42,468 nucleotides of DNA from Rhodospirillales bacterium (GTDB taxonomy: Bacteria > Pseudomonadota > Alphaproteobacteria > CACIAM-22H2): assembly GCA_947445225.1 (NCBI GenBank), contig CANFCX010000009.1, positions 1 through 42,468 on the forward strand, written 5' to 3'. Shown piece after piece: positions 1-42,468 of the stretch. Position numbers and translations under genes: made by a program. The notes under the pieces were generated by a model. The model made no database searches, was not told the origin of the DNA, and saw nothing but the letters and a program-made list of their open reading frames with translations. Position 1 is the first letter of the stretch. Each line of letters begins with the position of its first letter.

Positions 1-334
1 CGACAAACATGATGCGGGCGCCGGGATTACCGTCCCCGAACACCAGGTTAGTGGCGGTGGCCTTGAGCGAGCAGCCCTCGAACGCCGCGATCGCCGCCCG
101 GAGTTCATCCAGGCTTCCGGCCCTGGCAGCGAGGGCGCGGGAATCGGACAGGGGCATCGCCGCGACGGCCGGGGTGGCCACCGCAAGCGAGCCCACATCT
201 TCCCGCGGGTTTGCCCGCTGCGCCGAGCGGGGATAACGGTGAGCGAACCGATCGACCGGCCGGTCGCCGATGGCTTCGTCCGCTCCCATGGCAACATACC
301 AGCGGAGTTGGTCCAATACTGGCCGCGGATTCAT
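1..334 (-). CDS. Uracil-DNA glycosylase, family 4/5 type (N-terminal part, runs off the window)
   Basis: This is the first 111 codons of a minus-strand gene whose 3' end lies outside the window. It starts at ATG 334. The N-terminus has the [20 protein letters not shown]-type motif, followed by a Pro/Ala-rich linker. Then comes a segment with [18 protein letters not shown] and the start of the catalytic core (GARIMFV), typical of alphaproteobacterial iron-sulfur uracil-DNA glycosylases. Members of this family remove uracil from DNA as the first step of base-excision repair; the Cys of GCSLK is at a position used for the 4Fe-4S cluster. The catalytic motif and the remaining Cys ligands cannot be seen. 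It is divergent from the exported-protein gene at 486. Family recognition is confident; full integrity is unknown. Confidence 0.85.
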
Positions 335-384
335 GGGGTGGCCGCCACGGAGTTTGCCAACGACTGCTTCCTGGTGCCGCATTG

Positions 385-413
385 TTTCGTTGCGGCCATT
401 GCTTCTATATAAT
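385..413 (+). promoter_or_regulatory. Possible promoter for the 486 gene
   Basis: A perfect TATAAT (408-413) sits in a locally AT-rich stretch 72 bases before the ATG at 486. A poor -35 candidate (TTTCGT, 385-390) lies 17 bases upstream. The AT-rich block lies between divergent genes and could also serve the minus-strand glycosylase gene. Called from sequence pattern only. Confidence 0.4.
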
Positions 414-485
414 TAGATGGTACGCGCAAGACGCCAATCAGAATAGAAACGCCCCAAATTGGGGTTGAAAACGGGAGCGCCATCG

Positions 486-1220
486 ATGCTGAATTTCTCG
501 CGCCGCCTCGGCGGCACCTTGGTTTTGGCTCTGGCGGGCCTGCTGGCCGCCGAAGCCTATGCGCAACAAGCCAGACCAATCACCTACAACGCGCCGATCC
601 AGCTGCAATCGGCCCGCTTCAACGGAAATGTCTGGTCGAACGCCCAAAGCCGGCACCGCCGAGATGCGGCGGAGGTCCTGGTATCGGACAACGCGCAGCG
701 CGATAAGGGCGGCGCCGCGATTTACGTACTCCGCAAGGTCGGAGATATCGACGACAAGGGTGAGGTCAAGTTCGGCGACAAGTTCGAAATCTGGTCCTTC
801 TTCACCGCCCCCGGCCGCCCAGACAACGCCGGGGTCTTCGAAGACGGCCGCATTCTTTCGGTTGTCGATGACAAACATCCCCAATTCGGCGTCGGGTTCA
901 ACGAGTTGGTCCTTTACAATTCAATGGCCGGTGACGGCCCGATCAGCACGTCCTTCCGCCTCGCACCGGTGGAAAGCGGCAAGACGGGGACCGTGCGCGC
1001 CGGCGACAAATTCAATCTCATCGCCAGCGTCTTGGGCAAGGAAGCCCCGCTGCGCGTGGTCAAAGGCTCGCGCTACCCCACCGGCGAGTGGAATTCGGTG
1101 ATCGTCGGCGGCAAACCGCCGCAAGACGCCGACGACCCCAACGCCGCGGTCTTTACGCTCCAGGTCGCGGAGCGCAACCCGCAGAACGACAAGGGTTTCG
1201 ACGCCTCCAAGAAGAACTAG
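486..1220 (+). CDS. Exported protein of unknown function
   Basis: This encodes 244 aa. The ATG at 486 was chosen because it begins a clear Sec signal peptide (MLNFSRRLGG, then a hydrophobic core, then AEAYAQ before QARP); a TTG 27 bases earlier would put extra residues in front of the signal. The mature protein is hydrophilic, with many Asp, Lys and Gly residues and no membrane segment. I recognise no catalytic motif. The composition (repeated DDK/GDK loops and predicted beta-rich stretches) fits a periplasmic or secreted beta-sandwich, which is only an inference. It is monocistronic: it has its own likely promoter upstream and a strong terminator 27 bases after the stop. No neighbour suggests a pathway. 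Confidence 0.75.
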   Translation: MLNFSRRLGGTLVLALAGLLAAEAYAQQARPITYNAPIQLQSARFNGNVWSNAQSRHRRDAAEVLVSDNAQRDKGGAAIYVLRKVGDIDDKGEVKFGDKFEIWSFFTAPGRPDNAGVFEDGRILSVVDDKHPQFGVGFNELVLYNSMAGDGPISTSFRLAPVESGKTGTVRAGDKFNLIASVLGKEAPLRVVKGSRYPTGEWNSVIVGGKPPQDADDPNAAVFTLQVAERNPQNDKGFDASKKN

Positions 1221-1246
1221 CTAATACCCGGCGCACGACGCCAGCC

Positions 1247-1281
1247 AAAAGGCCCTCTCGAGTGGAGAGGGCCTTTTTTTT
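1247..1281 (+). terminator. Rho-independent terminator
   Basis: A 13-bp stem (AAAAGGCCCTCTC at 1247-1259 with its complement at 1265-1277) and a 5-base loop run into an uninterrupted T tract. It ends the 486-1220 gene. The A-rich 5' arm also makes it plausible as a bidirectional terminator for the cyclase gene arriving from the other side. Confidence 0.9.
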
Positions 1282-1287
1282 CTTCGT

Positions 1288-2646
1288 TCAAGTGACCGCC
1301 GGCTGAGCTGCTTGCCTCGGCGTGGCACCGATCGTTGTCGGTGCTGGCGGCCATTTCAGTCGGAATAGCCGGACCGGCCGTGTGCGTCCCCGCATGACCT
1401 GTTGCGGAACCTCGTCCCAGCGGCCGTCGTCTTCGGCCACCCCCGCGGCCGAGAGCAGCTCGGCCGAGACAAGGAGCGGGGCGCCAACATCGCGCGTCAG
1501 GTGTTCGATTCGCTGCGCTGTGTTCACGGTATCGCCGACGACGGTGTATTCCAGCCGGTTTTCGTCACCCAGCGTACCCGCGATCACCGGTCCGTAATGA
1601 ACACCGACGCCGATTGAAACCGGAGCCATCCCCCGCCCTTGTCGATCCTCGCTCCAGGCAACCGTCTCCTTGAGAAGGTCGGAGGCGCAAGCCAGCGCCG
1701 AAGCCGCGGCGTTCGGCCCCGGCATGGGCGCGCCGAACACCGCCATCACCGCGTCGCCGATGAACTTGTCGAGCGTGCCGCCATGCGCAAAGATCGGCCG
1801 CGATGTGCGGCGGCGAAATTCGTTGAGGAATTCGGCGACCTCGTGGGGGTCCATATTTTCCGCCAGCGCGGTGAAGCCGTGGACATCGGCGAATAGGACC
1901 GCCACATCGATGCGGCGGCCGGCACCCTCTCCCGGCCCCTCCCTCGCCAACTCGGCCGCGAGATTGGGCGGCAGGTAGCGCGACAGATTGGCCGCGCGAC
2001 GGGCATCGACGGTGGCCAACAGCAGAAGCCGCCGCGCGCGCGCCACGGCGACTGCCAGGATGGCCGCGGTGACGACGGCGATGAGCAGACGCACGACCTC
2101 GCCGTCTACCGCGTGGATTTGCCGCATCATGACTTCCATGCTCGGCTCGGGCTGGTTGCCGAGGGCGGAATAGAGCGCGACCCAGGCCGCGGCGAACAAG
2201 AATGCGGCGTAAGCAGCCAGCATGGGGCGGAGGCGCAACGCGGCATGGGCGATGATGAGGAAAATCAGAGCGCCCGCGGGCATCGACAACGCCCAAGTAA
2301 AGGGCATGCCTCCGCCAAAGGTCAGCAGCGCGATGATGGTGACAAGGAAGGCCACGTCGGCGGTCGTGAATGCCCAGGGCAACCAGGGCCGGAAAAATCC
2401 ACGATGCGCCAGCCACAAGCCGATCGCGGTGCTCAATCCATAGGCTGGCAGCATCCCGGCGATCATGGAGACCGCGGCCGGCGCCATGACGTTCCCCAGG
2501 TCGCCCAGCATGAGGCTCATGACGACACCGAACAACACCAGGAAGGAGAGCAGCCGGAGATAAGCCGATAGCCGCTCGCTATTCGCTTCTGCCTCAAGAA
2601 CGACGCGGTCTATGTGGCTCTTCACGGCTTCGCCGTCATGTTCCAT
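1288..2646 (-). CDS. Membrane class III adenylate/guanylate cyclase
   Basis: This 452-aa protein probably makes cyclic AMP at the inner membrane. After a short charged N-terminus there are about six hydrophobic segments (roughly residues 25-215), then a cytosolic catalytic domain (about 245-430). Key motifs are VLFADVHGFTALAE (first metal Asp), GGTLDKFIGDAVMAVFG (substrate Lys and second metal Asp) and RLEYTVVGDTVNTAQRIE (transition-state Asn and Arg). The second substrate-specificity position is Thr rather than Asp, which is common in bacterial cyclases of this type, so ATP is the likely but not certain substrate. The six-segment anchor plus catalytic domain resembles membrane-sensor cyclases. 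It lies 46 bases downstream of the ferric-reductase-like gene on the same strand. Its 5' end has a decayed duplicate at 3406-3509. Confidence 0.88.
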   Translation of the reverse strand: MEHDGEAVKSHIDRVVLEAEANSERLSAYLRLLSFLVLFGVVMSLMLGDLGNVMAPAAVSMIAGMLPAYGLSTAIGLWLAHRGFFRPWLPWAFTTADVAFLVTIIALLTFGGGMPFTWALSMPAGALIFLIIAHAALRLRPMLAAYAAFLFAAAWVALYSALGNQPEPSMEVMMRQIHAVDGEVVRLLIAVVTAAILAVAVARARRLLLLATVDARRAANLSRYLPPNLAAELAREGPGEGAGRRIDVAVLFADVHGFTALAENMDPHEVAEFLNEFRRRTSRPIFAHGGTLDKFIGDAVMAVFGAPMPGPNAAASALACASDLLKETVAWSEDRQGRGMAPVSIGVGVHYGPVIAGTLGDENRLEYTVVGDTVNTAQRIEHLTRDVGAPLLVSAELLSAAGVAEDDGRWDEVPQQVMRGRTRPVRLFRLKWPPAPTTIGATPRQAAQPAVT

Positions 2647-2692
2647 TGCTCGGGCGCGGCGCCCTTCCGCGCGGCCGATCGAGACATCGAGA

Positions 2693-3379
2693 CTATGGCT
2701 TCTTAGGCAACACCATCACAACCATGCGGAAGACCAGGACGAAGAGGACAAAACTCGCGGAGATAAGGCTGATCGAAGCCAACCCGTACTGCCAACTCTC
2801 CGGCAGCCACCATCCGCGCCATCCAATGATCGCTACATGAATAAGTACCATCGCATAGGCGAAATATCCGAGCCTTTGGATGAATCTCCATTGCTGCGGG
2901 TTCATGTCCTTTTCCACCGACTTTAGCGAAGTAATGGAAATCGCGGAAAAAAGGAGCAATGAGATAATCCCGAACAACATGGCTGATTCGCCAGCAAGAT
3001 TAAGCCTGCCATTGGACGAAAAAAGGCCGGGGTAGTAGGCGGGCGAAAAAATGACCAAAGACATGAGCGAGTGTAAAGCCGCAATAAAAAATCCGGCTAC
3101 TCCCGTGAATTTTAACATTCGCTTATCATAAGAAAATAATTTCGGAAAAAAGCGGGCGAAGTGGCCAAGCAAGAACGACATGCCGATGAGAATGACGGCC
3201 GTCATGGAAATCGATTTATTCGCGACAAAAAGCGGAATGTTTTCGTAAGGAACGTTGCGAACAACATTGTACCGAACAAACGCGTACACGAGCGCCAGGG
3301 CAAAAACCGAGAAGCAAACAAGAGCGGCGCGCCCAAATACCGAATCCGTTGGCTCTTTCATGCCGCTGTCATCCGTCAT
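2693..3379 (-). CDS. Ferric-reductase-like / MsrQ-like transmembrane protein
   Basis: This encodes 228 aa with about six membrane helices (near residues 16-36, 56-75, 93-112, 132-152, 168-188 and 200-224). His73, His103 and His181 lie in or at helices, and a W-R-F-I-Q-R-L-G-Y stretch precedes the helix with His181. That layout matches the heme-binding ferric reductase-like transmembrane domain (PF01794) found in MsrQ and NADPH-oxidase relatives. No flavin domain follows, so it would rely on a partner for electrons; no msrP-like gene is visible here. The DNA, especially about 2930-3370, is clearly richer in A+T than everything around it, which suggests recent acquisition. It is bracketed by the cyclase 5' end and a remnant of the same sequence. 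The exact family within this superfamily is uncertain. Confidence 0.75.
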   Translation of the reverse strand: MTDDSGMKEPTDSVFGRAALVCFSVFALALVYAFVRYNVVRNVPYENIPLFVANKSISMTAVILIGMSFLLGHFARFFPKLFSYDKRMLKFTGVAGFFIAALHSLMSLVIFSPAYYPGLFSSNGRLNLAGESAMLFGIISLLLFSAISITSLKSVEKDMNPQQWRFIQRLGYFAYAMVLIHVAIIGWRGWWLPESWQYGLASISLISASFVLFVLVFRMVVMVLPKKP

Positions 3380-3405
3380 CTTACTTTACCGCCATGACGA
3401 TCCTG

Positions 3406-3509
3406 GGTTGCCCGTCATGAGGCTGATGACGACACAGCATCGAGGATGAGGCGGCCCATGCGGCTCTGCACGAATGCGCCGCCACGTCCCGTTGCTCGGG
3501 CGCAACGCA
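3406..3509 (-). pseudogene. Decayed duplicate of the cyclase gene 5' end
   Basis: This stretch aligns with the start of the intact cyclase in two collinear blocks. Positions 3437-3509 match about 2591-2663, with 23 of 30 bases equal in the first 30 and the 12-mer TTGCTCGGGCGC conserved just outside the start codon. Positions 3406-3435 match 2499-2528 with four differences. About 61 bases present in the intact gene are missing between the blocks, which breaks the frame. The start codon has become ACG (3490-3492). Translated, the blocks give GAFVQSRMGRLILDA against GEAVKSHIDRVVLEA, and VVISLMTGN against VVMSLMLGD. It is therefore a non-functional remnant of a cyclase N-terminus, lying directly 5' of the AT-rich ferric-reductase-like gene. 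Confidence 0.75.
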
Positions 3510-3545
3510 ATCGGCCATCGGAACGGCCAGGATCAATAATCCATG

Positions 3546-3971
3546 TCAGTGGATCATGTAGGACACGGTCACCGTGCTCCAACCCTCGACCTTCGCGCCC
3601 TTCGCATCGCCGCGTTTTTGATCCCCGACATACCGATAGAGCGGCTTGTCGGAATAGGTCCATTGCCGCTTGCCGTCCTCACGCCTCATGAAATCGAGTT
3701 TGCCGTAACCCGCGGTCGCCTTTTCGTCGGCGAGAAATGGCTGCCAGGTCTGGGCACAAGCCCCGGCGCAGGTAGCCTTGTTCGGCGGATCGCGGTCGAA
3801 CGTATAGACCGTCATGCCGGAATCGTCGGCCAGGATGATCCCAGCCTCGGTTTCTTGGATGCTCAGCGGGCCAATGTCTTCATCGACCATGATCTCGGCG
3901 CGGAGGCCGGACGCGGACGCCACGACCAACACCACCGCCAAGGTTACCCAACGCCATGCTGCGATGCCCAT
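3546..3971 (-). CDS. Exported COG4315-family protein (Yx(F/W/Y)xxD motif), copy A
   Basis: This 141-aa protein starts with a signal peptide (hydrophobic residues about 8-22, cleavage likely after LRA). It carries the COG4315 hallmarks: YTFDRD at 56-61, a Cys pair (Cys68, Cys72) in the ATCAGACAQTWQP region, and a second repeat ending in KPLYRYVGDQKRGD. The family is described as predicted lipoproteins of unknown function, but here there is no lipobox, so the protein is probably periplasmic. It lies at the downstream end of a copper-handling gene set and a second member lies at the upstream end (8181-8609), so a role in copper or redox stress is a reasonable inference. The conserved Cys, Tyr and Asp residues could bind metal. 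Confidence 0.85.
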   Translation of the reverse strand: MGIAAWRWVTLAVVLVVASASGLRAEIMVDEDIGPLSIQETEAGIILADDSGMTVYTFDRDPPNKATCAGACAQTWQPFLADEKATAGYGKLDFMRREDGKRQWTYSDKPLYRYVGDQKRGDAKGAKVEGWSTVTVSYMIH

Positions 3972-4066
3972 CTTCGGCTCCTCCCCTCACAAGTCGCCTT
4001 TTCCTATCCACGTCCGAAGCCTTCCGGCGCACAACCGCCGGAAGGTCCCGGAATTCACGAGATAAC

Positions 4067-4444
4067 TTAGTGTTTGTGGCCGTCCATCATCATGGGCATG
4101 GACTTGCCCGCATCGGTGGCGCCCGCAGCGGCGGCGGCCCGCTTCTCGAAGCTAATGACGGTAAAGGCGCCGTTCACGCGGTCGGGCACGAAGTGGATCA
4201 CATCGCCGGCCTTGAGCTGATTGAGCATGGCGGGATCGGCGACCTGGAAAATCATGGTCATGCCGGGCATCTTGAGGCTCTCGATCGGCCCATGTTTGAT
4301 CGTGACCTTCTTGGCGTCCATGTCGACCTTCATGACCTCTCCATCGACATGCGGGCCGGCGGCCAGCGCCACATTCGGGGTTCCAAAGACCAGGCCGAGG
4401 GCAAGAATGGGCCCAAGGGCGAGCATTGAGATGAATTTCGTCAT
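4067..4444 (-). CDS. CusF-like periplasmic copper-binding protein
   Basis: This encodes 125 aa. ATG 4444 is preferred because GGAGGA lies seven bases upstream; a longer reading from 4501 would place the signal peptide internally. A signal peptide (to about ALAA) is followed by a small beta-barrel with His51, Met59, Met62 and Met64. This spacing equals the H36-W44-M47-M49 metal site of E. coli CusF, except that the Trp is replaced by Met. CusF chaperones Cu(I)/Ag(I) in the periplasm to a CusCBA pump. The C-terminus adds a Met/His-rich tail (MPMMMDGHKH) that could hold more copper. It lies between the cupredoxin and the COG4315 genes on the same strand. No CusA or CusB homologue is seen. Confidence 0.88.
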   Translation of the reverse strand: MTKFISMLALGPILALGLVFGTPNVALAAGPHVDGEVMKVDMDAKKVTIKHGPIESLKMPGMTMIFQVADPAMLNQLKAGDVIHFVPDRVNGAFTVISFEKRAAAAAGATDAGKSMPMMMDGHKH

Positions 4445-4520
4445 TGCGATTCCTCCAGTTTGAAGACGCGGTGATTTCAAGACATCGGCAGGCGTGTGCA
4501 ACTTCTCCGAATCAGGTCGG

Positions 4521-5021
4521 TCATTTGTTAACGACGATGGTGCCCTTCATGCCGGCTTCGAAATGGCCGGGCTTGAGGCAGCCATAGGCGAACTGGCCGA
4601 CCTTGGTGAACTTCCAAAGAATCACGCCGTTTTTCCCCGGTGGAAGCGAAACCGCGAAGGGCTCCGCATGCTCCATTTCCGGGAATTGTTGCATCAGTTT
4701 GGCGTGCTCCTCAAGGTCCGCAACCGTCCCCAGCATCAATTCATGGTCGGCGACGCCGCGGTTTCTCACATTGAACCGAATGGTTTCGCCCAGTTTGATC
4801 GTCAATTTCGCCGGGCTGAAGCGCATGGTTCCGTTGTCGAGCATGTCGACCTGGACGATCCGTGCCTTGGCCTTTGGGTTGCCGGGCTCGCCGAAGGTCG
4901 CGGTGTGACCCAAGGCGCCGTCATGCGGGTGATCGTCGTGTGAATGCCCAGTTCCCGCCGCGAAGGCGCCGGTCGAAAGCGCCGCCATCAAAGCCGCCTG
5001 AACCAACATGCGGACGCGCAT
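4521..5021 (-). CDS. Periplasmic cupredoxin (type 1 copper protein)
   Basis: This 166-aa protein has a signal peptide (about 1-21), then a His/Asp-rich segment (HSHDDHPHD) that could bind metal, then a cupredoxin domain from about 52 to 165. The type 1 copper ligands are visible: His93 in VADHEL, then Cys148, His153 and Met158 in YGCLKPGHFEAGM. Such proteins carry single electrons or bind copper in the periplasm; this His-rich form is often found beside copper oxidases. An AGGGAG ribosome site supports ATG 5021; a second ATG four codons later is the alternative. It lies 45 bases downstream of the multicopper oxidase gene, which suggests co-transcription and possible electron exchange with that enzyme (inference). 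Confidence 0.9.
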   Translation of the reverse strand: MRVRMLVQAALMAALSTGAFAAGTGHSHDDHPHDGALGHTATFGEPGNPKAKARIVQVDMLDNGTMRFSPAKLTIKLGETIRFNVRNRGVADHELMLGTVADLEEHAKLMQQFPEMEHAEPFAVSLPPGKNGVILWKFTKVGQFAYGCLKPGHFEAGMKGTIVVNK

Positions 5022-5066
5022 TGTCTTGCTCCCTCTATTCGGTGCGTTGGACCAATATCTAAGAAC

Positions 5067-6353
5067 TCAAATGTCGCCTTTCCACTCATAGGCCAGGGTG
5101 CCCGGCGGGTGCCGGTACCAGCCGGGATCGCGATAGTCGTTGCGGGCCAGCCCTTCCCTCACCTTCACAACCGTGAACATGCCGCCCATCTCCAACGGAC
5201 CGAACGGCCCCGAACCGGTCATCATCGGCAGCGTGTTGTCGGGCAGCGGCATTTCCATTTCGCCCATGTCGGCCATGCCGCGCTCGCCCATCACCATGTA
5301 GTCGGGGACAAGCGAGATAATACGTTTGGCGACACCGCGATGATCGACGCCGATCATCGTTGGAACGTCGTGGCCCATTGCATTCATGACGTGATGGGAT
5401 TTGTGACAGTGGAAGGCCCAATCGCCCGGCGCGTCGGCGTCGAATTCGAGGGCGCGCAGCGAACCGATCGGCATGTCCACCGTCGTCTCCGGCCATTGCG
5501 CGGCGGGCGGTACCCAGCCGCCATCGGTGCCGGTGATCTTGAAATTGAAGCCGTGAAGATGAATGGGGTGGTTGGTCATCGTTAGATTGCCGATGCGGAT
5601 ACGCACGCGGTCGCCAAGCCGCACCGGAATCGAATCGATGCCGGGGAACACACGGCTGTTCCAGGACCAAAGGTTGAAATCCAGCATCGTATTGACGCGT
5701 GGCGTGTAGCTGCCCGGCGTTATGTCGTAAGCGTTGGTCAGGAAGACGAAATCGCGATCGACGCGATGCTGATTGGGATCACGCGGATGCACAACGATGA
5801 ACCCCATCATCCCCATCGCCATCTGCACCATTTCGTCGGCATGCGGGTGGTACATGAACGTACCGCTATGTTTCATCTCGAATTCGTAAACATAGGTCTT
5901 GCCGGCCGGGATTTGCGGCTGGGTCAGACCGCCCACGCCATCCATGCCGTTGGGCAACAAGATCCCATGCCAATGGATCGTTGTGTGCTCCGGCAGCCTA
6001 TTGGTGACAAAAATGCGAAGCCTGTCGCCCTCGACGCATTCGAGGGTCGGGCCGGGGCTTTGGCCGTTATACCCCCAGAGATTGGCCTTCATCCCCGGCG
6101 CCAGTTCACGCACCACCGGCTCGGCGATCAGGTGGAACTCCTTCCAGCCATTGTTCATGCGCCAGGGCAGCGACCAACCGTTAAGCGTGACCACGGGGTT
6201 GTAGGGGCGTCCGTCCCGCGGCACCAACGGCGGCTGGGTCTTTGGCGAGTCCTGCATCGGCGCTTCGGGCAACGCCGCGATCGCCGAGCGGGTGACGGCA
6301 CCGGCCGTAAGCAAGGCCGCGCCAGCCTGAATGAAGTCCCGTCTGCTCACCAT
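5067..6353 (-). CDS. Tat-exported multicopper oxidase (copper oxidase, CopA/CotA-like)
   Basis: This encodes 428 aa. ATG 6353 is chosen because AAGGAG stands eight bases upstream; the in-frame GTG at 6386 would overlap the preceding tolC-like stop. SRRDFIQAGAAL at the N-terminus is a twin-arginine signal. All four copper motifs are present: HWHG (127-130), HPHAD (169-173), HPIHLHG (262-268) and HCHKSHHVMNAM (315-326), with the type 1 Cys316, His321 and axial Met326. The C-terminal part is Met-rich (MVMGERGMADMGEMEM, then PMM and EMGGM), as in cuprous oxidases that detoxify Cu(I) using oxygen. It lies just downstream of the TolC-like gene and upstream of the cupredoxin gene. Oxidase activity on Cu(I) is inferred from family and context. 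Confidence 0.93.
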   Translation of the reverse strand: MVSRRDFIQAGAALLTAGAVTRSAIAALPEAPMQDSPKTQPPLVPRDGRPYNPVVTLNGWSLPWRMNNGWKEFHLIAEPVVRELAPGMKANLWGYNGQSPGPTLECVEGDRLRIFVTNRLPEHTTIHWHGILLPNGMDGVGGLTQPQIPAGKTYVYEFEMKHSGTFMYHPHADEMVQMAMGMMGFIVVHPRDPNQHRVDRDFVFLTNAYDITPGSYTPRVNTMLDFNLWSWNSRVFPGIDSIPVRLGDRVRIRIGNLTMTNHPIHLHGFNFKITGTDGGWVPPAAQWPETTVDMPIGSLRALEFDADAPGDWAFHCHKSHHVMNAMGHDVPTMIGVDHRGVAKRIISLVPDYMVMGERGMADMGEMEMPLPDNTLPMMTGSGPFGPLEMGGMFTVVKVREGLARNDYRDPGWYRHPPGTLAYEWKGDI

Positions 6354-6375
6354 GTCCGAAGGCTCCTTGTCCCGG

Positions 6376-7812
6376 TCAATGCCCACCGCCCGCCGACCCG
6401 CCGGGCAGGGTCGCCGTCGTCATGCCGCCGGCGGCCGACCCCGGAGAACCGGCGGTCAGGGCCGTGTCGAGGTCGGCATCGGCGAGCCAGAAATCGCGCA
6501 GCGCCTCGATCGCTCCGGTGACACTGGCGATTTGATCGCGGGCATCGGCCAGCAACTCGAAAACGCCGATCAACATGCCGTTGTATTCCAGGAGTTGTTG
6601 CTCGGAGATGGCCTTGCGCAGGGGCACGATTTCTTCGCGGTAGTGCTTGGCGATCTCGTGCGCCGCGCGATAGCCGCCATAGGCCTCGCGGATTTCCGAC
6701 CGCGCATTGATGGCAATGTCCGAGACACGATTGACCGCCTGCATATAGAGGGCCTCGGCCTTGGCCGTCCGCGCGCCGCCCCAATCGAAGATGGGCAATG
6801 CGATTTCGATTTCGAAGCCTGTTTGCTGCGGCTCCGCCCCGGGCTCGTCGGAAGCCTCGGAGACGCGATTCCACAAATAGCCCGCATGGAGCACATTAAC
6901 AAAACGTGTCACGCGGGTGAGGCCGAGCGCCGCCGCCACCGCCTCGGCATCCTTGCGCGCGGCCAGGATGTCCAGCCGCTGGTTCAACGCGGTCGCCTCG
7001 ATATTCTGCAATTCCCTGGGCTGCGTCGGCGGGTCCGGCAGCCGGTCGGGCACGGTGAATTGCAGTTCCTCACCCCACAACCCCATGAGCCGGATGAGTT
7101 TTTCGCGCGCGACCATCGTGGCGGTCCGCGCCCGCGCCAGTTGCGTGGCCACCTGGGCGTAAAACACACGCTCGCGCGCTTCCGTCAGCCGGTTGAAATT
7201 GCCGGCGCGGCGCATCCGCTCCGCCAGATCGGCGCTGGCATCGGCCGCCATCTTCGCTTGCTCGGTGTATCGCAATATCTCCTGCGCGGCGACCGCGTTG
7301 TAATAGGCCCGGCGCGTATCGGCGGCGAGACCGAGCACTTCGCCGGCAACCGAATATTGGGCGCGCTTGAAACGCTCGGCCTCGATCCGCATATCGAACG
7401 GCATCGTTAAAACACCGAGAACGTCGATCGCGATGCTGCGCTCGATTTCGGTCAACGCCCCGGTTCGCATCAAGCGCGCGAACGAAAACGTCGGGTTCGG
7501 AAGCCTCCCCGCCTGGACGTAATCGGCCTCGGCGATGAGCAATTCGGCAAAGCTCGCCTGGAGGCCGCGATTGTTCAAAAGTGCGATCTGCACCGCGGCA
7601 TCGGCGGTAAGGGGCGCGGCCCTCAGTGTGGCGACCCGCGAGCGCACGAATTCGGCGTCCTCTTCGGTCTTGATCCACCTGACTTCCTTGCCGATCTTCT
7701 CGCCGGCAACCTGCCGGGCGACGCCCAACCCGCCATCGTCCGAGAATGTTGCGCAGCCGCCCAAAATCCAAGCCGCCGCCGCGATCGTCCACCTGCCGCT
7801 CAACTTGGTCAT
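6376..7812 (-). CDS. TolC-family outer-membrane efflux lipoprotein
   Basis: This encodes 478 aa. The start at ATG 7812 gives a clean lipoprotein signal (MTKLSGRWTI, hydrophobic run, LGGC with Cys20); the longer reading from 8040 runs back through the upstream lipoprotein gene. Two outer-membrane-efflux repeats with long helical stretches follow (about 95-280 and 290-450), and the C-terminus is Gly/Ala-rich. TolC-like proteins form the outer-membrane exit duct of tripartite pumps. The ATGA overlap with the small lipoprotein gene points to translational coupling, and the oxidase gene starts 22 bases after its stop. No inner-membrane pump or membrane-fusion protein is visible here, so either it borrows a partner encoded elsewhere or this lineage uses TolC differently in copper defence. 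Confidence 0.9.
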   Translation of the reverse strand: MTKLSGRWTIAAAAWILGGCATFSDDGGLGVARQVAGEKIGKEVRWIKTEEDAEFVRSRVATLRAAPLTADAAVQIALLNNRGLQASFAELLIAEADYVQAGRLPNPTFSFARLMRTGALTEIERSIAIDVLGVLTMPFDMRIEAERFKRAQYSVAGEVLGLAADTRRAYYNAVAAQEILRYTEQAKMAADASADLAERMRRAGNFNRLTEARERVFYAQVATQLARARTATMVAREKLIRLMGLWGEELQFTVPDRLPDPPTQPRELQNIEATALNQRLDILAARKDAEAVAAALGLTRVTRFVNVLHAGYLWNRVSEASDEPGAEPQQTGFEIEIALPIFDWGGARTAKAEALYMQAVNRVSDIAINARSEIREAYGGYRAAHEIAKHYREEIVPLRKAISEQQLLEYNGMLIGVFELLADARDQIASVTGAIEALRDFWLADADLDTALTAGSPGSAAGGMTTATLPGGSAGGGH

Positions 7813-8072
7813 GGCCTTCTTTCGACCGGGACGGAGGGCGCGGCAGCGCCTTCGATATGGCCCATATGGCCGCCAAGACGCCACATCTCGTCGTTCGCCG
7901 CACGCCACGATCCCAATCCCTGGTCGGGAGCGGGGCGGTAGGTTGAAAACACCGATTCGTACCGAAAGGCCGGTATCGTCGCCTGGGGCGTCAGCGGATC
8001 GCGCAGATGCGCGGGCTGGGGCGAAGCGCACGCGGCACACGCGACCGCCGCCAGGGGTGCCCAGAAACGCAT
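7809..8072 (-). CDS. Small lipoprotein of the copper cassette
   Basis: This encodes 87 aa from ATG 8072; a TTG 96 bases further upstream is less likely. MRFWAPLAAVACAACASP looks like a lipoprotein signal, with Cys12 or Cys15 as the lipidated residue, though neither fits the consensus lipobox exactly. The rest is short, with Trp, Met, His and Arg (RLGGHMGHIEG near the end) and no known domain. Its stop overlaps the TolC-like start by the four bases ATGA. I do not recognise the family beyond its position; small lipoproteins before tolC genes occur in other copper clusters. A helper role in assembly or metal binding at the outer membrane would be a guess. Confidence 0.65.
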   Translation of the reverse strand: MRFWAPLAAVACAACASPQPAHLRDPLTPQATIPAFRYESVFSTYRPAPDQGLGSWRAANDEMWRLGGHMGHIEGAAAPSVPVERRP

Positions 8073-8180
8073 CAACCGACGGCCGTAGATCGCCCCGATA
8101 GGTCCGCTCAAGCCCAATGTCTCGGTACTACGGCGACGCAGTGGAGCCGCTACCACCTGTTTCCTCAACGCCTTATGCGT

Positions 8181-8609
8181 TCACATGTCATGTCCCGAAA
8201 TCGGAACGACATGCCAGGTCTTGTTACCCTGATTGTGTCCCAAGATATCTCCAGGCTTGGCATCCTTCGAGTACCGATAGAGCGGCTTCTCCTCCCAGGC
8301 CCATTGTTTGGTTCCATCGTCGCGCGTGATGACCGACAGCTTGAAACCCTTTGCCCCGCCGTTGTAATCGGCCGCCGAAACCGGCGGCCAAGCCTCGGCG
8401 CAAGCACCGGTGCAGGTCGATTTGCCGGGTGTGTCGCGGTCGAACGTATAGAGTACGAAGCCCTTCCTATCGGTAAGGACCGGGCCCTCCGTGGTGTAGC
8501 CGTCGACCTCAAACGGCGTAATATCGTCGTCGGCCATGAACGCCGCGTTCAGCGCAAACGGCGCGAGGACAACACAGGCTGCCAGCGCAGCGGACTTCAA
8601 CATCGACAT
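8181..8609 (-). CDS. Exported COG4315-family protein, copy B
   Basis: This encodes 142 aa. ATG 8609 is supported by GGAGGAG nine bases upstream; a longer reading to 8681 lacks such a site. A signal peptide (about 1-23) is followed by the COG4315 pattern: YTFDRD at 54-59, Cys66 and Cys70 in STCTGACAEAWPP, and a second repeat with KPLYRYSKDAKPGD. It is clearly related to copy A (3546-3971) across both repeats but well diverged, so this is an old paralogy or two separate acquisitions, not a fresh duplication. It is the first gene of the copper cassette, 125 bases after the sensor kinase stop. Biochemical function is unknown; metal or redox stress is suggested by context. Confidence 0.85.
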   Translation of the reverse strand: MSMLKSAALAACVVLAPFALNAAFMADDDITPFEVDGYTTEGPVLTDRKGFVLYTFDRDTPGKSTCTGACAEAWPPVSAADYNGGAKGFKLSVITRDDGTKQWAWEEKPLYRYSKDAKPGDILGHNQGNKTWHVVPISGHDM

Positions 8610-8734
8610 GGCGATCGGCTCCTCCTCAGAGACTAGTTCATTTGCCCGCCGGGGCTCCGCCATTGGCAGGCGCGGTGGCATTAAAGACGCCTTGTGTATC
8701 TGGATTATTTCGCCGGCGGATCGGGCGCTTAAGA

Positions 8735-10063
8735 CTAAGCGGTGGGTAACCTCACAAGCGCCCGCAGGCCGCCGCCGGGTAGATTGTGCAGGCTGACATC
8801 GCCGCCGTGGCTCCGGAACACTGTGCGCGCCAGTGCCAGGCCCAAACCGACGCCGCCGGTGTCCCGGCTGCGCGAGGTCTCCAATCTCATGAAGGGCTGA
8901 AACACCGCTTCAACCTGATCCACCGGAATTCCAGGCCCCGTATCGTCGATCGCAATGACCGCGGTGGCGCCCTCGGCGCGCAATGCGATTCGTGCGGTGT
9001 CGCCGTATTTGATGGCGTTGTCCACGAGGTTCGAAAAAGCCCGTTTTAATGCCAGTGGGCGACCGGAGATCACGCAAGCGGCGTGTTTCTCCACGGCGAC
9101 CAGCCTGCCCTGGTCGCTGGCCTCGCTCGCAATGGTATCGAGCAGCGAAGAGACATCGATGCGGCGCACATCCTCGGCCGCGGCATCCTCGCGTAGATAG
9201 GCAAGTGCGCTGTTGACCATCGCCTCCATGTCACGCAGATCGGCGAACATCCGGTTTTGCTGCTCGCCATCCTCGATCAATTCGGCGCGTAGCCGGAGAC
9301 GGGTAATGGGGGTCCGCAGGTCGTGCGAAAGCGCCGCGAGCATTTGCGTCCTTTCGGCCAAAAGCTGGCGGATGCGCGACTGCATGTCATTGAAGGCGCG
9401 CACCGTGCGGCGAACGTCGGAGGGCCCGGTTTCAGGCACCGGTTCGGCGTCGACATTGCGACCGAGCCGTTCGGCGGCCTTGGCAAAGATCCGCAAGGGA
9501 CGTGTTGTCGCCCGCATCAGCCAAATACCGAGCGGGACGATGGCGAGCGCCATCAGGAAGGTCGAACCGAGGACACCCGTGAAGGTGCCATGGGGAATTT
9601 GAAGCAATGCCGTGCTTGCGTTGATCCAACTGCCGTCGGAGAGCTGAACCGAAATCAAGATGAAATGCGGCGCCGCGTCATCCGCGGTCGAGGAATAGCC
9701 GACGCGCAGACCCGCCGCGGGCACGGCCGGGAATAGGGCCTTAAGTTTCTGCTGCAAGTCCGCCAGATTGGCGTCGGCGGGTTCACCGGCGCGCAAGAAG
9801 CTTTGAACGTCCCAATGGGTCTCGATCGCCTGCCCGCCCACGGCGTGCGCCACCCCTTCGCGATCACGCTCGGGGGCGGCGTCGACAAGCCGTTTGATCG
9901 CCACCATTTGCTCGGCGAATTGGGCCTCGCGCGTGGCACCCAGTTTTTCCGCGAGGTCGAATTGATAAAAGGCCAAACTCGCGGCATGCGACACCAACAG
10001 AGCGATCAGAAGCACGCCGATCGCCTGGGTCGTCAAGCTGCCGGTGATCCAGGTTTTTTTCAT
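8735..10063 (-). CDS. Sensor histidine kinase (EnvZ/CusS-like)
   Basis: This encodes 442 aa. The start at ATG 10063 overlaps the regulator stop by ATGA; the open frame continues upstream only as an out-of-frame reading of the regulator gene. Order: membrane helix 1 (about 12-33), a periplasmic sensor of some 130 residues, membrane helix 2 (about 162-184), HAMP (about 185-238), then HisKA with phospho-acceptor His247 in LSHDLRTPITRL. The ATPase domain has NLVDNAIKYG (Asn349 region), DDTGPGIP and GGVGLGLALA. It should phosphorylate the adjacent regulator in response to a periplasmic or envelope signal. The position just before the copper cassette suggests copper sensing, but the sensor domain shows no obvious Met/His cluster, so this is not certain. 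Confidence 0.93.
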   Translation of the reverse strand: MKKTWITGSLTTQAIGVLLIALLVSHAASLAFYQFDLAEKLGATREAQFAEQMVAIKRLVDAAPERDREGVAHAVGGQAIETHWDVQSFLRAGEPADANLADLQQKLKALFPAVPAAGLRVGYSSTADDAAPHFILISVQLSDGSWINASTALLQIPHGTFTGVLGSTFLMALAIVPLGIWLMRATTRPLRIFAKAAERLGRNVDAEPVPETGPSDVRRTVRAFNDMQSRIRQLLAERTQMLAALSHDLRTPITRLRLRAELIEDGEQQNRMFADLRDMEAMVNSALAYLREDAAAEDVRRIDVSSLLDTIASEASDQGRLVAVEKHAACVISGRPLALKRAFSNLVDNAIKYGDTARIALRAEGATAVIAIDDTGPGIPVDQVEAVFQPFMRLETSRSRDTGGVGLGLALARTVFRSHGGDVSLHNLPGGGLRALVRLPTA

Positions 10064-10776
10064 GAGACGACCGGTGAGGCGAAGATATAGCCGGCGGCGC
10101 GCACGGTCTTGATGAATTTCGGCTCCTTTGAATCCGGCTCGATCTTTTGGCGCAAGCGGCTGACCAGGATGTCGACACTGCGATCGAACGGCGTCGCATT
10201 GCGGCCGCGGGTCAAGTCGAGGAGCTGATCGCGCGTCAATATTCGCTGCGGATGCTCGACGAAGGCAAAAAGCAAATCGAATTCGCCGCCGGTCAGGTTC
10301 ACGAGGCGACCGTCCGGCGCGATCAGTTCGCGGCGGAGCGGATCGAGGGTCCAATCCTCGAAGCGGTAGGTGCCGCCACCGACTTTGGGTTGGTCCTTCG
10401 CCGCGCTTCTGCGTAGGACGGCCTTGATTCGGGCGAGCAATTCCCTGGGGTTGAAGGGCTTGGGAACGTAATCGTCCGCACCGATTTCGAGCCCGACGAT
10501 GCGGTCCGCCTCGTCGCCCATCGCGGTCAACATGATGATCGGAATGGCCGAATGCTGCCGGATCTTCCGGCAAATCGAAAGACCGTCCTCGCCCGGCAAC
10601 ATCAGATCGAGAATGACAAGATCGATCGGGCTGGCGTCCAACGCCGCGGCCATTTGGCGCCCATCACCCGTCGTCGTGACCTCGAAGCCATGTTTGGCTA
10701 GGAAACGCGACAGTAGGTCGCGAATTTCGCCATCGTCATCAACGACAAGTATGTGGGGCAAGGTAGCCACGGCCAC
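10060..10776 (-). CDS. OmpR-family response regulator
   Basis: This encodes about 238 aa. The receiver domain has the acidic pocket DDD (13-15), phospho-acceptor Asp57 in LVILDLMLPGEDG, a conserved Thr in LTAMGDEADR and Lys in YVPKPFNPREL. A winged-helix DNA-binding domain follows (SVDILVSRLRQKIEPD, then IKTVRAAGYIF). The start is uncertain. GTG 10776 or GTG 10770 gives the usual short lead before ILVVDDD, whereas ATG 10842 would add 22 residues and abuts the T tract of the terminator of the gene upstream, leaving no room for a ribosome site. It overlaps the kinase gene by four bases. Likely targets are its own operon and the copper genes downstream (inference). Confidence 0.92.
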   Translation of the reverse strand: MAVATLPHILVVDDDGEIRDLLSRFLAKHGFEVTTTGDGRQMAAALDASPIDLVILDLMLPGEDGLSICRKIRQHSAIPIIMLTAMGDEADRIVGLEIGADDYVPKPFNPRELLARIKAVLRRSAAKDQPKVGGGTYRFEDWTLDPLRRELIAPDGRLVNLTGGEFDLLFAFVEHPQRILTRDQLLDLTRGRNATPFDRSVDILVSRLRQKIEPDSKEPKFIKTVRAAGYIFASPVVS

Positions 10777-10843
10777 AACATTAGCGCAACGGCCCACGCC
10801 ATTCACTGACGGACGACGGAAGCCCGCCGGACCGAGATTCATG

Positions 10844-10878
10844 AAAAAGGCCGGTCGGGTGAAGCCCGACCGGCCTTT
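10844..10878 (-). terminator. Terminator of the TAXI binding-protein gene
   Basis: A 14-bp perfect stem (10846-10859 with 10865-10878, arms AAAGGCCGGTCGGG and complement) and a 5-base loop are followed on the minus strand by five T residues. It lies 50 bases after the stop of the gene at 10929. It separates that gene from the two-component genes, although the regulator's longest possible start codon (10842) touches it. Confidence 0.85.
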
Positions 10879-10928
10879 CGCGCCATCGAACCGGCTCGGC
10901 AGCGTGCGCTGCCGAGTCCCGGGAACCT

Positions 10929-11873
10929 TCAGGTGCCGTGGACGATACCGACGGCGGCATGGGGCGGCGTACCGAAATCCGCGCCCATCAGGCCCTTGTC
11001 GGTGTCCTCGATCGACTTCTCGACGGAGGTGAGCTGCGACAAGCTTTCGACCAGCACACGCGTGAGGTTGAAGGCCCGCCGATCCAGCATGTTGCAGGGA
11101 GCGAGTAGCTGCACGCCAAAGCCTGCGGCCAGCGCCTCGTTTTGCTGTTTTGGATAGGTGCCCGGCTGAAGCGTCGCGGTCAGAAAGCCCATATTGGATT
11201 GTTCAAGGGTCGAGATCTTGTCCGCGGGCACGCCGACGACGACGATGTCTTTTTCCGAGGCGAGTTTGGTGATGTCCGCGGCCGGGACGCCATCACCAAC
11301 CATCGCGGCGTCGACCTTGCCTTCCCGAAGAAGCTTCAGGGCTTCGGCGGTTGTCGCGGCAACGGTCTTCACGAGGTTGCCGCCAACGCCATTGGCATTC
11401 AATATCTGTTGGGCGACGACTTCCCCGGCCTCACCCTTTGCGGGCACGGCAACCGTCTTGCCTTTCATATCGGCGATGGTTTCGATCTTTGATTCCGGCG
11501 ACGCCAGCACATGCAAGGCATGAAGATAGAGGACCGCCAATTGGCACACATTGGTGTGTTTCTTCTTGAAGGGCGCCCGTCCTTCGATGGCATCCGCGGT
11601 TGTCATGCTGTTGCCGAGGGCGAGGTCGGCGTCGCCGTCCTCGATCGCGGTCACGTTGCTCGCGGCATCGCCCGGCATCCATTGAATGGCCGCCGTCGAC
11701 AAATTGTTTTCCCAAATCGGCTTTAGCGCGGCGGCAAGGGCCATCCAGACGCCGCCTTCCTGACCGGCGGCGAATCTGAAAGTCACGAACTGCGCCGCGG
11801 CCGGTGTGGGCGCCGCGATTGCCGCAATAAGCAGAGCCGCCCCCACGCAGCCCTTCCAGAAATGCCGGTCCAT
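10929..11873 (-). CDS. TAXI-family TRAP transporter solute-binding protein
   Basis: This encodes 314 aa. ATG 11873 is preferred because GAGGAGAG lies five bases upstream. A signal peptide ends at about AAA-QF, and the mature start FRFAAGQEGGVWMALAAAL matches the typical 'GTGxxGGxYYPxG' ligand-loop region of TAXI proteins in a variant form. The rest (MPGDAASNVTAIEDGDADLALGNS, then MKGKTVAVPAKGE) fits the two-lobed periplasmic binding fold. Such proteins deliver organic acids such as glutamate or other small carboxylates to a fused DctQM-type permease. No permease gene is nearby, so this is an orphan binding protein. Ligand unknown. It is transcribed alone, ended by the hairpin at 10844-10878. 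Confidence 0.85.
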   Translation of the reverse strand: MDRHFWKGCVGAALLIAAIAAPTPAAAQFVTFRFAAGQEGGVWMALAAALKPIWENNLSTAAIQWMPGDAASNVTAIEDGDADLALGNSMTTADAIEGRAPFKKKHTNVCQLAVLYLHALHVLASPESKIETIADMKGKTVAVPAKGEAGEVVAQQILNANGVGGNLVKTVAATTAEALKLLREGKVDAAMVGDGVPAADITKLASEKDIVVVGVPADKISTLEQSNMGFLTATLQPGTYPKQQNEALAAGFGVQLLAPCNMLDRRAFNLTRVLVESLSQLTSVEKSIEDTDKGLMGADFGTPPHAAVGIVHGT

Positions 11874-12004
11874 ATCGTCTCTCCTCAGATTCACAGGCAA
11901 AGCCCCCGCACCCGCCGCCCGGCGGTCTGCATGGTGGGCAGCATAATGCCATGGCTCCGCATCGCGAGTCTCTGGCCTCGTGGTAAACTCCGCGTGGGCA
12001 AGTT

Positions 12005-12035
12005 AGAGAGCGGCCGATAACCTCGGCCGCTCTCT
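12005..12035 (-). terminator. Hairpin after the first Mo-hydroxylase large-subunit gene
   Basis: A perfect 13-bp stem (12005-12017 with 12023-12035; AGAGAGCGGCCGA arm) has a 5-base loop and lies 19 bases after the stop at 12054. It lacks a clear T tract on the minus strand and has only a weak one on the plus strand. The GCGGCCG core is shared with the hairpins at 37523-37555 and 39885-39918 behind related genes. Confidence 0.6.
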
Positions 12036-12053
12036 CTTATTTGCCCGCCCGTA

Positions 12054-14258
12054 CTAGCTCCAGCTCAGGTCGTGATTGCGGAACGGCAGCGCGCGGATGC
12101 GTTTGCCGGTCGCGCGGAAGACCGCATTGGCGATGGCTGGCGCGGGTGGAGCGATGGGCGGCTCGCCCGCCTCCGTCAGCTTGGCACCGCCGGTCAGCCC
12201 GCCGAAATGAACCTTGATCGTCGGAGTATCGGCGATGCGAACCATGGGGTAGTCGTCGAAATTGCCTTGGACGACCCGACCGTTGCGAACGGTCAGCTCC
12301 TCGTTGAGGGTCTTGTTGATGCCCATGATGGTGCCGCCCTCGAACTGGGCGGTGATACCGTCGGGATGCAGCACCTTGCCGGTGTCGAAGGCGATGTCGA
12401 CAGTATCCACCTTCACGCTGCCATCGGTACTGACCGTTACTTGAACCAGATTGGCGATGATCGAGGCGTCGTTGGGTTTGCTGTTCGGCCAAGCCCCGAT
12501 GGCGAAACCCTGGGCTGTGCCCTTGGGCAGGTTCTTTTTACCCCATTCACCCTTGGCGGCCGCTTCGTTGAGAACCTTGAGCCAGGCCGGATCGCTCCAT
12601 TTGGCGAACAAGCTGCGGCGATAGTCCATCGGGTCCTTGCCGGCCGCGTGCGCCAATTCGTCGACGAAGGACTCCAGGAAGAACACGTTGGTGTTGTAGC
12701 CCGGACCGCGCCACGGCCCGGTCAGCAGGTGTGTGTTGGTCGGGATCGATTCGACCATGAAGTTGGGGATCGCCGAGGCATAGGGAGTGTCGATCAGCAC
12801 GCCAGTCGAAGGGGTGTGCCCCGCGATGCGGATGACCATGGCCTCGGGGAGACCGTCGGCGCCGAGGACCGCTTGCAGCTTGGCCACCGAAAACGGATTG
12901 AACCGGCCCTGGCGCGTGGTTTCTTCGCGCGACCAGATGACCTTGACCGGACGTCCCGGCACCTTCTTGGCGACCGCGACGACCATGCGGGCATCGTCGC
13001 CGAAGATGCGGCGGCCGAAGGCGCCGCCGGCATTGGCGGCATGGACCACGACATTGTTGAGCGGCACGCCGGTTTCGATGGCGGCGAGGAGCATGACGTT
13101 CTGGCTCGCCTGGGTCGAAATCCACATTTCAACATTGTTGGCCGTGACGAGTGCAGTGCCGTTCAACGGTTCCATTAACGCATGTTCGAGGAACGGTGCC
13201 TGATAGGTGGCCTCCACCAGCTTGCCGCCCTTGGCGATCACGGCGAGCGGATCGCCTTCCTTGCGGTTGACGGTGCCGCCGCCCCGATTGACCGCGGCGA
13301 TCGCCGTCTTGAAGAAGTCCTCGCTGTTGGTGTTGGCACCCGGACCGTCATCCCATTGAACGGGCAACACATCGAGGGCGCTCTTGGCGTGCCAAAAGCT
13401 GTCGGCGATGACCGCGACCGCGCTTTGCGGCGCCGGCTCGGCATAAAGCGTCTTGAGATCGGTCTTCGGCCGGGCTTCGCTCGGATCGACGACGACGACG
13501 CTATGGACCCCTGGGCGGTCCTTGATCGCATTGAAGTCGAAGCTCCGCAGCTTGCCGCCCATCACCGGTGATTGGCGGAGCGCGGCGTAGAGCATGTTCG
13601 GCGCCTTCACGTCCAGGCCGAACACCGCCGAGCCGTCGACCTTGCCCTTGACGTCGGTGCGCGGGGCCCGCGCCTTGCCGAGGAATGTCCATTGGTCCGG
13701 AGCCTTGACCGCGGGTTCCTTGTCGAGCTTGATCTGAGCGGCTTGCGCGGCGAGTTGGCCGAAAGCGGCCTTGCGCCCGGACGCCACGTGAATCACCTCG
13801 CCGTTGTTGACCGTGAGGTCGGCGACGCCGACGTTCCAGTTCCTCGCGGCCGCGGCCTTCAGGCGTTCGCGAACGCTGGCGCCGGCCTGCTGAAACTGCT
13901 CGAGGCTCTGGTACGAACGGTTGGAATTGAAGTTGCGCGCGCCGATCTTGCCGGCAAAGACGTTGTTGTTCTTCATATCCCAATTCGGCTCGGCCGCCAG
14001 CACCTTGATCTTGTTCCAATCGCAGCCGAGTTCCTCGCACACCATCATCGGCAAGGTCGAAACCGCGCCATTGCCGATCTCGGTCTTGCCGACACGGACG
14101 CTCACGGTGCCGTCCGCGGCGATCAGAACCCAGGGGTTGATCTCGATGTCCGCGGCGGTCTGCGCGCCGGCCGGGCGCACGCCGAGAGCCATGCCACCAC
14201 CGACGGCGGCGGTCGTGACGACGAACTGCCGGCGGTTCATTTCCAATCGATTGGTCAT
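12054..14258 (-). CDS. Mo-hydroxylase large subunit, xanthine-dehydrogenase family (isoquinoline 1-oxidoreductase beta-like), copy 1
   Basis: This encodes 734 aa with a twin-arginine signal (MNRRQFVVTTAAVGGGMALG). Members bind molybdopterin cytosine dinucleotide and hydroxylate N-heterocycles or oxidise aldehydes; electrons pass to the 2Fe-2S small subunit encoded just upstream. Visible features include the cofactor loop AGGAFGRR, the WSREETTRQGRF stretch common to this branch, and the C-terminal active-site region EAGEPPIAPPAPAIANA with the likely catalytic Glu. It ends in the family tail NHDLSWS. The usual WGGIGE around the catalytic Glu is replaced here by KLTEAGE, unlike the two copies at the right end. 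The gap to the small-subunit gene is 14 bases, so they form one operon. Substrate cannot be told from sequence. Confidence 0.9.
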   Translation of the reverse strand: MTNRLEMNRRQFVVTTAAVGGGMALGVRPAGAQTAADIEINPWVLIAADGTVSVRVGKTEIGNGAVSTLPMMVCEELGCDWNKIKVLAAEPNWDMKNNNVFAGKIGARNFNSNRSYQSLEQFQQAGASVRERLKAAAARNWNVGVADLTVNNGEVIHVASGRKAAFGQLAAQAAQIKLDKEPAVKAPDQWTFLGKARAPRTDVKGKVDGSAVFGLDVKAPNMLYAALRQSPVMGGKLRSFDFNAIKDRPGVHSVVVVDPSEARPKTDLKTLYAEPAPQSAVAVIADSFWHAKSALDVLPVQWDDGPGANTNSEDFFKTAIAAVNRGGGTVNRKEGDPLAVIAKGGKLVEATYQAPFLEHALMEPLNGTALVTANNVEMWISTQASQNVMLLAAIETGVPLNNVVVHAANAGGAFGRRIFGDDARMVVAVAKKVPGRPVKVIWSREETTRQGRFNPFSVAKLQAVLGADGLPEAMVIRIAGHTPSTGVLIDTPYASAIPNFMVESIPTNTHLLTGPWRGPGYNTNVFFLESFVDELAHAAGKDPMDYRRSLFAKWSDPAWLKVLNEAAAKGEWGKKNLPKGTAQGFAIGAWPNSKPNDASIIANLVQVTVSTDGSVKVDTVDIAFDTGKVLHPDGITAQFEGGTIMGINKTLNEELTVRNGRVVQGNFDDYPMVRIADTPTIKVHFGGLTGGAKLTEAGEPPIAPPAPAIANAVFRATGKRIRALPFRNHDLSWS

Positions 14259-14272
14259 GTGAATGCTTTCCC

Positions 14273-14728
14273 TTAGGATTTCGTGTTTTTGGCGGCGAGA
14301 TGGATCGCGGCGCGGATGCGCTGATACGTCCCGCAGCGGCAGATGTTCGTGATTGTCTTGTCGATGTCGGCATCGGTCGGCTTCGGCTTACGGGCGAGAA
14401 GCGCCGCCGTCGCCATGATCATGCCGGATTGGCAGTAGCCGCATTGCGGCACGTCCAGCTCGATCCACGCCTTTTGGACGGGGTGGCTGCTGTCGGCCGA
14501 CAGGCCTTCGATGGTGGTGATCTGCGCGCCGACGACCGAACCGGCCGGGGTGACGCAAGACCGTTTGGCTTGGCCATTCACATGAACCGTGCAGGCGCCG
14601 CATTCGGAAATGCCGCAGCCATATTTCGTGCCGGTCATGCCCATGTTGTCGCGCAAGGTCCACAGCAACGGCGTGTCGGGCGTGACATCGACGTTGTAAT
14701 TCTTTCCGTTCACATTGAGCGTAATCAT
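14273..14728 (-). CDS. 2Fe-2S small subunit of the Mo-hydroxylase (isoquinoline 1-oxidoreductase alpha-like), copy 1
   Basis: This encodes 151 aa from ATG 14728, supported by GGAGGGG upstream; longer readings to 14815 lack a site. It has the two-cluster layout of the family: a plant-ferredoxin-type domain with [15 protein letters not shown] and a further Cys, then an all-helical domain with CGYCQSGM and [10 protein letters not shown]. It passes electrons from the Mo site of the large subunit to an outside acceptor. There is no signal peptide, so export would be by hitchhiking on the Tat signal of the large subunit. The last 86 residues are identical to the small subunit at the right end of the window, although the DNA differs at several third positions. 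Confidence 0.93.
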
Positions 14729-15074
14729 GATGTCCCCTCCATGAATGAACGCGGTTCGCTCGTGACGGCGGCGACCGCTGTACAGCGTACGCCACCCCAA
14801 AGTCACTGGCGGCATACCAGCAAAGTCTTATACCGAGTCTCGTCGCATCTGCCACAAAAATGCTGGGAATTGACGAAATGCGTCGATTCGCGGAGTCACG
14901 GTCAGGACGGTTGATCGATCGAGAGTCCGACGCCCTCGGCGGGTCATGCGACAAATCCTTGCTGTCGCCGGTGTCGGCCCGATGTTATAAGCGCCGCGCC
15001 CGACTGAAGGGTATTCGCTGGCGCCGCAAATCGGCGTTGGCGCGGGCCGGGCGAGGTCCACATCGGGGGCTGAC
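14729..15074. other. Divergent intergenic region with a 12-bp palindrome
   Basis: These 346 bases separate the minus-strand Mo-hydroxylase operon from uppP on the plus strand. I see no gene here. The only clear element is a perfect 12-bp palindrome, CGCTGTACAGCG at 14776-14787, 48 bases upstream of the small-subunit ATG, which could be an operator. A TATAAG near 14985 could be a -10 for uppP but has no good -35. Confidence 0.5.
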
Positions 15075-15875
15075 GTGGCATTGCTGCAAATCATCGTCCT
15101 GGCCGTCATCCAGGGCGTGACCGAGTTCCTACCGATCAGCTCATCCGGCCATCTGATCCTTGTTCCGCAGTTGACGGGTTGGCCGGATCAGGGTCTGCCG
15201 ATGGACGTGGCCATGCATGTCGGCACGCTCGTGGCGGTGCTTGTCTATTTTTGGCGGGACGTGGGCTCGGTCTTGACCGGAGTCGTCGACATCCTGCGCG
15301 GGCGCCGAAGCTTCGGGTCGAGGCTGGTATGGGGTCTGGTGGTCGCCACGATACCCGCCCTCGCGATGGGGCTGGCCATGGAATTGTGGGTGGGCGATGC
15401 GTTGCGATCGGTGACCGTCGTCGCCTGGACGATGGTTGTCTTCGCCGTCGTCCTTTACGTCGCCGACCGCCTCGGCCTGACCATCAACCGCATGGAGCAT
15501 CTAACCATTGGCCATGCCGTCTTCATCGGCCTTGCCCAGGCCTTGGCGTTCATCCCGGGAACTAGCCGCTCCGGCATTACCATGATCGCGGGACGCATCC
15601 TCGGTTATGAACGGTTCGAGGCGGCGCGGTTTTCCCTGCTGCTGTCGGTTCCGGCCATCGCCGCGGCCGGGCTGTATGAGGGGTTGAAGCTTTACCGCGG
15701 CGGCGATCTTTCGCAGATGCAAGATGCGATGATCGGCGGCGGAATCGCGGCCGTTGCCGGCCTCATCACCATCGCCGTCATGATGAGCTGGCTGCGCCGC
15801 GCGACCTTCACGCCCTTCGTCGTCTATCGGCTGATTCTTGGGGGCGGCCTGCTCGTCTGGATCTATCTGCCCTAG
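15075..15875 (+). CDS. uppP: Undecaprenyl-diphosphatase
   Basis: This encodes 266 aa from GTG 15075, which starts exactly at the family N-terminus (MALLQIIVLAVIQG). It is an inner-membrane enzyme with about eight helices that removes a phosphate from undecaprenyl diphosphate, regenerating the lipid carrier for peptidoglycan and O-antigen building. Both signature regions are present: IQGVTEFLPISSSGHLILV near residue 13 and PGTSRSGITM near residue 161. Length is normal for the family. It is monocistronic, facing the NDUFA9-like gene tail to tail. The stop codon lies inside an inverted repeat (15871-15941). Confidence 0.96.
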   Translation: MALLQIIVLAVIQGVTEFLPISSSGHLILVPQLTGWPDQGLPMDVAMHVGTLVAVLVYFWRDVGSVLTGVVDILRGRRSFGSRLVWGLVVATIPALAMGLAMELWVGDALRSVTVVAWTMVVFAVVLYVADRLGLTINRMEHLTIGHAVFIGLAQALAFIPGTSRSGITMIAGRILGYERFEAARFSLLLSVPAIAAAGLYEGLKLYRGGDLSQMQDAMIGGGIAAVAGLITIAVMMSWLRRATFTPFVVYRLILGGGLLVWIYLP

Positions 15876-15941
15876 TACCGACTATCGCGAGGGTCGCAGG
15901 CTCCGCGCCTGTAGCGGGGAACGCTGCGAGCGAGTACTAGG
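15871..15941. repeat. Structured inverted repeat between convergent genes
   Basis: Outer arms CCTAGTAC (15871-15878) and GTACTAGG (15934-15941) enclose nested complementary pairs: TCGCAG at 15894-15899 with CTGCGA at 15924-15929, and an alternative CAGGC/GCCTG hairpin. There is no T tract, so it is not a standard terminator. It contains the uppP stop and ends seven bases from the stop of the facing gene. Confidence 0.55.
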
Positions 15942-15947
15942 CGGCGG

Positions 15948-16895
15948 TCAGTCCGGCAGCCGCGCGAGGCGGCCGGGCACCATGAACCGATCGAGATAGG
16001 TCGGAAGAATCACCTCCACCGCCGTCGCCCGGATGCCGAGATCGGCGAGCGTCGCGGCGCCCGGCCCGACGATATTGTCGCGCTTGAGCAATTCAACCTG
16101 ATCGCGGGTCAACAGCGGCTTGGGCAGAAGCTCCAAGAACCGCGCCTCGAACCGCGCGAGGCCGAAGGGCAGGGAAACCAGGCAGCGGCGCCGCCCGATT
16201 TGGGCAAGCGTCAGTTCCATCAATTCGCGGAAGGTATAAACACGCGGCCCGCCGAGTTCATAGACCCGCGCCGCCGTGGCCGGATCGTCCAGGCATTTGA
16301 AGATCGCGGCGGCGACGTCGCCGACATAGACCGGCTGAAACCGGGTCCGGCCGCCGCCGATCAGCGGCAGCACCGGCGACAACCTCGCCATCCCGGCAAA
16401 ACGATTGAAGAATTGATCCTCCGGCCCGAAGACGATCGAGGGACGCAATATCGTGGTCTCCGGGAACGCGGCACGCATCGCGGCCTCGCCCGCGGCCTTG
16501 GTCCGCGCATAAAGCGCCGGCGAGCGCACATCGGCGCCCAAGGCGGAAACGTGAACCACCCGACGCACACCGGCCACCCGCGCCAGCCTCGCGATCCGCT
16601 CCGCCCCGGCGCGATGGACCGCGTCGAATGTGTATTTGTCGCTTTCGTAAAGAATGCCGACCAGATTGACGACGACGTCGGCGCCGGCGACGGCTCTGGC
16701 CACCGCGGTTTCGTCGAGGATGTTGACGCCGATCGGGACGATCTGGCCGACGCCGCCCATCGGGCGCAAAAATTCCGCGCGGACCGGATCGCGCTCGGCG
16801 GCGGCGATCAGCCAGCCCTGCGCCGCCAGGCGCCGAATCAGATTGCGGCCGATGAACCCCGACCCGCCGAAAACCGTTGCCCGCCGCGTCGCCAT
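15948..16895 (-). CDS. NAD(P)-binding NDUFA9-like reductase
   Basis: This encodes 315 aa from ATG 16895 (GGGGGAA upstream), which leads directly into the Rossmann loop TVFGGSGFIGRN at about 8-18. It belongs to the extended/atypical short-chain dehydrogenase group that includes the complex I accessory subunit NDUFA9; alphaproteobacterial members resemble the mitochondrial protein. Other visible features are VVNLVGILYES, the conserved YARTKAAGE (Tyr and Lys of the SDR pair) and ILRPSIVFGPEDQF. Likely a respiratory-chain assembly or quinone-related role, though in bacteria this is mostly inferred. It is transcribed towards uppP and is divergent from tRNA-Leu. Confidence 0.88.
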   Translation of the reverse strand: MATRRATVFGGSGFIGRNLIRRLAAQGWLIAAAERDPVRAEFLRPMGGVGQIVPIGVNILDETAVARAVAGADVVVNLVGILYESDKYTFDAVHRAGAERIARLARVAGVRRVVHVSALGADVRSPALYARTKAAGEAAMRAAFPETTILRPSIVFGPEDQFFNRFAGMARLSPVLPLIGGGRTRFQPVYVGDVAAAIFKCLDDPATAARVYELGGPRVYTFRELMELTLAQIGRRRCLVSLPFGLARFEARFLELLPKPLLTRDQVELLKRDNIVGPGAATLADLGIRATAVEVILPTYLDRFMVPGRLARLPD

Positions 16896-16931
16896 GACGT
16901 TCCCCCGTCTTGTGTCCGGCATCCCGATTCA

Positions 16932-16961
16932 TTGAAAGGACGCCGGGGCTGTTCCTATATA
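16932..16961 (+). promoter_or_regulatory. Likely promoter of tRNA-Leu
   Basis: TTGAAA (16932-16937) and TATATA (16956-16961) are 18 bases apart, inside an AT-rich stretch before tRNA-Leu at 17062. TATAAC at 16960-16965 is an alternative -10 with wider spacing. The NDUFA9-like gene starts in the opposite direction 37 bases away. Confidence 0.45.
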
Positions 16962-17061
16962 TAACAGCGGCGTGGCGGTTGACACCGGCCAGCGGCTGGA
17001 GTTAACCAGTCCGCTTCCTCGGCGCCGACCCTGGCCGAGGATTGTGGGAAAGCCGGAATAT

Positions 17062-17148
17062 GCCCTGGTGGCGGAATTGGTAGACGCGCTAGATTCAGGT
17101 TCTAGTAACCGAAAGGTTGTGGAAGTTCGAGTCTTCTCCTGGGCACCA
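17062..17148 (+). tRNA. tRNA-Leu (CAG anticodon)
   Basis: An 87-base class II tRNA with encoded CCA. The anticodon stem CTAGA/TCTAG encloses loop TTCAGGT with anticodon CAG at 17096-17098, reading CUG. The long variable arm AACCGAAAGGTT and the T arm TTCGAGT are clear. In the acceptor stem GCCCTGG/CCTGGGC the fifth pair is T-T; all other pairs are Watson-Crick. Confidence 0.96.
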
Positions 17149-17201
17149 TTCCCGCGATCCGCTTGTTTCCCGGCGGCGCCGTTCATGGATCGAACCTGAC
17201 C

Positions 17202-17813
17202 GTGAACGTCGAAGTTCATCGCGGCGATCTTCCCGCCGGTCTTGACCTCGGGCGCGAGGTGGCGATCGATACCGAAACGATGGGGCTCAAGCCGCATCGC
17301 GATCGCCTTTGCCTGGTGCAGCTTTCCGCCGGCGACGGCAAATGCCATGTCGTGCGGTTTTCGCGCGATTACTACGAAGCACCGCGACTGGGCGCGCTGC
17401 TCGCCGATCCGGGCGTGACCAAGCTGTTTCATTTCGCCCGGTTCGACCTGGCCGCCCTCCGCCTCAATCTGGGCGTCCTGGCGCAACCGGTCTACTGCAC
17501 CCGTACCGCCTCGCGCCTGGTCCGAACCTTCACCGACCGGCACGGCCTGAAAGACCTTTGCAAGGATCTACTGGGCGTCGATCTATCGAAGGAACAGCAA
17601 AGCTCCGATTGGGGCGCCGAAGAGCTGACCCCGGCGCAGCTCAAATACGCCGCCACCGATGTCCTCCACCTCCATGCATTGCGGCGCAAGCTCGACGAGA
17701 TGCTGGCGCGCGAAGGCCGCACGGCCCTGGCCGAGGCCTGTTTTTCCTTCCTGCCGCACCGCGCCGACCTCGATCTCGCCGGCTGGGCGGAAGAGGACAT
17801 CTTCGCGCATTAG
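17202..17813 (+). CDS. rnd: Short RNase D-type 3'-5' exonuclease
   Basis: This encodes 203 aa from GTG 17202; TTG 17163 is an alternative. It is a single DEDDy exonuclease domain: Asp23 and Glu25 in AIDTETMGL, Asp82 in LFHFARFDLAAL, and Tyr149/Asp153 in LKYAATDVLHLHAL. It lacks the HRDC domains of E. coli RNase D (about 375 aa), which is normal for the short alphaproteobacterial form. RNase D trims tRNA 3' ends and other small RNAs. It lies 54 bases after a tRNA gene that already encodes CCA, so joint transcription is possible. Family is confident; the exact start is not. Confidence 0.88.
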   Translation: MNVEVHRGDLPAGLDLGREVAIDTETMGLKPHRDRLCLVQLSAGDGKCHVVRFSRDYYEAPRLGALLADPGVTKLFHFARFDLAALRLNLGVLAQPVYCTRTASRLVRTFTDRHGLKDLCKDLLGVDLSKEQQSSDWGAEELTPAQLKYAATDVLHLHALRRKLDEMLAREGRTALAEACFSFLPHRADLDLAGWAEEDIFAH

Positions 17814-17847
17814 GGTGGCCCCGACCGCCCCCGGCGGCAGGCGAGCG

Positions 17848-17880
17848 TTGACGGTCTCTTGGTTTCGGCATAGTTTTTGC
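17848..17880 (+). promoter_or_regulatory. Promoter region of the kdsD-lptCAB-rpoN operon (sigma-70-like and sigma-54-like elements)
   Basis: Two overlapping patterns are seen 60-90 bases before kdsD. TTGACG (17848-17853), 17 bases, then TAGTTT (17871-17876) could be a sigma-70 promoter. CGGCA at 17866-17870 with GG at 17867-17868, ten bases, then GC at 17879-17880 within TTTGC fits the -24/-12 layout of sigma-54 promoters. The invariant GG and GC are present but the flanking match is partial. Confidence 0.4.
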
Positions 17881-17938
17881 GTTGGCGGCCTCGATTCGAG
17901 GGAATCGGCCGCGCAGCCCTTGGCCAATTAAGGGGATC

Positions 17939-18916
17939 ATGAAGGCCGCCCAAACCTCCCGGACCGAGATCGACCTAAGCGCGGCCCATCGCGTCCTGCG
18001 CATGGAGCGCGACGCCATCGCCGCGCTGGCCGAGACGCTCGACGGGCGGTTCGAGCAGGCTCTCGACCGGTTGTTCGCCGTCTCCGGCCGCGTCGTCGTC
18101 ACCGGCATGGGCAAAAGCGGGCATGTCGCGGGCAAGATCGCCGCGACGTTGGCCTCCACCGGCACACCCGCTTTGTATGTCCATCCCGGGGAAGCCAGCC
18201 ATGGCGATTTGGGCATGATTACGCCGAACGACGCCGTTCTGGCCTTGTCCAATTCCGGCGAGACCTTGGAATTGTCCGCGGTCATCGACTACACCCGCCG
18301 CTTCGCCATCCCTTTGGTCGCGATTACCGGGCGGGGTGACAGCTCGCTGGCCGAGACCGCCGATGTCGCGCTGATCCTGCCGCCGAGCCCGGAAGCCTGC
18401 CCGCTGGGCCTGGCGCCGACGACCTCCACGACCATGATGATGGCCTTGGGTGATGCGCTGGCCGTGGCGTTGCTTGAGCGGCGGGGTTTTTCCGCCGACG
18501 ATTTCCAGGTCTTGCACCCCGGCGGCAAACTCGGCCGGCAATTGCTGCGGGTCGCCGACATCATGCATAAGGGCGCGGAGCTGCCGGTCATCGGTCCCGA
18601 CGCACCCATGAGCGAGGCGTTGTTGACGATGACGGCGAAGCGTTTCGGTTGCGTCGGCATCGTCGGCCCGGAGGGCACGCTGCTGGGCATCGTCACCGAT
18701 GGCGATTTGCGCCGGCACATGTCGCCCGGTCTTCTCGACCTGAAGGCCGGCGCGATCATGACGGAACGGCCGCGGACCATTCGCCCGCAAGCCCTGGCCG
18801 CCGAGGCGCTCGGCCTGATGAATTCCAGCTCCATCACCAGCCTGTTCGTGGTCGACAATCGCCGGCCGGTCGGCATCCTTCATGTCCATGACTGCCTGCG
18901 GGCAGGCGTGGCGTGA
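17939..18916 (+). CDS. kdsD: D-arabinose 5-phosphate isomerase
   Basis: This encodes 325 aa from ATG 17939 (AAGGGG upstream). It interconverts ribulose 5-phosphate and arabinose 5-phosphate, the first step to Kdo of lipopolysaccharide. The N-terminal SIS sugar-isomerase domain (about 45-180) shows VVVTGMGKSGHVAGK, the HPGEASHGDLGM stretch and SNSGET. Two CBS domains follow (about 210-325; ADIMHKG, GIVTDGDLRRH, AIMTERP). Length and order match KdsD/KpsF/GutQ proteins. It is the first gene of a cluster ending in lptC, lptA, lptB and rpoN; the lptC start follows by ten bases, so the genes are co-transcribed. Confidence 0.96.
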   Translation: MKAAQTSRTEIDLSAAHRVLRMERDAIAALAETLDGRFEQALDRLFAVSGRVVVTGMGKSGHVAGKIAATLASTGTPALYVHPGEASHGDLGMITPNDAVLALSNSGETLELSAVIDYTRRFAIPLVAITGRGDSSLAETADVALILPPSPEACPLGLAPTTSTTMMMALGDALAVALLERRGFSADDFQVLHPGGKLGRQLLRVADIMHKGAELPVIGPDAPMSEALLTMTAKRFGCVGIVGPEGTLLGIVTDGDLRRHMSPGLLDLKAGAIMTERPRTIRPQALAAEALGLMNSSSITSLFVVDNRRPVGILHVHDCLRAGVA

Positions 18917-18926
18917 TGGACAACCC

Positions 18927-19610
18927 ATGACCGAAGCCGCGACCGAGCAATCATCCAGGCCGCCCGCCGGACTTTGGCAGGAGAGCGGCACCCTTGCCCC
19001 CCGCCGCGTCAATGTCGGCTACAGCCTTTGGGTTTCCTTCCTGAAGCTGGCGCTGCCGGCGATCGCGGCCGGACTCGTCATGCTCGTCTTTCTGTGGCCG
19101 CAGCTCAATCCGAACAATTCCCGCTTTCGCCTGACTCCCATGCGTGTCGGCATCGAGGATTTCCAGGATCAGCGGCTGGTTAATCCGCGCTACACCGGCG
19201 TGGACGCCAACAATCAGCCTTTTGCCGTCACCGCCGCCGCCGCGACCCAGGCCTCGACCACCGACGAAACCCTCAACCTCCAGGACCCGAAAGCCGACAT
19301 CACGCTGTCGAACGGCACCTGGCTCGCATTGATCGCGGAGGCAGGCGCCTATAACCAAAAGGCGCAATCGCTGGAACTGTTGGGCTCGGTGAGCCTTTTC
19401 CACGATCAGGGCTACGAGGTCAGCACAAGTCGCGCTTCCATCGACCTCGCCGCCGGCACCGCCCAAGGCAACGAAGCGGTTAGCGGCCATGGCCCGGCGG
19501 GCATGATCGAGGCCGAGGGCTTTCGCCTGTTCGACAAGGGCGAGCGTATCCTGTTCACGGGCAAGGCCCGCCTGGTCTTCCAGGCCGCACCGGCCGGAGC
19601 GGCGCGATGA
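18927..19610 (+). CDS. lptC: Lipopolysaccharide transport protein LptC
   Basis: This encodes 227 aa. A cytosolic N-terminus of about 30 residues, longer than in E. coli LptC, is followed by one membrane helix (about 36-57, SFLKLALPAIAAGLVMLVFL) and a periplasmic beta-jellyroll. LptC receives lipopolysaccharide from LptBFG and hands it to LptA. Sequence similarity in the family is low; the assignment rests on PMRVGIEDF-type start of the domain, its size and its place directly before lptA. The stop overlaps the lptA start by the four bases ATGA. Confidence 0.9.
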   Translation: MTEAATEQSSRPPAGLWQESGTLAPRRVNVGYSLWVSFLKLALPAIAAGLVMLVFLWPQLNPNNSRFRLTPMRVGIEDFQDQRLVNPRYTGVDANNQPFAVTAAAATQASTTDETLNLQDPKADITLSNGTWLALIAEAGAYNQKAQSLELLGSVSLFHDQGYEVSTSRASIDLAAGTAQGNEAVSGHGPAGMIEAEGFRLFDKGERILFTGKARLVFQAAPAGAAR

Positions 19611-20434
19611 GAGGGCGTGCGCTTGCCATCACTTTGTCCCTGGCGCTTGCGATGGCCCATGCGACCGGCGACGCCGCGGCCCAGAACATCAGCCTGGGCT
19701 CAAAAACCGACAAGCCGGTTGAAATCTACGCCAGTGAAGGCATCGAGTGGCGGCGCGATTCGCAGACCTACATTGCCCGCGGCGATGCCCGCGCCGTGCA
19801 GGGCGATACCACCGTCAGCGCCGACACACTCACCGCCCATTACCGAACCAAACCCGATGGCAGCACGGAAATCGCGCGCATCGAGGCCGAAGGCGCCGTC
19901 CGCATCGCGACCCCGACGCAACAAGCGCGCGGAGACCGCGGTGTTTATGACGTCGAAAAGGGCGTGTTGGTGCTGACCGGACGCGACATCACCTTCACCA
20001 CGCCGCGCGAAACGCTGACCGCCCGCGACAGCCTCGAATATTGGGAACAACGCCGTATCGCCGTGGCCCGCGGCAACGCCGTCGCGACCAGCGAAGGCCG
20101 CAAGCTGCGCGCCGACCTGATTACCGCCTATTTCGTTAATGACGGCGATTCCGCCAAACTCGACCACGTCGACGTGCAAGGCAACGTCCAGGTCGCCACG
20201 GCGACAGAATTCGTGCGCGCCGATCAGGGCGTCTACGCCCCCAAAAGCGGCATCGCCACGCTCACCGGCGGCGTGAAGATCACGCGCGGACCCAATCAAC
20301 TCAACGGCGATTACGCCGAAGTTAATCTCAACACCGGGGTGAGCCGCCTGATGAGCCGCGATCAGCGGGTCAGAGGGCTGCTCGTGCCGCCCCAGAGTGG
20401 CGGCGCCCCACCGCCGCCGGCGCCTCGGCGATGA
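19607..20434 (+). CDS. lptA: Lipopolysaccharide transport periplasmic protein LptA (OstA-like)
   Basis: This encodes 275 aa. It has a signal peptide (about 1-25, cleavage after DAAA) and then the OstA/LptA beta-jellyroll with repeated short strands (SADTLTAHYR, RGDRGVYDVEKGVLVLTG, RADQGVYAPKSGIATLTGG). LptA forms the bridge that carries lipopolysaccharide across the periplasm. At 275 residues it is longer than E. coli LptA (185), as is usual in alphaproteobacteria, with extra strands and a Pro-rich tail. It overlaps lptC and lptB by four bases each, so translation of the three is probably coupled. Confidence 0.93.
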   Translation: MRGRALAITLSLALAMAHATGDAAAQNISLGSKTDKPVEIYASEGIEWRRDSQTYIARGDARAVQGDTTVSADTLTAHYRTKPDGSTEIARIEAEGAVRIATPTQQARGDRGVYDVEKGVLVLTGRDITFTTPRETLTARDSLEYWEQRRIAVARGNAVATSEGRKLRADLITAYFVNDGDSAKLDHVDVQGNVQVATATEFVRADQGVYAPKSGIATLTGGVKITRGPNQLNGDYAEVNLNTGVSRLMSRDQRVRGLLVPPQSGGAPPPPAPRR

Positions 20435-21237
20435 ACAAGACACCGGCCTCCCCCGGTTCCGCTCAGGCCGAGAAAGCGGACAACGCGCGGCCCGGCCCGC
20501 GATTGGTCGCCGACAATCCCGGTCTGGTGGCGCGTAATCTGGGCAAACGCATCAACAAGCGCCCGGTCATCCGCGATGTGGGTTTGACGGTCCGGCGCGG
20601 CGAGGCGGTCGGGCTGCTGGGCCCCAACGGGGCCGGGAAGACGACCTGTTTCTACATCATGATCGGCCTGATCCAGCCCGATTACGGCACCGTGGAACTC
20701 GACGGCCAGGACATCACCGATTTGCCCATGTATCGGCGGGCGCGGCTGGGTATCGGCTACCTTCCGCAGGAGCCCTCGGTGTTTCGCGGGCTGACCGTGG
20801 AAAGCAATATCCGTGCGTCGATCGAGGTGGTCGAGCCCGACGCCGACCGGCGCGAATCCGTGCTCGATGAATTGCTCGCCGATTTTTCGTTGACCCATTT
20901 ACGCCGGACGCCGGCATTGGCCTTGTCGGGCGGGGAGCGCCGCCGCGTGGAGATCGCCCGCGCGCTCGCCACCCAGCCCCATTTTATCTTGCTCGACGAG
21001 CCGCTTGCCGGCATCGACCCGATCGCGCTGTCGGATATCCGCGATTTGGTCTACCACCTGAAGGATCGCGGCATCGGCGTGTTGATCACCGACCACAACG
21101 TGCGCGAAACGCTCGACATCGTCGATCGCGCTTACATCCTGCATGACGGCCGCGTTCTCATGGAAGGCGTCCCCGCCGAAATCGTTTCCCACGAGGATGT
21201 GAGGCGCGTCTACCTGGGCGAACGCTTCAGCCTCTGA
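20431..21237 (+). CDS. lptB: Lipopolysaccharide export ABC transporter ATPase LptB
   Basis: This encodes 268 aa. It is the ATPase of the LptBFG transporter that pulls lipopolysaccharide out of the inner membrane. Walker A is GPNGAGKTT (about 64-72), the Q-loop lies in GYLPQEPSVFRGLTVESN, the signature is LSGGERRRVEIARAL, Walker B plus catalytic Glu is FILLDEPLAGIDP, and the switch His is in ITDHNVRETLDI. The N-terminal 30 residues are extra compared with E. coli LptB. The gene starts in an ATGA overlap with lptA and is followed after seven bases by rpoN. lptF and lptG are not in this window. Confidence 0.96.
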   Translation: MNKTPASPGSAQAEKADNARPGPRLVADNPGLVARNLGKRINKRPVIRDVGLTVRRGEAVGLLGPNGAGKTTCFYIMIGLIQPDYGTVELDGQDITDLPMYRRARLGIGYLPQEPSVFRGLTVESNIRASIEVVEPDADRRESVLDELLADFSLTHLRRTPALALSGGERRRVEIARALATQPHFILLDEPLAGIDPIALSDIRDLVYHLKDRGIGVLITDHNVRETLDIVDRAYILHDGRVLMEGVPAEIVSHEDVRRVYLGERFSL

Positions 21238-21244
21238 GCCACCC

Positions 21245-22744
21245 ATGGCGCTGACCACCCGCCTCGACATTCGCCAGACCCAGTCCTTGGTGATGACGCC
21301 GCAACTGCAGCAGGCGATCAAGCTGCTGCAATTGTCCAACGTCGAGGTCAGCGAGTATGTCGAACGGGAAATCGAACAAAACCCGCTGATCGAACGCGAC
21401 GAACCCGACGGCGCCGAGGCCGCGCCGGTGGAAACCGGGACCTGGGAAGGTCCGCCGGAGCCGCAGCTCCTGGACACCGTCGACCCCAACAACCGCAATG
21501 AGCGCGGCGGCGAGGCCCCGCTGGATACCGATTTCGAGAATCTATGGTCGGACGAGGGAAGCGGCTTTGATCCGGGAGTGGCGCGCTGGGGCGGCGGCGG
21601 CGGTCACGGCGATTTCGACGAAGGCGGTGGCGATCTCGAAAATACGCTGACGCGCCAGGCGACCTTGCGCGACCATTTGTTCGACCAACTCAACGTGGAT
21701 TTCGTCGACCCCGTCGACCGGCTGATCGGCGCCAATTTCGTCGATATGATCGACGAATCGGGATACCTGGCGGAGGAGCATCCCGCCCAGGTCGCCGAAG
21801 CCATGGGTTGCTCTTTGGAGAAGGCCCTGGCGGTGCTCGATCGGCTTCAGTGTTTCGACCCACCCGGCATTTTCGCCCGCAATCTGAAAGAGTGCCTGGC
21901 GCTTCAACTGAAGGAACGTAACCGGCTCGACCCGGCGATGGCGGCCTTGCTCGACAATCTGGACGCGCTGGCGCGCCGAGACGCTTCGACGCTCTTGCGA
22001 CTATGCGGGGTTTCGTCCGAGGACCTGACGGACATGGTCGCCGAAATTCGCGCCCTCAACCCCAAACCCGGCCTGATTTTCGATTCTTCGGTCGCCCAGC
22101 CCGTGATCCCCGACGTGCTCATGCGGCCGCAGCCCGGTGGCGGCTGGCTGGTGGAGTTGAACCAGGAAACGCTGCCCCGCGTGCTCATCAACCAGCGTTA
22201 TTATGCGACCGTTAGCGGCCAGGCCAAGAACAAGGCGGTCAAGGAGTTCCTCGCCGAACGTTTGCAATCGGCGAATTGGCTGGTGAAGGCCCTGCATCAA
22301 CGCGCCAACACGATATTGCGGGTCTCCTCCGAAATCGTGGCCCAACAGGATGGATTTTTTCGGCACGGCGTGAGCGGTCTGCGGCCCCTGGTCCTGCGCG
22401 ATATCGCCAACGCCATTTCCATGCACGAAAGCACCGTCAGCCGCGTCACGACCAACAAATACATCGCCACGCCGCGTGGGTTGTTCGAGCTCAAATATTT
22501 CTTCACCACGGCCATCGCCAGCTCCGGCGGCGGCGAGGCCTATTCCGCCGAGGCCATCCGGCACCGCATCCGCGGGCTTATCGACCATGAGTTGGTCGAT
22601 GGCGTCCTGTCCGATGACGGGATTGTCGATATCCTGCGCCGCGACGGAGTCGACATCGCCCGGCGCACCGTCGCTAAATATCGGGAGGCGTTGGGTATTC
22701 CATCCTCCGTTCAGCGTCGCCGAGAAAAATCGGTGGGTCTTTGA
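21245..22744 (+). CDS. rpoN: RNA polymerase sigma-54 factor
   Basis: This encodes 499 aa. It directs RNA polymerase to -24/-12 promoters that need enhancer-binding activators, typically for nitrogen, carbon or motility control. Region I is Gln/Leu-rich (RQTQSLVMTPQLQQAIKLLQ), region II is acidic with a Gly-rich run (WGGGGGHGDFDEGGGD), and region III has the core-binding part. A helix-turn-helix (LRDIANAISMHESTVSRVT) and the RpoN box ARRTVAKYRE near the end are present. The place after lptB and before hpf-ptsN is the classical order. A possible sigma-54-type element stands at the head of the operon, which would allow autoregulation. Confidence 0.97.
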   Translation: MALTTRLDIRQTQSLVMTPQLQQAIKLLQLSNVEVSEYVEREIEQNPLIERDEPDGAEAAPVETGTWEGPPEPQLLDTVDPNNRNERGGEAPLDTDFENLWSDEGSGFDPGVARWGGGGGHGDFDEGGGDLENTLTRQATLRDHLFDQLNVDFVDPVDRLIGANFVDMIDESGYLAEEHPAQVAEAMGCSLEKALAVLDRLQCFDPPGIFARNLKECLALQLKERNRLDPAMAALLDNLDALARRDASTLLRLCGVSSEDLTDMVAEIRALNPKPGLIFDSSVAQPVIPDVLMRPQPGGGWLVELNQETLPRVLINQRYYATVSGQAKNKAVKEFLAERLQSANWLVKALHQRANTILRVSSEIVAQQDGFFRHGVSGLRPLVLRDIANAISMHESTVSRVTTNKYIATPRGLFELKYFFTTAIASSGGGEAYSAEAIRHRIRGLIDHELVDGVLSDDGIVDILRRDGVDIARRTVAKYREALGIPSSVQRRREKSVGL

Positions 22745-22784
22745 TCTCGATCCTTGGCGAGGGTGCGGCATACTTGAGGTGCTA

Positions 22785-22813
22785 TTGACTCCCCCGGCGC
22801 CGGCGCCTATGTT
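22785..22813 (+). promoter_or_regulatory. Promoter of hpf-ptsN
   Basis: TTGACT (22785-22790), a 17-base G+C-rich spacer and TATGTT (22808-22813) stand 66 bases before hpf and 41 bases after rpoN. This would let hpf and ptsN be expressed independently of the rpoN operon. Confidence 0.6.
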
Positions 22814-22878
22814 CGCGGCCTTCCGTTCGTCCCCGGCCGGCGTGCCGTAGGACGAATGACCACCATGTAAATTGGCGA

Positions 22879-23505
22879 ATGCAGGTTTCCGTCAGCGGCA
22901 AGCACCTTGACGTCGGCGACGCTCTCCGCGGCCGAGTAATTGCCGAGCTTTCCGCCATCGTCGAGAAATATTTCGGCACGGGCATCGATGCCACGGTGGG
23001 CTTCGAGCGTGTCCGCCATTTCTATCGCTGTCAGATTTCGGTTCATTTCGGGCGCGATATGCTCGCCCAAAGCCACGCCGAGGCGACCGAGGCCCATGGC
23101 GCTTTCGACATGGCGGCCGACCGGATGGCGACAAGACTGCGCCGCCACAAACGGCGGTTGCGGGATCGTCACCGCGATAGCGCCACGGCCGCCGAGTCAG
23201 GCGCACCCGATCCCTACCCCGCCGCCCATTATGTCATCGCCGCCGAATCCCCGGAAAATCCCGAAATCGGGGAAGAAAATAAAGAAATCGGGGAACACGT
23301 GCCGGCCGTGATCGCCGAAATGGAGTCGGAAATTCCGAGGCTGACCGTCGCCGCCGCCGTCATGCGGCTCGATTTGGCCGACCTCACGGCGTTGTTGTTT
23401 CGCAACGATGCCCATGGCGGGCTGAACATGGTCTATCGGCGCCATGACGGCAATGTCGGCTGGGTGGATCCGCTGGGAAATTCATCATCGGTCCGTCAAT
23501 CCTGA
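22879..23505 (+). CDS. hpf: Ribosome hibernation promoting factor (long form)
   Basis: This encodes 208 aa. The N-terminal domain (about 1-105: MQVSVSGKHLDVGDALR, VEKYFGTGIDATVGFER, HRRHK-like basic end) is the ribosome-binding HPF/YfiA fold. A charged, Glu/Pro-rich linker (about 110-150) leads to a C-terminal domain (about 150-205, VMRLDLADLTALLFRN and GGLNMVYRRHDGNVGW) that lets long HPF dimerise and pair 70S ribosomes into inactive 100S particles. The linker contains two near-repeats (PEIGEEN and KEIGEH). It sits between rpoN and ptsN, as usual, with its own promoter. Confidence 0.95.
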   Translation: MQVSVSGKHLDVGDALRGRVIAELSAIVEKYFGTGIDATVGFERVRHFYRCQISVHFGRDMLAQSHAEATEAHGAFDMAADRMATRLRRHKRRLRDRHRDSATAAESGAPDPYPAAHYVIAAESPENPEIGEENKEIGEHVPAVIAEMESEIPRLTVAAAVMRLDLADLTALLFRNDAHGGLNMVYRRHDGNVGWVDPLGNSSSVRQS

Positions 23506-23512
23506 GGCCCGA

Positions 23513-23977
23513 ATGGAACTCGTCGAATTGTTGACTCCCGAAAGTGTCATTTCCAATTTGCATGCCACGAGCAAAAAGCAGGCATTGCAGGAAATCTCCA
23601 GGCGCGCCGCGGAAATTACCGGTCTCAACGAGCGCACGATATTCGACGTGTTGCTTGAACGCGAAAGGCTCGGAAGCACCGGAGTCGGCGGCGGCATCGC
23701 CATCCCGCACGGTAAGCTGCCTGATCTCAACCGGCTTTATGGACTGTTCGCTCGACTCGATCGGTCGATAGAGTTCGACTCGATCGACGAGCGCCCGGTG
23801 GACCTCATTTTTGTCCTCTTGGCCCCGGAAGCGGCGGGCGCGGACCACCTTAAGGCCCTGGCCAGGGTGTCGCGCCTCCTCCGCGACCGTTCGGTATGCG
23901 AAAAGCTACGGGGATCGGAGACGCCGGAAGCCCTCTATGCCCTGTTGACCGAGCCCGCCGCCAGCCACGCCGCCTAA
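23513..23977 (+). CDS. ptsN: Nitrogen-regulatory PTS protein EIIA-Ntr
   Basis: This encodes 154 aa. ATG 23513 begins the usual MELVELLTPESVI and follows the hpf stop by seven bases; upstream readings overlap hpf. The phosphorylated His is His66 in GGGIAIPHGKLP. EIIA-Ntr is the last step of the PTS-Ntr relay (EI-Ntr, NPr, EIIA-Ntr) and controls potassium transport, envelope stress and nitrogen responses through protein contacts. The family is full length, with FVLLAPEAAGADHLKALARVSR matching well. EI-Ntr and NPr are not in this window. Confidence 0.96.
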   Translation: MELVELLTPESVISNLHATSKKQALQEISRRAAEITGLNERTIFDVLLERERLGSTGVGGGIAIPHGKLPDLNRLYGLFARLDRSIEFDSIDERPVDLIFVLLAPEAAGADHLKALARVSRLLRDRSVCEKLRGSETPEALYALLTEPAASHAA

Positions 23978-23994
23978 TTCAGCCGGCCCATGTT

Positions 23995-24023
23995 TTGACA
24001 TGGACCGCCAGGATGGCTAGCAT
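23995..24023 (+). promoter_or_regulatory. Strong sigma-70-type promoter with structured leader
   Basis: A perfect TTGACA (23995-24000), an ideal 17-base spacer and TAGCAT (24018-24023) lie just after the ptsN stop. The leader up to the ATG at 24146 holds two short hairpins: TTCCCT/AGGGAA at 24024-24040 and CGCC/GGCG at 24047-24060. No known riboswitch class is recognised. Confidence 0.7.
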
Positions 24024-24145
24024 TTCCCTGAAGTAGGGAAGAACGTCGCCAGAATCGGCGGCGGGGGAAGAAATCCCGTGTCTAACGGAAGTTACAATGT
24101 TTTAGGTCGCGCTGCCGTGCCCGGGGTTGTGCCGGGTGTGTCGCC

Positions 24146-24985
24146 ATGATTGGCGCATTGGCCGACAGCGGCGGATTGGCGCTCCGGACCGGGTCGGCGA
24201 CGGGCCGACCCGCGCTGAAATCCGCGGTCTCGCCCGCTGAAGCGGCGGCCAGCCGAAGCCAAACTCAGACCAATTCTTCCCCATCCGATCGCGTTGACGT
24301 CTCGCCCGGCGCGTACGATGCGTTGGCCAAGAACCAACCTCCCGCCGACCCCACGGCATCGGGCGAAACCACCCTCAACACAGTCGCCGAAGTGTCCGCG
24401 CAGGACGCCAAGCCGGGCAGCGATTCCGACTCCGCCGATGGGTCCGGCCGGAGGCCGCTCGAGAAAACGACCGATGCCACGGGATTAACCGAAGAAGAGC
24501 GTCGCGACGTCAGTCGCATGAAGAAGCGCGACGCCGAGGTCCGCGCCCACGAGCAGGCCCATAAATCGATCGCCGGCCCGTTTGGCGGCGCCCCGGTCTT
24601 TCAATATCTGAAGGGTCCCGACGGAAAGCTCTACGCCGTTGGCGGCGAGGTTGCGATCGACGTCACGCCGGTGGCGGGGAATCCCGAAGCCACGGCGCGC
24701 AAGATGGACCAGATTCGACGCGCCGCGCTTGCGCCCATTAGTCCCTCCATGGGCGATCGATCCGTGGCCGCCTTGGCCTCCCAAATCAAGGCCCAGGCGG
24801 AGGCGGAAATGCGCAAAGACCGCGCCGCCAGCGAGCAGCCGAATGCAACTGACACTCGTCCGGGAGAGGGGCCGGTATCGGCGCCGACAGCGTCGAAATC
24901 AGGCGAAGCGAGCCAAGCCACCTTCGCTTATACGCGCACCGTCTCCCCGGCCAGCAGAGGCAACGACCTAAATCTGCTGGCGTGA
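24146..24985 (+). CDS. SprA-related putative metalloprotease (CJM1_0395-like)
   Basis: This encodes 279 aa. The first 110 residues are low-complexity (Ser, Ala, Pro, Thr, Asp). The core (about 115-225) has the family pattern: LTEEERRDVSRMKKRDAEVR, then the HExxH-like zinc motif HEQAH at 135-139, then PVFQYLKGPDGKLYAVGGEV. A helical region with repeated Ala/Gln follows. The family is called putative metalloprotease because of HExxH; function is not established. There is no signal peptide. It stands alone behind a strong promoter (23995-24023), 168 bases after ptsN. A weak ribosome site before ATG 24146 leaves the exact start somewhat open. Confidence 0.82.
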   Translation: MIGALADSGGLALRTGSATGRPALKSAVSPAEAAASRSQTQTNSSPSDRVDVSPGAYDALAKNQPPADPTASGETTLNTVAEVSAQDAKPGSDSDSADGSGRRPLEKTTDATGLTEEERRDVSRMKKRDAEVRAHEQAHKSIAGPFGGAPVFQYLKGPDGKLYAVGGEVAIDVTPVAGNPEATARKMDQIRRAALAPISPSMGDRSVAALASQIKAQAEAEMRKDRAASEQPNATDTRPGEGPVSAPTASKSGEASQATFAYTRTVSPASRGNDLNLLA

Positions 24986-25016
24986 TCTCGGCCGCCAGTG
25001 CGCCGAGATACCGCGA

Positions 25017-25256
25017 TCAATGCACGTTGAGCGGCTCAAGCCCGTTCTGACGAACCGCCGCCCAGGCTACCTCCTGGTCGTTCATTACGGCGACGGGACT
25101 TCCGTCCGCGGCGTGAATGGCGAAACCGGCCTTGTCGTCGACCATGACCGCTTTGACATAGGCAATGGTATCGACCCCGAGTGCGGCGAAGTCTTGCGGC
25201 GACAGCGCCTGGAAGGCGTGGCTGTCGATTGTCGTCTCATTCCGTTCTGGGTCCAT
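25017..25256 (-). CDS. DUF1150 family small protein
   Basis: This encodes 79 aa from ATG 25256 (AAGGGGG upstream); a longer reading to 25328 has no ribosome site. The body LSPQDFAALGVDTIAYVK, then the AIHAADGSPVAVMNDQEVAW segment, is the DUF1150 pattern, an alphaproteobacterial family of unknown function that often follows a small heat-shock (Hsp20) gene. No Hsp20 gene is here, so the usual partner is missing locally. It is convergent with the SprA-like gene; only 31 bases separate the two stops. Confidence 0.85.
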   Translation of the reverse strand: MDPERNETTIDSHAFQALSPQDFAALGVDTIAYVKAVMVDDKAGFAIHAADGSPVAVMNDQEVAWAAVRQNGLEPLNVH

Positions 25257-25417
25257 TTTGGCCCCCTTTCTGGTGGCCCCGCAGGCGTCACCTGCAGGAT
25301 TATTTAGGCTCCACGAGATTATTTTCAATCTCGCCGCAGCGACTATCGGCCAAAGACGTTACTTTTCGGTTAGCAAAAAGGGGCGCGGCACATTCGGCCC
25401 ATCGGCTGAAGGACGAA

Positions 25418-25445
25418 GGGGCCTCGCCGCCGCCGGCAAGGCCCC
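25418..25445 (-). terminator. Hairpin downstream of tRNA-Ala
   Basis: An 11-bp stem with one wobble mismatch (GGGGCCTCGCC at 25418-25428 with GGCAAGGCCCC at 25435-25445) lies 20 bases after the 3' end of tRNA-Ala. It is followed on the minus strand by a modest T-rich stretch (TTCGTCCTTC). Confidence 0.45.
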
Positions 25446-25465
25446 CTGTATTGCGGACTGTGATT

Positions 25466-25541
25466 TGGTGGAGCCAATCGGGATCGAACCGACGACCTCC
25501 TGAATGCCATTCAGGCGCTCTCCCAGCTGAGCTATGGCCCC
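25466..25541 (-). tRNA. tRNA-Ala (GGC anticodon)
   Basis: A 76-base tRNA with encoded CCA. The acceptor stem GGGGCCA/TGGCTCC contains the G3-U70 pair that marks alanine tRNAs. The anticodon stem CCTGA/TCAGG encloses loop ATGGCAT with anticodon GGC, reading GCC. The T loop is GGTTCGATCCC-like and the D arm GCTCAGCTGGGAGAGC is standard. Confidence 0.97.
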
Positions 25542-25647
25542 ATAAAGACGCGCCCGGCACCAGCGTGCTTCGGCGAAAACCGTATTCTGAAAATGGTAGA
25601 TCGCTTCCGGCGAGGCAAGGAGAAAATCCGCCGAAAGCGCGCGGGCG

Positions 25648-25995
25648 CTACCGTTCGTCCTCGTCCTCGACCTTGTCGATCACCTCGGCCATGTCGTCTT
25701 CGTCCTCGCCGAGATCCGAGGTATCTTCGATAACCGCCTCGGCCTCTTCTTCCTCAATACCAGCCTCCTCGTCGACCGCCTCGACTTCGTCGATGGCCTC
25801 GCTCACGACGGCCGGCTGGACGGCGATCTCCGCGACGACGGGCGCGGCCGGGCGCGGGCGCTTCGGACGCTGCAACGCCTCGACGTCGAATACCGCCTCG
25901 CATTTCGGGCAGACGATGGGATCGTGTCTCAGGTCATAGAAGCGGACGCCACAGCTCTGGCAGGTCCGCTTGATGCCCCATTCCGGTTTCACCAA
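25648..25995 (-). CDS. TIGR02300 / FYDLN-acid family protein
   Basis: This encodes 115 aa. The N-terminal 40 residues form a zinc-ribbon-like part: KRTCQSCGVRFYDLRHDPIV then CPKCEAVFD, with two CxxC pairs. The rest is a long acidic, low-complexity tail of Glu and Asp. This is the alphaproteobacterial FYDLN-acid family of unknown function; here the name-giving motif reads FYDLR. TTG 25995 is taken as start because it gives the usual MxKPE beginning with GGAG upstream; GTG 25992 is the alternative. It is divergent from aroA, an arrangement common in the class. Confidence 0.92.
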   Translation of the reverse strand: MVKPEWGIKRTCQSCGVRFYDLRHDPIVCPKCEAVFDVEALQRPKRPRPAAPVVAEIAVQPAVVSEAIDEVEAVDEEAGIEEEEAEAVIEDTSDLGEDEDDMAEVIDKVEDEDER

Positions 25996-26189
25996 GGCTT
26001 AGTCTCCAACTCCGTCGCCGGATTCAGATCGGGCTGCCAATTGCCATGTTCTGGTGGCACCTGTCAAACGGTCTGTCTTGACGTGTGCCCTCGGAAAACG
26101 GCAATGAAAACGACTGGCTTCGCGTCGATCTCGTGTTAGATGTGCGTCGCTCGCGCCCCTACAAATGGGGCCGCGGGTCTGGGATTGCC

Positions 26190-27572
26190 ATGTCAAATGA
26201 CGGAAAAAGCGCGGTCGGCGTCGTAAACAGCCCCCACGGCGACCATGCACTCACGGCGGCGGCGGCCGCGGCGCTGCGCGGCACCACGCGTGTGCCCGGC
26301 GATAAGTCGATGTCGCACCGCGCCCTGATGATCGGCGCGCTGGCCATCGGCGAAACCGCGATTCACGGATTGTTGGAAGGTGAGGATGTCTTGCGCACCG
26401 CCGCCGCCATGCGCGCGTTGGGCGCGGAGGTGGAGCGCGGCGCCGATGGAGTTTGGCGAGTCAACGGTGTTGGGGTCGGCGGCCTCGCGGAGCCCTCGGA
26501 TGTATTGGATCTCGGCAATTCCGGGACGGGAGCGCGGCTGTTGATCGGTCTGGTATCCACACACCCGATCGTGTCGATGTTCACCGGCGACGCCTCCTTG
26601 CGCGGCCGTCCGATGGCCCGGGTGACGACGGCGCTCGAACAAATGGGCGCCCAGTTTCTTGGGCGCAGCGGCGGGCGCCTGCCCCTGGTTGTACGCGGAG
26701 CGATATCGCCGGTCCCCATCACCTATCGGCTGCCCGTGCCGTCGGCCCAGGTGAAATCCGCGATCCTGTTCGCCGGCCTCAACACACCCGGAAAGACCAC
26801 CGCGATCGAGCCGGAGCCCACGCGCGACCACACCGAGTTGATGCTGCGCCATTTCGGGGTCGAGGTGTCGAGCGAGCGGTTGGAAAATGGCGGGCGCAGC
26901 GTCACCGTGACCGGCCAACCCGAGATATCGGGCAAGACCGTGCACATTCCGGCGGACCCTTCTTCGGCAGCGTTTCCCCTGGTCGCGGCGTTGTTGGTTC
27001 CGGGATCGTCGGTGACGGTGGAGGCTGTCGGGATCAATCCTCATCGGACAGGGCTGTTCGATACGTTGATCGAGATGGGCGCCAATTTGACCTTCGCCAA
27101 CCGCCGCGAGGAGGCGGGCGAACCTGTGGCCGACATCACGGCGCGGACAAGCGCGCTGTCGGGTGTCGAAGTTCCCGCTTCCAGGGCTCCGTCGATGATC
27201 GACGAATACCCAATCCTGGCGATGGCCGCGGCCTGCGCCCGCGGGCGGACCGTCATGCACGGCTTGGCCGAGTTGCGGGTGAAGGAAAGCAACCGGCTCG
27301 ATGCGATCCTGCGCGGGCTCGATGCCGCGGGGGTCGCCACCGCGGCCAAGGCCGACAGCCTTTCCGTGGAGGGATTCAACGGGCCGCCGCCCGGCGGCGC
27401 CACGATAGCGACCAATCTCGACCATCGCATCGCCATGGCGTTCCTCGTTTTGGGCCTGGCCGCGCGAAAACCCATTACGGTCGATGATTCCTCTCCCATC
27501 GATACCAGCTTCCCCGGCTTTGCCGCGACGATGACCAAGCTCGGGGGGAGCTTTGCCCGACGCAGCGGTTAA
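26190..27572 (+). CDS. aroA: 3-phosphoshikimate 1-carboxyvinyltransferase (EPSP synthase)
   Basis: This encodes 460 aa from ATG 26190. It joins phosphoenolpyruvate to shikimate 3-phosphate in the pathway to aromatic amino acids. Visible motifs are [11 protein letters not shown] (34-44), [62 protein letters not shown] and [12 protein letters not shown]. The whole sequence aligns with class II (CP4-like) enzymes. At the position where CP4 has Ala in GNAATG, this protein has Gly (GNSGTG), so the sequence does not show that particular tolerance change. cmk starts seven bases after the stop. Confidence 0.97.
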
Positions 27573-27578
27573 CGGCGC

Positions 27579-28226
27579 ATGATCATCGCTATCGATGGGC
27601 CGGCGGCGGCTGGGAAGGGAACGCTAGCCCGGCGGCTCGGCCGCCATTTCAATTTGGCCTATCTCGACACCGGCCGCTTGTATCGGGCGGTCGGGTTTCG
27701 CACTCTGCAACTCGGGTTCGACCCCAACAACGCGGACGCGGCGGCGGTGGTGGCACGCGCGCTTGATCCGCGCGACCTGGATGAACCCGGTCTGCGCGAT
27801 GAAGCCGTAGGCGCCGCCGCATCCGTTGTTGCCGCGCATGAAGGCGTGCGCAAGGCGCTGCTCGACTTCCAACGCGACTTCGCGCATCGCCCGCCGAAGG
27901 GCTTCGCGGGCGCGGTTCTCGACGGGCGCGACATCGGAACCGTGGTCTGTCCGGAGGCCGATGTTAAACTCTTCGTCACGGCGCGCCCGGAAGTGCGAGC
28001 GGAACGGCGGGTGAGGGAGTTGCAGGCGCGCGGGGTTGCGGCTATACATAGCCGCGTTCTGCAGGACATGAACGAGCGCGATGCGCGCGACATTGCTCGC
28101 GGAGTCGCGCCTTTGTCGGCGGCGGTCGATGCCTTCGTGCTCGATACCAGCGAGTTCGTCGAGGATGCGGCCTTCGCGGCGGCGCTCGCTTTTACTGTCC
28201 CGCGGAATCCGGTTTCCGCCGCCTGA
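27579..28226 (+). CDS. cmk: Cytidylate kinase
   Basis: This encodes 215 aa. It phosphorylates CMP and dCMP with ATP. The P-loop is DGPAAAGKGTLA (6-17), followed by FNLAYLDTGRLYRAVG, the conserved DGRDIGTVVCPEADVKLFV and the lid region RRVRELQARG. Length is typical for the family. It lies between aroA and rpsA, an order found widely in proteobacteria, and is presumably co-transcribed with aroA. rpsA follows after about 105 bases and may have its own promoter. Confidence 0.97.
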   Translation: MIIAIDGPAAAGKGTLARRLGRHFNLAYLDTGRLYRAVGFRTLQLGFDPNNADAAAVVARALDPRDLDEPGLRDEAVGAAASVVAAHEGVRKALLDFQRDFAHRPPKGFAGAVLDGRDIGTVVCPEADVKLFVTARPEVRAERRVRELQARGVAAIHSRVLQDMNERDARDIARGVAPLSAAVDAFVLDTSEFVEDAAFAAALAFTVPRNPVSAA

Positions 28227-28331
28227 AAGTCCATGCGGCGATGTTTGATAATACGGGCGGACCATGCCGGTTCGCTCGCGGATTTTTTTGTTTAGGCGGC
28301 CGGGATGGCGGCTGCGGAATTGGGAGTTGGC

Positions 28332-30092
28332 ATGGCAAAGGCTGTGGCGTATGAGCGCGCGACCCCCGCCCTTATCGGCGGTGAGGACTTCGCAGCCCTT
28401 CTTGAGGAATCGCTGGGTCAAGCAGCGGGCTTCGAAGGTTCCGTCGTTAAGGGACGGGTGATAGCGATCGAAAACGACGCCGCGGTCATCGACGTCGGGC
28501 TGAAGGCGGAAGGCCGTGTTCAGCTCAAGGAATTCACGGGTCCGGGCAAGGGTTTGCTCGAGATCAAGATCGGCGACATCGTTGATGTCTTCGTCGAACG
28601 CATGGAAGACAAGAATGGCGATGCCGTTCTGTCGCGCGAGCGCGCCCGTCGCGAAGAAGCATGGACACAGCTTGAGCGCGCCTTCCAGGGCAGCCAACGG
28701 GTTACCGGAGTCATCTTCGGCCGCGTCAAGGGCGGGTTCACGGTCGATTTGTCCGGCGCGGTGGCGTTTCTGCCGGGCAGTCAGGTCGACATCCGGCCGG
28801 TACGCGATATCGGGCCGCTGCTCGGCTCGCCGCAGCCCTTCCAGATTCTAAAGATGGACCGCGGCCGCGGGAATATTGTCGTCTCCCGCCGCGCGGTGCT
28901 CGAGGAGACGCGCGCCGAAGCTCGTTCCGAGCTCGTGGCGAGCCTCAAGGAAGGCCAAGTTCTCCAGGGTGTCGTCAAGAACATCACCGATTACGGTGCG
29001 TTCGTCGATCTTGGCGGTGTTGATGGCCTCCTGCACGTGACCGACATCGCCTGGAAGCGGATCAATCATCCTTCCGAAGCGTTGCAGATCGGGCAGCAGG
29101 TCACGGTGCAGGTGATCCGCTTCAATTCCGAAACGCAGCGCATCTCGCTGGGCATGAAGCAAATCCAGGCCGATCCTTGGGAAGGCGTCGCCCTCAAATA
29201 TCCGGTCAATGGCCGCTTCAAGGGTCGCGTGACCAACATCACCGATTACGGCGCGTTTGTTGAGTTGGAACCGGGCATCGAGGGGCTCGTCCATGTCTCC
29301 GAAATGAGCTGGACGAAGAAGAACGTTCATCCCGGCAAGATCGTCTCGACCAGCCAGGAAGTCGAAGTGATGGTGCTCGACGTCGACTCGCAGAAGCGGC
29401 GGATCAGCCTCGGGCTCAAGCAATGCCTCGAAAACCCCTGGGAGAAGTTCGCCGACAAAAATCCGCTGGGCACCGTCATCGAGGGCGAAGTGCGCAATAT
29501 CACGGAATTCGGCCTCTTCGTCGGCCTGCCCGGTGAAATCGACGGCATGGTCCATTTGTCCGACATCGATTGGTCCAAGACGGGCGAAGAAGCGATCAAG
29601 GCCTATAAGAAAGGCGACGTCGTTAAGGTCAAGGTGATCGAGATCGACGTCGAAAAAGAGCGCATCGGCCTTGGCATCAAACAGATGGAAGGCGATCCCT
29701 TCGAACAATCCGTCGGCAATCTGAAGAAGGGCGAAGTCATCACGGTCGCCATCACCGCGATCCAGGAGAATGGCATCGAAGTGTCCGTGACCCCCGGCAT
29801 CACCGGCTTCATCCGCCGCGCCGACCTCGCGCGCGAACGCAGCGAACAACGGCCCGATCGTTTCGCCATCGGCGAGAAAATCGACGCCAAGATCACCAAT
29901 GTCGACCGTGCCGCCAGACGCGTTCAGCTTTCGGTCAAGCAGCGCGAAATCGAGGAAGAAAAAGAAGCCATGGCCCAGTTCGGCTCGTCCGACAGCGGCG
30001 CTAGCCTTGGCGATATCCTCGGCGCGGCCATGAACAAAGCGGGCGGCAAGGACAAGGAAAAATCGAAGGACGAGGACAAGCCCTCGTCTTAG
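28332..30092 (+). CDS. rpsA: 30S ribosomal protein S1
   Basis: This encodes 586 aa with six S1 RNA-binding repeats at about 32-96, 117-180, 203-270, 288-355, 375-443 and 462-530. Repeats 3 and 4 share the strongly conserved NITDYGAFVDLGGVDGLLHV type. S1 unfolds mRNA and helps place it on the 30S subunit. ATG 28332 was chosen because GGGAG precedes it closely; ATG 28305 would add nine residues. The C-terminus is a charged Lys/Glu/Asp tail. Full length for alphaproteobacterial S1. Confidence 0.97.
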   Translation: MAKAVAYERATPALIGGEDFAALLEESLGQAAGFEGSVVKGRVIAIENDAAVIDVGLKAEGRVQLKEFTGPGKGLLEIKIGDIVDVFVERMEDKNGDAVLSRERARREEAWTQLERAFQGSQRVTGVIFGRVKGGFTVDLSGAVAFLPGSQVDIRPVRDIGPLLGSPQPFQILKMDRGRGNIVVSRRAVLEETRAEARSELVASLKEGQVLQGVVKNITDYGAFVDLGGVDGLLHVTDIAWKRINHPSEALQIGQQVTVQVIRFNSETQRISLGMKQIQADPWEGVALKYPVNGRFKGRVTNITDYGAFVELEPGIEGLVHVSEMSWTKKNVHPGKIVSTSQEVEVMVLDVDSQKRRISLGLKQCLENPWEKFADKNPLGTVIEGEVRNITEFGLFVGLPGEIDGMVHLSDIDWSKTGEEAIKAYKKGDVVKVKVIEIDVEKERIGLGIKQMEGDPFEQSVGNLKKGEVITVAITAIQENGIEVSVTPGITGFIRRADLARERSEQRPDRFAIGEKIDAKITNVDRAARRVQLSVKQREIEEEKEAMAQFGSSDSGASLGDILGAAMNKAGGKDKEKSKDEDKPSS

Positions 30093-30133
30093 AGATGGAT
30101 CGGTCCGGGCGGTCCCCTCAATCGCGATAAGAC

Positions 30134-31051
30134 ATGGCGATAGACCCGGAAGTCCTCCTCCTCCGCCGCCGCCTGAAGCGCCAGGTGACTTTGTGGCGCG
30201 CTTTGGCCCTGGTGGCGGTCGTCGGTTTCGTGATCGCGGCAATTGGACGATTTACCGGCGCCTTCGAGCGACCGCACATTGCACGCCTGACCGTCGCTGG
30301 CATCATCGTCGACGATCCCGACCGTGACCGTGCCCTGGCCACCGCCGCGCGCGATCCGCGCGTGAAGGCCCTGATCGTCCGTATCGATAGCCCTGGCGGG
30401 ACGGCGGCTGGCGGCGAGGCCCTGTATCGAACGTTGCGAGAATTCGGCCGCGTGAAGCCGGTGGTGACGGTCATGGGCGAGTTGGCGACTTCCGCCGGCT
30501 ACATGGCGGCGATCGCGGCCGATTATCTCGTCGCGCGCGAGACGACCCTCACCGGATCAATCGGCGTCATCATGCAGACGACGGATTTGACGGGCCTTCT
30601 CGGCAAGCTTGGCATTGCGACCGAGGCGCTGAAAAGCAGCCCGTTGAAGGCCGTGACTTCGCCGCTTGAGCCCATGACCCCCGCGGCGCGCGAGGCAACC
30701 TTGTCTCTTATCCGCGACATCTACGCCATGTTCATGGATCTGGTGGCGGAGCGGCGCGGATTCACTCCCGACCAACTCGGCGTCATCGCCGACGGCCGCG
30801 TCTTCACCGGACGGCAAGCCCTGCCGCTGCGTCTCATCGATCGGCTCGGCGGCGAGGCCGAAGCCCGCGAATGGCTCACCGCCGCCCGTGGAATCGACCC
30901 CAGCCTTTCGGTTCGCGAATTGCGGGTTGAGCGAGAAGACGAATTCTGGCAGTCGTTCATCGGCACTATCGCGGAAAAAACGTTTTATCCTGAAAGACTT
31001 ACCCTTGACGGTCTGATTTCGCTCTGGCACCCTGCGTTAACTTCGCCTTGA
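30134..31051 (+). CDS. sppA: Signal peptide peptidase SppA (short form)
   Basis: This encodes 305 aa. One membrane helix (about 20-40) anchors a periplasmic ClpP-like serine protease domain that degrades cleaved signal peptides. The catalytic Ser is Ser120 in LATSAGYMAA and the general base is Lys172 in SSPLKAVTSP; their 52-residue spacing equals that of Bacillus SppA (Ser147/Lys199). DSPGG (85-89) forms the oxyanion region. It is the short single-domain form, as opposed to the 618-residue E. coli type. It lies between rpsA and ihfB, 41 bases after rpsA. Confidence 0.95.
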   Translation: MAIDPEVLLLRRRLKRQVTLWRALALVAVVGFVIAAIGRFTGAFERPHIARLTVAGIIVDDPDRDRALATAARDPRVKALIVRIDSPGGTAAGGEALYRTLREFGRVKPVVTVMGELATSAGYMAAIAADYLVARETTLTGSIGVIMQTTDLTGLLGKLGIATEALKSSPLKAVTSPLEPMTPAAREATLSLIRDIYAMFMDLVAERRGFTPDQLGVIADGRVFTGRQALPLRLIDRLGGEAEAREWLTAARGIDPSLSVRELRVEREDEFWQSFIGTIAEKTFYPERLTLDGLISLWHPALTSP

Positions 31052-31093
31052 GTTCACATCGGGCGGCAGAACCACGGCTTGAGCGCATCGGCC

Positions 31094-31378
31094 ATGACCA
31101 AATCCGAGCTCATCCTGCGCCTCGCAGAGCGAAATCCGCATTTGTTCCATCGCGACGTGGAGCGGATCGTGGCCACGATCTTCAATGAAGTCGCCGCGGC
31201 GCTTGCCCGGGGCGACAGGGTCGAGTTGCGGGGATTTGGCGCCTTTTCGGTGAAGCGCCGTTCGCCCCGCGTGGGCCGCAACCCGCGCACCGGCGCCTCG
31301 GTCGAGGTTTCGGAGAAGCTGGTGCCGTATTTCAAGACCGGAAAAGAGCTGCGCGAACGCCTGAACGGCAAGAAATAG
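31094..31378 (+). CDS. ihfB: Integration host factor subunit beta
   Basis: This encodes 94 aa from ATG 31094; readings from 31079 begin at a weaker codon. It is a histone-like DNA-bending protein that pairs with IHF alpha. [17 protein letters not shown], the core [15 protein letters not shown], and [12 protein letters not shown] with the intercalating Pro are all present, and the C-terminus KELRERLNG is normal. IHF bends DNA at sigma-54 promoters, recombination sites and origins. Location after rpsA and sppA matches other alphaproteobacteria. Confidence 0.97.
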
Positions 31379-31406
31379 GCTGTATCGGCGGCAAGGAAGG
31401 CTGTCG

Positions 31407-31730
31407 ATGTGGTTTTGGCTGATCGGTGTCCCCCTTCTTGTCGTTGCCGGATTGTTCGCGGCGGTGAACCGGCAGGCGGTAAGCTTGAGTTTTTGGCCGG
31501 TCTTTGCCGGCATCGATCTGCCGCTCTTCGCGGTAATCCTTGGGGCCCTGTTCGCTGGATTTCTCGCGGGCGTCCTTTTTTCGGCGCGTTCATCGCGGCG
31601 GTCGCGGCGATTGTTGCGCCAGCATGAAAAGCAGATCGCGACACTGGAACGCCAGGTGGGCCTCCGCGGCCGCGAGGGGCGGGCGACAACCGCCGGTGAA
31701 AACGCCATTCCCCGGCTTCCGGCCGCCTGA
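31407..31730 (+). CDS. LapA-domain inner-membrane protein (DUF1049)
   Basis: This encodes 107 aa with two membrane helices (about 3-22 and 39-60) separated by VNRQAVSLSFWPVFAGIDLP, the typical LapA-domain pattern. A basic, coiled-coil-like tail (SRRSRRLLRQHEKQIATLERQ) faces the cytosol. In E. coli the relative LapA works with LapB in controlling lipopolysaccharide synthesis; whether this protein does so is inference. It lies between ihfB and trpF, its normal place in the class. Confidence 0.88.
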   Translation: MWFWLIGVPLLVVAGLFAAVNRQAVSLSFWPVFAGIDLPLFAVILGALFAGFLAGVLFSARSSRRSRRLLRQHEKQIATLERQVGLRGREGRATTAGENAIPRLPAA

Positions 31731-31757
31731 GCCGGGGCCACCCGGCGGGATTTGTTA

Positions 31758-32411
31758 ATGTCGGTTGCCGTAAAGATTTGCGGGATCAATACAAGGCTGG
31801 CACTGGACGCGGCAGTCGAAGCCGGCGCCGCTTATGTCGGCTTCGTCTTCTATCCGCCCTCGCCGCGTTATGTGGCGCCGCCGGCCGCCGCCGTCTTGGC
31901 GGCTGGCGTGCCGAAAACGGTCGCCAAGGTGGGGCTGTTCGTCAACGCCGACGACCCGGCGATAGCCGCCGCCGTCTCCGTCCTGTCGCTCGATTTCCTG
32001 CAACTCCACGGGAGTGAGACGCCGGAGCGAGTTTCTTCGGTGCGGGGACGCTTTGGCCTTCCGGTGGTGAAGGCGATCGCCGTCGGCACGAAGACCGACC
32101 TCGCCGGCATCGATCTCTATCGCGAGGTTGCCGACATTCTGCTTTTCGACGCCCACCCGCCTAAGCGTCCGGGCAGCCTGCCGGGCGGCAATGCCGTGTC
32201 CTTCGACTGGACGTTGCTCGCCGGCCAAACCTGGGCCTTTCCGTGGATGTTGTCCGGCGGACTGACTCCGCTCAACGTCGCCGAGGCCGTGCGGCTTACC
32301 GGGGCCGGCATCGTCGATGTCTCATCCGGAGTTGAAGATCGGCCTGGGTTGAAAAATCCCGCCAAGATCGCCGCGTTTATCGCGGCGGCCAAACAGGCGG
32401 TCGAAGACTAG
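31758..32411 (+). CDS. trpF: Phosphoribosylanthranilate isomerase
   Basis: This encodes 217 aa from ATG 31758; TTG 31752 is an alternative. It opens the sugar ring of phosphoribosylanthranilate in tryptophan synthesis. The (beta/alpha)8 barrel shows VKICGINT with the catalytic Cys (7-14), YVGFVFYPPSPRYV, LDFLQLHGSETPE, LLFDAHPP with the catalytic Asp, WMLSGGLTPLNV, and VDVSSGVEDRPGLKNP. In most relatives trpB follows directly; here an opposite-strand pair (infA-like and cspA) lies between them. Confidence 0.96.
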   Translation: MSVAVKICGINTRLALDAAVEAGAAYVGFVFYPPSPRYVAPPAAAVLAAGVPKTVAKVGLFVNADDPAIAAAVSVLSLDFLQLHGSETPERVSSVRGRFGLPVVKAIAVGTKTDLAGIDLYREVADILLFDAHPPKRPGSLPGGNAVSFDWTLLAGQTWAFPWMLSGGLTPLNVAEAVRLTGAGIVDVSSGVEDRPGLKNPAKIAAFIAAAKQAVED

Positions 32412-32424
32412 CGACCGCCCGGTT

Positions 32425-32703
32425 TCAACGCGACCGGCGGTGCGGCGGCCGTTTGACGTCGGTGGTCGGCGGCGGGACGTTGTCGTCTTTGTGACGAAAG
32501 GTGATTCGCCCCTTGGTCATGTCATAGGGCGTTAGTTCCACCGTGACTCGATCGCCGACCAGGATGCGGATGCGATTTCGGCGCATACGACCGGCCGAGC
32601 GCGTCAGCACTTGGTGTCCATTGTCGAGCCGAACGCGAAACATGGCATTCGGCAGCACTTCCGAGACCGCGCCTTCGGCTTCGATCAAGTCTTCTTTCGG
32701 CAT
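32425..32703 (-). CDS. infA: Translation initiation factor IF-1, variant with C-terminal extension
   Basis: This encodes 92 aa from ATG 32703. The S1/OB fold is clear: [20 protein letters not shown], then [20 protein letters not shown] and [11 protein letters not shown]-1 is normally 72 residues; this one adds about 20 residues ([20 protein letters not shown]), Pro/Arg-rich and basic. The usual AHISGKMR loop is TRSAGRMR, a marked change. It is probably a second, specialised copy, with the main infA elsewhere, and is likely co-transcribed with the cold-shock gene 56 bases upstream. Whether a canonical infA exists cannot be seen in the window. Confidence 0.93.
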
Positions 32704-32759
32704 CAACGGTCCTCTTTAACGGCGTGAAACGCTATCCCGCGCCCCCGCATCCCCACCCT

Positions 32760-32966
32760 CTACACAGCCTTCAAATTAACGGCCGAGATCTTGCCTTGCT
32801 GGCCGCTCTCCAGGTCGTAGCTCAATTTCTGCCCTTCGCGAAGCGCAGAGAGCCCGGAACGTTCGACCGCTGAAATGTGAACGAAGACGTCCTTCGAACC
32901 ATCCTCGGGCTGTATGAAACCATATCCCTTGGCCGGGTTGAACCATTTGACGGTTCCGTTAGCCAT
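32760..32966 (-). CDS. cspA: Cold-shock protein (CspA family)
   Basis: This encodes 68 aa. ATG 32966 starts the family beginning [18 protein letters not shown]; longer readings are upstream leader. The RNA-binding motifs are [10 protein letters not shown] (RNP-1) and DVFVHISAV (RNP-2). It binds single-stranded RNA and DNA and melts mRNA structure. A promoter at 33102-33130 would give a leader of about 130 bases, in line with the long, temperature-sensitive leaders of cold-shock mRNAs. It is followed on the same strand by the IF-1 variant. Confidence 0.96.
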
Positions 32967-33101
32967 GGCAGCGATCTCCAAACGATAATGGACCGAAACG
33001 CGGATTGCGCAGCGGATCAATCTTCGCCGGGAAGGAAACCGGGTCCGGACGCTCGTCGCGAGCGAGCGGATCTGGCCGATCCGAGTCAGGTTGACGCATG
33101 T

Positions 33102-33130
33102 CATATAGGCGCAAAACGGCAGCTTGGCAA
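33102..33130 (-). promoter_or_regulatory. Cold-shock gene promoter
   Basis: On the minus strand TTGCCA (33125-33130), a 17-base spacer and TATATG (33102-33107) lie about 135 bases before the cspA ATG. Five of six -35 and four of six -10 bases match consensus. The leader lies in what would be the region upstream of trpB, so the two transcripts overlap. Confidence 0.6.
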
Positions 33131-33223
33131 CGACACCGGGGGCCGGCGAAGCCAGCGATAGCGCTTGCGGCGGCAGGCTCAACGAGCGAAATTCCATTCC
33201 CAGGAAAGCAACGCAATACACCC

Positions 33224-34435
33224 ATGCCACAGATCAACACTTACAGCGCCGGGCCCGATGAAAACGGGCACTTCGGCCTCTATGGCGGACGCTTCGTCGC
33301 CGAGACGTTGATGCCGCTGATCCTGGAGGTCGAGCGCGCCTATACAGCGGCAAAGGCCGACGCCGATTTCCAGCGCGAGCTGGACTATTACCTGCGCGAC
33401 TACGTTGGCCGCCCGAGCCCGCTTTATTTCGCCGAGCGCATGACCAAGCATTTCGGCGGCGCCAAAATCTATTTCAAACGTGAGGAGCTGAACCACACCG
33501 GCGCGCACAAGATCAACAGCTGCATGGGCCAAATCCTGCTCGCCCAACGCATGGGCAAAAAGCGGATTATCGCCGAGACCGGCGCCGGCCAGCATGGCGT
33601 CGCCACGGCCACGGTCTGCGCCCTGTTCGGTCTGTCCTGCGTCATCTATATGGGCCAGACCGATATCGAGCGGCAGGCCCCGAACGTCTTCCGCATGAAG
33701 CTGCTCGGCGCCGAGCTACGCCCGGTGACCTCGGGTTCGGCGACGCTGAAAGATGCGATGAACGAGGCGCTGCGGGATTGGGTGGCCAATGTCGATTCTA
33801 CGTATTACCTGATCGGCACGGCCGCCGGCCCGCATCCCTACCCGGCGATGGTACGCGATTTCCAATCCGTGATCGGCCGCGAAGTACGCGCCGAAATGCT
33901 GGAACGCGAAGGGCGTCTTCCCGATACCCTGCTGGCGTGTGTCGGCGGCGGCTCCAACGCGATAGGCTTGTTCCATTCCTTCCTTGACGATGCCAGCGTG
34001 CGGATGATCGGCGTCGAGGCCGCGGGACACGGACTCGATACCGGACAACACGCGGCTTCGATCAATGGCGGGCGCCCTGGTGTGCTCCACGGCAACCGCA
34101 CCTACTTGCTGCATGACGAGGACGGACAAATCACCGAGGCGCATTCGATTTCCGCCGGCCTCGACTATCCCGGCATCGGCCCCGAGCATTCCTGGTTGAA
34201 CGATATCGGACGCGTGGAATACGCGGCGATCACCGATCGCGAGGCGCTTGACGCTTTTCAGCTTTGCTCGCGCCTGGAAGGCATCCTGCCGGCGCTGGAG
34301 CCGGCGCATGCCCTGGCGCATCTTGGAAAGATCGCGGGCCGGCTGCCGCGCGACCATATCATCGTCATCAATCTATGCGGCCGCGGCGACAAGGACGTGT
34401 TCACCGCGGCCCGCGCGCTGGGTGTGACGCTGTGA
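33224..34435 (+). CDS. trpB: Tryptophan synthase beta subunit
   Basis: This encodes 403 aa from ATG 33224. It joins indole and serine to tryptophan using pyridoxal phosphate. The cofactor Lys is Lys96 in [37 protein letters not shown] (phosphate loop), [10 protein letters not shown] and [10 protein letters not shown] near the end are all present, with full family length. The stop overlaps the trpA start (GTGA), so alpha and beta subunits are translated together. The ribosome site before ATG 33224 is weak, and the upstream region is shared with the cold-shock leader on the other strand. Confidence 0.97.
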
Positions 34436-35301
34436 GCGCGCAACCGAGCGAACGCCGCCTCGCCCGCCGCTTTGCCCGCCTCGCCGCAGAGGGTCGGGCG
34501 GGGCTGGTGACTTTCGTATCCGCTGGCGACCCGGATATCGACACCTCGCTGGCGCTGCTCAAACGCCTGCCTGGCGCCGGGGCCGATATTGTCGAGCTTG
34601 GCATGGTGTTCAGCGACCCCATGGCCGACGGACCCGCGATTCAGGCGGCCGGGAAGCGCGCCCTTAAGGCCGGCATCACGCTTAAGAAAACCCTCGATAT
34701 GGTCCGCGCATTTCGAGCGGCCGATGCCGAAACGCCCTTGGTGCTGATGGGCTATTACAACCCCATTTACGTCTACGGCAACGAGCGTTTCGTGCGAGAC
34801 GCGAGGGCGGCCGGCGCCGACGGCGTGATCGTCGTGGACCTGCCGCCGGAGGAGGATGCCGAGCTTCGCCCGCTGGCCACTGCCCAAGGTCTCGATTTCA
34901 TCCGCCTGGCGACCCCGACCAGCGACGACGCCCGCCTGCCGGTGATCCTCACCGGAGCAAGCGGATTCATCTACTACGTCTCGATTTTGGGCATCACGGG
35001 AACACGTTCGGCCGGCGCCGATGTGGTCGCCGGCGCGGTGGCACGGCTCCGCCGGCTGACCCAGCTTCCTATCGCCGTCGGCTTCGGAATCAGGACGGCG
35101 CCGCAGGCCGGCGCCATCGCCGCGGTCGCGGATGCGGCGGTCGTCGGCTCGGCCCTGGTCGAACGAATCGCGGCAAATCTCGACGCCGACGGCCGCGCCC
35201 TGCCGGCGCTTGTCGATGACGTCACCGGTTTCGTTTCGGCCCTCGCCAAGGCCGTGCGCGACGCGCGCCTGCCGAGCCGGGCGGCTGGGGTGGCCGAATG
35301 A
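34432..35301 (+). CDS. trpA: Tryptophan synthase alpha subunit
   Basis: This encodes 289 aa from GTG 34432, overlapping the trpB stop; longer readings lie inside trpB. It splits indole-glycerol phosphate to give indole. Catalytic Glu56 and Asp67 (E. coli Glu49/Asp60) are in [17 protein letters not shown]. In this loop the usual Pro (E. coli Pro53) is Val59 and the Thr at E. coli 63 is Ala69, both uncommon. The phosphate and loop regions ([30 protein letters not shown]) look normal. The stop overlaps the accD start by ATGA. Confidence 0.95.
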
Positions 35302-36245
35302 ATTGGCTGACCAATTTCGTCCGGCCCAAGATCCGGGCTCTAGTCCGCAAGGCCGACGTCCCGGACAACCTTTGGGACAAATGCCCCAGTTGCGGGAAGA
35401 TGATCTTTCACCGCGACCTCGAAGCCAATCTCCGCGTCTGCCAACATTGCGGACACCATCTTCGGCTCGATGCGAAGCGGCGCCTGTCGATGTTATTCGA
35501 CGACGGCGAGTATCAAAGAATTGAGCTGCCGAAGGTCACACTCGACCCGCTGCGTTTTCGCGACCGTAAGCGTTATGCCGACCGCCTGAAGGAAGCCCAG
35601 GCCCGCACCGAAGAACCCGATGCAACCTTGGTGGCGCATGGCCTTATCGGCGGTCGCCCGGCGGTGGTCGCGGTCTTCGATTTCGCGTTCTTGGGCGGCT
35701 CCATGGGCATGGCCGTGGGCGAGGCTCTGATTGCCGCCTCGCGGCTCGCGGTCTTGCAGCAGGCGCCGCTGATCGTGGTGCCGGCGTCGGGCGGGGCGCG
35801 CATGCAGGAAGGCACGCTGTCGCTGATGCAAATGCCGCGCACGGTGATTGCCGCGCAGGAAGTGAAAGAAGCCGGCTTGCCCTATATCGTGCTGCTGACC
35901 GATCCGACGACGGGCGGTGTTTCCGCCTCCTTCGCCATGTTGGGCGACATCGCCATCGCCGAGCCCGGCTCGATCATCGGTTTTGCCGGGGCGCGTGTGA
36001 TCGAGGAGACCATTCGCGAAAAACTGCCCGAAGGATTTCAGCGCGCCGAATATCTGCTCGACCACGGCATGATCGATATGGTCGTGCCGCGCCATCAGCT
36101 GCGCGAAACGTTGATCCGCATTCTTGGGCTGCTGCGCAACCCTCGGCCCTCGGCCGAGGTCGTAGCCCTGCCGCAGGCCGGCATCGAAATACCGGCCGAC
36201 GCCGCGGCGGCTGCCGCGGGCGAAGGCGCGCAGGGTGACCGCTGA
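35298..36245 (+). CDS. accD: Acetyl-CoA carboxylase carboxyltransferase beta subunit
   Basis: This encodes 315 aa. With AccA it moves the carboxyl group from biotin to acetyl-CoA, giving malonyl-CoA for fatty acids. An N-terminal zinc ribbon has Cys29, Cys32, Cys48 and Cys51 (CPSC and CQHC). The carboxyltransferase domain has [20 protein letters not shown] and [17 protein letters not shown] with the oxyanion Gly residues, then [20 protein letters not shown]. An Ala-rich tail ends the protein. It overlaps trpA by four bases and folC by eleven, a tight operon. Confidence 0.97.
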
Positions 36246-37509
36246 CCCCGTGTTGGCCCGTCTTTCGGGCCTTCATCCCAAAACCATCGATCTCTCACTA
36301 AGCCGGATCGAGCGGCTTTTGAATGCGCTCGGCAATCCGCAGGATCGTCTGCCGCCCGTCATCCACGTCGCCGGAACCAACGGCAAGGGTTCCGTCGTCG
36401 CCTATTTGCGCGCCGGCCTCCAAGCCGCGGGGTATCGCGTTCATACCTACATCTCGCCGCATCTTGTACGGTTCAACGAGCGCATCCGCATCGCCGGCGC
36501 CTTGATCGACGATGACGCGCTGACCGCGCTGCTCGAGGAATGCGAAGCCGCCAATCGGGGCGAGCCGATTACCTTTTTCGAAATAACGACGGCCGCCGCC
36601 TTTCTAGCCTTCGCGCGCAACCCGGCGGATGCGACGCTGCTGGAGGTCGGGCTCGGCGGAAGGCTGGATGCCACCAATGTCGTCAAGCACCCTTGGTTAT
36701 GCGCGATCACACCGGTTTCTTTCGACCACATGCACTATCTCGGAAATAGCCTGACGTCGATTGCCGGCGAAAAGGCCGGGATCCTAAAGCCCGAAGTCAT
36801 GGCGATCATCGGGCCACAAACCGAGGAAGGCGCCGCCGCCATTGCGGCGCGGGCGAAAGACGTTGGCGCGCCGCTCTATCGCCATGGCATCGAGTGGACG
36901 ATCGAACCGCGCGACGCGGGTTTCTTTTATCGCGGGCATCGCGCCAAGCTGGAATTGCCGCTGCCGCGCCTGCCCGGACGCCACCAGATCGACAACGCGG
37001 GCATGGCCGTCGCCTGCTTTGAAACGCTGCCAGGATTTCGACTCAAACCGGCGCATATCCACAGCGCCCTGACCGATGTCGAGTGGCCGGCGCGGCTGCA
37101 AAGGCTTCGGCGGGGTCCGCTGGTCGAACGACTGCCCGCGGGTTGGGAACTTTGGCTCGATGGCGGCCATAACCCCGCCGCCGCGGAGGCGCTTGCCGCC
37201 TGGGCCGCGGTTGAAGGCCAGCCCCTCGACCTTGTCTTCGGCATGCTCGACACGAAGGATGCCGAGGGTTTCTTACGCAAATTGGCGGGGGTCGCGCGCC
37301 ATGCGCGTGCGATCGTGATCCCCGGAGATCATCCGAGTCTTTCGGCGGACGATGCCGCCGCCGCCGCAAAGCGCGCGGGAATTGGGGCGGCACCGGCGCC
37401 ATCGGCCGCCGCCGCGATCGACGATCTGGTCCGCGGCACGCCGGCCGGGCGGCTATTGATCTGTGGGTCGCTCTATCTTGCCGGCACGGTTCTCGCCGAA
37501 AACGGATAA
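36235..37509 (+). CDS. folC: Bifunctional folylpolyglutamate / dihydrofolate synthase
   Basis: This encodes 424 aa from GTG 36235, inside the accD end. It adds glutamate to folates using ATP. The Mur-ligase-like fold shows [15 protein letters not shown] (P-loop about 47-53), [26 protein letters not shown], the [13 protein letters not shown] region, and [10 protein letters not shown] then [11 protein letters not shown]. Near the end [13 protein letters not shown] is typical. It is the last gene of the trpB-trpA-accD-folC operon; the hairpin after it serves the genes coming from the other side at least as well. Confidence 0.95.
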
Positions 37510-37522
37510 CAAGGCGCACAAG

Positions 37523-37555
37523 AAAAAAGCGGCCGGGGGCAGTAGGCCCGGCCGC
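37523..37555 (-). terminator. Terminator shared by folC and the second Mo-hydroxylase block
   Basis: A 9-bp stem (GCGGCCGGG at 37529-37537 with CCCGGCCGC at 37547-37555) is followed on the minus strand by TTTTTT (37523-37528). It is best read as the minus-strand terminator. Its core and T tract closely resemble the terminator at 39885-39918. Confidence 0.8.
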
Positions 37556-37577
37556 TTCCATCAAACCTCGCCGCCCT

Positions 37578-37631
37578 CTATGACCAGCTTAGATCGTGGT
37601 TCTTGAGCGGCAGGGTGCGGATGCGCTTGCC
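37578..37631 (-). pseudogene. 18-codon relic of a Mo-hydroxylase large-subunit 3' end
   Basis: Read on the minus strand, this gives GKRIRTLPLKNHDLSWS and a stop. These 17 residues are identical to the C-terminus of the intact large subunit at 39955-42192. It lies between the stop of the frameshifted copy (37645) and the terminator at 37523-37555. No homology to the rest of the gene is seen next to it, so it is a leftover 3' end after recombination or deletion among tandem copies. Confidence 0.85.
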
Positions 37632-37644
37632 TCGATAGATGCTC

Positions 37645-39826
37645 TCAAATCGGCCGCTTCGAGATATCGTGGTTCTTCAGCGGCAACGACCGTATGCGCG
37701 GCCCGCCGGCATCGAAAATCGCGTTCACCGTGGCCGTCTGCACCGAGGCGGTGGCGCCCTCGCCGATGCCGCCCCAGACCTTGCCACTCGGCACCAAATG
37801 CACATCCACCTTTGGCATCTCGCCGATCCGCATCATCTGGTAGTCGTCGAAATTGCCCTGAACCGCACGGCCATTGGATATCGAGATTTCGCCATAAAGC
37901 GCCGCGGTCAGGCCATAGGCGACGGAGCCTTCGACTTGATAGATGGCGTTGTCGGGATTGACCACCCAACCCGTATCGGCGGCGCAGACCACGCGATCCA
38001 CCTTGAACCAGCCATCGCTGTCGAGCGTGACCTCGACGACCGTGGCCATGGCGGTATTGGCGTTGACCTTATAGTCGAGCGCGATGCCGCGACCGCGGTT
38101 CGGCCCGAGCGGCTTTCCCCAATCGGCTTTCTGCGCCGCGGCATCGAAAACCGCGGCCATCTGCCGGCCCCTATCGTTGTCCATCATCAAGGCGCGTTGA
38201 AAGGAATAGGCGTCCTTCCCCGCCGCGTGCGCGAGTTCGTGGAAGAAGCTCTGATGGAAGAAGCAGGTATGGCCGTTGCCGACGCTGCGGAAATTCCCCA
38301 GGGGGACGGGACTGGGCCGCAGCGCGGAATCGACCAGGATATTGGGGATCGTGTACCACTCCAGCTCCGATCCCGTGGTCAGGAAATTCGGCGCGCTGCC
38401 GACGATGCGCTGCGACCAGGCGATCGTCTTGCCCGACGCGTCGAGTCCGCCCTGAACCTTCGACAGGCTCGCCTGCCGATAGAAGCCGTGGCGCGTGGTT
38501 TCTTCGCGCGTCGAGATCATCTTGATCGGCGTACCCTTCATCACCTTGGCGATCTGGACGGTCTGGCTGGTGTAATCCTGTAGGCTGCGCCGGCCGAAAC
38601 CGCCGCCCAGCAGCACGATGTTGATCCGCCCCTTTTCGATGGGAAAACCGGCCATGCGCGCGGCCACATTGACGGTCTGTTCCGGCCCTTGCGTGGGCGC
38701 CCAGACCTCGAACCCGTCATCGGTGACAATGGCCGCGCAGGTCATCGGCTCCATCGTCGCGTGATCGAGGAAAGGCACGCTGTATTCGGCCGTCAACACC
38801 TTCGCGGCCGATTTCATTGCCGCTTCGGCGTCGCCTTCCTTGCGGATGGGCTTTTCGACGACATCGGCCATCGCCGCGCGCATGTCGTTGAGATAATCGG
38901 CGCTGCCTTTCTTCGCGTTGTCGCCGCCATCCCATTCCTTCGGCATGGCGTCGAGCGCGGTCTTGGCCTGCCACCAATGATCGGCGACAACGGCGATGCC
39001 GTCGTCCATGCCGTTGACGCCGCCGGCCTGGCCGCCCTTGATCTCGACGACCTTGACCACGCCCGGCCGGCTTAAGGCGGCGCTGGCGTCATAGGATTTG
39101 AGTTTCCCGCCGAAAACCGGGCTCGACATGATGGCGGCGTGTTTCATCCCGGGCAGCTTGATGTCGATGCCGAAGATGGCGGTGCCATTGACCTTGGCCG
39201 GCACCTCGAACCGCTTCATCGATTTGCCGACGATTTTCCATTCGGCCGGCGTCTTGAGCTTCAGCGTCTTCGGATCCGGCGGCGTCAGCGTCGCCGCCGT
39301 GGCGGCCAGCTCCCCATAGGTGAGTTTGCGGCCGGAAGCCCCGTGGATGACGGCGCTGTTCTCGGCGACAAGCTCGGCTTCCGGGACATTGAGCCGCTGC
39401 GCCGCGGCTTTCACCATCAGGGTCCTGATCGTGGCGCCGGCCTGAAACAGAACCTGCTCTGACTGTTTGATGCCGGAACTGGCGTTGGTCGCGATCCGCG
39501 AGCCATAGACGCGGTTTTGCGCGAGGTGCCGGACGATGTCGAAGAACTCATAGCGGATCGTGGACCAATCGAATTCGGCTTCTTCGGCGATGAGCTGCGA
39601 CAGCGACGTCGTTGTGCCCTGGCCCATCTCCTGCTGTGCGATGCGGATGGTCACGGTGTTATCGGGCGCGATCACGACCCAAGGCGTGATTTCGATCGAT
39701 CGGGCCTGGGCGTGGGCCTGACGGAGGCCAGGCGCCGGCCATCTCAGGCCCACGGCCAATCCGCCGCCAAGGGCTGCGGTCGTGAAGACAGAACTGACGG
39801 CGGTCCAATGCGAACAGCTTTGTCAT
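37645..39826 (-). CDS. Mo-hydroxylase large subunit, copy 3, frameshifted in its Tat signal
   Basis: The body (about 704 codons from 39759) is intact: LLGGGFGRR cofactor loop, STREETTRHGFY, and WGGIGEGAT with the likely catalytic Glu, ending NHDISKRPI. The expected start is ATG 39826, giving MTKLFALDRRQF, a twin-arginine motif. One extra base near 39790 then shifts the frame; removing it restores a continuous VFTTAALGGGLAVGL hydrophobic core into the body. As written, only a version without the RR motif could be made, from TTG 39759 or another weak start. Either a sequencing error or a real loss of export. The C-terminal tail differs from the NHDLSWS of the sisters. It lies downstream of copy 2 on the same strand, beyond a terminator. 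Confidence 0.85.
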
Positions 39827-39884
39827 GACGGCTTCCCTCCCTGTTTAATTGTATGAATCGATGGCTATCCCGCGACCAAATTTC

Positions 39885-39918
39885 AAAAAAAGAAGCGGCC
39901 GGGGTTGCCCCCGGCCGC
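39885..39918 (-). terminator. Terminator after Mo-hydroxylase large subunit copy 2
   Basis: A perfect 10-bp stem (GCGGCCGGGG at 39895-39904 with its complement at 39909-39918) and a 4-base loop are followed on the minus strand by TTCTTTTTTT. It lies 36 bases after the stop at 39955 and before the start of copy 3. Confidence 0.9.
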
Positions 39919-39954
39919 CATAGAAAGACGCAAAGTGTCCGCCTGAGACGTGGC

Positions 39955-42192
39955 TTAAGACCAGCTCAGATCGTGGTTCTTAAGCGGCAACGTGCGGATG
40001 CGTTTTCCGGTCGCCCGCGCCACCGCATTGGTGACCGCCGGCGGGATCATCGGGATCGACGCCTCGCCGATGCCGCCCCACTTGCTGCCACCGGTCAACG
40101 CGCCGAAAGAGATCGCCGTGTCCGGCATCTCGTCGATGCGCATCATCTGGTAATCGTCGAAATTGCCTTCGACGATACGGCCCCGGCGGACATTGAGTTC
40201 GCCGTACATCGTGGCGGTGTAGCCCATGACCACCTGGCCCTGGACCTGCGCCTCGATATCCGCGCGGTTGATGATGTTACCGCTGTCGAAAGCGGTGTCG
40301 ACCTTCAGCAATTTCACCGAGCCGTCTTGCGCCACGCTCAAGGTGACCACATTGGCGCAGATCGTGCCCGCCGCCTCGCCGATGGCGAAGCCTTGAGCCG
40401 TGCCCTTGGGATAGGTCTTCGTGCCCCAGCCCGACATCTTAACAACCTCGTCCAGGCACTTCAGGTAGCCGGGATCGCGGTTGCCGACCAGCAATTCGCG
40501 GCGATAGGCCACGGGATCCTTACCCGCGGCCTCGGCGACTTCGTCCATGAAACCTTCAAGGACTTGGACGCTCCAGCCCGACGGTGCCCGCCAGTGACCG
40601 AGATGGAGGTTGCTGGGCGTGTAGGTGTAGTCGGCGAGGACCGTCGGCACGGCGTAAGGCGGCGTGCTGAGGTTGCCGGGATAGTCGATGCCGGTCTGTT
40701 GGAACGCCACCGGATTGGCACGGGCGTTGAGGGCGTCGGAAGCAACCCGAGCCATCCACGCGACCGGCTTGCCATCGGCGCCCAGGCCGACTTCGAATTT
40801 GGCCGCGTGCATCGGCCGGTAGATGCCTTGGCGTGTGGTTTCTTCACGCGTCCATTGCAAGTGCACGGGCCGATCGAGCTTCGCCAGCCGCGCGATGGCC
40901 ACGGCCTGACGCACCTCGTCGCCGATGCTGCGCCGGCCGAAACCGCCGCCGAGGAAGGTTTCATGGAAGTAGACCTTCGCCGGCGCGATCGCGAGTTCTT
41001 CCGCGGCGACACGCAGAGCGTTTTCAGCATCCTGGCTTCCCGCCCACACATCCACACGATCCTGTTGCAGGTGCACGGTGGCCGCCAGCGGCTCCATCGT
41101 TGCGTGGTCGAGATAGGGCACCAGATACTTAGCCGAGACGGTCTTGGCCGCGGTCCGCATCGCGGCCGCCGCGTCGCCGACTTTCCGCACTTCCTTGACG
41201 CCGGGCTTGTCCAGCGCGTCGAGCGCGGTCTTGTAGATCGATTCGGTGTCGAACTTGGCGACTTCGCTGTCGTCCCACTCCACCGGCATGATGTCGAGCG
41301 CGGTCTTCGCATTCCACCAGGTGTCGGCGACCACGGCCACCGCTTCGCGGAGACGGCTGCGGTCCTCAGGCCGTTTGGCGCGATCGTCCTTGCCGAGCGC
41401 GACGACGGCGATGATGCCGGGACGGTCCTTCAGCGCGTTGGCGTCGAAGCTCTTCAGCTTGCCGCGATGCGCGGGCGAGGCCTTGACCGCGGCATAGACC
41501 ATGCCGGGGATGCGGATGTCGGCCGCGAAGACGGCGCTGCCATTGACCTTGAGCGGCGTGTCGAAGCGCTTAACCGTGCCCTTGCCGATCAGGTTGAACT
41601 GGTCCGGGGTCTTGATCGCCGGCTCTTTGTCCAGCTTGACCAAGGCCGCCTTGGAGGCGATCTGGCCGAAGGTCATGGTTCTGTTGGAGGCGGCGTGACG
41701 CAGCATGCTGTTCTTCGCCTCGACTTCGGTGACCGGCACCTTCCACTCGGTGGCCGCCGCCTGCTTAAGGCGTTCACGAGCCTCCGCGCCGGCCTTCTGC
41801 AACGGCTCGCGCTGGGTCCGGATGCCTTGGCTGCCGACCGAGCGCATTTCGCCGTAGATTCTGTTCTGCGTGACGTTGCGATGGGCTTCGGCGAATTCGA
41901 CCTTCACCTTCGACCAGTCGCATTCCAATTCCTCGCACAGGATCAGCGGCATGCTGGTGACCGCGCCTTGACCCATCTCAGCGCGATGGAAGCGGAAGAC
42001 GACGGTGTTGTCGGGCTGGATCATCACCCAGGCGTTGACTTCGGAGGCGTCCAGGGTCAGCGCGGTCAGCCACGGCTTGGGGCTGAGTTCATCCGCCGCG
42101 ATCGCCGACCGGACGCTAATGGCCATACCGCCGCCGAGAACGGCGACTGTGGTCACGAAGCTCCGGCGGTTCATTGCCAATCTATTGGTCAT
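39955..42192 (-). CDS. Mo-hydroxylase large subunit, xanthine-dehydrogenase family (isoquinoline 1-oxidoreductase beta-like), copy 2
   Basis: This encodes 745 aa with a twin-arginine signal (MNRRSFVTTVAVLGGGMA) and a strong GGGAGGGG ribosome site before ATG 42192. The cofactor loop is FLGGGFGRRSIGDE, followed by WTREETTRQGIYRP. The catalytic region is KWGGIGEASIPMIPP, with the Glu in place, and the tail is GKRIRTLPLKNHDLSWS. It binds the molybdenum cofactor and would oxidise a heterocycle or aldehyde in the periplasm or at the membrane. The small subunit lies 15 bases upstream. It differs enough from copies 1 and 3 across the middle that the three probably have different substrates. Confidence 0.9.
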   Translation of the reverse strand: MTNRLAMNRRSFVTTVAVLGGGMAISVRSAIAADELSPKPWLTALTLDASEVNAWVMIQPDNTVVFRFHRAEMGQGAVTSMPLILCEELECDWSKVKVEFAEAHRNVTQNRIYGEMRSVGSQGIRTQREPLQKAGAEARERLKQAAATEWKVPVTEVEAKNSMLRHAASNRTMTFGQIASKAALVKLDKEPAIKTPDQFNLIGKGTVKRFDTPLKVNGSAVFAADIRIPGMVYAAVKASPAHRGKLKSFDANALKDRPGIIAVVALGKDDRAKRPEDRSRLREAVAVVADTWWNAKTALDIMPVEWDDSEVAKFDTESIYKTALDALDKPGVKEVRKVGDAAAAMRTAAKTVSAKYLVPYLDHATMEPLAATVHLQQDRVDVWAGSQDAENALRVAAEELAIAPAKVYFHETFLGGGFGRRSIGDEVRQAVAIARLAKLDRPVHLQWTREETTRQGIYRPMHAAKFEVGLGADGKPVAWMARVASDALNARANPVAFQQTGIDYPGNLSTPPYAVPTVLADYTYTPSNLHLGHWRAPSGWSVQVLEGFMDEVAEAAGKDPVAYRRELLVGNRDPGYLKCLDEVVKMSGWGTKTYPKGTAQGFAIGEAAGTICANVVTLSVAQDGSVKLLKVDTAFDSGNIINRADIEAQVQGQVVMGYTATMYGELNVRRGRIVEGNFDDYQMMRIDEMPDTAISFGALTGGSKWGGIGEASIPMIPPAVTNAVARATGKRIRTLPLKNHDLSWS

Positions 42193-42207
42193 CTAGGCTC
42201 CCCTCCC

Positions 42208-42468
42208 TTAGGACTTCGTGTTTTTTGCGGCGAGATGGATCGCGGCGCGGATGCGCTGATACGTCCCGCAACGGCAGATGTTGGTGATCGTCTTGTCGAT
42301 GTCGGCATCGGTCGGCTTGGGCTTGCGGGCAAGAAGCGCCGCGGTCGCCATGATCATGCCCGATTGGCAATAGCCGCATTGCGGCACGTCCAGCTCGATC
42401 CAGGCCTTTTGGACCGGGTGGCTGCTATCGGCCGACAGGCCTTCGATGGTGGTGATCTGCGCGCCGAC
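42208..42468 (-). CDS. 2Fe-2S small subunit of the Mo-hydroxylase, copy 2 (C-terminal part, cut by window end)
   Basis: The last 86 codons and stop of a small subunit are visible; the 5' part lies beyond the window. CGYCQSGM and [10 protein letters not shown], the second 2Fe-2S site, are present; the ferredoxin domain is outside. All 86 residues are identical to copy 1 at 14273, while the DNA differs at a dozen or so scattered silent positions. It is followed after 15 bases by the large-subunit gene, so the operon order is small subunit, large subunit, second large subunit. Confidence 0.93.

Follow-up and report, generated by a model that had tools for sequence, protein, structure and literature searches.

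We found that a Rhodospirillales bacterium carries, in a copper-handling gene cluster, a single gene that we judge to be foreign; it is flanked by two copies of the start of an adenylate/guanylate cyclase gene, one intact and the other decayed (Table 1). Positions refer to the window, the whole 42,468-nucleotide stretch that we analyzed. The enclosed gene is predicted to encode a STEAP-like membrane reductase and is a candidate trace of a cross-phylum transfer, fairly old, with its nearest known relatives in the ultra-small bacteria of the CPR/Patescibacteria. We favor a reading in which a foreign gene was inserted at the front of a resident cyclase with duplication of the cyclase 5′ end, and the remaining copy decayed. 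We give this reading a probability of about 0.5.

A repeat of the cyclase 5′ end on both sides of one gene

An earlier note on this DNA had claimed that the start of the cyclase (2499-2663) is repeated at 3406-3509. We found that the repeat is real and slightly wider than described. The best local alignment pairs 2482-2658 with 3390-3504, with 92 of 114 aligned bases identical and 22 mismatches. When we ran the comparison with shuffled sequence that the note had proposed, the repeat scored 82, while 2,000 dinucleotide shuffles gave a mean of 17.1 (SD, 2.5) and a maximum of 30.8. The maximum among 2,952 random pairs from the window was 33.2. A second, independent repeat search recovered the same blocks, and both copies are oriented like the cyclase.

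Two details of the repeat had to be amended. It had been described as two blocks separated by a 61-base deletion; 61 bases are indeed missing from the 3390-3504 copy, but the gap is split in two around a 4-base island, and there is an additional single-base gap. The start codon had been called lost. The ATG at 2646 of the intact copy is ACG in the decayed copy, but the congener cyclase starts at the equivalent of window codon 8, a GTG at 2625, and because this GTG is retained in the decayed copy, loss of the start is uncertain. In the 64-base block, the substitutions at codon positions 1, 2, and 3 number 4, 8, and 3, and this spread suggests that the decayed copy is without coding constraint. 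In one block, 8 of 15 changes are from A, a possible sign of a diversity-generating retroelement; we dropped this reading because the other block, by eye, has no A bias. The repeat search found no transposon-like inverted repeats at the ends of the insert.

As had been claimed, exactly one gene lies between the repeats, and its DNA is richer in A+T than either side (G+C of 45 to 53% across the open reading frame versus ~58 to 70% on the flanks). The insert is ~0.73 kb and nearly all gene, with 10 bases upstream and 34 downstream. The gene has a G+C content of 49% and a GC3 of 61%; in this comparison of codon composition, which was made within the window, the other predicted genes at 459-8681 have GC3 values of 72 to 80%. 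A simple consensus scan of 1200-5100 found no promoter-like site on the strand of the foreign gene, the sole match being on the plus strand. Since its flanks are minimal and it runs in the same direction as the copper genes, the foreign gene is probably transcribed together with them.

Table 1. Features of the cyclase locus and blocks of the repeat (window positions)
Feature	Position	Strand	Remarks
Class III adenylate/guanylate cyclase, intact, 452 aa	1288..2646	-	PF00211, 1.6e-21; probable real start GTG at 2625
Cyclase ORF 3′ tail, also retained in congener G002 beside scar	1288..1361	-	1227-1361 versus G002, 116/131
Intact copy of cyclase 5′ end	2482..2658	-	~first 55 codons plus 12 bases upstream
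Spacer, intact cyclase 5′ copy to foreign-gene stop	2659..2692		34 bases
STEAP/ferric-reductase-like membrane protein, judged foreign	2693..3379	-	228 aa; His103 and His181 putative haem ligands
Leader of foreign gene	3380..3389	-	10 bases; too short to hold its own promoter
Decayed copy of cyclase 5′ end	3390..3504	-	61 bases deleted; apparently without coding constraint; probably the original 5′ end
Flank common to G002, not in G001	3483..3544		48/53 over 3483-3537
Lipoprotein_15 protein	3546..3971	-	Orthologues in G001 and G002 anchor synteny
Copper genes	4067..6356	-	CusF-like, 4067-4447; CopI/plastocyanin-like cupredoxin, 4521-5021; multicopper oxidase, 5067-6356
Repeat block 1	2482-2493/3390-3401		11/12 match
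Repeat block 2	2495-2528/3402-3435		28/34 match
Repeat block 3	2549-2552/3436-3439		4/4 match
Repeat block 4	2594-2657/3440-3503		49/64 match

Cyclases also adjoin copper genes elsewhere, which favors a cyclase that is old at this locus. On a plasmid of Sinorhizobium meliloti HM006, the order is TolC, oxidase, cupredoxin, CusF, and cyclase, and a Microvirga plasmid likewise has a cyclase next to copper genes. The S. meliloti neighbor and the window cyclase share only 33% identity. We also observed that two Lipoprotein_15 genes (3546-3971 and 8181-8681) flank the copper gene cluster.

Relatives and predicted function of the foreign gene

We found no homologue of the foreign gene in the two congeners or in other family members. 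Of 61 genomes sampled from its genus, family, and class, only the window's own has it, and one class member has a 27% match. A five-sequence profile run against 385 class genomes returned weak matches only, and in 398 genomes of the phylum the other matches to the protein were 22 to 36% identical. Phyla beyond the window's own and CPR were sampled by a single exact-peptide scan, which covered 84,980 species genomes and returned one relative, a protein of Ca. Daviesbacteria (MFDM01000026.1) with 55% identity over residues 7 to 227. Its contig bears ordinary sugar-metabolism genes. When we searched 138 genomes around the Daviesbacteria one, it and three relatives carried proteins of 51 to 57% identity, and others carried proteins of 23 to 32%. 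A phylum-wide CPR sample added a protein of 41% identity (G1148). In trees, the window protein falls in a clade with the Daviesbacteria-type and G1148 proteins, with support of 100/99; sister and nested placements are not separated.

Judged by its absence from relatives and its affinity with CPR proteins, the gene at 2693-3379 is foreign. The earlier note had proposed, as one of two readings, a foreign gene whose arrival was tied to duplication at the front of the cyclase, and these results support that reading: a close homologue is missing from the congener, family, class, and phylum samples, and the protein groups with CPR proteins. Next to the gene, three of the four close CPR genomes have one for a WrbA-type NAD(P)H:quinone oxidoreductase that scores above the curated cut-off, and the fourth has a partial WrbA-type gene. 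No WrbA-type gene is adjacent to the foreign gene in the window. Because plasmid records, phage records, and viral contigs held no detected relative, we identified no transfer vehicle. The Daviesbacteria-type genes have GC3 values of 0.24 to 0.32, the G1148 gene has 0.67, and the window gene has 0.61. Judging by the G1148 value, that phylum does include donors with a moderate G+C content, and the GC3 of the window gene suggests either such a donor or long residence.

The gene had been labeled ferric-reductase-like, and the label was right. The family profile matches STEAP metalloreductases (STEAP2, 3.9e-17), and 25 of 30 family members match PF01794; on its own, the window protein matches no Pfam model significantly. 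An AF2 model built from 30 sequences reached a pLDDT of 89.8 (a first model from 5 sequences was poor, with a pLDDT of 60, and was left out). The model matches STEAP1 (Z, 23.2; 206 residues; 2.5 Å) and, over nearly the whole length, also STEAP2 and STEAP4 (Z, 21 to 23 across STEAP1/2/4), and Foldseek matched it to STEAP2 at 4.6e-7. His103 and His181 are kept in >90% of the alignment rows and align to H316 and H409 of STEAP2, which we take to be the haem ligands of that protein.

The window protein thus resembles the STEAP metalloreductase transmembrane domain (STEAP1/2/4; ferric reductase superfamily, PF01794) in having the six-helix fold over its whole length, both haem histidines, and a length near that of the STEAP1 core. 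In contrast to STEAP, it is bacterial, its identity to STEAP is ~20%, and its reductase activity is only putative. STEAP2 to STEAP4 carry a fused N-terminal NADPH/flavin domain, whereas the window protein is a membrane domain only; STEAP1 is likewise without a working NADPH/flavin domain. MsrQ (YedZ), the haem subunit of the MsrPQ methionine sulfoxide reductase, is also a short haem membrane protein and gave a weak NCBIfam match (0.0023). We rejected membership in that family (17.4 versus a cut-off of 130 bits), and no MsrP was found among the neighbors scanned. By analogy with STEAP, the protein probably moves electrons through the inner membrane by way of a single haem b, either to reduce Fe(III) or Cu(II) or to supply an acceptor in the periplasm. 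In such a putative copper or iron redox function, the electron donor would be a separate flavoprotein.

The locus in congeners and the age of the duplication

Synteny is kept in both congeners, with the Lipoprotein_15 gene on the right and the gene at 459-1220 on the left. The earlier note had proposed a comparison with genomes lacking the enclosed gene. Such genomes exist, but the cyclase is missing from them too, and we rejected a clean empty site because both congeners look like deletion scars. Both lack the cyclase-metalloreductase block (2.1 to 2.2 kb), and the endpoints differ: alignment to the window breaks off at 1361 and resumes at 3483 in G002, versus 1300 and 3545 in G001. The G002 site keeps the cyclase tail (1288-1361) and the start region (19 of 22 bases), and the middle is gone. 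This similarity has a probability of ~1e-8 per placement under a simple binomial, although it is only 22 bases long. The scar of cyclase start plus tail suggests that the cyclase is probably an old resident and that the decayed copy is its original 5′ end. The G002 arrangement reads best as a deletion from an ancestor that had the cyclase here.

A second cyclase (G001:C15; L067 6154-7482), with 62% amino acid identity to that of the window, lies at another locus and only in G001. At that locus (L094 and L093), G000 and G002 are without the cyclase and have different scars, that of G000 across a 9-base direct repeat. Since the scars differ, loss would be the usual process here. Cyclase genes were apparently lost repeatedly in the genus, with reciprocal loss of paralogues. 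At both loci, cyclase homology stops near the presence/absence boundary (window 1354 and L067 6211), and the last 15 to 22 cyclase codons lie in DNA retained by genomes without the cyclase gene. In G002, the start of the Lipoprotein_15 gene carries a short tandem repeat (L052, ~1905-2035), with several copies of a unit of ~18 bases.

At fourfold sites, the window genome differs from either congener at ~20%, which corresponds to a corrected distance of 0.24 in total and ~0.12 per lineage. The Jukes-Cantor (JC) distance between the two 5′ copies is 0.223 (114 sites, with a wide error). If one copy is neutral and the other constrained, the duplication probably dates from around the congener split or earlier. 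In a rough amelioration model, a GC3 that starts at 0.28 reaches 0.43 after 0.12 substitutions per site and 0.53 after 0.24. At that pace, a GC3 of 0.61 requires a much older arrival or a donor with a GC3 near 0.5 to 0.55. Because 0.61 is far from 0.24 to 0.32, a direct donor of the Daviesbacteria type would need ~3 times the congener divergence under this rough model.

Order of events and possible donor

According to our preferred model, the cyclase would have long resided where the copper-handling cluster ends. A piece of DNA with one CPR-type gene for a STEAP-like single-haem membrane reductase would have become fixed at the cyclase front, accompanied by direct duplication of the cyclase 5′ end over ~177 bases. 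The copy that stayed behind (3390-3504), severed from the cyclase body, would have decayed, and the copy joined to the body (2482-2658) would have preserved a whole cyclase. Independent deletions of the entire block would later have occurred in the two congeners. SXT/R391 elements in prfC are likewise flanked by a duplicated gene 5′ end. There, as in the window, the front of the host gene is duplicated and the host gene stays whole; unlike those elements, the window insert is short and has no integrase or mobility gene.

The donor is putative, as are the joining mechanism and the order of events, for which insertion with 5′ duplication, replacement, and decay of a tandem copy are all candidates. 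In a xenologous replacement, a related species with both the cyclase and the foreign gene would have donated the segment, leaving 3390-3504 as a remnant of the replaced native cyclase. The 5′ copies are 19% different, above the expectation for a young duplication, and the decayed copy with its flank is a closer fit to G002 (48/53) than is the intact 5′ end. However, up to 1361 the cyclase tail looks native (1227-1361 versus G002, 116/131), which would place the left crossover inside the cyclase gene, and our congener, family, class, and phylum samples contained no relative with a cyclase beside such a gene. We consider replacement unlikely. Somewhat less likely again are two full tandem cyclases, of which the upstream one would have had its body replaced by the foreign gene and its 5′ end left to decay. 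We found no trace of the upstream copy's body or 3′ end at 3379-3390 or 2659-2692, although this history yields the same final order and the second cyclase of G001, at another locus, indicates that cyclase paralogues occur in the genus.

A lower chance still goes to the insertion of 1362-3482 (cyclase, foreign gene, and 5′ copy) as a unit into a G002-like empty site. Collinearity with G002 holds to the left and to the right of exactly this block, and homology between the two genus cyclases begins at 1354, next to the G002 boundary at 1361, which is also expected from a single insertion of the whole 2.1-kb block. But the G002 site holds the cyclase start region, the endpoints in G001 and G002 differ, and the differing scars of G000 and G002 at the second cyclase locus point to loss. 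Finally, the source is a draft genome of 157 contigs, in which assembly or binning could have joined CPR DNA to the contig. We regard such an artefact as very improbable: a gene with a GC3 of 0.61 and 55% identity to CPR proteins is unlike the CPR composition of 0.24 to 0.32, and native DNA lies on both sides inside one 42-kb contig.

With regard to the donor, it is possible, though doubtful, that a CPR bacterium or a close unsampled lineage donated a metalloreductase to a larger bacterium, and that the gene settled in a copper operon beside the cyclase and works with the copper genes. The available parts of one report (PMC12455944) describe gene exchange in both directions between Patescibacteria and other groundwater bacteria, with 29 transfers predicted from Patescibacteria to other groundwater microorganisms; this kind of event is therefore already known. 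Those transfers concern aquifer genomes and other functions, and the window gene is absent from those parts of the report. The transfer instance described here appears new, as far as our searches show. To our knowledge, transfers out of CPR seem less documented than transfers among CPR.

Transfers out of CPR hint at which cells CPR bacteria touch. If true, donation by CPR would mean that a functional gene has passed out of a putative episymbiont lineage into a cell of a possible host type. The junctions, a datable duplication, and two scarred congeners make the order of events testable. In addition, the presence of a STEAP-like reductase beside genes for a multicopper oxidase, CusF, and a cyclase suggests that metal redox is linked to copper handling, which can be tested.

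As a separate observation, three large molybdopterin-binding (xanthine dehydrogenase-like) subunits are encoded on one contig, at 12054-14258, 37645-39759, and 39955-42192.
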